Positions 1 through 64,000 of a DNA stretch of 64,000 nucleotides are shown here, piece by piece (the stretch's first letter is position 1; each line of letters begins with the position of its first letter). The stretch covers positions 1-64,000 of the forward strand of contig JAPKMT010000010.1 of assembly GCA_026645735.1 (NCBI GenBank), in the 5' to 3' direction. The notes under the pieces are model-generated. The model ran no database searches. It saw nothing but the letters and a program-made list of their open reading frames with translations, and was not told where the DNA came from. This DNA is from Flexilinea sp. GTDB taxonomy: Bacteria; Chloroflexota; Anaerolineae; Anaerolineales; Anaerolineaceae. Made by a program: the position numbers and the translations under genes.

Positions 1-121
1 GCATCCTTTTTATGGGAAAAATCAAATAGATTAAGTATCGTTCTTTTCATTGGATGATTCTTCCAATCCGATCTGCATGATTTTTCCCGTAGTACCAAGG
101 TGAACTGATCACAGTATGCAA

Positions 122-243
122 CAGCAAATCGAATTATGGAAATGATTTTAGAATAGAGAAAGAAAATTTGTAGTTGTGGTGTTTTTGCGCTTCGCGTAAA
201 AACACCACAACTACCATTATTTTTTTCATATTTCGAATCGCTG
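122..243. mobile_element. MITE-like element copy 1 (long arm left)
   Basis: Ends cagcaaatcgaattatgg ... catatttcgaatcgctg. Hairpin arms 171-190/194-213. Perfect 9-bp direct repeat agtatgcaa at 113-121 and 244-252. Confidence 0.9.
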
Positions 244-618
244 AGTATGCAATGTCACTGACTTTGGAAAAATTGGATCTATTAAATTGTCTGGAAAAAA
301 TCGCATTTGAAAAATGCGGTTTTTTGATCTTATGGATTTTCTAATGAGAAAGTTGTTTTTGCGTATTGCCCAGGAACTATACAACAGTAGGAAATTCTCC
401 CTGAATATCGAATTGCTGATCCTTGGAGAAAATATGGATTCTTTCATCCGACCATGATACTATTTTGGAATATATTTTTTTTAAGTTAACTATTTCAGCT
501 TTTTGATTGTTGCCCAAAGAAAAGTAAAGATACATGTTCACCTGTTTTTATTAAAAGAGTGATCAATGTTCAGAATTCATTCTATTATTGATATTAATAA
601 TTCGTTATAATTTTTTAT

Positions 619-1176
619 ATGAACCTCACAGAAACATCGCTTGTTCTAATCGCCATAATGCCCAAAGCTCGTGATATGGAAATCGCGAGAGTTCTTGGAT
701 GGTATCGAATTCCGTTGAAATCGGCTCCAAAAATTGTCAATGTGGATATCATTGCCTTTTTTCAAACGGCTGATTTCGGAAAGAACCATAAAAGTTGTAT
801 TGAGAAATATGCAGAGGTTCGGGGTGTTGAATTAACAACACGGAATGAATTATTCAAACAAGAACCGGATCATCCTCGAGCATTCGAGGAGTATTATAAA
901 ATTCAATTAGGCCCGTTGTTATCCCTGACTTCTCCAATCTCCACTGATAATTGGAAACGGTTTCTTTTCTTCTATACCACCGGAGAAAAATTTTTTGCAG
1001 CAAAAAAGATTCGTGATTTGTCTGTCACAGGCTTTGAAAGGAACATTTTATGGAATTCTCTGCGAGAACGTTGTGAAAGTTTTGTCCCTGAACAATTTGA
1101 GTCGAAAACTGTTGATTCGAATTTATTATTCCTTTTAGGAAATCTTTCTTTGGAAAATTTAGATTTTTCAGGTTGA
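619..1176 (+). CDS. Conserved hypothetical protein, 185 aa
   Basis: Complete ORF of good length in an otherwise uncovered region; no family recognised. Confidence 0.6.
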   Translation: MNLTETSLVLIAIMPKARDMEIARVLGWYRIPLKSAPKIVNVDIIAFFQTADFGKNHKSCIEKYAEVRGVELTTRNELFKQEPDHPRAFEEYYKIQLGPLLSLTSPISTDNWKRFLFFYTTGEKFFAAKKIRDLSVTGFERNILWNSLRERCESFVPEQFESKTVDSNLLFLLGNLSLENLDFSG

Positions 1177-1332
1177 ATTTTAAAAAGTTGGTTATTCATA
1201 GCGAAGTTCATAATTACTGTTTATTTTGTTATGATTGAATTGATTCAACGCTTTTCACAAATTACGTCATGGATGAGTGCATGTTAAAAAACTCAATCGA
1301 TTGAGTAAAAAAATCAATACAAATGGAGTTGT

Positions 1333-2751
1333 ATGGAAAAACTAATTGCCGGTGGAAGAATTGTTACTGAATCAGGAATTTTCGAAGCAGATATATTAAT
1401 CCGAGATGAGAAGATAGTTTCCGTTGGAGACAATTTGCCGAGAAATGAAGGGACGGAGATTATTGATGCTGCAGAGAAGTTGATTATGCCTGGTGGAATC
1501 GATGCGCATGTGCACCTGAATCTCCCGATGCCGGGAACTATTTCATCGGATGATCATTTTACCGGGACGATGGCAGCAGCGTTTGGAGGAACAACAACTG
1601 TAATCGATTTTGCAAATCATGATCGACCTTCTCTTGTTGATAGTTTCAAAACGTGGCAGGCGCAAGCTTTACCCAACATCGCGGTAGATTATGGAATTCA
1701 CCAGAACTTCACCAACTTCAACGAAAAAACATTGGCAGAAATCCCGTTATTACCCGAATTGGGAGTAACTTCCATTAAAATGTTTACTGCATATAATGGC
1801 CGGATGCGCTTAAGTGACGCTCAAATTTTTCAGGCGATGCGGATTGCTAAACAGGAAGGTATCATTTCACTGATTCACGCTGAAAATGGTGACCTGATCG
1901 ACTTGTTGGTTAAGGAAGCCTTGGAAAATGGCCATACGGAACCTATTTGGCATGCAAGAACTCGCCCTGCCTGGGGTGCTGTTGAGTCTGTATTGCGATC
2001 CAGTGCGATTTCGTTTTCAGCAGGCAATGCTCCAATCTATATTGTTCACATGAATGTCTGTGAAGAAGCAGATCAGCTTCTGTATGCTCGCCAACACGGT
2101 TTGACAATCTTTGGCGAAACGTGCCCTCAATACTTGCTTTTTACAGAAAAAGAACTGGAAAGAGCGGATGGTTTAAAATGGATCTGCTCACCTCCCGTGC
2201 GTTTGGAAAAGGACAACGATGGATTATGGAACGCTTTGGCAGACGGTACGATTGATGTCATTGCGACTGATCATTGTCCATTTTTGTTCGATGGGACAAC
2301 GAAGATCTTATATCAAGGGGAATCCTATCAAAGTCCTGGTAAAGAATTAGGAATTCTTGACTTTTCTAAAACACCAGGAGGCGTTCCGGGTGTCGGCGAT
2401 CGGATGCCTGTAATTTGGACAAAAGGTGTTGTGGAGGGAAAATTGTCTCCGGCGCGATTTGTCCAGCTCATGTGTACGAATCCTGCAAAGATTTTTGGGC
2501 TTTACCCTCAGAAAGGGAGTCTCAATCCGGGATCTGATGCTGATATTGTTATTTGGAATCCTGAAAAAGTTGTTCGGTATGGTGTTTCTGTCGCCCGTCA
2601 TCGTACCGACTACAATTTGTATGAAGGAATGGTACTGAAAGGTTTTCCAGAAAAAGTTTATTTACGTGGAAAATTAATTGTTGACGGAGAACAATGGTTT
2701 GGAGAACGCGGAGGCGGACGTTTTCTGAAGCGCAGCCGTTATAAGGCATAA
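1333..2751 (+). CDS. Dihydropyrimidinase / D-hydantoinase-like cyclic amidohydrolase
   Basis: Motifs GGIDAHVHL, SIKMFTAY (carboxylated Lys), HAENG, ATDHCPF; 472 aa. Confidence 0.88.
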   Translation: MEKLIAGGRIVTESGIFEADILIRDEKIVSVGDNLPRNEGTEIIDAAEKLIMPGGIDAHVHLNLPMPGTISSDDHFTGTMAAAFGGTTTVIDFANHDRPSLVDSFKTWQAQALPNIAVDYGIHQNFTNFNEKTLAEIPLLPELGVTSIKMFTAYNGRMRLSDAQIFQAMRIAKQEGIISLIHAENGDLIDLLVKEALENGHTEPIWHARTRPAWGAVESVLRSSAISFSAGNAPIYIVHMNVCEEADQLLYARQHGLTIFGETCPQYLLFTEKELERADGLKWICSPPVRLEKDNDGLWNALADGTIDVIATDHCPFLFDGTTKILYQGESYQSPGKELGILDFSKTPGGVPGVGDRMPVIWTKGVVEGKLSPARFVQLMCTNPAKIFGLYPQKGSLNPGSDADIVIWNPEKVVRYGVSVARHRTDYNLYEGMVLKGFPEKVYLRGKLIVDGEQWFGERGGGRFLKRSRYKA

Positions 2752-2756
2752 TCGAA

Positions 2757-4361
2757 ATGCTTTTTCTGATTGTCCCTGCCGGATTATTTTTCTTCTCAAC
2801 GGTTTTTATCTGGTTGATGGATAAAATCCGAAAAAATGCCGGAATATCCTGGCTGATCACATTGATTACAGCCGGTATATTTTGGATTTGGACCATTTAT
2901 TTATATTGGATTCCCGATTCTGCATTTAATATTGGCCGAAGTACGTTTCCAAGTATGGAAATTCCACTGGTATTCCAGTTGGATTCGTTTTCCCGTCCCT
3001 ATCTCATGGCTATTTCTACGCTGTTTTTCATGATGATTTTTACAGTCTCATCCCGATATGAATCAAAAACTGCAGTTCAGCAATGGATCGGATTTGAAAT
3101 TATAACTTTCATCGGAATGATGGGAATTGCTTCAGGTGGGATTTGGCCGGTTTTATTATGTTGGATGATATTTGACATCATTGATTTATTTTTTATTTTT
3201 TCTATTTCGGAAAAAGGAAATTTTGTCAACTTTTTAACCACGGTTACTTCAATCCGGCTGACTGGTACGCTGGTTGCGGCTGTTGGGCTTGCATTGAGTA
3301 TCTATAACGCCGGGGGTCTATATCAGGCAGATGTCGTATCCTCTTCGGGTGGAGTAGTCGTTTTAATCGCTTGTGCCTTAAGATTGGGGATCGTTCCGAT
3401 CTACCAACCGCAAATGGATTATTCGGAGACAAAAAATGGACTTGTTACGATACTCCATTTGACTTCAATTTTCACGGTACTCCCCATTTTATGCCGTATT
3501 CCGTTGTCTTCTCTGTCTCCTGAAATTGCAGCAGTATTAAGCGTTTTTTCAGGTTTTGCGGCATTCTTTTGTTCATCAGGTTGGTTGTTAACAAAGGATC
3601 TCAACCAAGGCAGATATTACTTCATCACTGCAGCGGCCAGTATGGCATTTGCCTGTATATTACGAGGGCAAAAACAAGCTTCGATTGTTTGGGGCGTTTC
3701 GATAATTCTAACGAGTTCATTGTTCTTCCTTCAATACTCACGATCAAGACTATTTAAAGCATTGCTGGTGATTACTTGTTTGCTTTTTTCCGGATTACCT
3801 TATACGCCAAATGCCATCGGGTGGCCAGGGCTTATTGTTTATCCTTTCTCCGTGATGGATATTCTTTTCTGGAGTGTGCATTTTATTCTGTTAACCGGAC
3901 TGTTTGTCCATATTTTTTCTGATATCCTGGTTGACCTTCCTGTACTCGAACCATGGATGCGAAGTGTTTACCCGATTGGAATTATTTTCACTTATGTTTC
4001 TCATTTAATGATTGCATCTTTCAATTGGCAATTTATCCGGCAGCCTGGAATTTGGTGGGCTTCACTCACATCATTTCTCTTAGCTGTATTTTTTATGGGG
4101 AGCAGTATGGTCTGGTTCCCCCAAAAACGGTATCAAAACTTGATTAACTGGGCGAGGATTGTTGTTAACTGGTTTTTATTAATTATTCGGAAAGCTCTTG
4201 AATTACAGTGGCTTTTTTCATTTTTACGAAAAATTGCTTATGGAGTTGAAAAAAGTGTTTTTTTTATTTCTGATATGATTGAGAGTCCTGGTGGAATCTT
4301 GTGGGAATTTCTGTTATTGACGGCATTTATTTGGATACTTCTGTCGGGTGGACCAGTATGA
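2757..4361 (+). CDS. Polytopic membrane protein, divergent NuoL/M/N-like (proton-conducting transporter superfamily)
   Basis: Strongly hydrophobic 534 aa ORF; region around LIACALRLGIVPIYQPQ resembles antiporter-like complex I subunits. Confidence 0.55.
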   Translation: MLFLIVPAGLFFFSTVFIWLMDKIRKNAGISWLITLITAGIFWIWTIYLYWIPDSAFNIGRSTFPSMEIPLVFQLDSFSRPYLMAISTLFFMMIFTVSSRYESKTAVQQWIGFEIITFIGMMGIASGGIWPVLLCWMIFDIIDLFFIFSISEKGNFVNFLTTVTSIRLTGTLVAAVGLALSIYNAGGLYQADVVSSSGGVVVLIACALRLGIVPIYQPQMDYSETKNGLVTILHLTSIFTVLPILCRIPLSSLSPEIAAVLSVFSGFAAFFCSSGWLLTKDLNQGRYYFITAAASMAFACILRGQKQASIVWGVSIILTSSLFFLQYSRSRLFKALLVITCLLFSGLPYTPNAIGWPGLIVYPFSVMDILFWSVHFILLTGLFVHIFSDILVDLPVLEPWMRSVYPIGIIFTYVSHLMIASFNWQFIRQPGIWWASLTSFLLAVFFMGSSMVWFPQKRYQNLINWARIVVNWFLLIIRKALELQWLFSFLRKIAYGVEKSVFFISDMIESPGGILWEFLLLTAFIWILLSGGPV

Positions 4362-4990
4362 GATACGGATTGCCTATTACATCAATGATCGGTCTGGGTC
4401 TGATTTCCCTTAGTGCCGTTTTTATATTGGCAAATCATGATCAAGGTGAAAAACGATTCTCTCTTCTTGCTTACTTTTTGCAGTATATTGGCGCGATATT
4501 GCTTTTAATCAGAATTTTCTCGATCCAAATTCTTTTTATTATTTTCCTGACCGGATTAATGGGTGCAGCGATCATTGGCACTGATCAGGTCGATTTTCGA
4601 GCTCCTATTCAAAAACGATTCTTCCTGAGCCTTCCCTTATTTCGCGTGTCTCTATGTTTTCTCGTCTGGGGCCTGGTCCTTTCCATTGAACCGCGAATTG
4701 CTCTTTGGATTCCAATTCCCGATTCAATACTGTTTGCATCTTTGTGGCTGGTCAGCATTGGGATTCTCAAAGTCAGTCTCGACAATGATTATTTTTCAAT
4801 GATACTAGGATTGCTGAATCTATTTTTTGGATTTCAGCTGGTTTATATTCTGTTAGAAGAATCTTCTTTGGTTTTTGGGTTTCTGACGGCAATCAATTTG
4901 CTAATCACCTTACTGGGCGCTTTCATTTTACTCAGACCGGATTCTGCGCAATCCGAAAATGAAATTTTAGAATCGAGAGAAAACTCATGA
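4358..4990 (+). CDS. Membrane protein, possibly NuoJ/K-like small subunit
   Basis: Overlaps the upstream stop (ATGA, translational coupling); many predicted TM segments. Confidence 0.5.
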   Translation: MRYGLPITSMIGLGLISLSAVFILANHDQGEKRFSLLAYFLQYIGAILLLIRIFSIQILFIIFLTGLMGAAIIGTDQVDFRAPIQKRFFLSLPLFRVSLCFLVWGLVLSIEPRIALWIPIPDSILFASLWLVSIGILKVSLDNDYFSMILGLLNLFFGFQLVYILLEESSLVFGFLTAINLLITLLGAFILLRPDSAQSENEILESRENS

Positions 4991-6384
4991 GCGCTCCAAC
5001 CTTATGGTTTCTTTTTCCTTTTCTATTTGGATCTTTATCCATGTTGTTTTCCGAGAAACGCAATCTGATCACGATTCTCTCCATCATTCTTTGCCTGTTT
5101 CTGGCTGTTATTGCATTAACAATTCCGATCAATAGTATGATCGTTTTTGGAAATAATTCTCTAATCTTTTCTTCTTCAAAAGAAATTCTTGGAAGAAGTT
5201 TAACTTTAGAACGATCAGCACAACCCGTATTGGTTTTTTTATTTCTGTTTACAGCAATCTGGTTTTTTGGTACTTTAGTGGTTCAAGTCCATCGATTTTT
5301 TGTCCCGATAGCGATTATGGACGTAGCTTTGATAGTTGGTGTGATATCGGTTAAACCATTTATTTATGGCGCTTTTTTTGTTGAATTTGTTGTCTTACTT
5401 ACTATGCCCCTTTTCTGGGTACAGCGTACTAAGAGCGGTGATGGAATTTTACGATTTCTATTTTTTCAGACTTTTGGATTGGTTTTTATTGCTCTTGGAG
5501 GCTGGTTATCTGCTTCAGTTGACATTAATCCTTCCGATGAATTTCTTGTTACCAGAGCCGCTGTAATTTTCTTTCTTGGTTTTATTTTTTGGTTAGCAAT
5601 TTTTCCGTTTCACGATTGGATTGCAGTTGTCATGGATGAGACCTGTCCTTATATTTCAGGATTTATCATGAGTCTCCTGCAATTTTCCACTTTATTTATT
5701 CTCTTGAATTTTCTTAATACATATGCCTGGATGCGTTCATTTACACCAATTTTTTCTGGATTGAAAATTATTGGTACTGTGATGCTGCTGTTAGGTTCTG
5801 TATGGGCATTTTTTCAAAAAACGCTTCAGCGCCTGGAAGCTTATTCAATCGTGGCAGAAAATGGTTTCTCGTTGTTACTATTAGGTATAAAGACGGAAAA
5901 CTCTGTTCATTTACTGTTGTCATTCTTAATCATTCGAGTCATTGCAGCTGCAGCATGGTCTCTTTCTGTTAAGATTCTAAGTGGGAATAACAATGTAACG
6001 ATTCAGCAACTTCCCGGTTTGTTGATTAAGAAACCAGTAGTATCGATAACGCTACTGGCCAGTTTTTTCTCTGTGGCAGGATTGCCATTGTTCGCAGGAT
6101 TTCCGTTGAAAATTGTCATGATTTCTCTTGGTTTTTCGCAGTCTGTACTTATTGGTGTCATGACGGCTTTTGGATGCTGGTTCTTGATTCTTACCGGTCT
6201 AAAAATGATGATTTCGTTTTTATCTCCTGGTGATTCCGAAATATTTTCACGAGAAACGATTACACAAAACATATTATTGATTGTCCTTATTCTGATCATG
6301 CTCAGTTTGACCTTTTTTCCGTTGCTTTTCAATCAATTTATTAGCAATTTGCAGACACAATTTCCAGCTTTTATGGTTTACTGA
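4987..6384 (+). CDS. Proton-conducting membrane transporter, NuoM/N-like
   Basis: 465 aa; FPFHDWIAVVMDETCPYISGFIMSLLQ resembles the conserved PFHxWLPxA region of NuoL/M/N; ATGA overlap with upstream gene. Confidence 0.65.
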   Translation: MSAPTLWFLFPFLFGSLSMLFSEKRNLITILSIILCLFLAVIALTIPINSMIVFGNNSLIFSSSKEILGRSLTLERSAQPVLVFLFLFTAIWFFGTLVVQVHRFFVPIAIMDVALIVGVISVKPFIYGAFFVEFVVLLTMPLFWVQRTKSGDGILRFLFFQTFGLVFIALGGWLSASVDINPSDEFLVTRAAVIFFLGFIFWLAIFPFHDWIAVVMDETCPYISGFIMSLLQFSTLFILLNFLNTYAWMRSFTPIFSGLKIIGTVMLLLGSVWAFFQKTLQRLEAYSIVAENGFSLLLLGIKTENSVHLLLSFLIIRVIAAAAWSLSVKILSGNNNVTIQQLPGLLIKKPVVSITLLASFFSVAGLPLFAGFPLKIVMISLGFSQSVLIGVMTAFGCWFLILTGLKMMISFLSPGDSEIFSRETITQNILLIVLILIMLSLTFFPLLFNQFISNLQTQFPAFMVY

Positions 6385-6499
6385 AACAAAGGATCATAAC
6401 CTGTGCAAAAGTATATTAAATCTGCCTTTTGAAGTCGAAGACGAATCAATCTTTGCACCTGGATGATCAATTCAATGGCTAATTACTGGTCTACAACGG

Positions 6500-6629
6500 C
6501 AGCGATTCGAAATATGGGGAGAATAATTTGTTGTTGTGTTGTTTTTGCACGGAGCGCAAAAAAAATAAACACACAACAACAATTTTTCTCTTTTTTTCTC
6601 AAAAGACTTTTTCAAAATTCGTATTACTG
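6500..6629. mobile_element. MITE-like element copy 2 (short arm left)
   Basis: cagcgattcgaaatatgg ... attcgtattactg. Imperfect hairpin ~6528-6582. Flanking ctacaacgg (6491-6499) / ctgcaacgg (6630-6638), 8/9 match. Confidence 0.85.
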
Positions 6630-6705
6630 CTGCAACGGATAATTTAAAAAATAAAGAATGGAACGGTTATAATTGCATATAGATTTTTGAAAGGAACGAC
6701 ATTAC

Positions 6706-7908
6706 ATGGCGCAGGTGTGGATACCAACAGAAAATGACGGATATTTTGATCCGGAACAAATCAATAAACGTCTGGAATGGTTAGATAATGAGCGGCGCAA
6801 AGATAAAAATCAAATCACAGTTCTGGCGGAACATATTTCTGCGCTTCAATCTGAGAATATCCAATTAAAGAGCCAAATAAAAGATTTTCTGGATGAAATT
6901 GCACGCTATACAAATATTTTTACACGCATTGAACAGGTCGAATCAGCCATATCACAGCTAAGAGTGGATGCATTTCGGACGATCGAAGAAAAAGATAAAA
7001 TTCGATCTGAAAAAGAAAAAGAGATTGATTTGGCACGAAGGAATGGAGTAGATTCGTTAAATCGTGCGATTGCTGAGATACGAAAAGCGACAGAACCAAT
7101 ACAGGATATTCGAAAGACGATGCAGGCACGCGTTGATGAGGAATTTCGGCTGGCGAGATTAATTGAAGAAGTAGGCAGCCGGATCGATGCAAATGCTCAA
7201 GATCGTGAAGATTTTGTTCGATTTCAAAAAACCGTTGAAGAAAGCCGACGGCAGGATATGAAACGCGTGACTGACGTCCAAAATGAGATGTCGGCATATC
7301 GCAAAAGGATCGAGGACATGCGAGGTCGTGTTGATCTTGTGAATGACAGTCTTCATAAAATTGAACAGCGCATTAATGATATAACCGCATCTGATGCGGA
7401 GCGGAAACAAACAATTTTCTCTTTCCAGGAAAAGCAAAACATGATTAACCTGGAATTCTCAAAGACCTGGCAGGAATGGAAAACGACTTTTGATGAAATT
7501 ATTCTAAAAGCTGCTAACCTGGATACCCAGATGCAAGCTTTGGAGAATACACATCGATCTGTAAAACGCTCACAGGATTCTCTGGATGAAGTTACACAAC
7601 GGTTTGACCGAAGGACAAACGAACTGATTGAAATGCAGCGATTGATGGAAGAGAAACTCCGGCAAGAGTGGGCTTCTTATAAGAATGATGATCAAAAAAG
7701 GTGGACAAATTATTCTTTAGGTCAGGATGAGATTCAATCCGAATACAAAAGAAATATTCAGACGTTGCAAACAAGAATTCAGGCGATTGAAGACTCAGCA
7801 GCTTCAGCAATGGATGAAGTCAGCCTTCATGATGAATTATATGTTGCTCAGCTTCAAGAGCTGTTTACATTGGTTCGTGGCTGGCTCGAAAAAATGGGAA
7901 AAACATAG
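6706..7908 (+). CDS. Coiled-coil hypothetical protein, 400 aa
   Basis: Charged heptad-rich sequence throughout; no recognised domain. Confidence 0.7.
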   Translation: MAQVWIPTENDGYFDPEQINKRLEWLDNERRKDKNQITVLAEHISALQSENIQLKSQIKDFLDEIARYTNIFTRIEQVESAISQLRVDAFRTIEEKDKIRSEKEKEIDLARRNGVDSLNRAIAEIRKATEPIQDIRKTMQARVDEEFRLARLIEEVGSRIDANAQDREDFVRFQKTVEESRRQDMKRVTDVQNEMSAYRKRIEDMRGRVDLVNDSLHKIEQRINDITASDAERKQTIFSFQEKQNMINLEFSKTWQEWKTTFDEIILKAANLDTQMQALENTHRSVKRSQDSLDEVTQRFDRRTNELIEMQRLMEEKLRQEWASYKNDDQKRWTNYSLGQDEIQSEYKRNIQTLQTRIQAIEDSAASAMDEVSLHDELYVAQLQELFTLVRGWLEKMGKT

Positions 7909-7970
7909 AATCAACATTTATGTATTTCAAATAATATAACTTATTCAAAACTTATTAAATCTGGAGTTCT

Positions 7971-9281
7971 ATGAGTAAAATTACTGTGATCGGTACAGGA
8001 TATGTTGGCCTCGTTACAGGAGCCTGTTTCGCTGATTTAGGAAATTCGGTAATGTGTTTGGACATCGACCAGAAACGAATTGATGGACTTCACAAAGGCA
8101 TTATGCCTATTTTCGAACCTGGATTAGAGGAAATAGTTGAGCGAGCTTATCGCGCAAAAAGAATCGATTTTACAACGGATTACCCTACGGCGCTTAAAGC
8201 AGCTGAATATGTTTTTATTGCTGTTGGAACACCCTCAGGTGATAATGGCGAAGCAGATATGCAGTATGTGGAAAGTGCAGTTAAAAAGATTGCTGAAACG
8301 ATCGATCATTCATTTATCTTAGTCGACAAATCAACTGTTCCCGTCGGTACAGGAGATTGGATAGCCAAGATGTTACAGGATCGCTTTGCTGATTCCGGAA
8401 TAAAATTCAGCATCGTTTCAAATCCTGAATTTTTGAGAGAAGGAACGGCGATCAGTGATTTTATGCGCCCGGATCGCGTTGTGTTGGGTTCAACGGATCG
8501 TGCTGCTTCAAACAAAATTGCCGAATTATACGAATCCTTACGCTGTCCGATTTTAATTACGGATATTCGTACAGCAGAAATGATAAAATATGCCTCTAAC
8601 GCATTTCTGGCTGCAAAAATCTCATTTATCAACGAAATTGCTAATATCTGCGACAGAGTTGGCGCCAATGTGATCGATGTTGCGACTGGTATGGGTTTGG
8701 ATTCCCGAATTGGTCCAAAGTTCTTAAATGCCGGGATTGGGTGGGGCGGAAGTTGTTTCCCAAAAGATGTTAAAGCATTAGTCCATATTGCCCAGGAATA
8801 TGGAACTCAGCCTCAACTTCTCCAGGCAGTAATTGAGATTAACAAATATCAAAGAAAATATGTTGTTCATAAACTAGAGGAAATTCTCGGAGACCTAAAA
8901 GGGAAAAGAATTGGTATATTAGGATTGGCTTTTAAACCGGATACTGATGATATGCGGGAAAGTCCTGCAGCAGATATTATCAAATACTTAGATCAAAAAG
9001 GTGCAAATATCTCTGCTTATGATCCGGCGGCTATGGAATTATCAAAGGCAATTTTACCGAAACAAGTGACGCTCTGTGAAAATCCGTATCAGGTTATAGA
9101 AGGAGCAGATGCACTCCTCCTGGCGACGGAATGGAATGAATTCAAACAGCTTGACTTTGAGAAAATTTATCAATTGATGCATGGACATGTGATCCTCGAT
9201 GGCAGAAATCTCTGGGATCCTCAAAATCTTACAGATTTGGGTTTTCATTATTACGGAATCGGATTAGGTCAATATAATTAA
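7971..9281 (+). CDS. ugd: UDP-glucose 6-dehydrogenase
   Basis: N-terminal GTGYVGLVTGACFADLG, NPEFLREGTAISDF, GIGWGGSCFPKD motifs. Confidence 0.95.
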   Translation: MSKITVIGTGYVGLVTGACFADLGNSVMCLDIDQKRIDGLHKGIMPIFEPGLEEIVERAYRAKRIDFTTDYPTALKAAEYVFIAVGTPSGDNGEADMQYVESAVKKIAETIDHSFILVDKSTVPVGTGDWIAKMLQDRFADSGIKFSIVSNPEFLREGTAISDFMRPDRVVLGSTDRAASNKIAELYESLRCPILITDIRTAEMIKYASNAFLAAKISFINEIANICDRVGANVIDVATGMGLDSRIGPKFLNAGIGWGGSCFPKDVKALVHIAQEYGTQPQLLQAVIEINKYQRKYVVHKLEEILGDLKGKRIGILGLAFKPDTDDMRESPAADIIKYLDQKGANISAYDPAAMELSKAILPKQVTLCENPYQVIEGADALLLATEWNEFKQLDFEKIYQLMHGHVILDGRNLWDPQNLTDLGFHYYGIGLGQYN

Positions 9282-9297
9282 ACTTTATTCGGAATAA

Positions 9298-9336
9298 AAA
9301 AACTTCTGTTTTCTCTTCAAGAAAACAGAAGTTTTC
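9298..9336. terminator. Bidirectional intrinsic terminator between convergent ugd and tyrS
   Basis: Perfect 15-bp arms aaaacttctgttttc/gaaaacagaagtttt (9299-9313/9321-9335). Confidence 0.85.
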
Positions 9337-9349
9337 TAATAGATATAAT

Positions 9350-10639
9350 TTAATGCGTTTCAATGATGAAATAATTCTTTTTACCTCTGCGCAGGACGAG
9401 GTATTTACCTTCAAAAAACTGATCCAGTGTAATCGCTCCCGAATTTTCAACCAAGCGACGGTTATTGATGTAGATGCCACCCTCTGCAATAGCTCTTTTT
9501 GCTTCTCCTTTTGATTTCAGAAAACCACATTCTACAAGCAAGCTAAGAACATCTTTTCCTGTTCCGGAGAAATGATCTTTATCAAAAGCAAAAGAAGGAA
9601 CTTCAGCAAAAATCTCATGGATTTCATCCGAGGATAAACCAGTTATTTCTCCTCCAAATAAGGCTTCACTGGCTTGAATTGCTTTTTCCAGAGCAGTTTC
9701 TCCGTGCATCATCTGTGTCATTTCTTTTGCCAGGGTCTTTTGGGCATTTCTTTGTTCCGGCTTTTCCTGAATCTCGGTTTCAAGTTCAAAAATTGTATTC
9801 TGATCAAAGAAAGTAAAAAACTTCAAATAATCAATCACGTCTGCATCATCTGTATTTAACCAAAATTGATAAAACTTATAGGGTGAAGTTCGCTTAGAAT
9901 CAAGCCAAACAGCACCTCCTGCAGTCTTGCCAAATTTTGTACCGTCTCTCTTTTTTACCAGCGGATAAGTTAGCCCATAGGCGTTTTGTCCGGTCTTTTT
10001 TCGAATCAACTCACATCCTGCTGTGATGTTACCCCATTGATCACTTCCACCGGTCTGCATGACACAATTTTCTTTCTCGAACAAATGAAGGAAATCATAT
10101 GACTGCAGTAAACTGTAGCTGAACTCGGTATACGAAAGACCACTGTCCCGGTTCATTCGATTCTTTACAGAATCTTTTGCTAACATGGTATTGATCGTAA
10201 AGTGTTTGCCAATTTCGCGTAAGAAATCAACCAGCTTAAAATTCAGCAGCCAATCGCCATTATTCACTATGCGAGCAGGATTGGACATGACTTCAAAATC
10301 CAGGAAATGAGCGAGTTGTTTTTTTATTTCTTCGACGTTATGGTGTGCTTCTTCCGCTGATAAAAGATTTCTTTCTGCTGATCTTCCGCTGGGATCTCCA
10401 ATCATTCCGGTTCCTTCTCCCGCCAATGCTATGACATGGTGGCCGAATCGTTGGAAGCGTGCCAGAGCAATCATTGGGACCATGTGCCCAACATGCAAAC
10501 TGTCTGCTGTAGGGTCAAAACCGTTGTATAGTCTTATCTTTTCTTTTGCCAGTAATTCTTCAACGCCATCCATTACGTCATAAATCAATCCACGCCATTT
10601 CAGTTCTTCAAAAATACTGGTTTTGTTTTTTACGGTCAT
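9350..10639 (-). CDS. tyrS: Tyrosyl-tRNA synthetase
   Basis: YNGFDPTADSLHVGHMVPM, KFGKTAGGAVWLD (KMSKS-like region), C-terminal S4 domain. Confidence 0.95.
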   Translation of the reverse strand: MTVKNKTSIFEELKWRGLIYDVMDGVEELLAKEKIRLYNGFDPTADSLHVGHMVPMIALARFQRFGHHVIALAGEGTGMIGDPSGRSAERNLLSAEEAHHNVEEIKKQLAHFLDFEVMSNPARIVNNGDWLLNFKLVDFLREIGKHFTINTMLAKDSVKNRMNRDSGLSYTEFSYSLLQSYDFLHLFEKENCVMQTGGSDQWGNITAGCELIRKKTGQNAYGLTYPLVKKRDGTKFGKTAGGAVWLDSKRTSPYKFYQFWLNTDDADVIDYLKFFTFFDQNTIFELETEIQEKPEQRNAQKTLAKEMTQMMHGETALEKAIQASEALFGGEITGLSSDEIHEIFAEVPSFAFDKDHFSGTGKDVLSLLVECGFLKSKGEAKRAIAEGGIYINNRRLVENSGAITLDQFFEGKYLVLRRGKKNYFIIETH

Positions 10640-10718
10640 AAATAATCCTTCGGAAATAATTTTTCATTTCGGGTTCTCTGATTTTACCTCTAATAATTAA
10701 ACTCAGAATCCGTAATTA

Positions 10719-10841
10719 CAGCAATTCGAAATATGGATTGGCTTTTCGTATCAATCAAGAAAATTTGTTGTTCTTATGGTTTTGCGCAAAGCGCAAAACC
10801 ATAAGAACAACAAAGAATTCTTTTCATACTTCGAATTACTG
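10719..10841. mobile_element. MITE-like element copy 3 (long arm left)
   Basis: cagcaattcgaaatatgg ... cttcgaattactg. Perfect 23-bp hairpin 10765-10787/10791-10813. Perfect 9-bp direct repeat ccgtaatta at 10710-10718 and 10842-10850. Confidence 0.92.
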
Positions 10842-10959
10842 CCGTAATTATTAAAAAAATGTTCAAAAAAAATAGTCTCAAGAAAATGTCTTGGAACCAG
10901 TTACCTGTACTATCTTATTGAAAAAAATAAGTAAATCTATGTTTGATGCCATAAACAGG

Positions 10960-11871
10960 TTATGAGTCACAATGCAGGATGTATTCTCCTTCAATCCTCT
11001 TAATTGCGCCTCCTCCAAAAGTAACTCTGATGTTCCCATGTACATCTATTGATTTTTGAAGTTTCACAATATTAAATCGATCGTGGTACTGATTTTGTTC
11101 TATGCGCAAAGTCGGTTGTTCCCACATATTTTGCTGGAGCAGATAATAACCAAACGCTGAATTTCCTGATCCCGTCGCAGGATCTTCCAGATAACCAAAA
11201 GTTGCTGCAAAAACCCGGACTCGGAAATCGTTTTCCGGAAAGCTGGTTTCATCGGAAAAAACTTCAATTATGTGGATCTGATTATTTTGCGAAAACTCTT
11301 TTAAAGTGTAAAAATCCGGATTCATTTGAAGGACTGTTTCTAATGATCGTATTGGAACCAATAAAGTGATCAAACCTGCATTGATAATTTTAACTGGATA
11401 ATCCGTATTGATTTCATTTTTTTCAATACTCAAAGCGGATGCAATCTCTTGAATTGATGGAGAAAATTGATAATACTTTGGCGAAGGGGACATAATAAAA
11501 ACCGAATTTTCCTCAGCAATTCGGTTTTCTACCGGTAATTCTCCGTCATTGGTCAGGATCGCAATCTTTTTTTTTGATTTTATAGAATCCATGACGGAAA
11601 AAAGCTCATATAAAATCGCAATCGTAGCGTGTCCACAAAAATTAACTTCTTTTTCAGAGGAGTAGTACTTCAAGCGAAATTTTTCATCCGATTCAGGAAA
11701 TACAAAACCGGTTTCACTAACAAATCCTTTTAATTCTTTGGCAATTTGTTGCATCTTTTCATCAGTGATATTGTCAGATGGGCGCAGCAGGATCATCCCG
11801 GCAGGATTCCCATCGGAGTTTTCCGTTGCAAATGCATCAATTTTCTTAAATTGAAATCGTTCTTCTGCCAT
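10960..11871 (-). CDS. PhzF family isomerase
   Basis: FKKIDAFATENSDGNPAGMILL, EVNFCGHATIA, EDPATGSGNSAFGYYL; start chosen at MAEERFQF, ORF extends to 11925. Confidence 0.85.
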   Translation of the reverse strand: MAEERFQFKKIDAFATENSDGNPAGMILLRPSDNITDEKMQQIAKELKGFVSETGFVFPESDEKFRLKYYSSEKEVNFCGHATIAILYELFSVMDSIKSKKKIAILTNDGELPVENRIAEENSVFIMSPSPKYYQFSPSIQEIASALSIEKNEINTDYPVKIINAGLITLLVPIRSLETVLQMNPDFYTLKEFSQNNQIHIIEVFSDETSFPENDFRVRVFAATFGYLEDPATGSGNSAFGYYLLQQNMWEQPTLRIEQNQYHDRFNIVKLQKSIDVHGNIRVTFGGGAIKRIEGEYILHCDS

Positions 11872-12160
11872 GATATTTTTACTTCCTGCCTGATCTAAAA
11901 AAATATTTCGAAATTCGTAGAACACAATTTGTCATTCTTATATTCATAAGTAAAAGAGCAATAAGTTTTGTCTTCAATTAGTTTTAAAACATGGAAAATT
12001 TCGAATCACTGTCCAAGTATTTTTTTATTCAAGTTTTTTTGTTGGATAAGTGTTTATATCCAAGTCAACGATTATGAACGACAGCTAATCGGAAAATTCT
12101 TCTGGTCCATCAAAAAACAGAATAGAATTGTTGACTACGGGTTTCCAGACTTAAAAATGT

Positions 12161-12601
12161 TTATTCGATCTTAAAACGGTAAATGTTCGTATCACGAGCC
12201 TGGAAACCACAGCGTTGATATAAACGATTTGCTGCTTCACGTGAAGGTCGGGATGTCAAATCAACTGTTTTGGCACCTTCAGCTTTTGCCCGTTCTAAAG
12301 CAGTCTTAACCAACATTTCACCGATTCCCATACCCCTTGCTTTCTCGTCGACGATCACATCTTCAATCCAGGCGCGAATTCCGGTGGGAATTCGAAAAAC
12401 GACAAGCGTCAGTGAGCCGAGAATTTCCTGTTTATTTTCTGAATTGATTGCAGCAAGTACGATGGAAGCTTTCGAATGGACCATATCCTCCAACTCTTCC
12501 CAAGTTGGTACTGCGGCAGAAGTTGATAATTGGGGGATTAATGCTGAAAAGGTATCATAAACCTGCTGAGACATTTCTGTAATTTCAATAATTTTTATCA
12601 T
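12161..12601 (-). CDS. GNAT family N-acetyltransferase
   Basis: VIVDEKARGMGIGEMLVKTALERAKAEGAKTVDLTSRPSREAANRLYQRCGF. Confidence 0.9.
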   Translation of the reverse strand: MIKIIEITEMSQQVYDTFSALIPQLSTSAAVPTWEELEDMVHSKASIVLAAINSENKQEILGSLTLVVFRIPTGIRAWIEDVIVDEKARGMGIGEMLVKTALERAKAEGAKTVDLTSRPSREAANRLYQRCGFQARDTNIYRFKIE

Positions 12602-12680
12602 ACAGCCTCAAAAATGCTAAAAAATATAAAGAATTTATGGATCTATTATAATACGTCAATACCAAACAACGCTCATTCAT

Positions 12681-12801
12681 CCACAATTTTAAAAATGAGC
12701 CTGCTTTTGGAATCATTCGGAAAATTTGCTGTGGTGTTATTTTCACACTTTACATAAAACATCACCACAACAAATAACTCTTTCCAAATTTCGAAGCACT
12801 G
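12681..12801. mobile_element. MITE-like element copy 4 (degenerate)
   Basis: Decayed left end ccacaattttaaaaatgag, right end atttcgaagcactg. Imperfect hairpin around ttgctgtggtgtt...atcaccacaacaa. Flanks ctcattcat (12672-12680) / ctcattctt (12802-12810), 8/9. Confidence 0.75.
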
Positions 12802-12971
12802 CTCATTCTTATGAAGTGACTCGAAATCTTTATTTAATATTCGAATAAAGAGAGTGTATTTCAAAAAACTGCAATTGTGAATTGAGACCTGCAGACCGGG
12901 TACAATTATAGAGATTATGATTTAATTTCTTTTCTTTCATCCGGGTAAACTTTTTTGTATGTGAGGTAATT

Positions 12972-13211
12972 ATGACGGAAAAATTTTCGGAAATTGAGCA
13001 AATTAAGGGACTCATTGCGGAATTGGATGATTATATCAACCATTATCACGGCGGATCCGTTTCTTTCGTTTCTTATGATGGGAAAATCGTTAGAATTCGT
13101 CTTGGCGGAGCCTGTGAGGATTGTCCCATGTCCTCTTCCACTGTTCATGGCTGGGTAGAAGGTACGCTACGTCAATTCTTTCCAAAAATAGAATCTGTTG
13201 AAGAAATCTGA
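12972..13211 (+). CDS. NifU-like C-terminal (Fe-S scaffold) domain protein
   Basis: LGGACEDCPMSSSTVHGWVEGTLRQFFP: CxxC NifU C-terminal motif; 79 aa. Confidence 0.8.
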   Translation: MTEKFSEIEQIKGLIAELDDYINHYHGGSVSFVSYDGKIVRIRLGGACEDCPMSSSTVHGWVEGTLRQFFPKIESVEEI

Positions 13212-13340
13212 GAACAATTCGTTTCTTATATAAATTAATGAATTGGGATCATCGGAAAGATCGGTATATTTCTTGCATCGTATCTTTTGAAGAATAATTT
13301 ATTAATGCCGATATTCGGCGGAATTATAAAGGAGTACACT

Positions 13341-13676
13341 ATGCGCAAAGGAATAGCAATTTTGCTGGGACTGATTTTAATACTGTTTAGTGCAATCAGA
13401 CTTCTGCCTTTTTTTGGTATCACAGTCTCCGTTGTAGGTTTTTCATTGGATGCATGGTTTCCGGTTGTTTTCATTCTTATTGGTTTATGTGAAATTATAA
13501 TAAATCCTTCCGTCAATTGGCTGATCGGCATCGCTATGATCGTTTTGGGTGCAATCGATCTGGTGAAAAATATCGGAGTCGGCATTCCGATCTTATCGGT
13601 TATTGACACAAAAACAATGTTGCTTCCAGCATTTATTTTTTTGTATGGCATAAAAGTGCTATTTACTTCGAAATAA
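13341..13676 (+). CDS. Small membrane protein (LiaF-TM-like)
   Basis: Start MRKGIAILLGLILILFSAIRLL chosen within ORF 13287-13676; three to four TM helices. Confidence 0.55.
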   Translation: MRKGIAILLGLILILFSAIRLLPFFGITVSVVGFSLDAWFPVVFILIGLCEIIINPSVNWLIGIAMIVLGAIDLVKNIGVGIPILSVIDTKTMLLPAFIFLYGIKVLFTSK

Positions 13677-13843
13677 TTTCATTCTGAAAAGAATCTCAAT
13701 TTCTTTTCGAATGCTTTTGCATAAAAAAAAGAATTCTCATTATTCTTGGGTCCGAGTTGGCATAACAAGTATAAAGAGAGTTCTCTTTTTTTCTAAATAA
13801 AAATACAAAACCGTTGGGCTCTAGTCGTTTTTGTATCAGGATT

Positions 13844-13944
13844 CAGCAATTCAAAATTTTGAAAAATCTTTTGTTGTGTTGTTCTTGCGCGAAGCCCAAA
13901 AACAACACAACAACATATAATCCTCCCCATATTTCGAATCGCTG
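13844..13944. mobile_element. MITE-like element copy 5 (short, 101 bp)
   Basis: cagcaattcaaaa ... catatttcgaatcgctg. Hairpin 13871-13890/13894-13913 with mismatches. No clear 9-bp flank repeat. Confidence 0.75.
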
Positions 13945-14004
13945 GATTTAAATTCAGCGATTATTTTTCTCACTCAGGGGTAAAATATAAGCGGAGAACT
14001 TCAT

Positions 14005-14688
14005 ATGGAATATTTGTTTGATACGGTAAACATTTCTGATATCCATAAATACATGGATATTTTTCCGATAGCGGGTATCACAAGCAATCCCTCAATTATT
14101 TATCAACATGGAAAAATTGATTTTTTTAAACATTTCCGGGAAATCCGAAATCTGATTGGATTTGATCGAACGATGCATATTCAAGTTGTTTCTGAGGATG
14201 CAGACCATATTCTAAAAGATGCTGAGACCATTCTCAAGCAAATTGATGATCAAGTTTATATAAAAATTCCTGTGACTGAACAAGGTTTGTTAGCAATTCG
14301 TATTTTAAAGCAGCAAAAAATACATGTAACTGGAACTGCAATTTATACGAAAATCCAGGCGCTGACCGCTTTGGAATCTGGAGCAGATTATGTCGCTTTG
14401 TACTACAATCGGATGGAGAATATGGATATTGACCCATGCGATGTTATTAATACTACTGCTCGAATGATTCAAGACTATGGATATGCGGCAAAAATTCTGG
14501 GAGCAAGTTTTAAGAATATTGGACAGGTCAACAAAGCCCTAGAGTCTGGTGCACAAGCAGTGACAGTTCAGCCTTCTTTGCTTCATACTGCCTTTTCACT
14601 TCCAATTATTCAAAAAACAGTCGATGACTTCCGTAATGATTGGTCATCCCTATACGGAAATGTATCAATTTCTGATTTGAAACCATGA
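14005..14688 (+). CDS. Transaldolase / fructose-6-phosphate aldolase family protein
   Basis: MEYLFDTVNISDI...GITSNPSI, VYIKIPVTEQGLLAIRILKQQKIHVTGTAIYTKIQAL. Confidence 0.88.
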   Translation: MEYLFDTVNISDIHKYMDIFPIAGITSNPSIIYQHGKIDFFKHFREIRNLIGFDRTMHIQVVSEDADHILKDAETILKQIDDQVYIKIPVTEQGLLAIRILKQQKIHVTGTAIYTKIQALTALESGADYVALYYNRMENMDIDPCDVINTTARMIQDYGYAAKILGASFKNIGQVNKALESGAQAVTVQPSLLHTAFSLPIIQKTVDDFRNDWSSLYGNVSISDLKP

Positions 14689-14836
14689 AAAAACAATTTA
14701 TTTGGATGTATCGATATAAATTGGATTGATACAGTTATGCAATTTTTCAAAAAATATTAATGCGATTTTTCACGGATTATTTGGCTTACCAATACAACTT
14801 GTATTGTTTGCGAATTGTATCCCATCCAGGAATAAA

Positions 14837-15673
14837 CTACCCGAGAAATGGATTAAAAAATCGCTGTCCGTCTGAAAATGTAATGAATAAACCAATGATG
14901 GATAAGAACAGAACAGAGCCAATAACACAATAATCCATCACCTGGAAAGGACGTGCACGATACCACGTTCTTTTTTCTTTCTTTCCAAAACCTCTCAAAT
15001 CCATGGCATTACTGATTAAATCGATCCGATCAAGACTGGAGAATATCAAAGGAACAGCAATGATGGAGATCCCGGAAATTCTTTTTTTCAGCCCTGTTTT
15101 TTTGGACAAGTCGACACCGCGGGCTTGCTGAGCCTGTGAAATGTTGTGAAAATCAGTTTGAATATCCGCGATATAACGCAGTGTAATTGAAACAGCGTAA
15201 GAAATCCTGTATGGAACTCCGATGCCAGTAAGGGATGCTGCGAATTCACTTGGATCCGTAGTCAGAAGAAATAACAACGCAATCGGGACAACCGTCAAAT
15301 ATTTTAAAGTCACATTAAACAGATAAAAAAGTTGTTCCTGGGTAAGAGTGTACCGATCAGAAATTTGAAAAATCAAATGACGGGTACCATAGATCTTAAC
15401 GCCTTCTTCAGGAGAAAAAACATAGATAGCTGCATCATTTAATAAAAGGAAAAAAAAGATAAAAGCGAGAACAAAACCGACTTCTTTAAGATGGATTTTT
15501 GCCAACCGAAAAATGACTATGCTGAGAACCATTGCTGCCAGCAGAACACGGGTATCATAACTCAGCATGCAGACGATAGTCCAGGCTAAAAATGTAATCA
15601 ATTTTGTGACACCATTCAGATGATGAACCGGTGAATCCCTTTTGATGTACGATAACATTTTTACTGCTGACAT
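14837..15673 (-). CDS. ECF transporter transmembrane T component
   Basis: EcfT-like sequence with AQQARGVDL and NAMDLRGFG motifs. Confidence 0.88.
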   Translation of the reverse strand: MSAVKMLSYIKRDSPVHHLNGVTKLITFLAWTIVCMLSYDTRVLLAAMVLSIVIFRLAKIHLKEVGFVLAFIFFFLLLNDAAIYVFSPEEGVKIYGTRHLIFQISDRYTLTQEQLFYLFNVTLKYLTVVPIALLFLLTTDPSEFAASLTGIGVPYRISYAVSITLRYIADIQTDFHNISQAQQARGVDLSKKTGLKKRISGISIIAVPLIFSSLDRIDLISNAMDLRGFGKKEKRTWYRARPFQVMDYCVIGSVLFLSIIGLFITFSDGQRFFNPFLG

Positions 15674-17376
15674 GACTGACGTGCCTCCCTGTCAAAGCTG
15701 ATAAATTTCTTAACGAATTCAAATGGATCCGTGATGGCGGCACTTTTTGCCAGTGAAAAGAGGCTGGTTTCTTTCAGGTTTGCAGGTTTGATGACACTAT
15801 CATCCGTTAATACTTTCGCCGGGTGATTATCACAAATTAATTTACCATCTGCAATAACAATCGCCCGTTGTGTATATTCCAGGATCAGGTGCATATCATG
15901 TGTAATCAATAAAATTGTTTTTCCTCGTTTCTGCAACGTTTGGAGAAATTCCATGATTTCGGTATAGTGCCGAAGATCTTGTCCCGCAGTCGGCTCATCC
16001 AGGAGAATAATCTGAGGTTCAAGAACCAATATTGACGCAATAGTGACTCGTTTCTTTTGCCCGTAAGATAGGGCAGAAATCGGCCAATTGCGGTAGGAGT
16101 ATAATCCACAGACTCGAAGTGTTGCCTCAACGCGTTCAGATATTTCGTTTTGCGGAACATCCCGTAATTTTAAACCGAGTCCAACTTCATCCCGAATCAA
16201 AACCTGGGAAATCATCTGGTTGGGATTTTGCATGACAAGTCCTGCGAAGTCAGCACGTTCTCGGATTGAAGTATGAACCATATCTCTTCCGAAAAGTTCA
16301 ATCGTGCCTTTTTCCGGTTTTTCAAATCCGCATATGAGTTTACATAAAGTGCTTTTGCCGGCGCCATTTTTCCCTACAATGGCTGTCATTTCACCTTCAC
16401 ATATATTAAAGTTGATGTTTTCCAAAACAACTCTGTCAGCGGAGTAAGAGAAACAAACATCTGAAAACGATAATACCGCATTTGATTGGGGAAGAATTTT
16501 TGTCTCTGCAGTTTGTTCGAACCAATGCTGAAGTGGTTTTTTAATGGTGTCCATATTCATCAAACTGATGCTGCTTGGATGCATTTGTTCTGTTATTTTA
16601 ATGCCGGCATATTTCAATGCTGTAACATATAGCGGTTCACGTATTCCATAAGTACCAAGCAAACCGGAAGCAAGGATTTTGTCTGGTGTGGTATCTGCAA
16701 TGATTTTTCCTTCACCCATCAATACAATTCGATCCATAGGACGCCAAAGAACATCTTCAAGGCGGTGTTCTATGATAATCACCGTAGATCCTGTGTTTTT
16801 TGCCAGGTCATCAATTAATTCCATTGCATATCTTCCCGTTGCCGGATCCAGATTCGCCAGTGGTTCATCAAATAACAAAATATTAACCCGATCGATCAGC
16901 ACTCCTGCCAACGAAACTCTTTGCTTTTGTCCTCCGGACAGCTCTCTGGGTGTTGATCCCAGATGAGAATTGATATCCACTAATCGACTTGTCTTTTCGA
17001 CTCTGGAAATCATTTCTTTTTGATCAATGGCATCATTTTCCAGTGCAAAAGCGATATCCTCTCCGACTGTTTGAGCAACAAATTGTCCGTCAGAATCCTG
17101 CAGTACAGTTCCAACATATTTTGATATGTCAAAGATTTTCAGGTTTTCCGAATTTTGGCCTTCAATCCACAGACTTCCGCTGATGTTTCCTTTGTAATAA
17201 TGCGGAATTAAACCGTTGATACAATAACCCAGTGTACTTTTTCCACTGCCTGAAGGACCAGCGATAATAATCTTTTCACCGGAATGGATTATTAAATTGA
17301 TGTCGATTAATGTTGGATTTGATTGTGCTCGATATTGAAAATTGAAATTGGTAAATTCTATGATCGGTTTTTGCAT
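15661..17376 (-). CDS. ECF transporter ATPase with two fused ABC domains
   Basis: Two Walker A motifs (GPSGSGKST, GKNGAGKST), two signature/Walker B sets. Confidence 0.93.
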   Translation of the reverse strand: MQKPIIEFTNFNFQYRAQSNPTLIDINLIIHSGEKIIIAGPSGSGKSTLGYCINGLIPHYYKGNISGSLWIEGQNSENLKIFDISKYVGTVLQDSDGQFVAQTVGEDIAFALENDAIDQKEMISRVEKTSRLVDINSHLGSTPRELSGGQKQRVSLAGVLIDRVNILLFDEPLANLDPATGRYAMELIDDLAKNTGSTVIIIEHRLEDVLWRPMDRIVLMGEGKIIADTTPDKILASGLLGTYGIREPLYVTALKYAGIKITEQMHPSSISLMNMDTIKKPLQHWFEQTAETKILPQSNAVLSFSDVCFSYSADRVVLENINFNICEGEMTAIVGKNGAGKSTLCKLICGFEKPEKGTIELFGRDMVHTSIRERADFAGLVMQNPNQMISQVLIRDEVGLGLKLRDVPQNEISERVEATLRVCGLYSYRNWPISALSYGQKKRVTIASILVLEPQIILLDEPTAGQDLRHYTEIMEFLQTLQKRGKTILLITHDMHLILEYTQRAIVIADGKLICDNHPAKVLTDDSVIKPANLKETSLFSLAKSAAITDPFEFVKKFISFDREARQSCQQ

Positions 17377-17490
17377 GGTTTCATCTTAATGATTAAAGAT
17401 GTTTTGAGATAAATCTTTCAACTCAAAACATCTTTAAGATAGGGAGGTCAAAAATTCATCCACTGAATATAGGACCTGAGTGTGAAATCA

Positions 17491-18045
17491 TTAATCTTCT
17501 TTGTTAAGGCTGCCTGTCTTTGTGCGAGTTCGTGCATAGATAGCCAGAAAAGCAGTTCCCAGTATGGCGATGGTTACTAAATTGGCAAGTCCTGCAACCA
17601 GTCCCTGCATAAAAACCTTGTCGGAAGGTTCTGCATAAATGATGATATCAAGAACAGGAGCAAGCAAACCCCAGCCGATAAGATTGGCTGCGATTTGATA
17701 AAGATTAAAGGTAACAATTTCCTTCTTGCCGAATACTCCATTTTCGATGTTGATTTTCTTCCAGGAAAGTCCGATTGCAGCACCGACAAATAGAGAAACA
17801 ATCACCCAGCTCCACCAAACGGATCCATATGCGGTAGCATCCGTTAATACATGACCGATAAAACCAATTAATGCGCCTGCAATTGGTCCAAATATGACTG
17901 CCATAAAGGCCAAAAATGCGTAGGCAGTATTGATCGTTGTATTTGGAATTCCGCTGGGAATTGAAACGAACCGGTTTAAAACAAGAAAAACCGCAGCACC
18001 TATACCGATTGCGACTATTGTACGCGTTGAAAGTTTCATATGCAT
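17491..18045 (-). CDS. ECF transporter S component, UPF0397 family
   Basis: [57 protein letters not shown]. Confidence 0.88.
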
Positions 18046-18127
18046 CTCCGAAAAAAAAGAATAAAAAAGACAGAAAAATCGAGTTTTCTTGTGGTCATGA
18101 TTATATCATAGGGAAACAGTTCAGCAC

Positions 18128-18250
18128 CAGCGATTTGAAATATGGGGAAAATTATTTGTTGTTGTGTTGTTTTTGCGCTCCACGCAAAAACAACACAACA
18201 ACAAATTTTATCGATTGATTCGAAAGGTTGGTTAATATTTCGAATTGCTC
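18128..18250. mobile_element. MITE-like element copy 6 (short arm left)
   Basis: cagcgatttgaaatatggggaaaatt ... atatttcgaattgctc. Perfect 23-bp hairpin 18155-18177/18183-18205. No convincing flank repeat. Confidence 0.85.
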
Positions 18251-18278
18251 ATAGCATAAAAATTTTATTGACGTTTTT

Positions 18279-20129
18279 TTATTCAACCGGTAGCACTCGC
18301 CGGTAATCTCCCCGACCAACCACTTTGAAAATCTGACCATGCCATGGATAATCAAACATTTCACTGAATTCTTTCCAGAAATGCGCATTGCCATGTTCGA
18401 TCAAGATATAATCAGCACCTGATTGATCAATATAATCAACAAATGCTTCTTTGCTGATTTCAAAATCTATCGGATTACTGCAAGGATCCCAAATAAAATA
18501 ACTGTGCCCGACGAAAAGATTGTTCAGAATAAGACAGGACAATCCTGAAGATTCTAAATCAATCGTCTGGACTATGCTTCCTTTGGGTATCGTATTTACA
18601 AATTGCTTGTACACTTTTTTTTGTTGAACCCACATGGTTTTTTCCTGCAACGGAGGGGAAAAGATTTGTTTCATTGGCGCTACAGAAAGTACATAGAAGA
18701 AAACAACCATACTTATAATGGATAGAATCCGTTTAAAAACAATAGAAGATGAATTTCGAATCATCCATAGAAGGATTGAGAAAAATGAAAGCAGCCAGGC
18801 TGTGATATATGTACCGATATAGCGATCAAAACTGTTGAGTTCTTCTCCTAATTCTGGTTCCTGAATAAATAATGCAAATAGAAATTGGAAAAAAGTATAG
18901 CCAATGAATCCAACGAGAAGGATGGAGTTTGTAATCAGAAATATTCTGGAATTGGTTGTTTTTAGTAACATATCAATAAACAATGCAAGAAAGAATAGCC
19001 CTGCAGCGATTATATACACCGGAATTTTTGCATTGAAAAAGTTTACTTCAAAAATGTGCTCCAAACCATCTAAACAGATTTGTCTTTCACGATCTGCAAT
19101 TTCCGGAGAGAATAGAAGTTGAAAATTCTGGAGTGTGAATTTCGTGGTTGAGAATATCTTCATCGGCTGAACAATCTGGTTTCGGATCTCCCAGGAAATG
19201 AATGCGATTGCAGGACCGACGATGATTATCAGGAGATTTCTGATCGGAGAACATGAAAAAAAGCCTTTCAGCGGATTTTCAGAAGAGCGGGATTTTTTCA
19301 ATTCAGAGAGCAGATCCATTCTGAAAAATAATAAGAGAATTAAAATAGCCACAAAAATCAGACAAGGTGTTTTTAGCGAAATAAAGAAAAATAAAAATAT
19401 GGATAATTGAATGGAAAAAAGCCTGTCAAATTTTTCTTCAGTAACAATCAGGAAAATCAAGGCTGCAAAGAAGATTCCCATTAAACCATCTACACGGATT
19501 GCCATCGCCTCAAAATTACATAGATATAGTACTAAGACAGAAAACATAATGGTAATGAAGATCGTCCATAAATTCTTCTTTGTGAGTTCGGGGCAGCATG
19601 CGAGAACGGCTGAAAAAAGAACGCTGAGAATTCCAAAAATGATGATACCCTGGCTGTATTTTGTTATGCTTACAAAGTAATACTGAATCAATGAAATTCC
19701 CAGAGGGTAATCTGCATGGATGATTTTTGTCGATCGTTCTCCTGTTACGTACAGTGAACGAATGAAAGCATCCCAAAATGCCAATTCATCCCAGCCATAA
19801 TAAAAGCGATTTCGAACAAAAAAACCTAATAATAAAAGTAAGACAAAAAGTATTGATAAAGGGAACAATGTATTGGCAAAACCAGGTCTTGAATTCTTTC
19901 TGAGTATCAGAAAGAGCGAATAAATTAAAAGAGTCGCGTTGAATAGAATTGAGAAATAAATTCCGATTTTCCCTATTCCGAATAGGACAAAGAAATACAA
20001 CACGAGGAATAGGCCGGAGAATCCGATTAACGGTGTTTTTTGAACCTGAATACGATATTTTACCACCGGAAAAATTAGAAAACCGGCTACATTGAGTAGA
20101 AGAATCGGAATGGCAAGAATTGCACTCAT
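18279..20129 (-). CDS. Large polytopic membrane protein, glycosyltransferase-like
   Basis: 616 aa, many TM helices, FYYGWDELAFWDAFIRSLY lumenal-loop-like segment; C-terminal soluble part. Confidence 0.5.
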   Translation of the reverse strand: MSAILAIPILLLNVAGFLIFPVVKYRIQVQKTPLIGFSGLFLVLYFFVLFGIGKIGIYFSILFNATLLIYSLFLILRKNSRPGFANTLFPLSILFVLLLLLGFFVRNRFYYGWDELAFWDAFIRSLYVTGERSTKIIHADYPLGISLIQYYFVSITKYSQGIIIFGILSVLFSAVLACCPELTKKNLWTIFITIMFSVLVLYLCNFEAMAIRVDGLMGIFFAALIFLIVTEEKFDRLFSIQLSIFLFFFISLKTPCLIFVAILILLLFFRMDLLSELKKSRSSENPLKGFFSCSPIRNLLIIIVGPAIAFISWEIRNQIVQPMKIFSTTKFTLQNFQLLFSPEIADRERQICLDGLEHIFEVNFFNAKIPVYIIAAGLFFLALFIDMLLKTTNSRIFLITNSILLVGFIGYTFFQFLFALFIQEPELGEELNSFDRYIGTYITAWLLSFFSILLWMIRNSSSIVFKRILSIISMVVFFYVLSVAPMKQIFSPPLQEKTMWVQQKKVYKQFVNTIPKGSIVQTIDLESSGLSCLILNNLFVGHSYFIWDPCSNPIDFEISKEAFVDYIDQSGADYILIEHGNAHFWKEFSEMFDYPWHGQIFKVVGRGDYRRVLPVE

Positions 20130-20190
20130 AGAAAAACGACTTTATATTTCAAAATACTGTAATTTATAAAAACGTTGATACGTTTTAAAA

Positions 20191-20982
20191 TCACTTTGTG
20201 AAAGAAGTTGGCCCATCTTTACAGACCAGCCAGGCTTTTTTGCTTCCCGGTTTGTCAGCAGGTTCTTTCCAGGTATCCGGCATTTCAATCTTACAGTTAC
20301 CGCACAGACCCATCCCGCAGCGCATGATTGCTTCCCAGGATAACTGACGAGGAATACCATACCGCTCACATAATGCATCGATTCCAAAAAGCATTTTTTT
20401 CGGTCCACAGGCATACACACATGCGTTTTGAATATCCGCTAAATTTTGGATAGTTTCCTCCAAAGGTACAGTCACAAAACCCTGAATGCCTCGAGTTCCA
20501 TCATTCGTAGTGATGTGCAATGTTACCGGGAGCTTTTCAAATTCGTCAACGAGTATGAGTAAGTCAGATGATCTGGCTCCCAGAAAAACATGCACGTTGA
20601 TATCTTTTTTTAAAAGCGTTTCTGCCAAAAAAAGGAGTGGTGAGGCACCATATCCGCCTCCAACCAGGAGCGCATTTTCCCCGTACGGCTTATATCCCTG
20701 GCCGAATGGCCCCCGAATCCATAATCGGTCGCCAGGTTGATATCGATCGATTTGACCGGATATTTTTCCGACATCAGCAATTGTGATCATAAGTGGATCG
20801 CTTGCTGCAACACTAAAAGGTTTTTCTCCCATTCCGGGAATCCAGACAAGGATAAATTGCCCTGGCTCACTTTGCATGGATTCTTTCATGATGAGGCTGT
20901 GTGTTTTCTCATTTTCAATTTTTACTTTATCAACTGTAAAAACTCTGGATTTTTTTCCTTCATTAAATAATGGTTTTTCCAT
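20191..20982 (-). CDS. pyrK: Dihydroorotate dehydrogenase electron transfer subunit
   Basis: FAD/NAD domain plus RCGMGLCGNC...WLVCKDGP [2Fe-2S] motif; adjacent to pyrD. Confidence 0.85.
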   Translation of the reverse strand: MEKPLFNEGKKSRVFTVDKVKIENEKTHSLIMKESMQSEPGQFILVWIPGMGEKPFSVAASDPLMITIADVGKISGQIDRYQPGDRLWIRGPFGQGYKPYGENALLVGGGYGASPLLFLAETLLKKDINVHVFLGARSSDLLILVDEFEKLPVTLHITTNDGTRGIQGFVTVPLEETIQNLADIQNACVYACGPKKMLFGIDALCERYGIPRQLSWEAIMRCGMGLCGNCKIEMPDTWKEPADKPGSKKAWLVCKDGPTSFTK

Positions 20983-20985
20983 AAT

Positions 20986-21888
20986 TTACCGCCAAATCTT
21001 TCCACAAATTTCAGCCAGATTATTGTATCCTTCAGTATTCATAAAGGTTTCAAATTCTTCTAAAATCTTTGTAAACGCTTCATAGCCTCGATAATAAATT
21101 GCTGATCCGATTCCAACTATGCTTGCACCTGCGAGCATCATTTCTGCCATGTCCAGGCCTGAAGAGACTCCTCCCATCCCGATTATCGGAATGCTGACTT
21201 CCTTGTAAATATCTGAAATACATTTCAGAGCGATTGGTTTTAAGGATGGACCCGTAATCCATCCGCTTTGCAGGCTCAGAAAAGGTTTTGCTGCAAAAGC
21301 GTCGATCAGCATTCCCGGGATCGGATTTACTGCAGTTATAAAATTCGCTCCCTTATCCTGAGCTGTGCGGGCTGTCTTTCCGATTGCTACACAGGTTGCT
21401 GAAATTTTTGCCGAAATCGGAATCGTTCCGGCATTCGCTCGCACAGCGGCAGTAATCTCTGCAATCAGCCCCTGATCATGATCCGGCAAAACAAACTCAA
21501 CAATGTCCGGCTGTGCCAGTTTGATTTTTGCTGTCAAATCTGCAAATTCTTCAACATTATCTGCATAGATATTTGCAATAACCGGTACTACAGAGTCAGC
21601 AGCTTTTTGGCGGTAAGCATTGATTAAATAAACCATTGAATCAACACCCGGATTTGTCATGCCAAGATTTGTGATCAGGCCACAACCCCAATCTGATGAG
21701 GCTGGATTATCGGTTCCAGGTCGGTATTTTAATGTACAGCTTTTCGTAGTAACTGCAGCGGCTCCACTTTTTGCCGCACGCACTAAGAGGGAATCACTAT
21801 TCCCTGAAACCCCGGAAGCAAGAATTATTGGTGTTTTTAGCTGAATCTGATCGGATAACCTGCAAGAAAAATCTGGCATATCAACCAT
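20986..21888 (-). CDS. pyrD: Dihydroorotate dehydrogenase B catalytic subunit-like
   Basis: TIM-barrel with PIILASGVSGNS, IPIIGMGGVSSGLDMAEMMLAGAS; adjacent to pyrK; catalytic loop diverges (see findings). Confidence 0.78.
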   Translation of the reverse strand: MVDMPDFSCRLSDQIQLKTPIILASGVSGNSDSLLVRAAKSGAAAVTTKSCTLKYRPGTDNPASSDWGCGLITNLGMTNPGVDSMVYLINAYRQKAADSVVPVIANIYADNVEEFADLTAKIKLAQPDIVEFVLPDHDQGLIAEITAAVRANAGTIPISAKISATCVAIGKTARTAQDKGANFITAVNPIPGMLIDAFAAKPFLSLQSGWITGPSLKPIALKCISDIYKEVSIPIIGMGGVSSGLDMAEMMLAGASIVGIGSAIYYRGYEAFTKILEEFETFMNTEGYNNLAEICGKIWR

Positions 21889-21958
21889 CCTTTTGAGAAA
21901 TTACTTTCTGTAATTTTACACTGAGATCTGAAAGATACATTCAGATACTGTTTTGAAC

Positions 21959-22077
21959 CAGCGATTGGCATTATGGAAAAACTTGTTGTTGTGATGTTTT
22001 TGCGCTTTACGCAAAAACATCACAACAACAAGTTTTCTCTTTTTTCTCAAAAGGCTTTTCCAAGTTTCGAATTACTG
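21959..22077. mobile_element. MITE-like element copy 7 (short arm left)
   Basis: cagcgattggcattatgg ... aagtttcgaattactg. Perfect 24-bp hairpin 21981-22004/22010-22033. Confidence 0.87.
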
Positions 22078-22101
22078 GAATAATGCTGCATTCCAAAGTA
22101 A

Positions 22102-22139
22102 CCAATAAAAAACCTCTGTCAGAGGCTTTTTTGTTGGTT
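22102..22139 (-). terminator. Intrinsic terminator downstream of livF
   Basis: ccaataaaaaacctctgtcagaggcttttttgttgg: cctctg/cagagg stem with T tract on the minus strand. Confidence 0.8.
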
Positions 22140-22141
22140 GT

Positions 22142-22891
22142 TTAGAAGTAATAATCACCTTTTTGAAGTTTTTCCTGTTCGGATTCACCACCCAGATAAG
22201 CTGCCTGTACTTTTGGATCATTGAGCAGTTCCTGTCCAGTGCCGCTCACCACAATCTCTCCAGTTTCAAGAACAAATCCACGGTCCGCGATTGCTAAAGC
22301 CATTTGGGCATTTTGTTCCACTAAAAGAATACTGGTTCCAGTCTGGTTGATATCAAAAATAATATCAAAAATCTGCTCGACTAAAATCGGGGCCAGACCC
22401 ATGGAAGGCTCATCCAGCAGCATTAAGTCCGGGTGTCCCATCAAGCCACGCCCAATCGCAAGCATTTGTTGTTCGCCGCCGGAAAGCGTTCCTCCGGGCT
22501 GCGTTCTCCGTTCTTTCATCCTCGGAAATAACTGATAGACATGCTCCATATCTTCTTCCATCTGCGCCTTATTATCGTTCAAGAAAGCACCCATTTCAAG
22601 ATTTTCCTGGACCGTAAGTTTCGGGAAGATATGTCTTCCTTCAGGTACCTGGATAATCCCCTTTTTGACGATCATATCAGTCGGCAAACCGGTTATTTCT
22701 TCATCTTTATAAATGATTATTCCAGATTGGCCTTGAACCAGTCCTGAAATTGAGTTTAGGGTTGAACTTTTTCCTGCGCCATTCCCGCCGATAAGAGCGA
22801 CTATTTCACCTTTATTTACTGTTAAAGAAATGCCTTTTAACGCATGAATCGCTCGATAATAAACTTGTAAATCTTTAATTTCGAAATACAT
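22142..22891 (-). CDS. livF: Branched-chain amino acid ABC transporter ATP-binding protein
   Basis: ALIGGNGAGKSSTLNSISG, GTLSGGEQQMLAIGRGLM; start at MYFEIKDLQVYY. Confidence 0.93.
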   Translation of the reverse strand: MYFEIKDLQVYYRAIHALKGISLTVNKGEIVALIGGNGAGKSSTLNSISGLVQGQSGIIIYKDEEITGLPTDMIVKKGIIQVPEGRHIFPKLTVQENLEMGAFLNDNKAQMEEDMEHVYQLFPRMKERRTQPGGTLSGGEQQMLAIGRGLMGHPDLMLLDEPSMGLAPILVEQIFDIIFDINQTGTSILLVEQNAQMALAIADRGFVLETGEIVVSGTGQELLNDPKVQAAYLGGESEQEKLQKGDYYF

Positions 22892-22892
22892 A

Positions 22893-23726
22893 TTAATCCA
22901 ACTTTCTTTTGTCGGCTTTGCGTTTTGAATACTTTTCAACGAGATTTTCTGTACCTGATCCCAGATAGGCTTCAATTACCTTCTGGTTGGATTGAATTTC
23001 ATCAGGTGTACCTTGTGCAATTTTTTCACCATGATCCAATACCAGGATCGAATCAGAAATATTCATCACTACTTTCATGTCGTGTTCAATTAATACAATT
23101 GTGATTTTTAATTGGGAGCGCAAAGTGTTGATTAGCTCAATCATGGCAGAAGTTTCATGGGGATTCATGCCGGCGCAGGGTTCATCCAGTAACAATAAAT
23201 GCGGATTATTTCCGAGTGCACGTGCAATTTCCAGACGGCGCTGGGCTCCGTAAGGCAGGTTGTTTGCTACATCATCCGCATAGGCTCCTAAACCAACAAA
23301 ATCAAGCAGGTTACAGGCCTTTTGAATGGATTGCTTCTCTTCTCTGCGATTTCGATATGTTTGAAAAATAGTATCGATACAGGTCGAACGAAGTCTGGGT
23401 TGCTGTCCAATCAGAACATTTTCGATCACAGACATATTTGTAAATAATCGGATATTCTGATAGGTACGTGAAATTCCCAGATTCGCAATTTCATCGGTAG
23501 GGATTCCATTAATCGGTCGTTCTTGAAAGAAAACAGTCCCTTTGTCGCAAGCATAAAAACCTGAGATGCAGTTAAAAAATGTTGTTTTTCCTGCACCGTT
23601 GGGCCCGATAATACTGATGATTGATTCAAATGGAACCTGCAGGCTGACATCATTGACCGCAGTCAGCCCCCCGAAGTTAATAGTAATGTTTTCAGCTTCT
23701 AATACATAGGAAGGCTTTTTCGTCAT
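22893..23726 (-). CDS. livG: Branched-chain amino acid ABC transporter ATP-binding protein
   Basis: IIGPNGAGKTTFFNCISG, LPYGAQRRLEIARALGNNPHLLLLDEPCAGMNP. Confidence 0.93.
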   Translation of the reverse strand: MTKKPSYVLEAENITINFGGLTAVNDVSLQVPFESIISIIGPNGAGKTTFFNCISGFYACDKGTVFFQERPINGIPTDEIANLGISRTYQNIRLFTNMSVIENVLIGQQPRLRSTCIDTIFQTYRNRREEKQSIQKACNLLDFVGLGAYADDVANNLPYGAQRRLEIARALGNNPHLLLLDEPCAGMNPHETSAMIELINTLRSQLKITIVLIEHDMKVVMNISDSILVLDHGEKIAQGTPDEIQSNQKVIEAYLGSGTENLVEKYSKRKADKRKLD

Positions 23727-25300
23727 GGTTTTAAGTCCTCCTTCAATACTTCAATTGATTCAGGTGCAACAGAAAGTTTACGTCGTTTCACAGGCCAGAT
23801 TCCTTCCGGACGGATGATCATCATGACAATCAGTAAAGCGCCAAAAACAACCATGCGATAATTCTCCAGGTCACGCAGCAGTTCCGGAAGACCTTTGATA
23901 ATAAATGCTCCCAGCAATGTTCCCGGGATCGAACCCATGCCTCCTACAACCACAACAGCTAACGCATTGACAGAAACCATAAATGCATATTCGCTGGGTC
24001 CGGTATAGGTATTTCTGGATGCGTACAAAGCCCCGGCTGCTCCGGCAATAGCTGCACCAATTACAATTGCCAATACTTTGTATGAACTTGTGGTTACACC
24101 GCAGGCTTGTGCTACTGTTTCGTCTTCTCTCATCGCTTCCCAAGAACGACCTGTTCTTGAGTATTGGAGTCTGAATGCGGCATAGAGAATTAGTAAAAAC
24201 ACAAAAATTATCAGATATAAAAACCAAACATTATCTTCCAACGGTTTCCCGAAATATCTTTCGAAAATTGATGGTTGTATTGGCTGCCCGATATTTTTAA
24301 TTCCCTGCGGCCCGCCTGTATAATCAGCCATCAGATTACTGTTAATGAGAATACGCACAATTTCAGCAAAACCGAGTGTGACAATGGCGAGATAATCTCC
24401 CCGCAGATTCATAATCGGAAGTCCGATTAAGAAACCACCGATTCCTGCCACTACGAGTGAAATCAATAAAGCCAGCCAAAAATTCATTTCGATACCGAAC
24501 GGTTTGGGTGCAGTCAACAGACCAAATGTATAGGCTCCTAATGCAAAAAATGCCACGTAACCGAAGACCAATTGTCCGGATAATCCGACAATCAGATTTA
24601 ACCCTAATCCCATAATTGCATAAATCAGGACAATTCCAAGAACAGAAATGGTATAAGCATTGACGATCAACGGAAGCGTCAAAATCGCAATAATTACGAG
24701 AAGAATGGAAATAGTTTTTACGGCAGGGTATCTTTCAAAAATACGCCCGACTTGGATTTTTTCTTTCAGGCGGGCTAATCCGCGAATAGTTTTTGCAGGC
24801 TGATTTGTTTTTTGTGAAAGCCAAAACAGGATCAATGCAGTCATACTTCCAAGAAAGGTTGACAAAAAGTAGTTCATAACTGCATGGCGGACGTCTGTCT
24901 GAAAAAGAAAAGCTCGAATCACATCGGGTGAAAGCGCTTCAAGATACACTCGAACATCTTTTCCTTTTTCCAAATAACTGCCCAGTATGATATTCAAGAC
25001 AGAAATTAACGATCCTGAAACCAGACTGATGATGATTGCTGCTGCGAGTCCATGAAGAAATGAGTTTTTTCTGTCAGATTTTTGTTTTTTCAAGAATGCA
25101 AAGGTTGTGAAGAATACGATCAGACCTGTAACAAGACCCATGTAAAATGGAATTATTACATCTTTTGTAGCAATTCCTCCCGTAAATAATTTTTCAAGTA
25201 TTTCCGCTAATGTAGAGGAAAGATTGATCATCTCACTAAAGATCAGAATAATTCCCGCAACAACTCCAAATTTACTCGATTTTGTCAGTATCGTTTTCAT
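23723..25300 (-). CDS. livM: Branched-chain amino acid ABC transporter permease with N-terminal membrane extension
   Basis: LivM core (GLNLIVGLSGQLVFGYVAFFALGAY..., GGMGSIPGTLLGA) preceded by ~190 extra residues. Confidence 0.9.
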   Translation of the reverse strand: MKTILTKSSKFGVVAGIILIFSEMINLSSTLAEILEKLFTGGIATKDVIIPFYMGLVTGLIVFFTTFAFLKKQKSDRKNSFLHGLAAAIIISLVSGSLISVLNIILGSYLEKGKDVRVYLEALSPDVIRAFLFQTDVRHAVMNYFLSTFLGSMTALILFWLSQKTNQPAKTIRGLARLKEKIQVGRIFERYPAVKTISILLVIIAILTLPLIVNAYTISVLGIVLIYAIMGLGLNLIVGLSGQLVFGYVAFFALGAYTFGLLTAPKPFGIEMNFWLALLISLVVAGIGGFLIGLPIMNLRGDYLAIVTLGFAEIVRILINSNLMADYTGGPQGIKNIGQPIQPSIFERYFGKPLEDNVWFLYLIIFVFLLILYAAFRLQYSRTGRSWEAMREDETVAQACGVTTSSYKVLAIVIGAAIAGAAGALYASRNTYTGPSEYAFMVSVNALAVVVVGGMGSIPGTLLGAFIIKGLPELLRDLENYRMVVFGALLIVMMIIRPEGIWPVKRRKLSVAPESIEVLKEDLKP

Positions 25301-26403
25301 TATACTTTCTCCACATTTGAAGAAGATTTGCCAAAAAGTCCGGAAGGTTTCAAGATCAGCACCAGTATTAAAATCGTAAAGGCGATTACATCTTTTAATT
25401 GGAAATCAATTCCCAGAAAAGCCGGCCCGACTGATTCGACAATTCCTAATATCATGCCGCCTGCCATTGCACCTGGAATATTACCGATTCCACCGAGTAC
25501 TGCTGCTGTAAAAGCCTTGATCCCAGGTAGAAAACCAACAAAGTGGTTAAAAAGCCCATTATGAAGACCCCACATGACTCCGGCCGATCCGGCAAGAATA
25601 CCACTGATGATAAAGGTCTGACTCGTCACCCTATCAAGATTTATTCCCATTAATTGGGCAGTATTCTTATCCTGGGAGACTGCTCGTATCGATTTTCCGA
25701 GTTTTGTTTTTTGAACAAAAAAATAAAGAGCAATCATTAATACGATTGCCATAATTAAACTGAAAACACCTGTTTTGGTGATCACAATCATGCCATCGCC
25801 CATTTCGATGTTCCAGCCGGTTCCTCTTTCTAAAAGCAATGGATTTTTATAAGTCTTTTTATTTGCACCAAACATAATTTGTGCTACTGTCTCAAGGAAA
25901 ATAGACGCTCCGACTGCACTGATCAATGGAGCCAGGCGAACATGTGAATTTCTTAAAGGGCGATAAGCAATTTTTTCAACATAAAAACCGCTAACTGCAG
26001 AAACCGAGGCGCCGATTATAAAAGCAAGAATAATAGCTAAAACCGGGTATGCATTTAAAAAATTTGATTCTCCTACTTTTAGATAATTAAAAAACTCAAA
26101 TGTAAAATAACCGGCAAAACAACCTAGCATCATAATGTCACCATGAGCAAAATTGATCAGAAGCATAACGCCATATACAAGCGTGTAACCAATGGCGATC
26201 AGAGAATACATACCGCCTACGATCAATCCTGTGTTTAGAAAACCCAGCCAGTATACAGGTCCGTATTCAGGTTGAACAATTTGAAAAATAATGCGATAAA
26301 GGACATAAGCACCGGCACAAACACCGACGATCCAACGGAGCCAGTTGATCTTTCTTACAGCCTGTTTCGAGGAAGGTTCATGATGATTATTTTTTGCATC
26401 CAT
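25300..26403 (-). CDS. livH: Branched-chain amino acid ABC transporter permease
   Basis: YSLIAIGYTLVYGVMLLINFAHGDIMMLG, GLHNGLFNHFVGFLPGIKAFTAAVLGGIGNIPGA. Confidence 0.93.
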   Translation of the reverse strand: MDAKNNHHEPSSKQAVRKINWLRWIVGVCAGAYVLYRIIFQIVQPEYGPVYWLGFLNTGLIVGGMYSLIAIGYTLVYGVMLLINFAHGDIMMLGCFAGYFTFEFFNYLKVGESNFLNAYPVLAIILAFIIGASVSAVSGFYVEKIAYRPLRNSHVRLAPLISAVGASIFLETVAQIMFGANKKTYKNPLLLERGTGWNIEMGDGMIVITKTGVFSLIMAIVLMIALYFFVQKTKLGKSIRAVSQDKNTAQLMGINLDRVTSQTFIISGILAGSAGVMWGLHNGLFNHFVGFLPGIKAFTAAVLGGIGNIPGAMAGGMILGIVESVGPAFLGIDFQLKDVIAFTILILVLILKPSGLFGKSSSNVEKV

Positions 26404-26713
26404 ACGAATATGTTCGCTCCTTCTGAAGAGTTTATTTGATAGATTACAGATGGAAATTTGTTTGAGATAATAGAATCCCCATGCTAATTTTTAATGATCA
26501 AATCAGCTGTATTTAAAACTGATTTTTGTAAAAAAATTTGGACTTAATAATTCTTTATTCGTGATAACTTTAGGATTCTATTCTATCATTCTCATCAAAA
26601 TATCAAAGGGGGGAAAAAAGAAATATGACGATAAGCCGGTCAAAAAATGATGAAAAAATTCATTTTGTCTAAAAAAAAGTTTATCGTCTTAAATCGTTTT
26701 ATTAGAGTGAAAT

Positions 26714-26836
26714 CAGAAATTTGAAATATGAAAAGAATTCTTTATTGTTCTTATAATTTTGCGCGAAGCGCAAAATTATAAGAACAATAAATTCTCTTAC
26801 TCTGCTCGAAATGTATTTCCATAGTTCGTAGTGCTG
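26714..26836. mobile_element. MITE-like element copy 8 (short arm left)
   Basis: cagaaatttgaaatatg ... atagttcgtagtgctg. Perfect 24-bp hairpin 26741-26764/26768-26791. Flanks gagtgaaat / aggagaaat, 6/9. Confidence 0.85.
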
Positions 26837-26846
26837 AGGAGAAATG

Positions 26847-26880
26847 AAAAAAGATGCCTTCGCTGTAAAAAGCATCTCTT
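26847..26880 (-). terminator. Intrinsic terminator between substrate-binding gene and livH
   Basis: Minus strand AGATGC...GCATCT followed by TTTTTTC. Confidence 0.6.
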
Positions 26881-26949
26881 ATGTGGAAATTCCATTATAA
26901 GAAGCTAAGAGGAGGAAAGGCATCTCTTTCGTAATAATGATTTATTTTT

Positions 26950-28146
26950 TTATTTCGGTAGTGTCCATTTCCCGTCTTCTACTATATAGAAAGTAGGTCC
27001 TGATGCATTGCACTCACCGTTTGCGTCACAGGTAATTTCGCCGGTTATTCCTTTATAACCCGATACGCTTCGAACACCTTTCACCATGGCTTCACGTGGA
27101 ATATACAGATTTCCATCATCACCGAGAATGGCTACACTGCGAATAACCGATGCAAGCACGTTGGCTGAATCAAATGCAAACCAGCAATAACCTGCTTTCG
27201 ATCCGGCTGCCCGTCCGTAAGTCTCCAGGTATTTTGCATCAAATGCATCTTTTTCGGTAGAAGTAGGTGGAATGGATGACGTGCCGTATACACCCTCTGC
27301 ATTCTTACCTGCTTTTTCGATAAATTCAATACCAAATGCCCCGTCATCGCTGAAAATGGGGACGCCTTCCAATCCAACCTGGCTTAATTGATTCGCAATT
27401 ACTGCCAATTCTGCAGTATATCCTCCAAAATAGATTATCTCCGGTTTTTTGGAAGCGATGGAAGTTAACACAGCCGAATAATCAGCTTCACCGGGAGTCA
27501 GTGATTCATATGAGACCGGTTCAATGCCCTTGCTGATCAACGTGTCACGGACAATATCCGCAATACCTTTTCCGTAATCCATTCCATCATGCAGAATTGC
27601 TACTTTAGTAAATTTCAGATGATCAAGAATATAAAGAGCGGATGACTGTCCCTGAATCTTGTCTGTAAAAACAACTCGGTTAAAAACTGAGTTTTCAGTG
27701 GTTAACTGTGCACCAGTAGCGGAAGGTGACAACATTGGAATTCTTGCTTTTTCATAAATAGGAATTGCCGCTGCAGTTTCACCGCTGAGCGTGTGGCCAA
27801 TTACTGCTACAAACGTTGGATCCATAGCCCATTTACTGGCAACAGCTACCGCTGATTCCGGAGCTCCCTGGGTATCCTCAGATAATAGTTCAAAGGAGAA
27901 ACCATTGAAAGGTTCCAATGCATCCACTGCAATTTTTGAACTTTCGGCGTTGTCAGTGCCATACATTGCATATTCGCCAGTCATTGGTCCTGCGACGCCC
28001 AGTTTGATGGTTTCACCCGGTTTGATAACCGCGCAACTTCCGGGATCTTTGCACTCAGCCGGTGCTGCTGCAAAAACACTCGTCCAAATCCCCAGAAACA
28101 GGGAAATTACAACAAGAACTACAAATAACGATAAAGACTTTTTCAT
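26950..28146 (-). CDS. livK: Branched-chain amino acid ABC transporter substrate-binding protein
   Basis: Signal peptide then KLGVAGPMTGEYAMYG, periplasmic binding protein type 1 fold. Confidence 0.9.
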   Translation of the reverse strand: MKKSLSLFVVLVVISLFLGIWTSVFAAAPAECKDPGSCAVIKPGETIKLGVAGPMTGEYAMYGTDNAESSKIAVDALEPFNGFSFELLSEDTQGAPESAVAVASKWAMDPTFVAVIGHTLSGETAAAIPIYEKARIPMLSPSATGAQLTTENSVFNRVVFTDKIQGQSSALYILDHLKFTKVAILHDGMDYGKGIADIVRDTLISKGIEPVSYESLTPGEADYSAVLTSIASKKPEIIYFGGYTAELAVIANQLSQVGLEGVPIFSDDGAFGIEFIEKAGKNAEGVYGTSSIPPTSTEKDAFDAKYLETYGRAAGSKAGYCWFAFDSANVLASVIRSVAILGDDGNLYIPREAMVKGVRSVSGYKGITGEITCDANGECNASGPTFYIVEDGKWTLPK

Positions 28147-28311
28147 GATTTACTCCTTTCAAAAGTAAATTACCAAGAAAAAATTGTGAAAACAATCAAT
28201 TGTTAAGAAAAAAATTGATTGTTCGTGGACGATTATTTACTTGTTTCTAATTCGGATAATCAATTTGCAGAGGTGCTGCTGAGATAGGCGAAAGATTTTG
28301 GTTGTTTTTCT

Positions 28312-28346
28312 TCCTCATCTTCGGCTTTTATGACCGAAGATGAGGA
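28312..28346. other. Strong hairpin between the two tandem substrate-binding genes
   Basis: 13-bp perfect arms tcctcatcttcgg/ccgaagatgagga, 9-nt loop, no clear T tract. Confidence 0.7.
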
Positions 28347-28412
28347 GAGGATTACATTTGCAGGATACCAGAATAAAGGTATTTCCTGAAGGATTATATA
28401 GAATTCAATAAA

Positions 28413-29600
28413 TTATTTAGCAGCGAGTTCCCACGCACCATTCTTAACGATGTAGAAGGTCGGTCCGGATGCATTGCATTCACCAACTTCATCACAAGTG
28501 ATTTCGCCAGTCAAACCCTGATATCCGGAGAGGGTGCGGACTGCGGTGACCAATTCAGCACGCGGAACATATAGATTACCATCATCGCCAAGGAAAGCTA
28601 CATTTTTGATGACAGAAGCAAGAGCCTGTACCACATCGTAAGAGAACCAGGGGAATGGAGTCTTTGATCCTGCAACACGACCTAGAACTTCTTCATATTT
28701 TGTATCAAAGGCAAGTTTTTCGGGTGAATCAGCGGGAATGGATGTAGTTCCATAGCAGCCTTCTGCATTTGCGCCGGATTTCTCAATAATTTCAGTACCG
28801 AATGCACCATCATCGCTGAAAACTGGAACACCTTTCAACCCAACCTGACCCATCTGATTAATAACAACGGAAAGTTCAGCAGTGTAACCACCATAATAAA
28901 TGATTTCCGGTCCTTTTGATGCAATTGCAGTCAAAACTGCTGAATAATCGGCTTCACCCGGGGTTAATGCTTCATAAGCGACCGGTTCAATACCCATTCC
29001 TTCTAAAGTGGCTTTAACGGTATCGGCGATCCCTTTGCCATAATCCAAACCGTCATGTAAAACGGCAATTTTCTTCAGGCCAAGTGTATTGACGATAAAT
29101 TCTGCAGCAAATTTACCTTGTGTCGCATCCTGGAAGACAATGCGATTGAAAACAGCATTATCATCGGTTAGGTCGGCTCCTGTTGCAGAAGGAGAAAGCA
29201 TCGGAATATAACCTTTTTCCATAATCGGAATTACTGCTGCAGATTCTCCGGTGAGAACGTTGCCGGCAACAGCAACAAAGGTTGGATCTGTAATCCATTT
29301 ATTGGCAATAGCAACGGCAGACTCTGCGGAACCAACTGTATCTTCAGCCAGAAGTTCCCAGTTAAATCCTTCCAATGGTTCAAGTTCGGAAATAGAAATT
29401 TTTTCGCTGTCGGAAATATCAACACCATACATCGCATACTCTCCGGTAAGAGGACCTGCCATACCAATCTTAATGGTCTCTCCCGGTTTAATGACAGCAC
29501 ATCCGCCATCAACATCACAGCGGGTCATGTCAGCTGCGAATGCAGTTGAAAAAACTGAAACCAGCATCGCGAAAACAATGAACAACAACGATTTCTTCAT
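28413..29600 (-). CDS. livK: Branched-chain amino acid ABC transporter substrate-binding protein (tandem paralog)
   Basis: Visibly homologous along its whole length to 26950-28146. Confidence 0.9.
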   Translation of the reverse strand: MKKSLLFIVFAMLVSVFSTAFAADMTRCDVDGGCAVIKPGETIKIGMAGPLTGEYAMYGVDISDSEKISISELEPLEGFNWELLAEDTVGSAESAVAIANKWITDPTFVAVAGNVLTGESAAVIPIMEKGYIPMLSPSATGADLTDDNAVFNRIVFQDATQGKFAAEFIVNTLGLKKIAVLHDGLDYGKGIADTVKATLEGMGIEPVAYEALTPGEADYSAVLTAIASKGPEIIYYGGYTAELSVVINQMGQVGLKGVPVFSDDGAFGTEIIEKSGANAEGCYGTTSIPADSPEKLAFDTKYEEVLGRVAGSKTPFPWFSYDVVQALASVIKNVAFLGDDGNLYVPRAELVTAVRTLSGYQGLTGEITCDEVGECNASGPTFYIVKNGAWELAAK

Positions 29601-29742
29601 GATTTACTCCTAATTTTTGATGTAGATACATATTATATTTTCAGTATTATCCTGAAAATGAAGTATTCGATGAAACGATGATCATACACTTTATAATTCT
29701 TGTTTCAAAAAAATCAAATAGGATGCTTTTGGCATAATCATT

Positions 29743-29874
29743 CTCTGAACACCACTGATTCCGGAGAATTGGTTGATTATGAATGTTATCGAGTGATAAA
29801 AAGCCTGTCAAGGGACGTCCGGAATATTGTTACAAGCAAACAGGTAATAATCCCTCTCATATTTCGAATTGCTG
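29743..29874. mobile_element. Decayed MITE-like element copy 9
   Basis: Right end catatttcgaattgctg preserved, hairpin lost; possible flank repeat ataatcatt (29734-29742) / ataatcaat (29875-29883), 8/9. Confidence 0.5.
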
Positions 29875-30211
29875 ATAATCAATAGAATTTTCTCTCAATA
29901 TTCAGAGAGCTTGTTGAATTTTCAAATTGTTGCATGATACCTGAATAATTTAACACAATAAAATGAAACGATGATTATCGGTGAATAATTCGATGGGTTG
30001 ACCGATCAACAGATTTTTTGTCACGTTCAAGGTGAGTTTTGACCTGATTAAGTTGATTGTGTTATAATTTTCAGGCTAACCTGAGAGAATCGGGTTCGTA
30101 TTGTGTTGTGTGCAAGTAATCATTACGAAAAATGTAGAAGAGTTGCCAGTTTTCGTTTTGATGGTGGGGATACGAGAAATCGTCAAGAAATTATTTTGGA
30201 GGCTATTAGAA

Positions 30212-30631
30212 GTGCCAACTATTAATCAATTGATCAGAAAAGGCCGAAAGACCAGATCAACGAAGAGTAAGTCGCCAGCGTTACAGTATACGTATAATTC
30301 CAGTAACCAGCGTCGAACTCATGTGTCTGAGGGCGCTCCGCAAAAACGTGGTGTTTGTACAAATGTACGTGCAACTACCCCTAAGAAGCCAAATTCGGCT
30401 TTGCGGAAAATTGCCCGTGTGCGTCTGTCCAATGGTATTGAAGTGACAGCTTATATTCCTGGTGAAGGTCACTCTCTGCAGGAACATAGCGTTGTGCTTG
30501 TTCGCGGAGGCCGTGTAAAAGATCTTCCTGGTGTTCGTTATCATATCGTTCGTGGAACACTTGATACCACCGGTGTTGCAAAACGCAACCAGGGTCGTTC
30601 CAAGTATGGTGTCAAACGCGCCAAGAAATAA
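30212..30631 (+). CDS. rpsL: 30S ribosomal protein S12
   Basis: GTG start after [16 protein letters not shown]...[20 protein letters not shown]. Confidence 0.95.
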
Positions 30632-30650
30632 TCAGTTACGGAGAGTATGA

Positions 30651-31118
30651 ATGCGACGTACCAAACCTGAAAAAAGGGAAATTATTCCTGATGTTCGTTA
30701 TAACAGTGCTGTTGTAACAAATTTAATTAACCGTATTATGCATAACGGAAAACGCAGTACAGCAACCCGAATGGTGTATGATGCTCTGGGTGTTCTTAGC
30801 CAAAAGACTGGTAAAGATGGTCTTGAAGTTCTTGAAACTGCATTGCGCAATGTTGGTCCAGTAATGGAAGTTCGTCCTCGCCGTGTCGGTGGTGCGACTT
30901 ATCAGGTTCCGATGGAAGTTCCCGTAAATCGCCGCCAGACATTAGCTATGCGCTGGATTATTGATGCATCCCGTTCCCGCACTGGGAAGAGCTTTTCGGA
31001 ATGTTTAGCCGGAGAATTAATGGATGCTTTCAACAATACCGGCAGCGCTATCCGCAAACGTGAAGAGACACATAAGATGGCTGAAGCCAACCGTGCATTC
31101 TCTCACTATCGAGTTTAA
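30651..31118 (+). CDS. rpsG: 30S ribosomal protein S7
   Basis: [38 protein letters not shown]. Confidence 0.96.
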
Positions 31119-31141
31119 TTGGAAGGGAAGTTAATTACTCA

Positions 31142-33217
31142 ATGGCTCGTGAATTTCCGTTAGAGAAATATCGAAATATAGGGATTATTGCGCATATTGA
31201 TGCGGGTAAGACCACAACGACCGAACGGATTCTATTTTATACCGGTAAAACATATCGTATCGGTTCTGTTGATGAAGGTACAACTGTAACGGACTGGATG
31301 GTGCAGGAACGTGAACGGGGCATTACGATTGTATCAGCAGCAGTTACCGCTGAATGGAAGGAATATCGTATTAATTTAATCGATACTCCCGGACATATTG
31401 ATTTCACCGCAGAAGTTCAGCGTTCACTACGTGTTCTGGACGGTGGGGTTGTTGTATTTGATGCCTGTCAGGGTGTTGAACCTCAGAGTGAAACAGTATG
31501 GCGACAAGCTGATAAATATAGTGTTCCGCGAATTTGTTTTATTAATAAGATGGATAGAACCGGTGCTTCCTATGCAAATTCTATCGCATCAATCCGCAAT
31601 CGCTTGGGAGCGAATCCGATTGCTATGCAGATTCCAATAGGCAGTGAAAGTGATTTCAAAGGTGTCGTCGACATTTTGAAACAAAAAGCCTATTATTGGG
31701 AAGATGAATTAGGAATCGATTTGGTGGAAAAGGAAGTTCCTGAGGAGCTTCGTGCTGAAGCCTTATCACAACGGGATTTACTCATAGAAGAAATTGCGGG
31801 ATTAGACGATGAACTGACGGTTCGTTTTCTTGAAGGTGAAGAACTGTCCAATGAAGACCTGATACAGGGACTTCGCCGGGCAGTCATTGCTGGAAAATGT
31901 AATCCTTGTTATGCGGGGACCTCTCTTAAAAATAAAGGCGTTCAGCCTTTACTGGATGCAGTTGTTGATTTGCTGCCTTCTCCATTGGATATCCCGGCGA
32001 CAAATGCTCATCGGTTCGGCGATGAATCGAAAGAGATTTTGTTACATGCAGACGATGATGAGCCAGTCGGTGCCTTGGTTTTTAAAATCGTTACGGATCC
32101 CTATGTAGGCCGATTAGCTTATTTCCGGGTTTATTCCGGAACTGTAAAACAAGGTCAAATGTTGCTGAACCCTGTCAAAGGGAAGAAAGAACGAATCGGC
32201 CGCTTAATCCGAATGTATGCAGATCGCCGCGATGATGTTAATGAAGTATACGCTGGCGATATCGCAGCAGTACTTGGATTAAAGGATACTTTCACCGGTG
32301 ACACTTTATGTGAACAGCACAATCCTTTTGTGCTGGAATCTATCAGTTTCCCGGAGCCGGTGATCTCTGTCGCCGTCGAGCCTAAAACGCTTGCGGATCA
32401 GGAGAAAATCGGTATTGCGTTACAAAAACTGTCGGAAGAAGATCCAACCTTCCGGGTTCGATCGGATGAAAATACTGGGCAGACAATTATTTCCGGTATG
32501 GGTGAGCTGCATCTTTCGATCATTGTTGACCGAATGATGCGAGAATTCCGCGTCAAAGCCAATGTTGGCAAAGAACGAGTTGCTTATAAAGAAACCATTC
32601 GAAAAGTGGTTCCTAAACTTAATTACAAGTATTCCAAACAGTCAGGCGGACATGGACAATATGCTCATGTCGTGTTTGCTGTAGAACCGAATATTTCCGG
32701 CAAAGGAATCTCGTTCGAAAACAAGATTGTCGGTGGAGCAATCCCGAAAGAATATATTCCCGCTGTGGAAAAAGGCGTCATGGAGGCTTCGGAATCGGGT
32801 GTTCTTGGAGGTTTTCCGATGACAGACGTAAAAGTTACCCTTATCGACGGATCTTTTCATGAAGTTGATTCCAGTGAAATGGCGTTCAAATTGGCCGCAA
32901 GCCTCGCATTCAAAGAAGGGGTTGAACAAGCCGATCCCGTTTTGCTGGAACCGATCATGAAGGTTGAAGTAACGATCCCTGAGGAATATTTAGGAGATGT
33001 TCTTGGACAGCTTAGTTCTCGCAGAGGAGAAATCCAGGGAACTGATATTCATTCCGGAAGGACTCAGGTCATCCATGCCATGGTCCCATTGGGCGAAATG
33101 TTCGGTTATGCAACGACATTACGATCAGCAACCCAGGGTCGCGGTGTTTTTTCTATGGAATTTGACCATTATTCTGCAGTTTCCGATGCGACTGCACAAA
33201 AATTATTAAATGTATAA
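31142..33217 (+). CDS. fusA: Elongation factor G
   Basis: [45 protein letters not shown]. Confidence 0.97.
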
Positions 33218-33244
33218 TAAGTTTTCTTAAGGAGAATTTGTTTT

Positions 33245-34447
33245 ATGGCAAAACAACATTTTGACCGATCAAAACCCCACGTAAACGTGGGAACCATGGG
33301 GCACATTGATCATGGTAAGACGACATTAACTGCAGCAATCACAAAATATTGCGCGATGTTAGGTGGAGCAGATTTCAGAGCGTATGATCAGATTGATAAT
33401 GCGCCGGAAGAAAAAGCACGGGGCATAACGATAAACATATCCCATGTGGAATATGAAACAGAAAATCGGCACTATGCACACGTAGATATGCCGGGGCATC
33501 GTGACTATATTAAGAACATGATCACGGGAGCAGCGCAGGTCGATGGAGCGATTCTGGTGGTGGCAGCGCCGGACGGGCCGATGCCGCAAACCAAAGAGCA
33601 CGTATTATTGGCACGGCAGGTGGAAGTACCGAGCATTCTGATCTTCTTGAATAAAATTGACCAAATGGATGATCCGGAACTGCTGGAACTGGTGGAGATG
33701 GAACTGCGGGATATGCTGAGTGGATACGGATTTCCGGGAGACGATACCCCGATCATTCGTGGATCAGCATTAAAAGCGCTGGAAAGCACGAGCACCGATC
33801 CGAATGCGCCGGAATATGCATGCATTAAAGAGTTAATGGCAGCAGTTGACAGCTACATACCGACACCGGTACGCGAAGTAGAAAAACCGTTCATGATGCC
33901 GATTGAAGATGTCTTTTCGATCAAAGGTCGTGGAACGGTAGTGACGGGAAGAGTAGATCGCGGACACATCAAAGTATCAGATCCGGTAGAAATCGTTGGA
34001 CTGCGCGAAAAGAGTATGAACAGCGTATGCACGGGTGTGGAAATGTTCCACAAGATCGTGGATGAAGGAATGGCCGGAGACAATCTGGGAATTCTGCTGC
34101 GAGGCATTGAGCGAGAAGATGTAGAACGTGGCATGGTCGTAGCGAAACCGGGAAGCATCAAACCGCACACCAAATTCAAAGCACGTGTGTATGTATTGAA
34201 ACGAGAAGAAGGTGGACGACACAAACCATTCTTCAACGGATATCGACCGCAATTCTACATTCGGACCATGGATGTAACCGGAAACATCGGATTACCGGAA
34301 GGTGTCGAAATGGTGATGCCGGGCGATAATGTGGATATGAGCGTTGAATTAATCATACCGGTCGCATTGGAACAAGGTTCAAAATTCGCGATTCGCGAAG
34401 GCGGCCTGACCGTGGGCGCCGGTGTGATCACCGAGATCTTTGGATAA
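33245..34447 (+). CDS. tuf: Elongation factor Tu
   Basis: [52 protein letters not shown]. Confidence 0.96.
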
Positions 34448-34460
34448 AGGCAATCATAAA

Positions 34461-34769
34461 ATGGCAAAACAAAAAATTCGTATCCGATTGAAGGCTTTTG
34501 ATCATCGCATTTTAGATCAGTCTGCAAAACGTATCGTGGATACAGCTGAACGAAGTGGTGCTCATGTAGTCGGACCGGTACCTCTGCCGACAAAACTGGA
34601 AAGATTCACTGTTCGGCGGTCTTCCTTCATTGATAAGGATTCCCATGAACATTTTGAAATTCGGACTCATAACCGAATGATCGATGTCCTGGATCCTGAT
34701 TCAAAAACAATTGATATGCTCATGCGGCTCAACTTGCCTGCAGGCGTGGATATTGAAATTAAGATCTAA
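34461..34769 (+). CDS. rpsJ: 30S ribosomal protein S10
   Basis: [44 protein letters not shown]. Confidence 0.96.
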
Positions 34770-34783
34770 TCATAAAGCGCAAT

Positions 34784-34826
34784 AACAAAAAAACGGTATG
34801 TAACTTTTCATACCGTTTTTTTGTTA
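34784..34826 (+). terminator. Intrinsic terminator after rpsJ
   Basis: aacaaaaaaacggtatg taacttt tcataccgtttttttgtt: stem plus T7 tract. Confidence 0.9.
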
Positions 34827-34881
34827 ATAATTTTTGAAACCAGATAGGTTATCTCACGGGTTTTACTCCATACTGAGATAC

Positions 34882-35799
34882 TTACCTGGCTATTCCATTT
34901 TTTCTTTTAACAGCACGAAGTTCGATGTAACCGCGGATTCCTCGTGGTTCCAATTGGATGCGTGGACTTGAATCATCCCATTCAAAACCAATGATGGAAG
35001 GATCGTATCGGTCCATCGCCTGTTGCACTGCTTGAATGGCTTCGCAATATTTCTCTTCTTCGAATGGTTCCCCCTGAAACATAAGATATTCTTTTTCCGG
35101 AAGGATAATAACGTCAAATCCTTCCGGTATAACACCATGATAATCGGGAGTCACTTCGACACCCTGCACATAGGTTGAGGTATGCGGTTTCTTATAAAAT
35201 TCCGGCAACCACATTGAAACCGGTTCACCATCTAATGAATTCATACTCAATAGAAGATTCCACACGTCGCAACCTACCTCCTCGCAGTAAGAAAAGTAAT
35301 CTTCTGCCTGAAGACCACGTTTGACAAGGACTTTGCGTTCCGGTTTTCGGATCGCCTGCACAAAAACACATTGTAAGTTTTCCATAGTAACAGGTTCCTT
35401 TCTGACTTCTCTGAATTTAACACCATATGGATTGAAAAGGATGATCGGAATCGATTCTTTGACGTATTCACTGGGATTACAGCCAAATTCTCTGAAAAAT
35501 GCCCTCTGATACCCGTCTACACTTCCAAAACCAAGTTCAAAAGCGACATCAGCAATTCGCGGACAATGGCTTTTCAGATACAAGGCGGATTTTGAGAGAC
35601 GCAATCGGCGGATGTACGCAGATGGTGTCAGACCGGTATACTGTTGAAATAAGCGATAAGAATACCAGGGCGAAAAGAAGGATACCCGTGAAAGATCAGC
35701 CATCGTGATCTCATCTTGAAAATGGGTATCGATATAATCTTGCATTCTCTGTACAGCTAAAACTTGTTCCTGCATCTTTTCATCTCCAAATATCATCAT
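34882..35799 (-). CDS. AraC family regulator with GyrI-like effector domain
   Basis: YIDTHFQDEITMADLSRVSFFSPWYSYRLFQQYTGLTPSAYIRRLRLSKSA; true start possibly 35775. Confidence 0.88.
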   Translation of the reverse strand: MMIFGDEKMQEQVLAVQRMQDYIDTHFQDEITMADLSRVSFFSPWYSYRLFQQYTGLTPSAYIRRLRLSKSALYLKSHCPRIADVAFELGFGSVDGYQRAFFREFGCNPSEYVKESIPIILFNPYGVKFREVRKEPVTMENLQCVFVQAIRKPERKVLVKRGLQAEDYFSYCEEVGCDVWNLLLSMNSLDGEPVSMWLPEFYKKPHTSTYVQGVEVTPDYHGVIPEGFDVIILPEKEYLMFQGEPFEEEKYCEAIQAVQQAMDRYDPSIIGFEWDDSSPRIQLEPRGIRGYIELRAVKRKNGIAR

Positions 35800-36066
35800 T
35801 CTAAAGCCAGGAAAAGAATTCTTCTCGACATTTTTTGCTATTTTAAGAGATTGCTATTTGATCTATTCGGTACAGATGTCAGACGACAAATAATCCTCCC
35901 CATATTCCGAATTAATAAATCCAAAAATCGAAAACAGAAGATCATAAACCAGTCAATTTTTTATTCCACGTGTTCATTGTAAATAAATGCTGTTGTTTGC
36001 TGGAACACATGTCATTGAAACAACAGCAATTCGATTTATTGTATTTTATTGAATTGCATTGGACAT

Positions 36067-36726
36067 CTAATAATGGTTGTTGAAATGTCTTAAATCAAAT
36101 TTTAATGCAAAGGCGCATAAACGTCTTTTTTGATATTTGACTAGAATATGGTAGATTATGTCCGTAAATACATATGCGATTCCTGCTGATAACAACCCGA
36201 CCAACATGGCTGCAAGAACATCGGATGGGTAATGTACTATCAGATAGATCCGGGAAATTCCCATCAGCAGGATAAAAAGTACACCCGGGAAGAGAAATTT
36301 CTTCCCCCTTGAAAAAATGAGAGCCATCATGCCGGACATTGCGGCAGTAACATGTCCAGATGGAAAAGAAAAATCTTCTTCGGCAGGCGCTCCGACAAAT
36401 TGCCACCAGTTTTGAAATATTGCATCTGATTCAAATGGTCTTAATCGGGCAACCCAATCTTTTAAAATAATGTTCGAAATCAGTGCTCCGCAGCAAACAG
36501 CTCCAAAAATGCAAATTCCTGTTTTTCGTGTGGTTGAAAAGCACATTAATATGGCTGCGAGCAGGAAAATCAGCAGACCTTTTTCTCCGATCAGGCTGAT
36601 CCCTTTCATCACAGGCGTTGTAATAACACCGGTATATTGTGCGAGCTGATGCATCGTATTTAGAATTGTAAAATCAAAACCGGTAAGATTATGATTTAAC
36701 CAAGCTGCCATCCACGTAAGTTCCAT
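36067..36726 (-). CDS. PAP2 family phosphatase
   Basis: KDWVARLRPF, SFPSGHVTAA, YLIVHYPSDV motifs. Confidence 0.92.
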   Translation of the reverse strand: MELTWMAAWLNHNLTGFDFTILNTMHQLAQYTGVITTPVMKGISLIGEKGLLIFLLAAILMCFSTTRKTGICIFGAVCCGALISNIILKDWVARLRPFESDAIFQNWWQFVGAPAEEDFSFPSGHVTAAMSGMMALIFSRGKKFLFPGVLFILLMGISRIYLIVHYPSDVLAAMLVGLLSAGIAYVFTDIIYHILVKYQKRRLCAFALKFDLRHFNNHY

Positions 36727-36910
36727 CGTTTGATTAACCTTCTTTCTGAGAAATATGCAATTCCGGATTGCAATCGTATTCTCTTTTGGAAAGTGAAATC
36801 AAGCAAGAAACGGATTTTCACAATGATGACACGTTCCGTAACATCTCTTGGAGATATCGTTAAGAAGGGAAAAAAACTGATATATGTCATACATCAAATG
36901 AAAACAACAA

Positions 36911-37028
36911 CAACTTGAAAAATATTTAATTTGCTACGAATGAGAGAAAAATGGTAGTTTATATGGTTTTAGACGATTTATAAAACCATATAAACTACCA
37001 TTAATTCTTTTCCTATGTCGAATTGCTG
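36911..37028. mobile_element. MITE-like element copy 11 (long arm left, divergent hairpin arm)
   Basis: Right end tatgtcgaattgctg. Perfect 20-bp arms 36951-36970/36982-37001 (atggtagtttatatggtttt). Left boundary uncertain by ~3 bp. Confidence 0.75.
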
Positions 37029-37055
37029 TCGAAAACGAGCTGTTTTACCAGTTTA

Positions 37056-37784
37056 TTAAGTACCCATCCGTTTTCTCAGAATAATTGCGACAAAGTTCAT
37101 ATATTTTCCACCGCCAGCGTTCATTGATGCGCGGTCTTCAATTGCATAAGGATTATCCTGTTTTAACCAATCTGCCCACACTTCCTCATTGCTCTCCATT
37201 TCATGAACAGAGATGATTTCTGCATAGCGGTTTTGCTGGATGATATTTTTCCAATAGGTGGTATCGTGAATAGTAGCCAACTGCTCTGGTGTCCATGACA
37301 ATAACAGTTCTTTTGGCAAGTTGTGGTGATTATCCTTCTTCATTCCGGGAATTGCAATATACACATATCCGCCTGGTTTTAGAAATGGAAGCAACTTTTC
37401 ATCGAGATACTTAGGATCATGCCCATAATATTGGTAAGAATCAATACTTACGACGGCATCAAAAAAATCTTTTTCAAAATCCGGATTGAGCGCATCCGTT
37501 TTGACAGGGTATATTTGTTGACAAATAAGCCCATTCTCTTCAAAAAAAAGGCGGTTTTCTTCCGGATCAATCCACAGATCTGCCGCATAAACGTTGAAAT
37601 TGAATTCTTTCACCAGAAACAGACTGGTTAACCCCTTTCCACATCCCAAATCACAGACAAGACTGCCGGAAGGGATTTGATGATTAATCAATAATTCCTC
37701 TGTAATTTTTATCGGATTTGGTCCCATGATTCTTGTCATAAATTCGGGCGCTTCATATTTCTTGCTTCTAATATATCGAATCAT
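37056..37784 (-). CDS. Class I SAM-dependent methyltransferase
   Basis: SLVCDLGCGKGLTSLFLVKEFNFNVYAADL. Confidence 0.88.
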   Translation of the reverse strand: MIRYIRSKKYEAPEFMTRIMGPNPIKITEELLINHQIPSGSLVCDLGCGKGLTSLFLVKEFNFNVYAADLWIDPEENRLFFEENGLICQQIYPVKTDALNPDFEKDFFDAVVSIDSYQYYGHDPKYLDEKLLPFLKPGGYVYIAIPGMKKDNHHNLPKELLLSWTPEQLATIHDTTYWKNIIQQNRYAEIISVHEMESNEEVWADWLKQDNPYAIEDRASMNAGGGKYMNFVAIILRKRMGT

Positions 37785-37796
37785 GCATTATCCACT

Positions 37797-38849
37797 CTAT
37801 TTCCGAAAAGTTTTATTTATTTTGGAAATTTCTTTTAACTTTTTTTCCTTTTGCGCGAGGTATTCTTTCGCATCTTCACTGAAAGCGTTTTCTGATTGCA
37901 GTTTCTGATAAGATTTCCATCGTTCGACTGAAAGTTTACCGTTCTGGATTGCTGAGAGAACGGCGCAACCGGGTTCACATGTATGGGTGCAGTCTTTGAA
38001 GCGGCAGTCATTCACAAATTCCTCAATATCGGCAAAAGTCTTTTCCAAACCACTGGCTGAATCCCACATTCCAAGTTCACGCATTCCGGGAGTGTCAATG
38101 ATCATCCCTCCTGATGGTAACAAAATCAGTTCTCTGCGGGTTGTTGCATGCCGGCCTCTATCGTCATCGCGAATTTCTCGGGTAACCAGATGGTTTTCTC
38201 CAAGCAGCAGATTGATTAATGTGGATTTCCCGACACCAGAGGATCCAAGCATTGCTGCTGTTACTCCCTCTTTAAGGAAAGGCAGAATTTTTTGATACCC
38301 GTCTTTTTCCAAACTGGACGTAATCAGGATATCGGCACCATTTGCTGCCTGTTCAACCTCGAATTGTTTGCTCCTGACGTCTCTGCAGAGGTCGGCTTTC
38401 GTCAGCACAATCACTGGAATAGCACCACTGTTCCATCCGATGGAGAGATAGCGTTCCAGGCGTCTCAAATTGAAATCGTTATTTAACGACATACAAATAA
38501 AAATAATATCAATATTGGCAGCTACAACCTGTTCCGAACAATTTGTTCCGGCAGTTTTCCGAATAAAAACACTTTTTCTCGGCAGAACGTGGTGAATGAC
38601 AGCACGATTACTGTTTTCGATACTTTCAAGGATGATGAAATCACCTACGGCAGGGTATTCTGAAGGAGAAGTAATCTGATAGCGATATTTACCAGAAATC
38701 TCAGCGATCCTTTCTCCGCATTCTGTAATAACCCGATACAACCCTTTTTCCTGCGATAAGACGCGTCCGGCAGAATTTTGCGGAAATTCGCGTATTACGG
38801 TTTCGAATCGACTGGTCAAGCCAAATTTCGCCAGGTCAATTTTACTCAT
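37797..38849 (-). CDS. rsgA: Ribosome small subunit-dependent GTPase A
   Basis: GSSGVGKSTLINLLLG, DTPGMRELGMWD, CRFKDCTHTCEPGCAV zinc motif; circularly permuted GTPase order. Confidence 0.94.
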   Translation of the reverse strand: MSKIDLAKFGLTSRFETVIREFPQNSAGRVLSQEKGLYRVITECGERIAEISGKYRYQITSPSEYPAVGDFIILESIENSNRAVIHHVLPRKSVFIRKTAGTNCSEQVVAANIDIIFICMSLNNDFNLRRLERYLSIGWNSGAIPVIVLTKADLCRDVRSKQFEVEQAANGADILITSSLEKDGYQKILPFLKEGVTAAMLGSSGVGKSTLINLLLGENHLVTREIRDDDRGRHATTRRELILLPSGGMIIDTPGMRELGMWDSASGLEKTFADIEEFVNDCRFKDCTHTCEPGCAVLSAIQNGKLSVERWKSYQKLQSENAFSEDAKEYLAQKEKKLKEISKINKTFRK

Positions 38850-39214
38850 GGTGTTACCTCTTTTTTGAGACAGTCAATAAGCTGTTTCAAGTGATTTCTG
38901 ATCATTGTGATTTACGTGTCGTTTTATTCTGTATTATCGGAAAAAATAATAAGAAAAGAGCAGAGCATAAATCATAATAACCAGTTTTGTTTCGTCTATT
39001 TCTTTTTTTCAGGGTGTTGTTGGTATACTCGCATCATGTCAGGATTAATCAATTATAAAACAAATGATAATTCGTATTGATTAAATTTCGTGTAGCATTC
39101 CGAAGAGTGTGTCTGTTGATTCGTTGCTTATTTGTTTTTCTCCGATGCAAAAATCATTGAAAAAACGATTTTTTCTCTTTCTTAAGAAGGATTGCAAAAT
39201 TCCAAATTATTGCT

Positions 39215-39339
39215 ATTTACGGGATGGAAATGATTTTATAAATCGGAGAAATTAATCGGTTACGTCTCTTTTATGGCAATTTTACAACAAAAAGATATTT
39301 CTTTTTTCTCAAAAGGCTTTTTCAAATTTCGAATTACTG
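39215..39339. mobile_element. Decayed MITE-like element copy 12
   Basis: Right end ctttttt ctcaaaaggctttttcaaatttcgaattactg matches the long arm of copies 2, 7 and 18; hairpin not recognisable; left boundary a guess. Confidence 0.45.
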
Positions 39340-39555
39340 AATAAAAAGCGACGGGATTTTCTGATCCATATTAAGAAATCGATTGCTGGATCGGTTTGGA
39401 AATTGATCATTTAATTGAAAAGGAAGAAAACCGAATGGACGATATTCTTCCTCTATAACTCTCGTGAATCTCAGCATCGCTCAAAGGTTCTGTTCATCCT
39501 TTGAAAAAAAGATCTATCGATTCAATACAAAAATCCAGAATGAAATCTAATGCGC

Positions 39556-39975
39556 TTATGCGATCAGTTTTGCAGTAAGTTTGATTTCTACTGCGGCAAG
39601 AGCTTTCGACACTGGGCAATCTTTCTTCGCTGATTCAGCTAATTTGAGAAATTCAGCTTCCTGAATACCTGGGACATCTCCTTCAGTGGATAAATCAATA
39701 GCTGCAATAACCGGACCGGCCTTCAAATGAACTTTCGCGGTTGTCTGCAATTGTTTTGGCGGATAGCCGGCATCCGTGAGCAGTGCGGAAAGAAACATCG
39801 TGAAACAGCCTGCATGGGCTGCACCGATCAATTCTTCCGGATTAGTTCCAGGGGCTTCTTCAAATCGGGAGGAAAATGAATAAGAACCTTCGTAGGCTCC
39901 GCTTCCCAATTTCATCTTTCCCTGTCCTTCTTTTAGTGTACCTTTCCATTCAGCTTGAGCAGTTCTAACGGTCAT
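39556..39975 (-). CDS. OsmC family peroxiredoxin
   Basis: GTNPEELIGAAHAGCFTMFLSALL, CPVSKALAAVEI. Confidence 0.92.
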   Translation of the reverse strand: MTVRTAQAEWKGTLKEGQGKMKLGSGAYEGSYSFSSRFEEAPGTNPEELIGAAHAGCFTMFLSALLTDAGYPPKQLQTTAKVHLKAGPVIAAIDLSTEGDVPGIQEAEFLKLAESAKKDCPVSKALAAVEIKLTAKLIA

Positions 39976-40364
39976 GTTAATCTCCTCTTTCTTATAATTT
40001 TAAAACATCCAACTCTTTGTTTTTTAAGTTTATCATTGTATACAGAAAATCACGACAGGAATTACATAAAAAGTAATCAAAAATACAAATGATTGATAAA
40101 TATAACCCGGAAGCTTCAGATATCTGAGGGGGAAAAACTCACATTAAAAATAATTTAAAAGGCGCAGACAGTATTTTTTCTATTGATTATTCCAGATTGA
40201 ATTTATTCCTGTTTTAAAGGACTTTTCAAATTTCGACAATTTCTCAAAATATTGTCAATCCTGATTTTGCATGCTATAATCTCGTTGGTACAAAAATATC
40301 ATTGATCTGTTTTGTTTTAAACGCCAGACGAGGGATCGTTTTGGCTTAGATATAAGGGAGGAAT

Positions 40365-41525
40365 ATGAAAAAGTTTGCTTCATTATTTGTTCTTGTAGTT
40401 GTTTTTGCGGCAATGCTGACTGGCTTTGCATACGCAGCTGATGATGAGATTACAATCGGCGTTTTTGAACCGGTGACAGGCGAAAACGGTGGTGGTGGTT
40501 TCCAGGAAGTGCTTGGTGTTCGTTATGCGAATGAAGTCTATCCAACGGTGGAAGTCGGTGGAAAAACCTTCAACATCAAACTTTTTGAGGTTGACAACAA
40601 GAGTGATAAGACAGAAGCAGTAACCGCTGCTCAAAACCTGGTCAGCCAGGGTGTCAAAGCGGTTGTTGGTTCCTATGGCTCCGGTGTCTCCATTGCAGCG
40701 GGTGAAATCTTTGCTGAAGCTGAGATTCCTGCAATGGGTGCTTCTTGTACCAATCCTCAGGTTACGTTAGGAAATGATTACTACTTCCGCGTTGCATTCC
40801 TGGATCCGTTCCAGGGAACTGTCATGGCAAACTATGCATTTCAAAATGGTGCCAAGACGGCTGCAGTTATTACGCAACTTGGTGATGACTATTCCTCAGG
40901 TTTGGGGAGCTTCTTTGTGACAGCTTTTACAAAACTGGCAGGAGAAGGATCTGTTGTTTCTCAGGAACAATTCCAGACCAATCAAACCGATTTCAAAGCC
41001 ATCCTTACCAATGTTAAAGCAGCCAATCCGGATGTGATTTTTGCTCCTTCCTCCATTGCAACAGCCCCGTTGATCATTAAACAGGCTCGTGAATTGGGCA
41101 TTACTGCAAAAATTATGGGCGGCGATACATGGGAAAATGTGACGATTATCGAAAATGCCGGTGCAGATGCTGAAGGTATTGTTCTTTCCACATTCTTTGA
41201 TGAAGCAGATCCTGCTACCGATGAAGCGAAGAAATTCGTGCCCGGATTTAAAGAATATCTTGTCAAGAATAACCAGCCAGACGTGATCCCTGCAGTTTCC
41301 GCTCTTGGTTATGATGCTTATCTTGCAATTTTGACAGCAATCAAAAATGCTGATTCAGTTGATTCCATTGCCATTCGTGATGCTTTGGTGACAACTGAAT
41401 TCAATGGTGTGACCGGTCAAATTTCATTTGACGAAAATGGTGACGCTGTAAAACAATTGGCAGTAATTAAGACTGTTGAAGACGGCGCATTCAAATTCTT
41501 GCAGACGGTTACGGTTACCGAATAG
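40365..41525 (+). CDS. livK: Branched-chain amino acid ABC transporter substrate-binding protein (second system)
   Basis: Signal peptide then ITIGVFEPVTGENGGGG...; followed by livHMGF. Confidence 0.9.
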   Translation: MKKFASLFVLVVVFAAMLTGFAYAADDEITIGVFEPVTGENGGGGFQEVLGVRYANEVYPTVEVGGKTFNIKLFEVDNKSDKTEAVTAAQNLVSQGVKAVVGSYGSGVSIAAGEIFAEAEIPAMGASCTNPQVTLGNDYYFRVAFLDPFQGTVMANYAFQNGAKTAAVITQLGDDYSSGLGSFFVTAFTKLAGEGSVVSQEQFQTNQTDFKAILTNVKAANPDVIFAPSSIATAPLIIKQARELGITAKIMGGDTWENVTIIENAGADAEGIVLSTFFDEADPATDEAKKFVPGFKEYLVKNNQPDVIPAVSALGYDAYLAILTAIKNADSVDSIAIRDALVTTEFNGVTGQISFDENGDAVKQLAVIKTVEDGAFKFLQTVTVTE

Positions 41526-41604
41526 TTTGTAAAAATGTTGGGAAAATGATGTTGCCAGAAAATCGTTCATATTGATTTCTGGGCAACACAGAAACATCCA
41601 GCGA

Positions 41605-41633
41605 GAAAAAAGGTGCCACCGGCACCTTTTTAG
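41605..41633 (+). terminator. Terminator/attenuator between livK and livH
   Basis: gaaaaaaggtgcc accggcaccttttt. Confidence 0.75.
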
Positions 41634-41722
41634 TATTGATTACTGAATTCTTCCATGCAAAAGACTCTGCAAAGGCAGCAAGGTAAATTGAAGTCTTCGC
41701 TGAAAAAGGAGAAATTGATTCT

Positions 41723-42604
41723 ATGAGTTTAGCCACATTTTTACAACATTGTCTGACCGGTATCTCTTTGGGTGGAGCATATGCTTTAATTGCAATCGGC
41801 TACACCATGGTCTATGGGATATTACGGTTGATCAACTTTGCTCATGGTGATCTCTTTATGATTGCCGGTTATCTCATGATTTTTACGTTGGCTGATTTTC
41901 CATGGTATATAGCGATTCCAATCGTGCTGATCGGAACAGTTGTAATCGGGATTGTGATTGAAAGGCTGGCATATAAACCGCTGCGATCTGCTCCCCGTAT
42001 GTCAATTATGATCTCGGCCATTGGCGTTTCGTTATTATTGCAGAACCTTGCAACCTATTTATTTACAGCCCTTCCGAGAGGTTATCCTGAAATTCCCTAT
42101 TTGAAACGAATTTACCAATTCGGCCCTCTTTCGGCATCTTTTGTAACTTTTCTCACACCGATCTTAACGATGGCACTCGTTTTTCTCATGGTAATGATGA
42201 TCAATAAGACGAAAATCGGTATGGCAATGAGAGCAGTTTCAAAAGATTATGAAACTGCTGAGATCATGGGAATTAAGATTAATTCTGTCGTCAGTTTCAC
42301 TTTTGCAATCGGATCCCTGTTGGCAGGAATCGGATCGATATTATATTTTACAGATCGTATGTCAGTAAATCCCTTTAGCGGATCTCTTCCTGGACTCAAA
42401 TGTTTTGTTGCCGCAGTGTTAGGCGGGATCGGAAGCATTCCTGGAGCGATGATCGGTGGATTTATTCTTGGAATTGGGGAAACATTCCTGGTTGCATTGG
42501 GTTTCTCGACCTTCAGTGATGCATTTACATTCATTTTGCTGATTGTTATGCTGTTAGTCAAGCCTACCGGATTGTTTGGCGAAAAAGCTACGGAGAAGGT
42601 ATAG
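41723..42604 (+). CDS. livH: Branched-chain amino acid ABC transporter permease
   Basis: GGAYALIAIGYTMVYGILRLINFAHGDLFMIAGY. Confidence 0.93.
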   Translation: MSLATFLQHCLTGISLGGAYALIAIGYTMVYGILRLINFAHGDLFMIAGYLMIFTLADFPWYIAIPIVLIGTVVIGIVIERLAYKPLRSAPRMSIMISAIGVSLLLQNLATYLFTALPRGYPEIPYLKRIYQFGPLSASFVTFLTPILTMALVFLMVMMINKTKIGMAMRAVSKDYETAEIMGIKINSVVSFTFAIGSLLAGIGSILYFTDRMSVNPFSGSLPGLKCFVAAVLGGIGSIPGAMIGGFILGIGETFLVALGFSTFSDAFTFILLIVMLLVKPTGLFGEKATEKV

Positions 42605-42609
42605 TATCT

Positions 42610-43701
42610 ATGAAAAAATCGACCAAGACACTCTTCAATATCATAGCGGTTTCAATAATCCTTGCAATGCTAATATTTTTAGAATTGAACAAGCGTAAAT
42701 ACAGCTATGATATTTCCATTATTGAAAGAAGCATCATCTATGCAGTCGCTGCAGTTGCCATGAATTTAACCAACGGTTTTACCGGGCTTTTCTCCTTAGG
42801 GCAGGCAGGCTTTATGGCAATTGGTGCTTATACGGTGGCTATTCTGACGATTCCTGTCGAAGCAAGAGCCGGTGTCTTTTATGTAACCGGAATGAATGAA
42901 TTTCTTTCCAAAATTGAACTGCCGTTTATCCCGGCGCTTTTGCTGGGTGGTTTTTTCGCTGCAGTTTTGGCTGGATTAATTGGTATTCCAGTGCTGCGAT
43001 TGAAAAGTGATTATCTGGCGATTGCCACTTTAGGTTTTTCAGAAATTATTCGATCGATTATTGCCAGCCCGCAATTGAACATGATCACGAATGGATCCTA
43101 CGGATTAAAAAAGATTCCACGTTTTCCATCAATATTTGTCCCGATGATCTTGTGTTCGCTTTGTATCCTGATTATCGTAATGTTGATCAATTCATCTTAT
43201 GGAAGAGCTTTCAAAGCCATTCGTGAAGATGAAACAGCAGCCGAAGCGATGGGGATCAATCTTTTTCGGCACAAACTGACTTCTTTCATGATCAGTTCTT
43301 TCTTTACCGGAATTGCAGGCGGATTGTTAGCCAGCTACATGGGAACAATTGATTCCGGTACTTTTAAAATTACGCTGACCTACGATATTTTGCTGATTAT
43401 GGTTTTGGGTGGTATGGGAAGTGTTACCGGAAGCATTTTGGGTTCATTTTTAGTTACTGCAGGACGTGAATGGCTGCGATTTTTTGATCAACCACTCACA
43501 TTGGGTAGCTGGCAGGTTCCGTTGTTTCGAACTGGATTCCGTATGGTCGTTTTTTCAATCTTATTAATGATAGTGGTACTCTTCTATTCGAAGGGATTAA
43601 TGGGATCGAAAGAATTCAGTTGGGAAGGTCTTTTAGGTTTCTTTAAAAATTTGTTCACGCGCAAACAAAAATTGAATGGAGGTGTTTCGAATGGAAAATA
43701 A
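42610..43701 (+). CDS. livM: Branched-chain amino acid ABC transporter permease
   Basis: NLTNGFTGLFSLGQAGFMAIGAYTVAI, RAFKAIREDETAAEAMGIN. Confidence 0.93.
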   Translation: MKKSTKTLFNIIAVSIILAMLIFLELNKRKYSYDISIIERSIIYAVAAVAMNLTNGFTGLFSLGQAGFMAIGAYTVAILTIPVEARAGVFYVTGMNEFLSKIELPFIPALLLGGFFAAVLAGLIGIPVLRLKSDYLAIATLGFSEIIRSIIASPQLNMITNGSYGLKKIPRFPSIFVPMILCSLCILIIVMLINSSYGRAFKAIREDETAAEAMGINLFRHKLTSFMISSFFTGIAGGLLASYMGTIDSGTFKITLTYDILLIMVLGGMGSVTGSILGSFLVTAGREWLRFFDQPLTLGSWQVPLFRTGFRMVVFSILLMIVVLFYSKGLMGSKEFSWEGLLGFFKNLFTRKQKLNGGVSNGK

Positions 43702-44533
43702 TGTTCTAAAACTCGAACACTGTACCATGCAATTCGGTGGTGTCGTGGCGGTTGATGATTTTTCGATGGAAGTCAATGAACACGAAATTGTGGCATTAAT
43801 TGGTCCTAATGGCGCTGGAAAAACTACTGCTTTTAATTTTGTAACCGGCGTATATGAACCAACCAATGGTAAAGTCTTCTTTCATAATGAGTTGATGGTC
43901 GCCAATCATCCAGCCGGAAAGATGAAAAAGCTGTATAAAGGCGATCCGGATCAGATTTGTGAAAAAGTGGTTCGAAAAACTCCTGATCAAATCACTAAGA
44001 TGGGAATTGCGCGTACTTTTCAAAACATCCGTTTATTTAAGGCATTGACGGTTTTTGAAAATGTTTTAATCGCAAAACATATGCATGCAAAATCCGGATT
44101 ACTGAAAACAGCAATGCACTTGAATTATAAAGAAGAGATTAAAATGAGGAAAGAAGCCATGGAATTATTAGAAATGCAGAATCTGGCTGCATATCGAAAT
44201 GACATTGCTTCCTCTCTGCCCTACGGGCAACAACGCCATTTGGAAATTGCTCGCGCTCTTGCAACCAATCCGACATTGCTGCTATTGGATGAACCCGCTG
44301 CCGGAATGAACCCTCAGGAAACAGATGAATTAGCGGCTTTCATCAAGAAAACAAAAGAAGATTTTAATCTGACGGTTTTTCTGATTGAACATCACATGGA
44401 CCTGGTGATGGGCATATCTGATCGGATTTATGTGCTTGATTTTGGGAAAATGATTGCACATGGTTTGCCTGCCGATATTCAAAACAATGATCGTGTAATA
44501 CAAGCGTACCTTGGGGTGGAAGAAAATGCTTAA
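43691..44533 (+). CDS. livG: Branched-chain amino acid ABC transporter ATP-binding protein
   Basis: LIGPNGAGKTTAFNFVTGVYEP, LPYGQQRHLEIARAL. Confidence 0.93.
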   Translation: MENNVLKLEHCTMQFGGVVAVDDFSMEVNEHEIVALIGPNGAGKTTAFNFVTGVYEPTNGKVFFHNELMVANHPAGKMKKLYKGDPDQICEKVVRKTPDQITKMGIARTFQNIRLFKALTVFENVLIAKHMHAKSGLLKTAMHLNYKEEIKMRKEAMELLEMQNLAAYRNDIASSLPYGQQRHLEIARALATNPTLLLLDEPAAGMNPQETDELAAFIKKTKEDFNLTVFLIEHHMDLVMGISDRIYVLDFGKMIAHGLPADIQNNDRVIQAYLGVEENA

Positions 44534-45242
44534 GATCAATCACTTAAAAGTCTCTTATGGCGGAATCAAGGCTCTAAATGATATTTCGTTTGAAGTACCG
44601 GCAGGAAAAATCGTTACTTTGATTGGTGCAAACGGCGCCGGTAAGAGTACGACATTACGCTCAATCATCGGTTTGGTTAAAGCGGATAGCGGTGAAATCC
44701 TTTATAACGATACCAATATCGTCGGTTTACCTACCAATAAGATTGTCGGAGAGGGAATTGCGCTGGTTCCTGAAGGGCGTCGGACGTTTCCGGATATGAC
44801 GGTTTTGGAAAATCTGAAAATCGGGGCTTATTTGAGGACTGATAAGACACAAATTCAGGAAGATATTGATTGGATCTATTCCATTTTTCCCCGACTCAAG
44901 GAACGCCACTGGCAACAAGCCGGCACCTTATCCGGCGGTGAACAGCAGATGCTGGCAGTGGGTAGAGCTTTAATGAGCCGTCCGAAATTGATGATGATGG
45001 ATGAGCCCTCCCTGGGATTGGCTCCGATTGTGGTTCAGGAAATCTTCTCGATTATTCGGAAAATCAACAACGACGGGGTCACTATTTTATTGATTGAGCA
45101 GAATGCCAACATGGCTCTGCGGACTGCTGATTTCGGATATGTTCTTTCAACCGGGCATATCACGATGTATGGCACGGGCAAGGAACTGTTGGAGAATGAA
45201 GAAATTAAAGCTGCCTATTTAGGCAAGAAAAAGAAGATGTGA
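44526..45242 (+). CDS. livF: Branched-chain amino acid ABC transporter ATP-binding protein
   Basis: LIGANGAGKSTTLRSIIGL, GTLSGGEQQMLAVGRALM. Confidence 0.93.
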   Translation: MLKINHLKVSYGGIKALNDISFEVPAGKIVTLIGANGAGKSTTLRSIIGLVKADSGEILYNDTNIVGLPTNKIVGEGIALVPEGRRTFPDMTVLENLKIGAYLRTDKTQIQEDIDWIYSIFPRLKERHWQQAGTLSGGEQQMLAVGRALMSRPKLMMMDEPSLGLAPIVVQEIFSIIRKINNDGVTILLIEQNANMALRTADFGYVLSTGHITMYGTGKELLENEEIKAAYLGKKKKM

Positions 45243-45263
45243 CAGATTCCAATTCGAGTTCCC

Positions 45264-45309
45264 AAAGGGTATTGTTGACTGAGTTTCGGTGAAACAATAC
45301 CTTTTTTTT
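45264..45309 (+). terminator. Intrinsic terminator after livF
   Basis: aaagggtattgtt ... aacaataccttttttt. Confidence 0.75.
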
Positions 45310-45382
45310 ATGATCTATTGAATAAACCGGATAAAAATTCTAAGAGCTGCACGAAAATAAACCAGACAGGACAAGCTAATCA

Positions 45383-45898
45383 ATGAAAACGACAGATAAC
45401 GAACGATTTTTCAATTTTAACCATGAGAAGGATATCGCATTCCTTCGGAGGGCAATTGCAGTATCATTTCAATCCAGAAAGGATGGTAACACGCCATTCG
45501 GTGCCATTCTGGTGGATGCAATGGGGAATATCCTGTTGGAACAGCCGAATATGGAAATTACAACCCATGACTGTACCATGCATGCTGAACTCGGGCTGGT
45601 GCGGGCAGCTTCGCAGAAGTATCCGAAAGATTTCCTATGGGACTGTTCCTTATACACATCTTGTGAACCTTGCGCGATGTGTACCGGTGGAATTTACTGG
45701 GCGAATGTCGGACGGATTGTTTACGCGATGACAGAGAAAGAATTGTTAGGTCTGACAGGGAGTCATGAACAAAATCCGACTTTTGACAGCGACTGCCGTT
45801 CGATCCTTTCCCATGGACAAAAAAATATTATTGTGGTCGGTCCTTTTCCTGAGCTGGTGAAAGAGGCGGCTGCTGCACATGAAGGGTATTGGAACTGA
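45383..45898 (+). CDS. Nucleoside/guanine deaminase, CDA superfamily
   Basis: HAEL...SCEPCAMCTGGIYWANVGRIVYAMTEKELLGL zinc deaminase motifs; resembles GuaD-type guanine deaminase; purine gene neighbourhood. Confidence 0.82.
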   Translation: MKTTDNERFFNFNHEKDIAFLRRAIAVSFQSRKDGNTPFGAILVDAMGNILLEQPNMEITTHDCTMHAELGLVRAASQKYPKDFLWDCSLYTSCEPCAMCTGGIYWANVGRIVYAMTEKELLGLTGSHEQNPTFDSDCRSILSHGQKNIIVVGPFPELVKEAAAAHEGYWN

Positions 45899-46361
45899 TT
45901 GCCTGAATTGCATCCACAATTGCCTGATATCCTGTACAGCGGCATAAGTTTCCGGAAATAGCTCGCCTGATTTCCTCTTCAGTTGGATGGGGATTCTTGT
46001 CCAGCAGCGCTTTGGCGGACAGGATCATTCCGGGAGTGCAGAAGCCGCATTGAACAGCTCCATTATCTATAAAAGCCTGCTGCAGTCGACATAACTCACC
46101 GTTTTCAGCCAAGCCTTCAACGGTTACGAGTTCAGCACCTTCAACCTGCACAGCCAGCATCAGGCAGGAATTTACCGCTTCTCCATTCAAAAGAATGGTA
46201 CAAGCTCCGCATTCACCTTCTCCGCATCCCTCTTTTACACCCGTGAGCTGCAAATTCTCCCGCAGGAAATCGATCAGACGCAAATCGCTGTCAATCTCTT
46301 TTTGAACTGGAACACCATTGACCCGGCATGAAATTGTCCGGATTGCCATTTTCACCCCCAA
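45828..46361 (-). CDS. Xanthine dehydrogenase family iron-sulfur subunit
   Basis: CGEGECGACTILLNG, QCGFCTPGMILSAKALL, GNLCRCTGYQAIVDAI. Confidence 0.93.
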   Translation of the reverse strand: MGVKMAIRTISCRVNGVPVQKEIDSDLRLIDFLRENLQLTGVKEGCGEGECGACTILLNGEAVNSCLMLAVQVEGAELVTVEGLAENGELCRLQQAFIDNGAVQCGFCTPGMILSAKALLDKNPHPTEEEIRRAISGNLCRCTGYQAIVDAIQAISSNTLHVQQPPLSPAQEKDRPQ

Positions 46362-46388
46362 ATATTTTCTCTTGAATACAAAATGAGT

Positions 46389-47222
46389 CTATTTTTCAAG
46401 TTGCTGTAACAAAACCCGCAGTATATTTCCGGCTACCTCCCTGCGGTAAGCCGCAGTCGCTCGCACATCATCGATTGGCGAAATTTCATCACGGATCAGC
46501 CGGATTGATTCATGGACAGCCTCATCATTGAACCGATTAGCCAGTAAAAATTTTTCAGTGCGAAAAGCGCGTATCGGAGTTGGTGCTGCAGATCCGACTG
46601 TAATCCGAATCGTTTCAAATTTTCCTTCTCGAATTTCAGCATAAATTGCCTCGCTGAGCACTGCGACAGCCAGTGCGTTCCTTTTCCCAACTTTATAGAA
46701 ACAGGATTTTCCCGATTGATTCGGGATAATCAGCGCAGTTAGAATTTCGTCTGGTCTGATCACTGTCTTCCCCGGACCTGTAAAAAAATCATACAGCGGA
46801 ACCGTCCGTTTTTCTGATTCGCTTATCAGTTCGATTTTTGCATCCAAAGCCAGGAGGGCAATGATACCATCTCCGGCTGGCGAACCGGTAACAATATTTC
46901 CGCCGATTGTCGCACGGTTACGGATCTGTGGAGCCCCCATTTCACAGGCAGCCTGTCTCAGCGCAGCACAAAAAGGATGAGCATCCAATTCTCTTTCCAG
47001 CGTTGCGAATGTTGTCAATGCACCAATACGGATGCAATCCACCTCATTAGAAATTTCTTTTAACATCGAAATACCGCAAATATCTATCAATGAATCAACG
47101 GATAGTTTATTTCGCACCTTTTTAACCAGTAAATCGGTGCCGCCGGCTACAATGGCTGCGTTCTTCTTTGTATTCAATAAACTAACTGCTTCTTCCAGGC
47201 TGCTGACTGAAAAAACATCCAT
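46389..47222 (-). CDS. Xanthine dehydrogenase family FAD-binding subunit
   Basis: AAIVAGGTDLLVKKVRNK, RNRATIGGNIVTGSPAGDGI. Confidence 0.92.
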   Translation of the reverse strand: MDVFSVSSLEEAVSLLNTKKNAAIVAGGTDLLVKKVRNKLSVDSLIDICGISMLKEISNEVDCIRIGALTTFATLERELDAHPFCAALRQAACEMGAPQIRNRATIGGNIVTGSPAGDGIIALLALDAKIELISESEKRTVPLYDFFTGPGKTVIRPDEILTALIIPNQSGKSCFYKVGKRNALAVAVLSEAIYAEIREGKFETIRITVGSAAPTPIRAFRTEKFLLANRFNDEAVHESIRLIRDEISPIDDVRATAAYRREVAGNILRVLLQQLEK

Positions 47223-47357
47223 CAGATTTTCTCCTGTAACTATTTTTCCTGCGATAAATTATGTGGTTTCAAATGCGAAAAATTTTCGGTTTCATATATT
47301 TCAAAATCCAGACTGGCTTTTCGAAAATGGGCAGGAAATTTTCAAAAAAAAACTGGT

Positions 47358-47855
47358 CTAATCCCATCCATTGATCAGATAATTGGGAATGTGATCGAAT
47401 TTCTCCAAATAACTGCCATCCGGAAACTCTTCAAAATCTATCATGTAGTAGTTAAAATTCTCATAGATAAACGGCACCTCATAAACCATCCCCTTCAATC
47501 GGGCTGCCTGATCGAAATATGCCGTACCGCTCAGATTGTCCTCCGCCATCTCAATTCGTTTGAAATTTATCCATAATGGTGTCAGATACGGGTAAGAGCG
47601 TTCTTTGAGGAATGCTTCAATAAATTCATTTTCTGTGATCGATTTGCGGTAGTCTTGTGTGAGAAAAGAATAGATTCCTTTCGGGTTTGCATAATGATGA
47701 TTGATTTCTTCAGCGAAGGCTTTTACACGTTTTTCGGCAGCACTTTCCGATGGAAGGTTGAAACCATGCGTAAACATAAATCCGGCGATACCTAATATTG
47801 CCCCTATACAAATGACAAGCACAATTTTCCTGATAATTTTCAGATGTTTGTTCAT
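47358..47855 (-). CDS. Hypothetical membrane-anchored protein, 165 aa
   Basis: One N-terminal TM segment; start overlaps the stop of the upstream permease. Confidence 0.65.
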   Translation of the reverse strand: MNKHLKIIRKIVLVICIGAILGIAGFMFTHGFNLPSESAAEKRVKAFAEEINHHYANPKGIYSFLTQDYRKSITENEFIEAFLKERSYPYLTPLWINFKRIEMAEDNLSGTAYFDQAARLKGMVYEVPFIYENFNYYMIDFEEFPDGSYLEKFDHIPNYLINGWD

Positions 47856-48793
47856 CGTTCCATTCTCGAATATGGTTTTGTATATGCACTGGGAAATTCA
47901 GCTTTTTTCGAGACGGTAATTAACGCGATTATGGTTACCAGATACGGAAGCATTAATAAAAATTGATTCGGAATCGGGACACCGATTGCCTGAAAGCGTA
48001 TTTGTAAAGCACTGGCAATCCCAAACAACAACGAACCGGCCATTGCACGTAACGGATTCCAACGGGCAAATACAACTACGGCTACTGCGATAAATCCTCG
48101 TCCTGCAATCATCGTATCTGAAAAAGAATTCATGTAGGCAATTGACATAAAAGCACCCGATAATCCGGCAAAAGCACCGCCGATGATGACCGCAGTGTAT
48201 CGGATTTTTGTTACACTGATTCCTTTGGAATCAGCTGCCCGTGGATGCTCGCCGACAGCCTTCACATTCAACCCGAATGTAGTTTTTTCAAGGACAACCC
48301 AATTTATGATTGCCAGAATATAAGCAAGGTAAACGATCAGGTTGTGCTGGAAAAAAATCGTTCCAATGTATGGAATTCGGCTCAACAAAGGGACGTCAAA
48401 TTTTGTCAGTGATTCCACCTGGGGCGGAAGCTTCTGAATTCCGAAAATTATCCGATAGATAAACGAGGAAAAACCAATGCCCAAAATGGTCAGCGCTGTT
48501 CCGGCGATTACCTGATTTGCACGGATCGTAACGCTCAAGAAAGCCATAAATGCGCTGCAAATCATCCCGATGACAATACCGCCCAAAAATCCAATGAAAA
48601 GGCTTTTTGAAAAATACGCGCAGACGAAACCCGCCATTGCACTCATGGTCATAGTACCTTCCAGACCGAGGTTCAGAATCCCGGATCTTTGCGTATAGAT
48701 TTCTCCGAGTGCCGTCAATAAAATCGGTGTGGCAAGACGGATTGTACTGGCAAAAATACTGACGAAGAAAGTTGCGGTGAAGATATTATCCAT
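47852..48793 (-). CDS. Nucleoside-type ABC transporter permease (BMP/NupQ-like)
   Basis: PILLTALGEIYTQRSGILNLGLEGTMTMSAMAGF. Confidence 0.9.
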   Translation of the reverse strand: MDNIFTATFFVSIFASTIRLATPILLTALGEIYTQRSGILNLGLEGTMTMSAMAGFVCAYFSKSLFIGFLGGIVIGMICSAFMAFLSVTIRANQVIAGTALTILGIGFSSFIYRIIFGIQKLPPQVESLTKFDVPLLSRIPYIGTIFFQHNLIVYLAYILAIINWVVLEKTTFGLNVKAVGEHPRAADSKGISVTKIRYTAVIIGGAFAGLSGAFMSIAYMNSFSDTMIAGRGFIAVAVVVFARWNPLRAMAGSLLFGIASALQIRFQAIGVPIPNQFLLMLPYLVTIIALITVSKKAEFPSAYTKPYSRMER

Positions 48794-49856
48794 TGTGCTG
48801 GTACCTGCGTTTTCTAAAAAAGGATTGAATGCTTTCGGCTTTAAATGCGGTTCGGGTAATCACAAAAACAACAATCAGTCCCTGAATAATGTCAACCAGA
48901 GAATATGGAATTCCAGTTAAATTCTGCATTGTATTACCGCCGACAATCAGGACCGAGAAGAAATAGGCAGAAATCGCAATTCCCAGTGGATTGAGATTTC
49001 CAAGCAATGCAATAACGATTGCGATCGATCCATAACTGCCGGCCAAATCGGTCATCAATCGAAAATGGATTCCATGGATTTCATTCCAACCGGCTATCCC
49101 GGATAGACCTCCTGACAAGAGCATGGCGACGATGATGATTTTCTTATTATTGATACCGGCATAACGGGACACATCATTTCCCTGACCGGCCAGTTCAATT
49201 TTAAAACCGAGCGTAGATCGCCAAAACAGTATCATCAATAAAAGAATTGCAATCGCTACGAACAATCCGGCATGTAATCTGCCGCCAACGATTAATTTTG
49301 GAAGACGCAGAACTTTCTCGATAACCGCAGATTGCGGGTAACCGAATCCATTTGGGTCCATCATCGGACCATAGACCAGATAGGCGAGCAGGAAAGTGGC
49401 AATATAATCCAGCATGAGTGTTGTAATGACTTCGTTCGCATTAAATCGAGCCTTCAGCCACCCAGCCAGGCCACCCCAGAGCGCACCACCAATAAATGCG
49501 AAAATGAAAGAAAGAATTATCGTTGGAATTGGAGGTAATTTGAAATATAAGCAGACAACGACGGAAAGAATCGTACCAATTGTGAACTGACCGCCGGCAC
49601 CAATATTCCATATTTGGTTCTTAAATGCAATCGAGATTCCCTGAGCCATCAACATCAGTGGGATCGCTTTGACAAAGGTCTCCGAAATCCGATATGAGTT
49701 GCTGAAGGCTCCTTCCAGAAGTGCCTTGTATGCAGCAATTGGATCATTCCCTGCGATGACGATCAGGACAGCTCCTGAAAGCAGGGCTCCCGCCACCATC
49801 AGCAAAGCGGGAAAAATAGCCTGAGTTATCTTAATAATTTTCTTTGACACTGGCAT
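48786..49856 (-). CDS. Nucleoside-type ABC transporter permease (NupP-like)
   Basis: IWNIGAGGQFTIGTILSVV, ANEVITTLMLDYIATFLLAYLVYGPMMDPNG. Confidence 0.9.
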   Translation of the reverse strand: MPVSKKIIKITQAIFPALLMVAGALLSGAVLIVIAGNDPIAAYKALLEGAFSNSYRISETFVKAIPLMLMAQGISIAFKNQIWNIGAGGQFTIGTILSVVVCLYFKLPPIPTIILSFIFAFIGGALWGGLAGWLKARFNANEVITTLMLDYIATFLLAYLVYGPMMDPNGFGYPQSAVIEKVLRLPKLIVGGRLHAGLFVAIAILLLMILFWRSTLGFKIELAGQGNDVSRYAGINNKKIIIVAMLLSGGLSGIAGWNEIHGIHFRLMTDLAGSYGSIAIVIALLGNLNPLGIAISAYFFSVLIVGGNTMQNLTGIPYSLVDIIQGLIVVFVITRTAFKAESIQSFFRKRRYQHNG

Positions 49857-51372
49857 TGTCCCCCTGACGTTTCCCCATCATCAGCAATCCAATCGCTTCT
49901 GGTTGTGATCCTTTCGGCAGAACACCCATCAACTCGCCATTATAAATTACGGCAATACGATCTGAAAGTTGAATGATTTCTTCAATGTCGGCTGAAATCA
50001 ATAATACTGCTGATCCTTTGCTGCGGGCTTCCAGCAGACGTGATCGCACATATTCTGTCGCCCCGACATCCAAACCGCGTGTAGGCTGGTTGGCGATCAG
50101 AACAGATGGATCATCTGCTAGTTCACGGGCCAATATTACCTTTTGCTGATTGCCGCCGGAGAGATCCCTGGTGATATCTTCCGTAGAATTTGTCTTGATT
50201 TGAAAATCCTGAATCATCTTTTTTGCATGATCTTTTATATTTTTATAATTCAGCAATCCATTTTTTGCATATGGCTGCTGATAAAATCGTTTTATAACCA
50301 GATTTTTGCTGACGCAGAACCCCATCGCCAGACCCATACTTTGGCGATCTTCCGGGATGTGCGCAACACCTTCATTGATATAAAAAACAGGAGGTTTATT
50401 CACGGCTTCCTTGCCGTTTATGAAAATTAGTCCCCCTTCGGCCGGACGCAGTCCGGTCAAGGCTTCGGCGAGCTCTTTTTGACCATTTCCGTCAACACCA
50501 GCCAATCCGACAATCTCTCCTTCTGCGACAGAAAGCGAAAAATTTCTGACTGCAGAAAAGTCTTTATCGTTTCTGACCGAGAGGTTTTTCATACTGATCC
50601 GTTCTTTACCGGGTTTCACGGCAACCGGATAAAAATCAAACAGAACATCCCTTCCGACCATTAATCGGGAAAGCTCTTCTTTTGTTGTTGCCGGAGTGAC
50701 TTTTAATGAATTGATCATTTTTCCGTCACGCAGGATTGTGACGTCATCTACCACCGATAATATTTCTTCGAGTTTATGCGTGATCAGGATCATTGATTTT
50801 CCATCGTCCCGCATTTGGCGCAAGATGGAGAACAGAGTTTCCGCTTCCTGTGGTGTTAAGACGGCGGTCGGTTCGTCAAGAATCAGGATGTTAGCTCCTT
50901 GATAAATTGTAGTTAAAATCTCAACCCGCTGCTGTTCTCCGACAGAAAGCTGCCAGATTCGGGCATACGGATCTACCATCAGATGATATTTGTCGGAAAG
51001 TTCTCGGATCTCCGCAGCAACTTTTTTTGTATCCAGAAAGATCCCGCGGCTTGATTTTCGCCCCAGCATAATATTCTCGACCACTGTTAACGGGCGGGCT
51101 AACATAAAATGCTGATGAACCATACCAATTCCGGAAGAAATTGCTTTCAATGGTGAACTAATATCGGTTTTTTGCCCGTGGATATATATTTCCCCTTCTT
51201 CCTGTCGGTATAGTCCATAGAGAACGTTCATCAAAGTGGTCTTCCCGGCTCCGTTTTCCCCAAGAAGACCATGGATCGATTTTTCACGTAACTTAAAATC
51301 TACGGCATCATTGGCTTTAAGATGACCAAAGATTTTCGTAATATTCCGCATTTCTATCGCGAATTTTTCCAA
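49831..51372 (-). CDS. Nucleoside-type ABC transporter ATPase with two ABC domains (NupO-like)
   Basis: GLLGENGAGKTTLMNVLYGLY, LSVGEQQRVEILTTIYQGA, DLSGGNQQKVILARELA. Confidence 0.93.
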   Translation of the reverse strand: MEKFAIEMRNITKIFGHLKANDAVDFKLREKSIHGLLGENGAGKTTLMNVLYGLYRQEEGEIYIHGQKTDISSPLKAISSGIGMVHQHFMLARPLTVVENIMLGRKSSRGIFLDTKKVAAEIRELSDKYHLMVDPYARIWQLSVGEQQRVEILTTIYQGANILILDEPTAVLTPQEAETLFSILRQMRDDGKSMILITHKLEEILSVVDDVTILRDGKMINSLKVTPATTKEELSRLMVGRDVLFDFYPVAVKPGKERISMKNLSVRNDKDFSAVRNFSLSVAEGEIVGLAGVDGNGQKELAEALTGLRPAEGGLIFINGKEAVNKPPVFYINEGVAHIPEDRQSMGLAMGFCVSKNLVIKRFYQQPYAKNGLLNYKNIKDHAKKMIQDFQIKTNSTEDITRDLSGGNQQKVILARELADDPSVLIANQPTRGLDVGATEYVRSRLLEARSKGSAVLLISADIEEIIQLSDRIAVIYNGELMGVLPKGSQPEAIGLLMMGKRQGDNASVKENY

Positions 51373-51398
51373 ACCGCCTCAGCTTTTTTTTTGGAAGC

Positions 51399-51474
51399 AG
51401 CGGAAATTTGAAAGATCTCAGGAACGAATGAAATTACCGACCGTAACTGGATTCAACGCTTTCAAATTTCCGCT
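51399..51474. repeat. 16-bp inverted repeat with 44-nt spacer
   Basis: agcggaaatttgaaag (51399-51414) / ctttcaaatttccgct (51459-51474), perfect. Confidence 0.9.
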
Positions 51475-51503
51475 TAATTTTTATTTATAGTAGTTGCTAT
51501 CGA

Positions 51504-52505
51504 TTATTTTGCAGCTTCAAAATCCGGCATGACAATCTTTTTATCTTTCAGATCTTTGAAAGTCTGTTCAACTTGTGCTTGAACCTCTGCAGGAACCTTA
51601 TCGGAAAGTTCATAGTAGGACGCATAAGTCAAACCGTCATTCGGAATGTTGATCCAGTAAAAGAGCGGATCGGTTTTAAAGAAAGCACCACTGATGACAT
51701 CATCGATGATGTTTTTGATAATCGGAGCCCATTGATAAACAACGCCAGATAAAACATTATCCGGGGCGAGTGAATGCTGATCAGCAACATTACCGAGTGC
51801 AAATTTTCCTTTTTCTTTTGCTGCTTCGAGAACACCGAGCCCAATGCCGTCGCCCGAATGCCATATGATATCGACACCGTCATCATACATACTGATCGCA
51901 GCTTCTTTTGCACCTGCGGAGTCATTCCAGTCACCCGTGTAAACTTCTTCAATAACAATGTCCGGATTGACTGATTTAGCACCGTATTTGTATCCTTCAT
52001 GTCCACGGAAAATTTCAGAGACATCCGCCCCTCCGACGACACCGATTTTTCCGGTTTCGCTCATCAGTGCAGCCAAAACACCCATCAGATATCCGCCGGT
52101 ATCCAGCTCGACATCATAAACAGCTGTATTGGGTAATGTCAGGTAACCAGTACCCAGACAAAAAGCGGTTTCGGGGAACATTTCTGCCACAGCAATCAAT
52201 GGTTCCTGGAATTGAAAACCATGTCCGAAAATTATGTCATAATTCTGACTGGCAAAATCCATCAGCGCCGGTTCGATATCTGCTACTTCATAGACCTTCT
52301 CAACAACCGTCACTTCGATTTTGTCGGCATATTCATCAGCAACTTGCATCATGGCATCGTACATTGCCTGATTGAAACTCATGTCATCAGCCTGACCAGG
52401 TAGAATAAGCGCTACTTTTAATTTCTCATCAGCAGCTGAGACAGTGGTGGCAACAAGGAGTGACAACACCAACAGGACAAACAGAACTTTTACTATCTTC
52501 TTCAT
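51504..52505 (-). CDS. BMP family ABC transporter substrate-binding protein
   Basis: VALILPGQADDMSFNQAMYDAM, GVVGGADVSEIFRGHEGYKYGAKSVNPD; start at MKKIVKVLF. Confidence 0.92.
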   Translation of the reverse strand: MKKIVKVLFVLLVLSLLVATTVSAADEKLKVALILPGQADDMSFNQAMYDAMMQVADEYADKIEVTVVEKVYEVADIEPALMDFASQNYDIIFGHGFQFQEPLIAVAEMFPETAFCLGTGYLTLPNTAVYDVELDTGGYLMGVLAALMSETGKIGVVGGADVSEIFRGHEGYKYGAKSVNPDIVIEEVYTGDWNDSAGAKEAAISMYDDGVDIIWHSGDGIGLGVLEAAKEKGKFALGNVADQHSLAPDNVLSGVVYQWAPIIKNIIDDVISGAFFKTDPLFYWINIPNDGLTYASYYELSDKVPAEVQAQVEQTFKDLKDKKIVMPDFEAAK

Positions 52506-52524
52506 TAGATCCTCCATGAAAAAA

Positions 52525-54645
52525 TTATTTGTTTTTGAGAGCCGATAAAATACTCTCATTATCTAACGGCAGAGCGTTTAACGTAGCTCCGCTAATCGAT
52601 TCAACCGCAGCATTGACAGCCGGCGCAATCACAACAGTTGCTACTTCTGCTGCTCCTTTGGCTCCCATCGGACCAGATTTCTCGAAAGAGTCAACCGATA
52701 TATTTCTGATCTGAGGCACATCCATCGCTGTGGGCATAATATAATTTGTAAGACTTTGATGCTGTGGGTTGCCCGCTTTATATTTCATATCTTCCACAAG
52801 AGCATATCCGAGTGACATGACAATTCCGCCTTGAATTTGCCCATCCATCGAAAGCGGATTGATTACACGTCCGGCTTCGGTCGCAGCGAAAATATCCAAC
52901 AACCTGATCTGACCACTCACAGGATCAATTCGCAGTTTTACTGCCTGCGCAATAAAGGTATACATCGCATGCGGAAAACCCGGATTTGGCAGAGAAAAAC
53001 TGGACTCTGGAAAAATTGCAGATCCGATTGCGCTGGGTTTTGCAGCCTTGGCCTCTTTTTGTCTGCGGAATTCTTTGACTGCAGCAATAATTGCATTCCC
53101 AGCGATAAAGATCGACCGTGATCCTGCTGTTGAGCCACAATCATAAGTTTCTTTTGTATCTGCCATGATCAAGGTTACATTTTCAATTTGGCAATCCAAT
53201 GCATCGGCTGCTATCGCTGTGAGAGCAGTCTTGCTGCCCTGTCCGATATCTACCAGCCCGATCCGAACCAAATAGTGATCTTTGCCGCTCTCTGTGATTT
53301 CGACTTTTGCAGAATCGGGAATCCCTTTCCCCAATCCGCAGCTCAGATAACCGGCTGCGATGCCATATCCGATGATTGGATCCTGATTGTGTTTGGACTC
53401 CTGCCATAAGGCTGAGTTTTCAACTGCGGTCAGCGCTTCGCGTAATCCGACGACATGCTCCATTTTCTGACCAAGCGTACCGACAGATCCTTCTGTCAGC
53501 GCATTTTTCCATCTGATTTCCAATGGATCGAGCCCTAATTCACGGGCTGCCCGGCTGATCAGCGTTTCAGTCGCAAATGCACCTTGCGGTGCGCCAAATC
53601 CACGCATCGCGTGTGCCGGTGGTTTATTCGTATATGCCAGATACACATCCAGCTTTACATTTGGTATCTGATAGGGACCTCCAAAATGCTCACTGAAAAG
53701 GCCCATGACAGCCGGACCTAGCCCTGCATAAGCTCCGGTATCAAGCCAGGCTTTTCCTTCAAAAGCTTTAATAGAACCATCCCGCATAAATCCGAGTTTG
53801 ACGTGGAGTTCTGCTGCATGACGTTTGTAGGTGCCGATTAAAACTTCTGTTCTGTCAAAAACAATTTTGGCTGGTTTCCCGGTTTTCATTGTTACCAGTG
53901 CAGCAAAGATCTGATTCATATGTCCGTCTTTACCGCCAAATCCTCCGCCTACTGTCGCAGCCTGAACCTGAACTTTATCAAGCGAGAGACCTAGCGCCCT
54001 GGCTATCATCCGCCGGTCATGAAAAACATTCTGGCTGGATGTCATCATCCGCAAAATTTCACCGTCCAGATAAGCAAAAGCTGCGTCTGGTTCCAAATAT
54101 CCATGGTCCTGAACCGGAAGGTGAAAATCATCCTCCAGGATCAGGTCACATGTTGCAAAGGAATTATCAGGATCCCCTTTGGTATGATGAAAATCACTCA
54201 AGAGGTTTCCCTGGTCAAATAGTCTTTCGGCATCAGGAGATAATGCTTTCCGCGGATTTTCAATGATCGGTAATTTTTGGTAAGATATTGTGATGCATCT
54301 GGCCGCCTGTAAAGCTGTTTTTCTGGTTGTAGCAGCCACAACGGCGATCGGTTCACCAAAAAATCGAACCCGTTCGGATGCCAGTACTGGCTGATCATCC
54401 ACAATATCATCAATGATATTTTCGGAAAGATCTGCGGCTGTGAAAACATAAACATCATCCGGGACCTTGCTGGTGTCCAGGTTTGTAATCATTGCATGCG
54501 GTTCGCTTGAGCGGAAAATTGCTAACTCCAGCATCCCGGGCATCGAGTAATCCCCGGCGTACCTGGCAGCACCGGTTACTTTTTCCCAACCGTCAACGCG
54601 GCCAAGCCTTTTTCCGACATAATTTGATGGAGTTGGATCGTTCAA
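52525..54645 (-). CDS. Xanthine dehydrogenase family molybdopterin-binding subunit
   Basis: GKRLGRVDGWEKVTGAARYAGD, VGGGFGGKDGHMNQ, AHAMRGFGAPQGAFATE, GPMGAKGAAEVATV. Confidence 0.94.
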   Translation of the reverse strand: MNDPTPSNYVGKRLGRVDGWEKVTGAARYAGDYSMPGMLELAIFRSSEPHAMITNLDTSKVPDDVYVFTAADLSENIIDDIVDDQPVLASERVRFFGEPIAVVAATTRKTALQAARCITISYQKLPIIENPRKALSPDAERLFDQGNLLSDFHHTKGDPDNSFATCDLILEDDFHLPVQDHGYLEPDAAFAYLDGEILRMMTSSQNVFHDRRMIARALGLSLDKVQVQAATVGGGFGGKDGHMNQIFAALVTMKTGKPAKIVFDRTEVLIGTYKRHAAELHVKLGFMRDGSIKAFEGKAWLDTGAYAGLGPAVMGLFSEHFGGPYQIPNVKLDVYLAYTNKPPAHAMRGFGAPQGAFATETLISRAARELGLDPLEIRWKNALTEGSVGTLGQKMEHVVGLREALTAVENSALWQESKHNQDPIIGYGIAAGYLSCGLGKGIPDSAKVEITESGKDHYLVRIGLVDIGQGSKTALTAIAADALDCQIENVTLIMADTKETYDCGSTAGSRSIFIAGNAIIAAVKEFRRQKEAKAAKPSAIGSAIFPESSFSLPNPGFPHAMYTFIAQAVKLRIDPVSGQIRLLDIFAATEAGRVINPLSMDGQIQGGIVMSLGYALVEDMKYKAGNPQHQSLTNYIMPTAMDVPQIRNISVDSFEKSGPMGAKGAAEVATVVIAPAVNAAVESISGATLNALPLDNESILSALKNK

Positions 54646-54648
54646 GAA

Positions 54649-56415
54649 TCAATCCTCATTTTGAAGTATCAGATTTGTGATGCAATGATCGTGGACATTG
54701 ATTAATCCATAATCTGTCAATCCCAATTCAGGTACTGTCGGCAGAGAAATGAACGACAGCGTCATGAACGGCGAAGCCATGGTGATACCCAACTCTCGGG
54801 AAGATTCATTCAATTGATTCATCCGTTCCATTACTTCACGAGCTGGAAGGGTGGACATTAAGCCGGCAAGTGGCAGCGGTAGGGCATTGACAATTTGGCC
54901 ATCACAGACAGCCACAAAACCCCCATTTATCTCGCGCAATGTTTTCGCAGCGAACAGCATATCCTGATCATTACATCCAACGACTACGATATTGTGATGA
55001 TCATGAGAGACCGATGAAGCAAGTGCGCCTTTTTTCAGCCCAAAGCCCCTAACTAACGCTGTTGAAACGCGTCCATTCTTGCCATACCGTTCCACAACTG
55101 CAAGTTTTAGAATATCACGATCAGGGGCAGCTTCGATCTGTCCATTTTGAATTTGCATCCATTCATGCTCTTCCCGATTAATGATCTGATCTGGAATGAG
55201 CGCAATAATCCGGCAAAGAGCCCGTTTTCCAGAGGCAGGTATTTGGAAGCTTTCTGCAGAAAGCGAAGCAGAAAGTCTGACAGTCTCAAATAAGTTCGCA
55301 GGATAGAATTTTGATACAGCAGGAAAAGCAATTCCATTTTCTGCAACTAATTTTCCGCCCTTAAAAACTCGAGAGGGTTCTATCTGATAGATATCATCCA
55401 GCAGAACAATGTCAGCGTATCGGCCAGGAGTGAGAGAGCCAAGCATGGATTCAACGTGGAAGTGCTTTGCCGCATTGATGGTTGCCATCTTAATTGCGGC
55501 CAACGGATCCAACCCCAAATTGATGGATTTCTGCATATTAAAGCTGATGTGTCCCTCACGAAAAATGTCATTGACATGTTTATCATCGGTGCAAAACATC
55601 AAATTTTCGATTGGTAATTCGTTTTCTATTACCCCGCGCATTAATTGTTCGGTATTCCGTTCACTGCTCCCTTCGCGTACCAGGGCGCAAATTCCAACTC
55701 GCAGTCTGTCTTTTAATTCTTCAAAAGTGACACATTCATGATCATCGGCAAGATGACCTGCTGCATAGATGTTCAACTCGGCAGGTGATAACCCAATTGC
55801 ATGCCCGTTGCAAATCCTGCGGGATGCAAGTGTGGCGAGGATTTTTTCGAGATACTCTTCACGGATCCCGAGAATTTTTGACGGATCCAGTTCACCCAGA
55901 CTGAGCGTTTCATCTAACTGAAGCAGGGTTTTAACTTCCTCAACTCCTAGAACAGCCCCGGCAGTTTCAAGCCCCGGTGCGGTCGGAACACGGGAAGGAA
56001 CTTCCAGGAAAATCCGGAACGGAAGTTTTTCTGAATCTTTGATTAATGACAGCAGTCCATCGATACCGGCGACATTTGCAATTTCCATGGCATCCACAAA
56101 AAGTGTTGTGGTCCCCCATGGAACGATTACCTCGGAAAGTGCTTCCGGAGTCAGCAAAGTTGTTTCGATGTGGATGTGGGTATCAATAAATCCTGGTACG
56201 GCAAATTGATTCTTTCCGTCAATTCGCAATTTTGCGGGATAACCCTTCGGAGGATTGATCGCTATGATGCGGCTGTTATAGATTGCCAGAGAAGCGGGAT
56301 GAATTTCATTGGTGTAGACATCCACCAAACGAATGTTTTCAAGAACAAGATCAGCTTCCCGTAATCCGCTTGCCGCCTCCAATTCTTTTTTAAATTCTGT
56401 AAGGTCATATTGCAT
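54649..56415 (-). CDS. ade: Adenine deaminase
   Basis: VPGFIDTHIHIETTLLTPE, FCTDDKHVNDIFREGHISFNM, SHDHHNIVVVGCNDQDM, LPLAGLMST. Confidence 0.88.
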   Translation of the reverse strand: MQYDLTEFKKELEAASGLREADLVLENIRLVDVYTNEIHPASLAIYNSRIIAINPPKGYPAKLRIDGKNQFAVPGFIDTHIHIETTLLTPEALSEVIVPWGTTTLFVDAMEIANVAGIDGLLSLIKDSEKLPFRIFLEVPSRVPTAPGLETAGAVLGVEEVKTLLQLDETLSLGELDPSKILGIREEYLEKILATLASRRICNGHAIGLSPAELNIYAAGHLADDHECVTFEELKDRLRVGICALVREGSSERNTEQLMRGVIENELPIENLMFCTDDKHVNDIFREGHISFNMQKSINLGLDPLAAIKMATINAAKHFHVESMLGSLTPGRYADIVLLDDIYQIEPSRVFKGGKLVAENGIAFPAVSKFYPANLFETVRLSASLSAESFQIPASGKRALCRIIALIPDQIINREEHEWMQIQNGQIEAAPDRDILKLAVVERYGKNGRVSTALVRGFGLKKGALASSVSHDHHNIVVVGCNDQDMLFAAKTLREINGGFVAVCDGQIVNALPLPLAGLMSTLPAREVMERMNQLNESSRELGITMASPFMTLSFISLPTVPELGLTDYGLINVHDHCITNLILQNED

Positions 56416-56667
56416 TGTGGATTCTCTTTTTTAATTAGGATACAGGTCTTGATTTAAAAGAAAGCATTATGCGGTGAATTGATCAAAACGAAGGCATATA
56501 GAACGGAAAAAGATATTGATTAAGATTATACACTACCAACAGATTCTTATGGCAGGATTCCCATCGTTTCACTCCTGATTTCAACATTTTAACAGGATCA
56601 GTTTTCTTTATCCTCGCTTTATTTGCACAAAACAGCGAGTTTTCCGTTAATTTTAAGAGAACCTTAT

Positions 56668-56697
56668 AAAAAAAACAGCCCGGAAGGACTGTTTTTT
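56668..56697 (-). terminator. Intrinsic terminator after tRNA-Gly
   Basis: aaaaaacagcccggaaggactgtttttt, immediately 3' of the tRNA on the minus strand. Confidence 0.8.
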
Positions 56698-56698
56698 G

Positions 56699-56769
56699 AG
56701 CGGGCAACGAGATTCGAACTCGTGTATGTAGCTTGGAAGGCTACCGTTCTGCCACTGAACAATGCCCGC
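56699..56769 (-). tRNA. tRNA-Gly (anticodon TCC)
   Basis: Minus strand GCGGGCA TT GTTC AGTGGCAGAAC G GTAGC CTTCCAA GCTAC ATACA CGAG TTCGAAT CTCG TTGCCCGC T folds as cloverleaf with GTTCGAATC T arm. Confidence 0.95.
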
Positions 56770-57067
56770 GTATGGTAGTTCATTCAACAGCCTATCCTGT
56801 AATATTACTTTTTTTTCTGGCTGTTTTTATTGAACGGCTATTATTTTATCACAACATTTTATTTTATTGCAATAGATTGAAGAAATTCTTCAAGAAAACC
56901 GGGACAAAATATCCTAGTCGGAAACCCGTAATTCGAAATGCAAACCGATCTTTCGAATCGAGTGTGGATAATTAGGAATGTTATCAAAAATTGAAACAGC
57001 GAGATGAATCTTAATTTGTCTCTCTCTTGAGAATTTCCAAGTATTTCGTTACGGATGTATCATCCGA

Positions 57068-58582
57068 TCAGCCAATCTTCCGGATCGTGTCGTCCAGTTC
57101 TGTAAAATCTACATCTAACAACCTGGGCTGATCCAGATGGAGCGCATTCACCTTCCCGTTGCTGCCGATTAAAAATGTCACCAATCCTTTTGGAATATAC
57201 GGATCACGCCAGATGATCCGGAAAGTATCGTAATGCCAGTGTTCCATATCGGCTGTAAAAGCCGGTGTGTGCGAAAAGCGCAGTACCAGCTTGCTGTTTT
57301 CTTGTTTTACGGATAACTCTCCATAAGCGCTGTCCTGATAAATTCCTGCATATCGATCCAAGGTAAGTGACGGACTGGTATTCGGGATTTTTTCAGGTAC
57401 AGGTAGTTGTTTATTGGATTCCGGGTCTTTTTTCCATGCTTCAACCCAGTCAACTGGTTCCAATCCTGCAAGCATGTCCAACACTGTATAAAGCGTGCTG
57501 TAATACGTCCTTCGATCTTCACTGTTGGTCAGAACAACCACGCCGCTGTTGATTTCAGGCAGCATCTCCATGCGTCCGCGCATACCATCCACGCCTCCGG
57601 AATGACCGACGCTTTTCATTCCGCAATAATCCTGTACCCGCCATCCCAATCCAAACGTTGGAAATGTCGACCGCATTCGCGGATGAATCAGCGTTTCTTC
57701 CTGTGATTGGGTATATAACATATGCGGTTTATGCAGAAAATCAATGGATTCCGGAGATAAAATGCTACGGTTTTCGAATGAACCGTGATTGAGGAACATC
57801 AGCAGATATTGCGCCAGATCGCGCGAGGTGGAGTGAACCGATGCTGCCGGTCCGACGTTGTCATGATCCCGATACGGGATGATGGATAATTTGCCGTCAA
57901 TCATGGCATGCGGTGTAGCGATGTTTCCGATGCCGGATGATCGCAAAGAGGCAATATTGGGAAAGGTACGCAGCATCTGTAACGGGGAAAATAAATTTTG
58001 CGACACGAAATCATCCCAGGTTTGTCCGGTTATTGCCTGAATGACCAGCCCTGCCGCCAGAAAACACACATTCTGGTACGCCTGCTTGCTTCGGAAACTG
58101 CTGACCGGGCGAAGAAATCGCAGCCTTCGGATGACCTCCGCTCTTGAATAATCGGAACCATACCAGAGCGTCCCTGCGCTTTCACTTCTTAAACCGCAGT
58201 TATGGATCAGCAGATCAAGAACGCGTATTTCTTTCGATGCAAAATCATCATAAAGCCGAAATTCGGGAAGATATTTACTTACAGAGTCTTCCCAATCAAA
58301 CGCTTTTTGTTCGTGTAATATTGCCAATGATGCTGATACAGTCGATTTCGACATCGATGCGATTGCGTAGGAGGTTTGATCATCAACCGATTCGTTTTTT
58401 CCAAGCGTAAGGGTGCCGAATCCCTCTGAAAAAACAACCTCTCCTTTTTGTATCACAGTGACAGAAACAGCCGGTGTTGAAAAGATCTGCATGGCACACG
58501 AAATTATTTCTCTCAGTCTGTTCGCATTAAACGTATTCATTTGCATTCGATCCCCTGGTTCTATTTTTATCTTCGTTTTCAA
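57068..58582 (-). CDS. Serine hydrolase, class C beta-lactamase/PBP-like
   Basis: YAIASMSKSTVSASLAILHEQ (SxxK), GHSGGVDGMRGRMEM. Confidence 0.88.
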   Translation of the reverse strand: MKTKIKIEPGDRMQMNTFNANRLREIISCAMQIFSTPAVSVTVIQKGEVVFSEGFGTLTLGKNESVDDQTSYAIASMSKSTVSASLAILHEQKAFDWEDSVSKYLPEFRLYDDFASKEIRVLDLLIHNCGLRSESAGTLWYGSDYSRAEVIRRLRFLRPVSSFRSKQAYQNVCFLAAGLVIQAITGQTWDDFVSQNLFSPLQMLRTFPNIASLRSSGIGNIATPHAMIDGKLSIIPYRDHDNVGPAASVHSTSRDLAQYLLMFLNHGSFENRSILSPESIDFLHKPHMLYTQSQEETLIHPRMRSTFPTFGLGWRVQDYCGMKSVGHSGGVDGMRGRMEMLPEINSGVVVLTNSEDRRTYYSTLYTVLDMLAGLEPVDWVEAWKKDPESNKQLPVPEKIPNTSPSLTLDRYAGIYQDSAYGELSVKQENSKLVLRFSHTPAFTADMEHWHYDTFRIIWRDPYIPKGLVTFLIGSNGKVNALHLDQPRLLDVDFTELDDTIRKIG

Positions 58583-58630
58583 ACGATTCTATTTTAAACC
58601 GAATTTTATTTCTTCTCTTCACCTTTTTGT

Positions 58631-58715
58631 CAGCGATTCGAAGTATGGGAAAAAACACCACAACAACATATTTTCTCTCGCTAATCGAAAAGCATGTCCA
58701 TATTTCGAATTACTG
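58631..58715. mobile_element. MITE-like element copy 13, internally deleted
   Basis: cagcgattcgaagtatggg ... ccatatttcgaattactg. Only the right hairpin arm (aaaacaccacaacaaca) remains; 85 bp. Confidence 0.85.
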
Positions 58716-58758
58716 TGTCTTTATCAAAAACTTATAGTTTTTCAGTATAATTCGTTCC

Positions 58759-59472
58759 ATGGAAAATTGGGTGAAGTATACAGATGAATATCTTAATATA
58801 ACTATCTCTGAATCACAACAGGAACAATTTGCCATTTACGAAAAACTATTGCTTGAATGGAACGAAAAATTTAATCTGACAGCAGTCCGAGATGTGGAAG
58901 GAATTCGCATCAAACATTTTTTCGATTCATTAACCTGTACAAAAGCGCTCGGCAATCTGAATGGAAAATCTCTGGTGGATGTCGGTACTGGTGCAGGGCT
59001 TCCGGGAATTCCTCTGAAAATCATTTATCCTGAAATGTCGCTTGTGTTGGTAGATGCAACCGGAAAAAAAGTAAACTTCTGCCAACATGTAATCCAAACT
59101 TTAGGTTTGAAAAATTCTATGGCGATTCAAGCTCGCTCTGAAGAAATGGGATTGACAAGAGAACATCGGGAACGCTATGATGTGGCTGTAGCCCGAGCGG
59201 TGGCAAGGTTGCCGATCTTATGTGAATACCTTCTTCCACTGGTCAAGATCGGAGGTGTGATACTCGCCCAAAAGGGAGAAACGGCTGCTGAAGAGTTGGC
59301 TCAATCGAAAAAAGCCATCAAAATGATGGGAGGAAAAAATCAAAACATTCTCTCTGTTTCCCTGCCAATATTTGAGGATCGCCGTTACCTGATTTTGATT
59401 GAAAAAGCTACCTCTACGCCTGCGAATTATCCCCGAAGAGCGGGAATACCTTCCCAAAAACCTATCCAATAG
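58759..59472 (+). CDS. rsmG: 16S rRNA (guanine-N7)-methyltransferase
   Basis: WNEKFNLTAVRDVEGIRIKHFFDSL, LVDVGTGAGLPGIPLKI. Confidence 0.95.
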   Translation: MENWVKYTDEYLNITISESQQEQFAIYEKLLLEWNEKFNLTAVRDVEGIRIKHFFDSLTCTKALGNLNGKSLVDVGTGAGLPGIPLKIIYPEMSLVLVDATGKKVNFCQHVIQTLGLKNSMAIQARSEEMGLTREHRERYDVAVARAVARLPILCEYLLPLVKIGGVILAQKGETAAEELAQSKKAIKMMGGKNQNILSVSLPIFEDRRYLILIEKATSTPANYPRRAGIPSQKPIQ

Positions 59473-59482
59473 GGTTTTTCAG

Positions 59483-59605
59483 CTGTAATTCGTAATATGA
59501 AAAGAATTTTTTGTTGTTGTATTGTTTTTGCGCTTTGAGCAAAAACAATACAACAACATTTTTTTTCTTTCAATTCGAATGGCTTATCCAAATTTTGAAT
59601 AGCTG
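59483..59605. mobile_element. MITE-like element copy 14 (short arm left)
   Basis: ctgtaattcgtaatatg ... aaattttgaatagctg. Perfect 20-bp arms 59512-59531/59539-59558. No matching 9-bp flanks. Confidence 0.83.
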
Positions 59606-59660
59606 ACGAATTTCCTTTTATTTTTGAATTCTGGCATATCTCCTGATTTTGCCTGAAACA

Positions 59661-60863
59661 CTATTTTTGGATTGTTCCGCCAGCGACATTCCAGACAATA
59701 TGGTTTTTAATGAAAGACTCTGTAAAATGGCTGAGATCGGATGTTGTTAAAATACCCTGTCTGCAAGTATTCAGCCAATCCTGTAAATCATTCCGGCGCT
59801 GTTGATCCAGTTCTGCAAGGGTTTCATCCAGCAGTAGAAGCGGATGAACACCAAGTTTGTCTTTCATCCAATTAATTTCAGCTAATTTTAATGAGATCAA
59901 AGCTGTTCGTATTTGTCCGCGCGATCCATATGTACCGATGTCAATATCATTCCCGATAATACGGAAATCATCGCGATGCGGGCCAATGGTTGATATTCCT
60001 CGTTCAATTTCCTGGTTTCGGATTGAATTCAACCGCATACGAAATCCAGTTTGAATTTCATCTGGTTTATTGATCAATCGATCTTGCCGATCCGACCATG
60101 AATAAGCGATTGAGTCCCTCTTTACCGAGTCATATGCCGGATCGTATGATGGCTGATAATTGAGGAACAAATTTTCCACATTTGCTGTCAGTTTTCTATG
60201 AGCTTCCTGAGCAAGCTTTTCCAATGTATGCAGCGCATGAATTCTATGATAAATAATGAATGATGCTCTTTTCGACATTATTTCATCCCAGTAATCCAAT
60301 TGTTGCGGATCAGCTTTTCTTTCACCTAAAAGCTTCAACAATGCATTCCGTTGTGAAATGATCTGATTATATTCTGTTAAGGCTTGCGCATAACCGGGTA
60401 TTGATTGTGACAGAGTGATATTCAGATAACGTCTTCTCTCGTGAGGGCTTCCTTCCAGAATGGCGGTCATTTGAGGAATCAATAAAACAGCCGGGAAAAA
60501 TCCAACTGTTTTTTGCGCACTGGTTTTAACATTATCCAGCAGGATTTCTTTTCGGACATGTTTGTTCAGACTGTTTGTTTCCTGAATAATTCTGATTTCA
60601 AGTTTGTGATCGGTTTCTGATTTCTGAAATTGAGCGACAATTCTGGCAACCGCAATCGGTTCTTTCATTGATTCAAACCGGATTAATTGTCGATCATTTT
60701 CAGCCAACAGCGATGAGAATGTGGCGCAATAAAACAGCGCTTCCAGAATCGTTGTTTTCCCTTGCGCATTCCCGCCGGATAACAACAGAATTCCACTCGG
60801 GATTTCTGTTTCCAGATGTTGGTAAGATCGAAAATTGGTGAGTGATAATTTGGTCAGAAACAT
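59661..60863 (-). CDS. recF: DNA replication/repair protein RecF
   Basis: LTNFRSYQHLETEIPSGILLLSGGNAQGKTTILEALFY, GPHRDDFRI, LLLLDETLAELDQQR. Confidence 0.94.
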   Translation of the reverse strand: MFLTKLSLTNFRSYQHLETEIPSGILLLSGGNAQGKTTILEALFYCATFSSLLAENDRQLIRFESMKEPIAVARIVAQFQKSETDHKLEIRIIQETNSLNKHVRKEILLDNVKTSAQKTVGFFPAVLLIPQMTAILEGSPHERRRYLNITLSQSIPGYAQALTEYNQIISQRNALLKLLGERKADPQQLDYWDEIMSKRASFIIYHRIHALHTLEKLAQEAHRKLTANVENLFLNYQPSYDPAYDSVKRDSIAYSWSDRQDRLINKPDEIQTGFRMRLNSIRNQEIERGISTIGPHRDDFRIIGNDIDIGTYGSRGQIRTALISLKLAEINWMKDKLGVHPLLLLDETLAELDQQRRNDLQDWLNTCRQGILTTSDLSHFTESFIKNHIVWNVAGGTIQK

Positions 60864-60880
60864 ACGATCGATAGTAGATA

Positions 60881-61429
60881 TCAGACCAGTGTCTCTGACT
60901 CAGAGGTCCTGTCTGAAGGGGCAGCTTCCTCGTCTTCCGTTTCTTCCTGATTGATCTCACGAACATTTGTGGCACGATCCACGTAACAAATCCCGTCCAA
61001 ATGGTCTATCTCATGCTGGAATATCCTTGCCAACCAGCCACTGGCTGAAATCGTGGTGGGACGGCCATAGATGCTAAGTGCTTTAATTCGAACGGATTGC
61101 GCCCTTTCCACTTCCCCGACCAGGCCTTTTATCGAAAGGCATCCTTCTTGTGCCATAACTGTTTCTTCGGAACGCCATACAATTTCCGGATTGATCAGTT
61201 TGTAAACTTTTTTTTCAGCTCCCTCAGTCGCTTCATCTTCGTAATTCTCGACAACAATCAGACGAATCGATTCACCGATCTGGGGCGCTGCCAGCCCAAC
61301 TCCAAAACTGTCACGCATCGTTTCCAGCATATCGTTCGCCAAAATTCGGATTTCGTTATCAACTTTCGCAATTTTATGGGCTTTTCTTCGTAAAATTGGA
61401 TCCCCGAGCTGGACAATGTCTAAAATCAT
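60881..61429 (-). CDS. def: Peptide deformylase
   Basis: GVGLAAPQIG, EGCLSIKG, QHEIDHLDG motifs. Confidence 0.95.
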   Translation of the reverse strand: MILDIVQLGDPILRRKAHKIAKVDNEIRILANDMLETMRDSFGVGLAAPQIGESIRLIVVENYEDEATEGAEKKVYKLINPEIVWRSEETVMAQEGCLSIKGLVGEVERAQSVRIKALSIYGRPTTISASGWLARIFQHEIDHLDGICYVDRATNVREINQEETEDEEAAPSDRTSESETLV

Positions 61430-61487
61430 TCTAAAAACTCTCCTGTTAAATCTACATTCTAATTCTTAATAAAGCATCTATTTTATA

Positions 61488-61610
61488 CAGCGATTCGAAA
61501 TATGGGGAGAATTATTTGTTGTTGTGTTGTTTTTGCGCTTCGCGCAAAAACAACACAACAACAAGTTTTCTCTTTTTTCTCAAATGGCTTTTCCAAAATT
61601 CGAATTACAG
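61488..61610. mobile_element. MITE-like element copy 15 (short arm left)
   Basis: cagcgattcgaaatatggggagaatt ... aattcgaattacag. Perfect 23-bp hairpin 61516-61538/61542-61564. Flanks tattttata (61479-61487) / ttttttata (61611-61619), 8/9. Confidence 0.92.
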
Positions 61611-61775
61611 TTTTTTATAAAATATTCTTGCTTAATTTTACCTTAGCCAAAGTTGTCTTTTGGATCAGAGCCTGATCCTTATGACCATCGAAAAAATCAT
61701 GATACCTGACTTGAATGGATGAAGGCTTATTTCTTATGGTTTAATTTGATGTAGGAACGGCCTGCTGCCTGTGGA

Positions 61776-62699
61776 TTAATAGGTTGGATCTCTATTTTCA
61801 TCTGTTTTTAAATCTGTTTGGCTGGTTGACTGTTTTAGAGCAGAAACAAGTTCATGGATAAAAAATTGTTGTTTGTCAGTTTCCATTTTTTTTTGAAGTT
61901 TCTCGTATTCTTCTACTCTCCGCAGAATGAATTGTTGAACTTTTTCCGGTTGAGGAACAAAATCAAAATCAACTTCCGATTCTCCTACGACGATTACAAG
62001 CGTTCCGAAATTTAATAACAACTGTATGATGCCCTTTTTTCGGAAACGGACGCTTTGAATTTTTCCCATCATCGCAATGTTGATTTCCTTTTTTGCAAAA
62101 GGTTTCTTATTGATATCCTTTACACTGTCTGGCTCTATGATGTACAGATCATTGATCCAATCAAAAAAGCTGTACGTAATCCACAGAAACATGCAAAACA
62201 TCACAACAAGGCTGATCGGAACGATGCCAGGATAAGCGATAATTGGCCATTGGCCTTCTTTACCTGCAATCAGGAAGATAAAAAAAATCAGGAATATAAG
62301 GAAAGGTCGATAAGCCAGATTGGCAAAAAAAGCCCAATGAGCGCGATAGACAATTTTTTCTGGTAATTCGTCCACAACCTGTTTACGGGGGGCATTCGGA
62401 GAAGAAACCTGATTTTTTTCAGATCGAACAATCACTGATTGGTCTATTGGTGTTTTTCTCCATCTTAACCAAATACGGATGGCATAGATGAAAAATCCGA
62501 TGATTGCAACGCTGGCAATAACAGGAGCTGCCGTAATTCTGTAAAATAGAATCCAGCAGAGTAACAGGCAGATTGCCAAAAGGATCATCCCTTTCAGCAA
62601 CTGAATTATCAATATTCGTAAATGATAAAGTTCCGAATACTGAATCGAATCATTTTTTTCCTGTGTTTTGGCCATCAAATATGTAATCCTTGTTAACAA
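61776..62699 (-). CDS. Hypothetical membrane protein with PH-like domain
   Basis: Four TM segments followed by RFRKKGIIQLLLNFGTLVIVVGE, bacterial-PH-like. Confidence 0.55.
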   Translation of the reverse strand: MLTRITYLMAKTQEKNDSIQYSELYHLRILIIQLLKGMILLAICLLLCWILFYRITAAPVIASVAIIGFFIYAIRIWLRWRKTPIDQSVIVRSEKNQVSSPNAPRKQVVDELPEKIVYRAHWAFFANLAYRPFLIFLIFFIFLIAGKEGQWPIIAYPGIVPISLVVMFCMFLWITYSFFDWINDLYIIEPDSVKDINKKPFAKKEINIAMMGKIQSVRFRKKGIIQLLLNFGTLVIVVGESEVDFDFVPQPEKVQQFILRRVEEYEKLQKKMETDKQQFFIHELVSALKQSTSQTDLKTDENRDPTY

Positions 62700-62734
62700 T
62701 AAGTATATCTTATGTAACTGTTATTACATTAATC

Positions 62735-62856
62735 TAGCGATTCGAAATATGGATTATATTTTCGAATAAAAAGAGAAAATTTGTTGTTCTTATGGTTTTG
62801 CACGGAGCGCAAAACCATAAGAACAACAAGGATTCTTTTGATATTTCAAATCGTTA
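62735..62856. mobile_element. MITE-like element copy 16 (long arm left)
   Basis: tagcgattcgaaatatgg ... atatttcaaatcgtta. 23-bp hairpin 62781-62803/62807-62829 with one mismatch. Flanks acattaatc / aatttaacc, 6/9. Confidence 0.88.
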
Positions 62857-63021
62857 AATTTAACCATCTATCTTTGAACAAAGTTCCGAAAAGTCGATCG
62901 ATATTTTAATAGGCTGTTTCACATCGTGACCTTGCCGGAAAAGCATTCCTGACGGAGACATCGGACTCTATCCGAGGATTTGATCCGGATGTCCCCATCG
63001 ATTTTTCAGATACAGTCCCAT

Positions 63022-63052
63022 TTTTCAGAAATCAGGTAGAGATTTCTGAAAA
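63022..63052 (-). terminator. Hairpin downstream of clp gene
   Basis: 12-bp arms ttttcagaaatc/gatttctgaaaa; weak T tract. Confidence 0.45.
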
Positions 63053-63061
63053 GCTCTGGAT

Positions 63062-64000
63062 TTATGCATCCACTTTTACATGTACATTTTTTACCTGTAA
63101 AAAATCCAATTCTTCTGCAGACTCTTTTTTAACTATCTTAATTAGATCGCCTTTTTTGATTTTTCCGGAAAGCCATTGAATGGAGATCGGGCTTTCAATA
63201 TATTTTTGCAAAGCGCGGCGGAGCGGTCTCGCTCCGAAAGCAGGATCATAACCTATTTTTGCCAGCCATTTCTTCGCTTCCGGATCGAGTTCCAGTTTGA
63301 ACCCGTTTTCGGTAACTCGCTGCCGTATCTCATCCATCTGAAGGTCAACAATTTTTTCCATGTCTTCGATGGTCAGTTTCGAGAACATGATGATTTCATC
63401 AATACGGTTCAGAAATTCCGGACGGAAAGTCGATTTGAGCGCTTTGTCGATTTTTAATTTGGATTCCCGGTCTTCATTATCCTGTTCTGAACCAATAAAG
63501 CCCAGTGTCCCAGCCTTATTGATGTACTCTGTACCGAGATTGCTGGTCATGACCAGTACTGAATTCCGAAAATCAACCAGTCTTCCCTGTCCATCTGTCA
63601 ATCGTCCGTCATCAAGTATTTGCAGAAGTGAGTTCCAAACTTCCGGATGTGCTTTTTCAATTTCATCAAAGAGGATTACGCGGTATGGACGTCGGCGAAC
63701 TGCTTCTGTCAGTTGCCCGCCTTCCTCATAACCGATGTATCCTGGAGGCGCTCCAAAAAGACGAGATACGGTATGTTGTTCCCGATATTCACTCATGTCG
63801 ATGCGAACCAGGGCGTCCTCATCGTCAAACAAAAACTTCGCAATCGCTTTTGCCAGTTCCGTTTTTCCGACACCGGATGGCCCGATGAAAATAAAGGAGC
63901 CGATCGGACGACTTGGATCTTTTAACCCGGAGCGCGATCGTCGGATGGCATCTGCTACAGCGTGGATTGCTTCTTGTTGTCCAATTATGTTTTCGTGCAG
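63062..64000 (-). CDS. ATP-dependent Clp protease ATP-binding subunit (ClpC/ClpB), 5' end outside window
   Basis: Reading frame continues to the window edge ([54 protein letters not shown]); second AAA domain and C-terminal domain. Confidence 0.93.

Follow-up and report, generated by a model that had tools for sequence, protein, structure and literature searches.

Here, we report that the hairpins scattered over a 64,000-nucleotide stretch of a Flexilinea-like Chloroflexota genome (hereafter, the window) form the palindromic core of a non-autonomous MITE of ~123 bp with a 9-bp target duplication, and that the arms of this core have been corrected in place. Replication template switching after insertion, combining quasipalindrome correction with spacer inversion, probably explains how the arms are kept matched. 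This class of mechanism is already known; the MITE family and the footprint map appear to be new.

The window belongs to a 3.35-Mb draft assembly in 86 contigs (G000), whose tyrosyl-tRNA synthetase is 93% identical to its homologue in Flexilinea flocculi TC1 (G010, 3 contigs), with the next best relatives in Leptolinea. The core TTTTGCGCNNNGCGCAAAA was matched 10 times in the 64-kb window (0.05 expected) and ~324 times genome-wide (2 for a reversed control), and F. flocculi carries hundreds of copies. Among 41 genomes compared, the element was abundant only in these two and in G003, with traces in G008. Sampling of copies covered ~0.9 Mb in G000 and ~1.5 Mb in F. flocculi; some of the G000 stretches were picked for containing copies, and the whole-genome figure covers the 324 cores only. 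Orthologous copies in G000 and F. flocculi were sought at 24 syntenic sites, where none could be securely established, the intergenic DNA being too diverged, which left no before/after event to be observed directly between the two species. Apparent orthologues were mostly separate insertions (e.g., 22007 and B_C3_623920, which have different insertion points and opposite orientation).

The modal element is 123 bp long (230 copies with both ends recognizable), with the hairpin core at its center. Imperfect 18-bp terminal inverted repeats (CAGYRATTCGAAATWTGG) lie at both element ends, with at most four mismatches in the 230 copies. Exact 9-bp direct repeats flank 33 of these copies (0.17 expected), with repeats of 2 to 8 and 10 bp near background, which indicates that the element transposed and is a MITE; at least 6/9 identity between duplication copies was retained in 70 of 106 G000 copies with gapless arms. 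The 51-nt palindrome has a long spacer (27 nt) on one side and a short spacer on the other, so every copy has an orientation. Copy centers are mostly intergenic (152/171 outside open reading frames). ERIC, Correia, and RUP are bacterial MITEs of ~120 bp that, like the Flexilinea element, are intergenic, carry terminal inverted repeats, a target duplication, and internal palindromy, and reach high copy number. The Flexilinea MITE differs in its 9-bp duplication and in a 51-nt near-perfect internal hairpin, probably kept perfect through arm copying; its likeness to the three families is one of architecture. REP/BIME sequences mobilized by RAYT are palindromes of 20-40 bp that carry a GTAG/CGTC tag and lack a target duplication; membership in this class was ruled out by the 123-bp length, the terminal inverted repeats with 9-bp duplication, and a consensus without the GTAG/CGTC tag; the RAYT transposase (Y1_Tnp, PF01797) had zero matches in G000, F. 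flocculi, and G003.

The hairpin at the center of the original prediction lies in a full-length copy at 26714..26836 (minus strand; HMM columns 1-123), flanked by GAGTGAAAT and AGGAGAAAT, a decayed 9-bp duplication alike at 6/9 positions. Its palindromic core (26741..26791; DNA fold of -23.7 kcal/mol, z = -10.2) has arms at 26741-26764 and 26768-26791 that are 100% complementary over 24 bp, around a GAA loop (TTC in element orientation). Exact or near-exact pairing had been claimed for further hairpins as well, and it was found at every named position: the arms at 10764, 18154, and 21978 are likewise perfect, 61516 is perfect over 23 bp, 59512 over 20 bp, and 171 has one tip mismatch (GCGC/GCGT). 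These hairpins belong to full-length copies at 10719..10841 (plus; arm type CTTATGG, perfect 9-bp duplication CCGTAATTA), 18128..18249 (minus; arm type GTGTTG), 21959..22077 (minus; arm variant GTGATG, with the same change in both arms), 61488..61609 (minus; nearest to the family consensus), 59485..59605 (minus; arm variant GTATTG, tip mismatch), and 122..243 (plus; arm TAGTTGTGGTG, perfect 9-bp duplication AGTATGCAA). Copies beyond those named originally were found at 6552 (full-length, 6500..6629, minus; short arm insertion, duplication CTACAACGG/CTGCAACGG at 8/9), 13892 (13844..13944, plus; left spacer shortened, tip mismatch GCGC/GCCC), and 62805 (62736..62853, plus; arm type CTTATGG, tip GCAC/GCGC). 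Degenerate copies were found at 12747 (full-length, 12684..12801, plus; most of the stem unpaired), 36976 (partial, 36938..37028, plus; strongly diverged arms GGTAGTTTATATGGTTTTA, pairing perfectly for 22 bp and lacking the GCGC tip, at 36950-37002), 352 (right half, 352..418, plus), 39284 (left half, 39284..39339, minus), and 58647 (left half, 58647..58715, minus). The window also contains an ordinary terminator-like hairpin, AAAAACTTCTGTTTTCT...AGAAAACAGAAGTTTT, at 9294-9340 between convergent genes and beside tyrS; F. flocculi has the same hairpin, which could be used as a control under selection.

Covariation was scored by pair counting with shuffles and slid partners. In 69 G000 copies, double-sided changes affected 16 of 24 pairs and 137 cells, against 36.3 ± 4.8 cells in shuffles and 11 to 28 with partners slid by 1 to 3, which bears out the compensatory covariation originally proposed. 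In 107 gapless G000 copies, compensated changes in the stem body (columns 48-65) numbered 181 and one-sided changes 84, where independence would give 28.8 doubles; the four tip pairs had 5 and 63, respectively (2.5 expected). F. flocculi, assembled in 3 contigs, gave the same pattern as the G000 draft, with 325 compensated and 240 one-sided changes in the body (73.7 expected) and 26 and 184 in the tip (22.1 expected). Changes on the two arms of the tip are thus at independence in both genomes; the GCGC tip, predicted to stay nearly constant, is fairly constant in sequence but has lost its pairing. Counted by distance from the loop in flank-matched pairs, compensated and uncompensated changes numbered 9/96 at positions 1-4, 5/16 at 5-8, 138/40 at 9-20, and 13/107 at 21-24. 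Only stem positions 9-20, counted from the loop, covary; at positions 1-8, compensation is almost never seen. The TTTT block (positions 5-8 of TTTTGCGC) changed 21 times across its four positions in the 74 pairs, several-fold less than the flanks or the tip, which may reflect a constraint for priming or have another reason.

The target duplication was used as a clock, both 9-bp copies being identical at insertion and their mismatch rate being comparable to that of a stem pair. In the 70 G000 copies at or above 6/9 identity, mismatches were found at 64/630 duplication positions (10.2%), 34/280 tip pairs (12.1%), and 16/840 pairs at body positions 9-20 (1.9%; duplication versus body, p = 4e-12). 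Tip pairs in G000 behave as neutral, and body pairs are corrected about five-fold or more; because body mismatch lies far under the duplication clock, this correction took place after insertion. The F. flocculi values were 19.4% (duplication), 42.3% (tip), and 9.5% (body), with the body again lowest and the tip exceeding the duplication.

Loops were counted in element orientation. G000 had GAA/TTC at 23/14, GGA/TCC at 14/14, and AAA/TTT at 15/13, and F. flocculi had 26/22, 5/5, and 16/21 in the same order, so the 3-nt loop occurs ~1:1 with its reverse complement in two genomes, as spacer inversion predicts. RNA loops under selection show an 8- to 66-fold bias over their reverse complements, with rRNA GNRA loops at 36-fold (PMC8794818), and arm homogenization with spacer inversion, including GAA to TTC, is the signature of template switching between inverted-repeat arms in yeast (PMC8604942). 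The loop is nearly always purine-purine-A or its reverse complement (RRA/TYY; e.g., window positions 26765-26767, 10788-10790, and 61539-61541). Between near-identical copies, a loop site is ~7 times as likely to differ as a flank site (0.34 differences per loop site where the flanks are 4.9% apart), a hypervariability that the template-switch model does not account for.

The rate of change in the arms was close to that of their surroundings. In flank-matched pairs, arm divergence was 10.2% and 9.8% against 11.6% in the flanks, with 65 compensated changes (7.8 expected), and a single private compensated swap often separates copies with 97 to 99% identical flanks. Two-step compensation through a harmful intermediate would be much slower than neutral, and unbiased arm copying would predict exactly the neutral rate. 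Compensated changes in low-change pairs comprised 51 transversions and 29 transitions (flanks, 250 and 263); bacterial template-switch events favor transversions (PMC8604942). Indels matching in both arms occur, as do some matching tip changes. The changes look mutational, not selected. With their neutral rate, transversion richness, accompanying loop inversion, avoidance of the loop-proximal region, and post-insertion timing, they strongly support one of the two causes originally suggested, replication or repair in which one arm serves as the template for the other.

The proposed sequence of events begins with insertion, mostly intergenic and with a 9-bp duplication, in which the mover is probably a DDE transposase like the single one in F. 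flocculi (see below). Each copy would then accumulate neutral mutations until a fork copying the palindrome allows the nascent strand to switch template inside the hairpin. The loop-proximal ~8 nt (TTTTGCGC) would act as the annealing or primer region, from which the polymerase would re-synthesize the stem from position 9 to ~20 off the opposite arm before resuming the normal template at the end of the palindrome. A point mutation in one arm would thereby be either erased or copied onto the other arm, which would yield perfect arms that drift in sequence together with unrepaired tip mismatches. If the switch runs from strand to strand, with entry near position 8 and exit near 20, it would invert positions 1-8 and the loop unmatched and convert 9-20; this single event would leave the tip uncorrected and the base of the stem unpaired, mend the body, and bring the loops to 1:1. 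It is doubtful that the tip (a self-complementary GCGC around a purine-purine-A triloop, beside the near-invariant TTTT) evolved as a dedicated template-switch primer, with the MITE, and perhaps the host, gaining from a sequence-independent perfect hairpin and the RRA/TYY loop arising as a by-product. At L160:18227-18277, a chimeric hairpin has a left arm of one type and a right arm of the other (CATGATGTAGTGGTA... / ...CCATTAGAACAACAA), which suggests that inter-copy recombination contributes in at least one case.

Quasipalindrome correction by template switching, in which an imperfect inverted repeat is perfected by copying one arm, has been described previously (Ripley 1982; E. coli thyA and lacZ reporters; PMC7202029). 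The Flexilinea element resembles it in having a bacterial host, in the perfecting of one arm from the other, and in the transversion richness reported for bacteria; unlike the known single hotspots and reporters, its hundreds of natural copies reveal a tract that is limited to 9-20 and leaves the tip untouched. Yeast inverted repeats (PMC8604942) share the loop inversion, even from GAA to TTC, and the compensated changes of several bases, as do rRNA hairpins, where template switching can mimic compensatory RNA evolution (PMC8794818). Those events are infrequent and fall in selected genes or RNA, whereas the Flexilinea element is a neutral mobile element at loop-inversion equilibrium.

The strongest rival is hairpin-directed mismatch repair, by which mismatch or excision repair on extruded cruciforms or hairpin stems, instead of template switching, would match the arms. 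It owes this rank to the one-sided mismatches of the body, which are richer in transitions than the compensated changes (transitions to transversions, 45:26 versus 29:51; p = 0.001): transitions persist there more than transversions, a result that type-blind copying does not predict and that counts against template switching. Repair inside an extruded hairpin would also correct in place and could equally leave both ends of the stem, at the loop and at the junction, uncorrected, as is seen here. Such repair, however, gives no loop inversion, and classical mismatch repair removes G·T and A·C best, yet exactly those mismatches persist, so we regard it as improbable.

Selection for pairing of an RNA hairpin (or double-stranded RNA), with compensatory mutations fixed successively, was the other cause suggested originally, as selection on a cruciform or RNA hairpin. 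Its appeal is covariation far in excess of shuffles, together with the rarity of changes in the TTTT block. G·T and A·C mismatches in the body were, however, equally frequent (21/20 and 77/80), so neither strand's wobble pairs are favored; only a slight, non-significant preference for G·U over A·C (128 versus 102; p = 0.10) was seen in the sense of flanking co-directional genes. Neither orientation bias nor gene-context bias of the copies was found, and a terminator role was rejected, with no enrichment between convergent genes. The neutral rate of pair changes, the unpaired tip, and loops at 1:1 with their reverse complements also speak against it, as does an Rfam search of the window that returned tRNA-Gly only and left the hairpins unmatched. 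Among instantaneous compensations in rRNA stems, 61% are of the transition type (PMC8794818), against the transversion-rich changes seen here. As the main cause, such selection is very unlikely.

We give equally little credence to the idea that arm identity arises solely at transposition (e.g., through a hairpin intermediate), which would fit the occurrence of the best stems in the youngest copies; bodies are perfect in 36 of 42 G000 copies with decayed duplications, and the body mismatch is 5-fold under the duplication clock. Least probable of all is the amplification of a few founders with different perfect arms, the refutation named in the original prediction, in which apparent covariation would be shared descent: two main arm types, GTGTTG and CTTATGG, do cover many copies and are both common to F. 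flocculi (G003 has its own type), but 55 distinct arm sequences were found among 97 copies, at least one private compensated change occurs in 34 of 43 flank-matched pairs, and pairing in the body outlasts insertion while the duplication and the tip accumulate mismatches.

A candidate for the autonomous partner of the MITE is a single-copy element of 1632 bp on contig 1 of F. flocculi (L254:821-2452), which has MITE-like ends (1 to 2 mismatches) and a perfect 9-bp duplication (gcattctgt) on both sides. Its 452-amino-acid open reading frame has weak matches, under the Pfam cut-offs, to PF01609 (DDE_Tnp_1) and PF13808 (DDE_Tnp_1-associated), and we presume that it resembles the ISAs1-like DDE_Tnp_1 insertion sequences that have a DDE_Tnp_1-associated domain. 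Neither G000 nor the other relatives yielded this element, and a search of 2 Mb of sequence for terminal inverted repeat pairs 0.6 to 6 kb apart with a duplication returned none. IS256-type transposase genes number 12 in F. flocculi (L255-L267), where several share the same match score, and one in G000. IS256 copies were rejected as the mobilizer, their ends not matching those of the MITE, and MITE ends were absent as element termini from the F. flocculi IS256 neighborhoods. A DDE transposase on C83 (L232) was likewise rejected, the surroundings of the gene lacking matching ends.

Covariation serves as the gold standard when a functional RNA structure is claimed, and R-scape-type tools should flag this hairpin; the evidence nevertheless favors mutational copying in neutral DNA. 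A pattern usually read as demonstrating that an RNA structure works can thus, it appears, arise without selection on RNA. The upkeep of a hairpin by template switching instead of selection becomes directly testable, and three controls that can be applied to any repeat family (tip versus body, loop inversion, and the target-duplication clock) separate the two. The Flexilinea MITE family amounts to a natural experiment replicated hundreds of times, displaying the re-copied part of the stem (9 to 20 nt from the loop), the spared, presumed primer part, free loop flips, and pair changes at the neutral rate.
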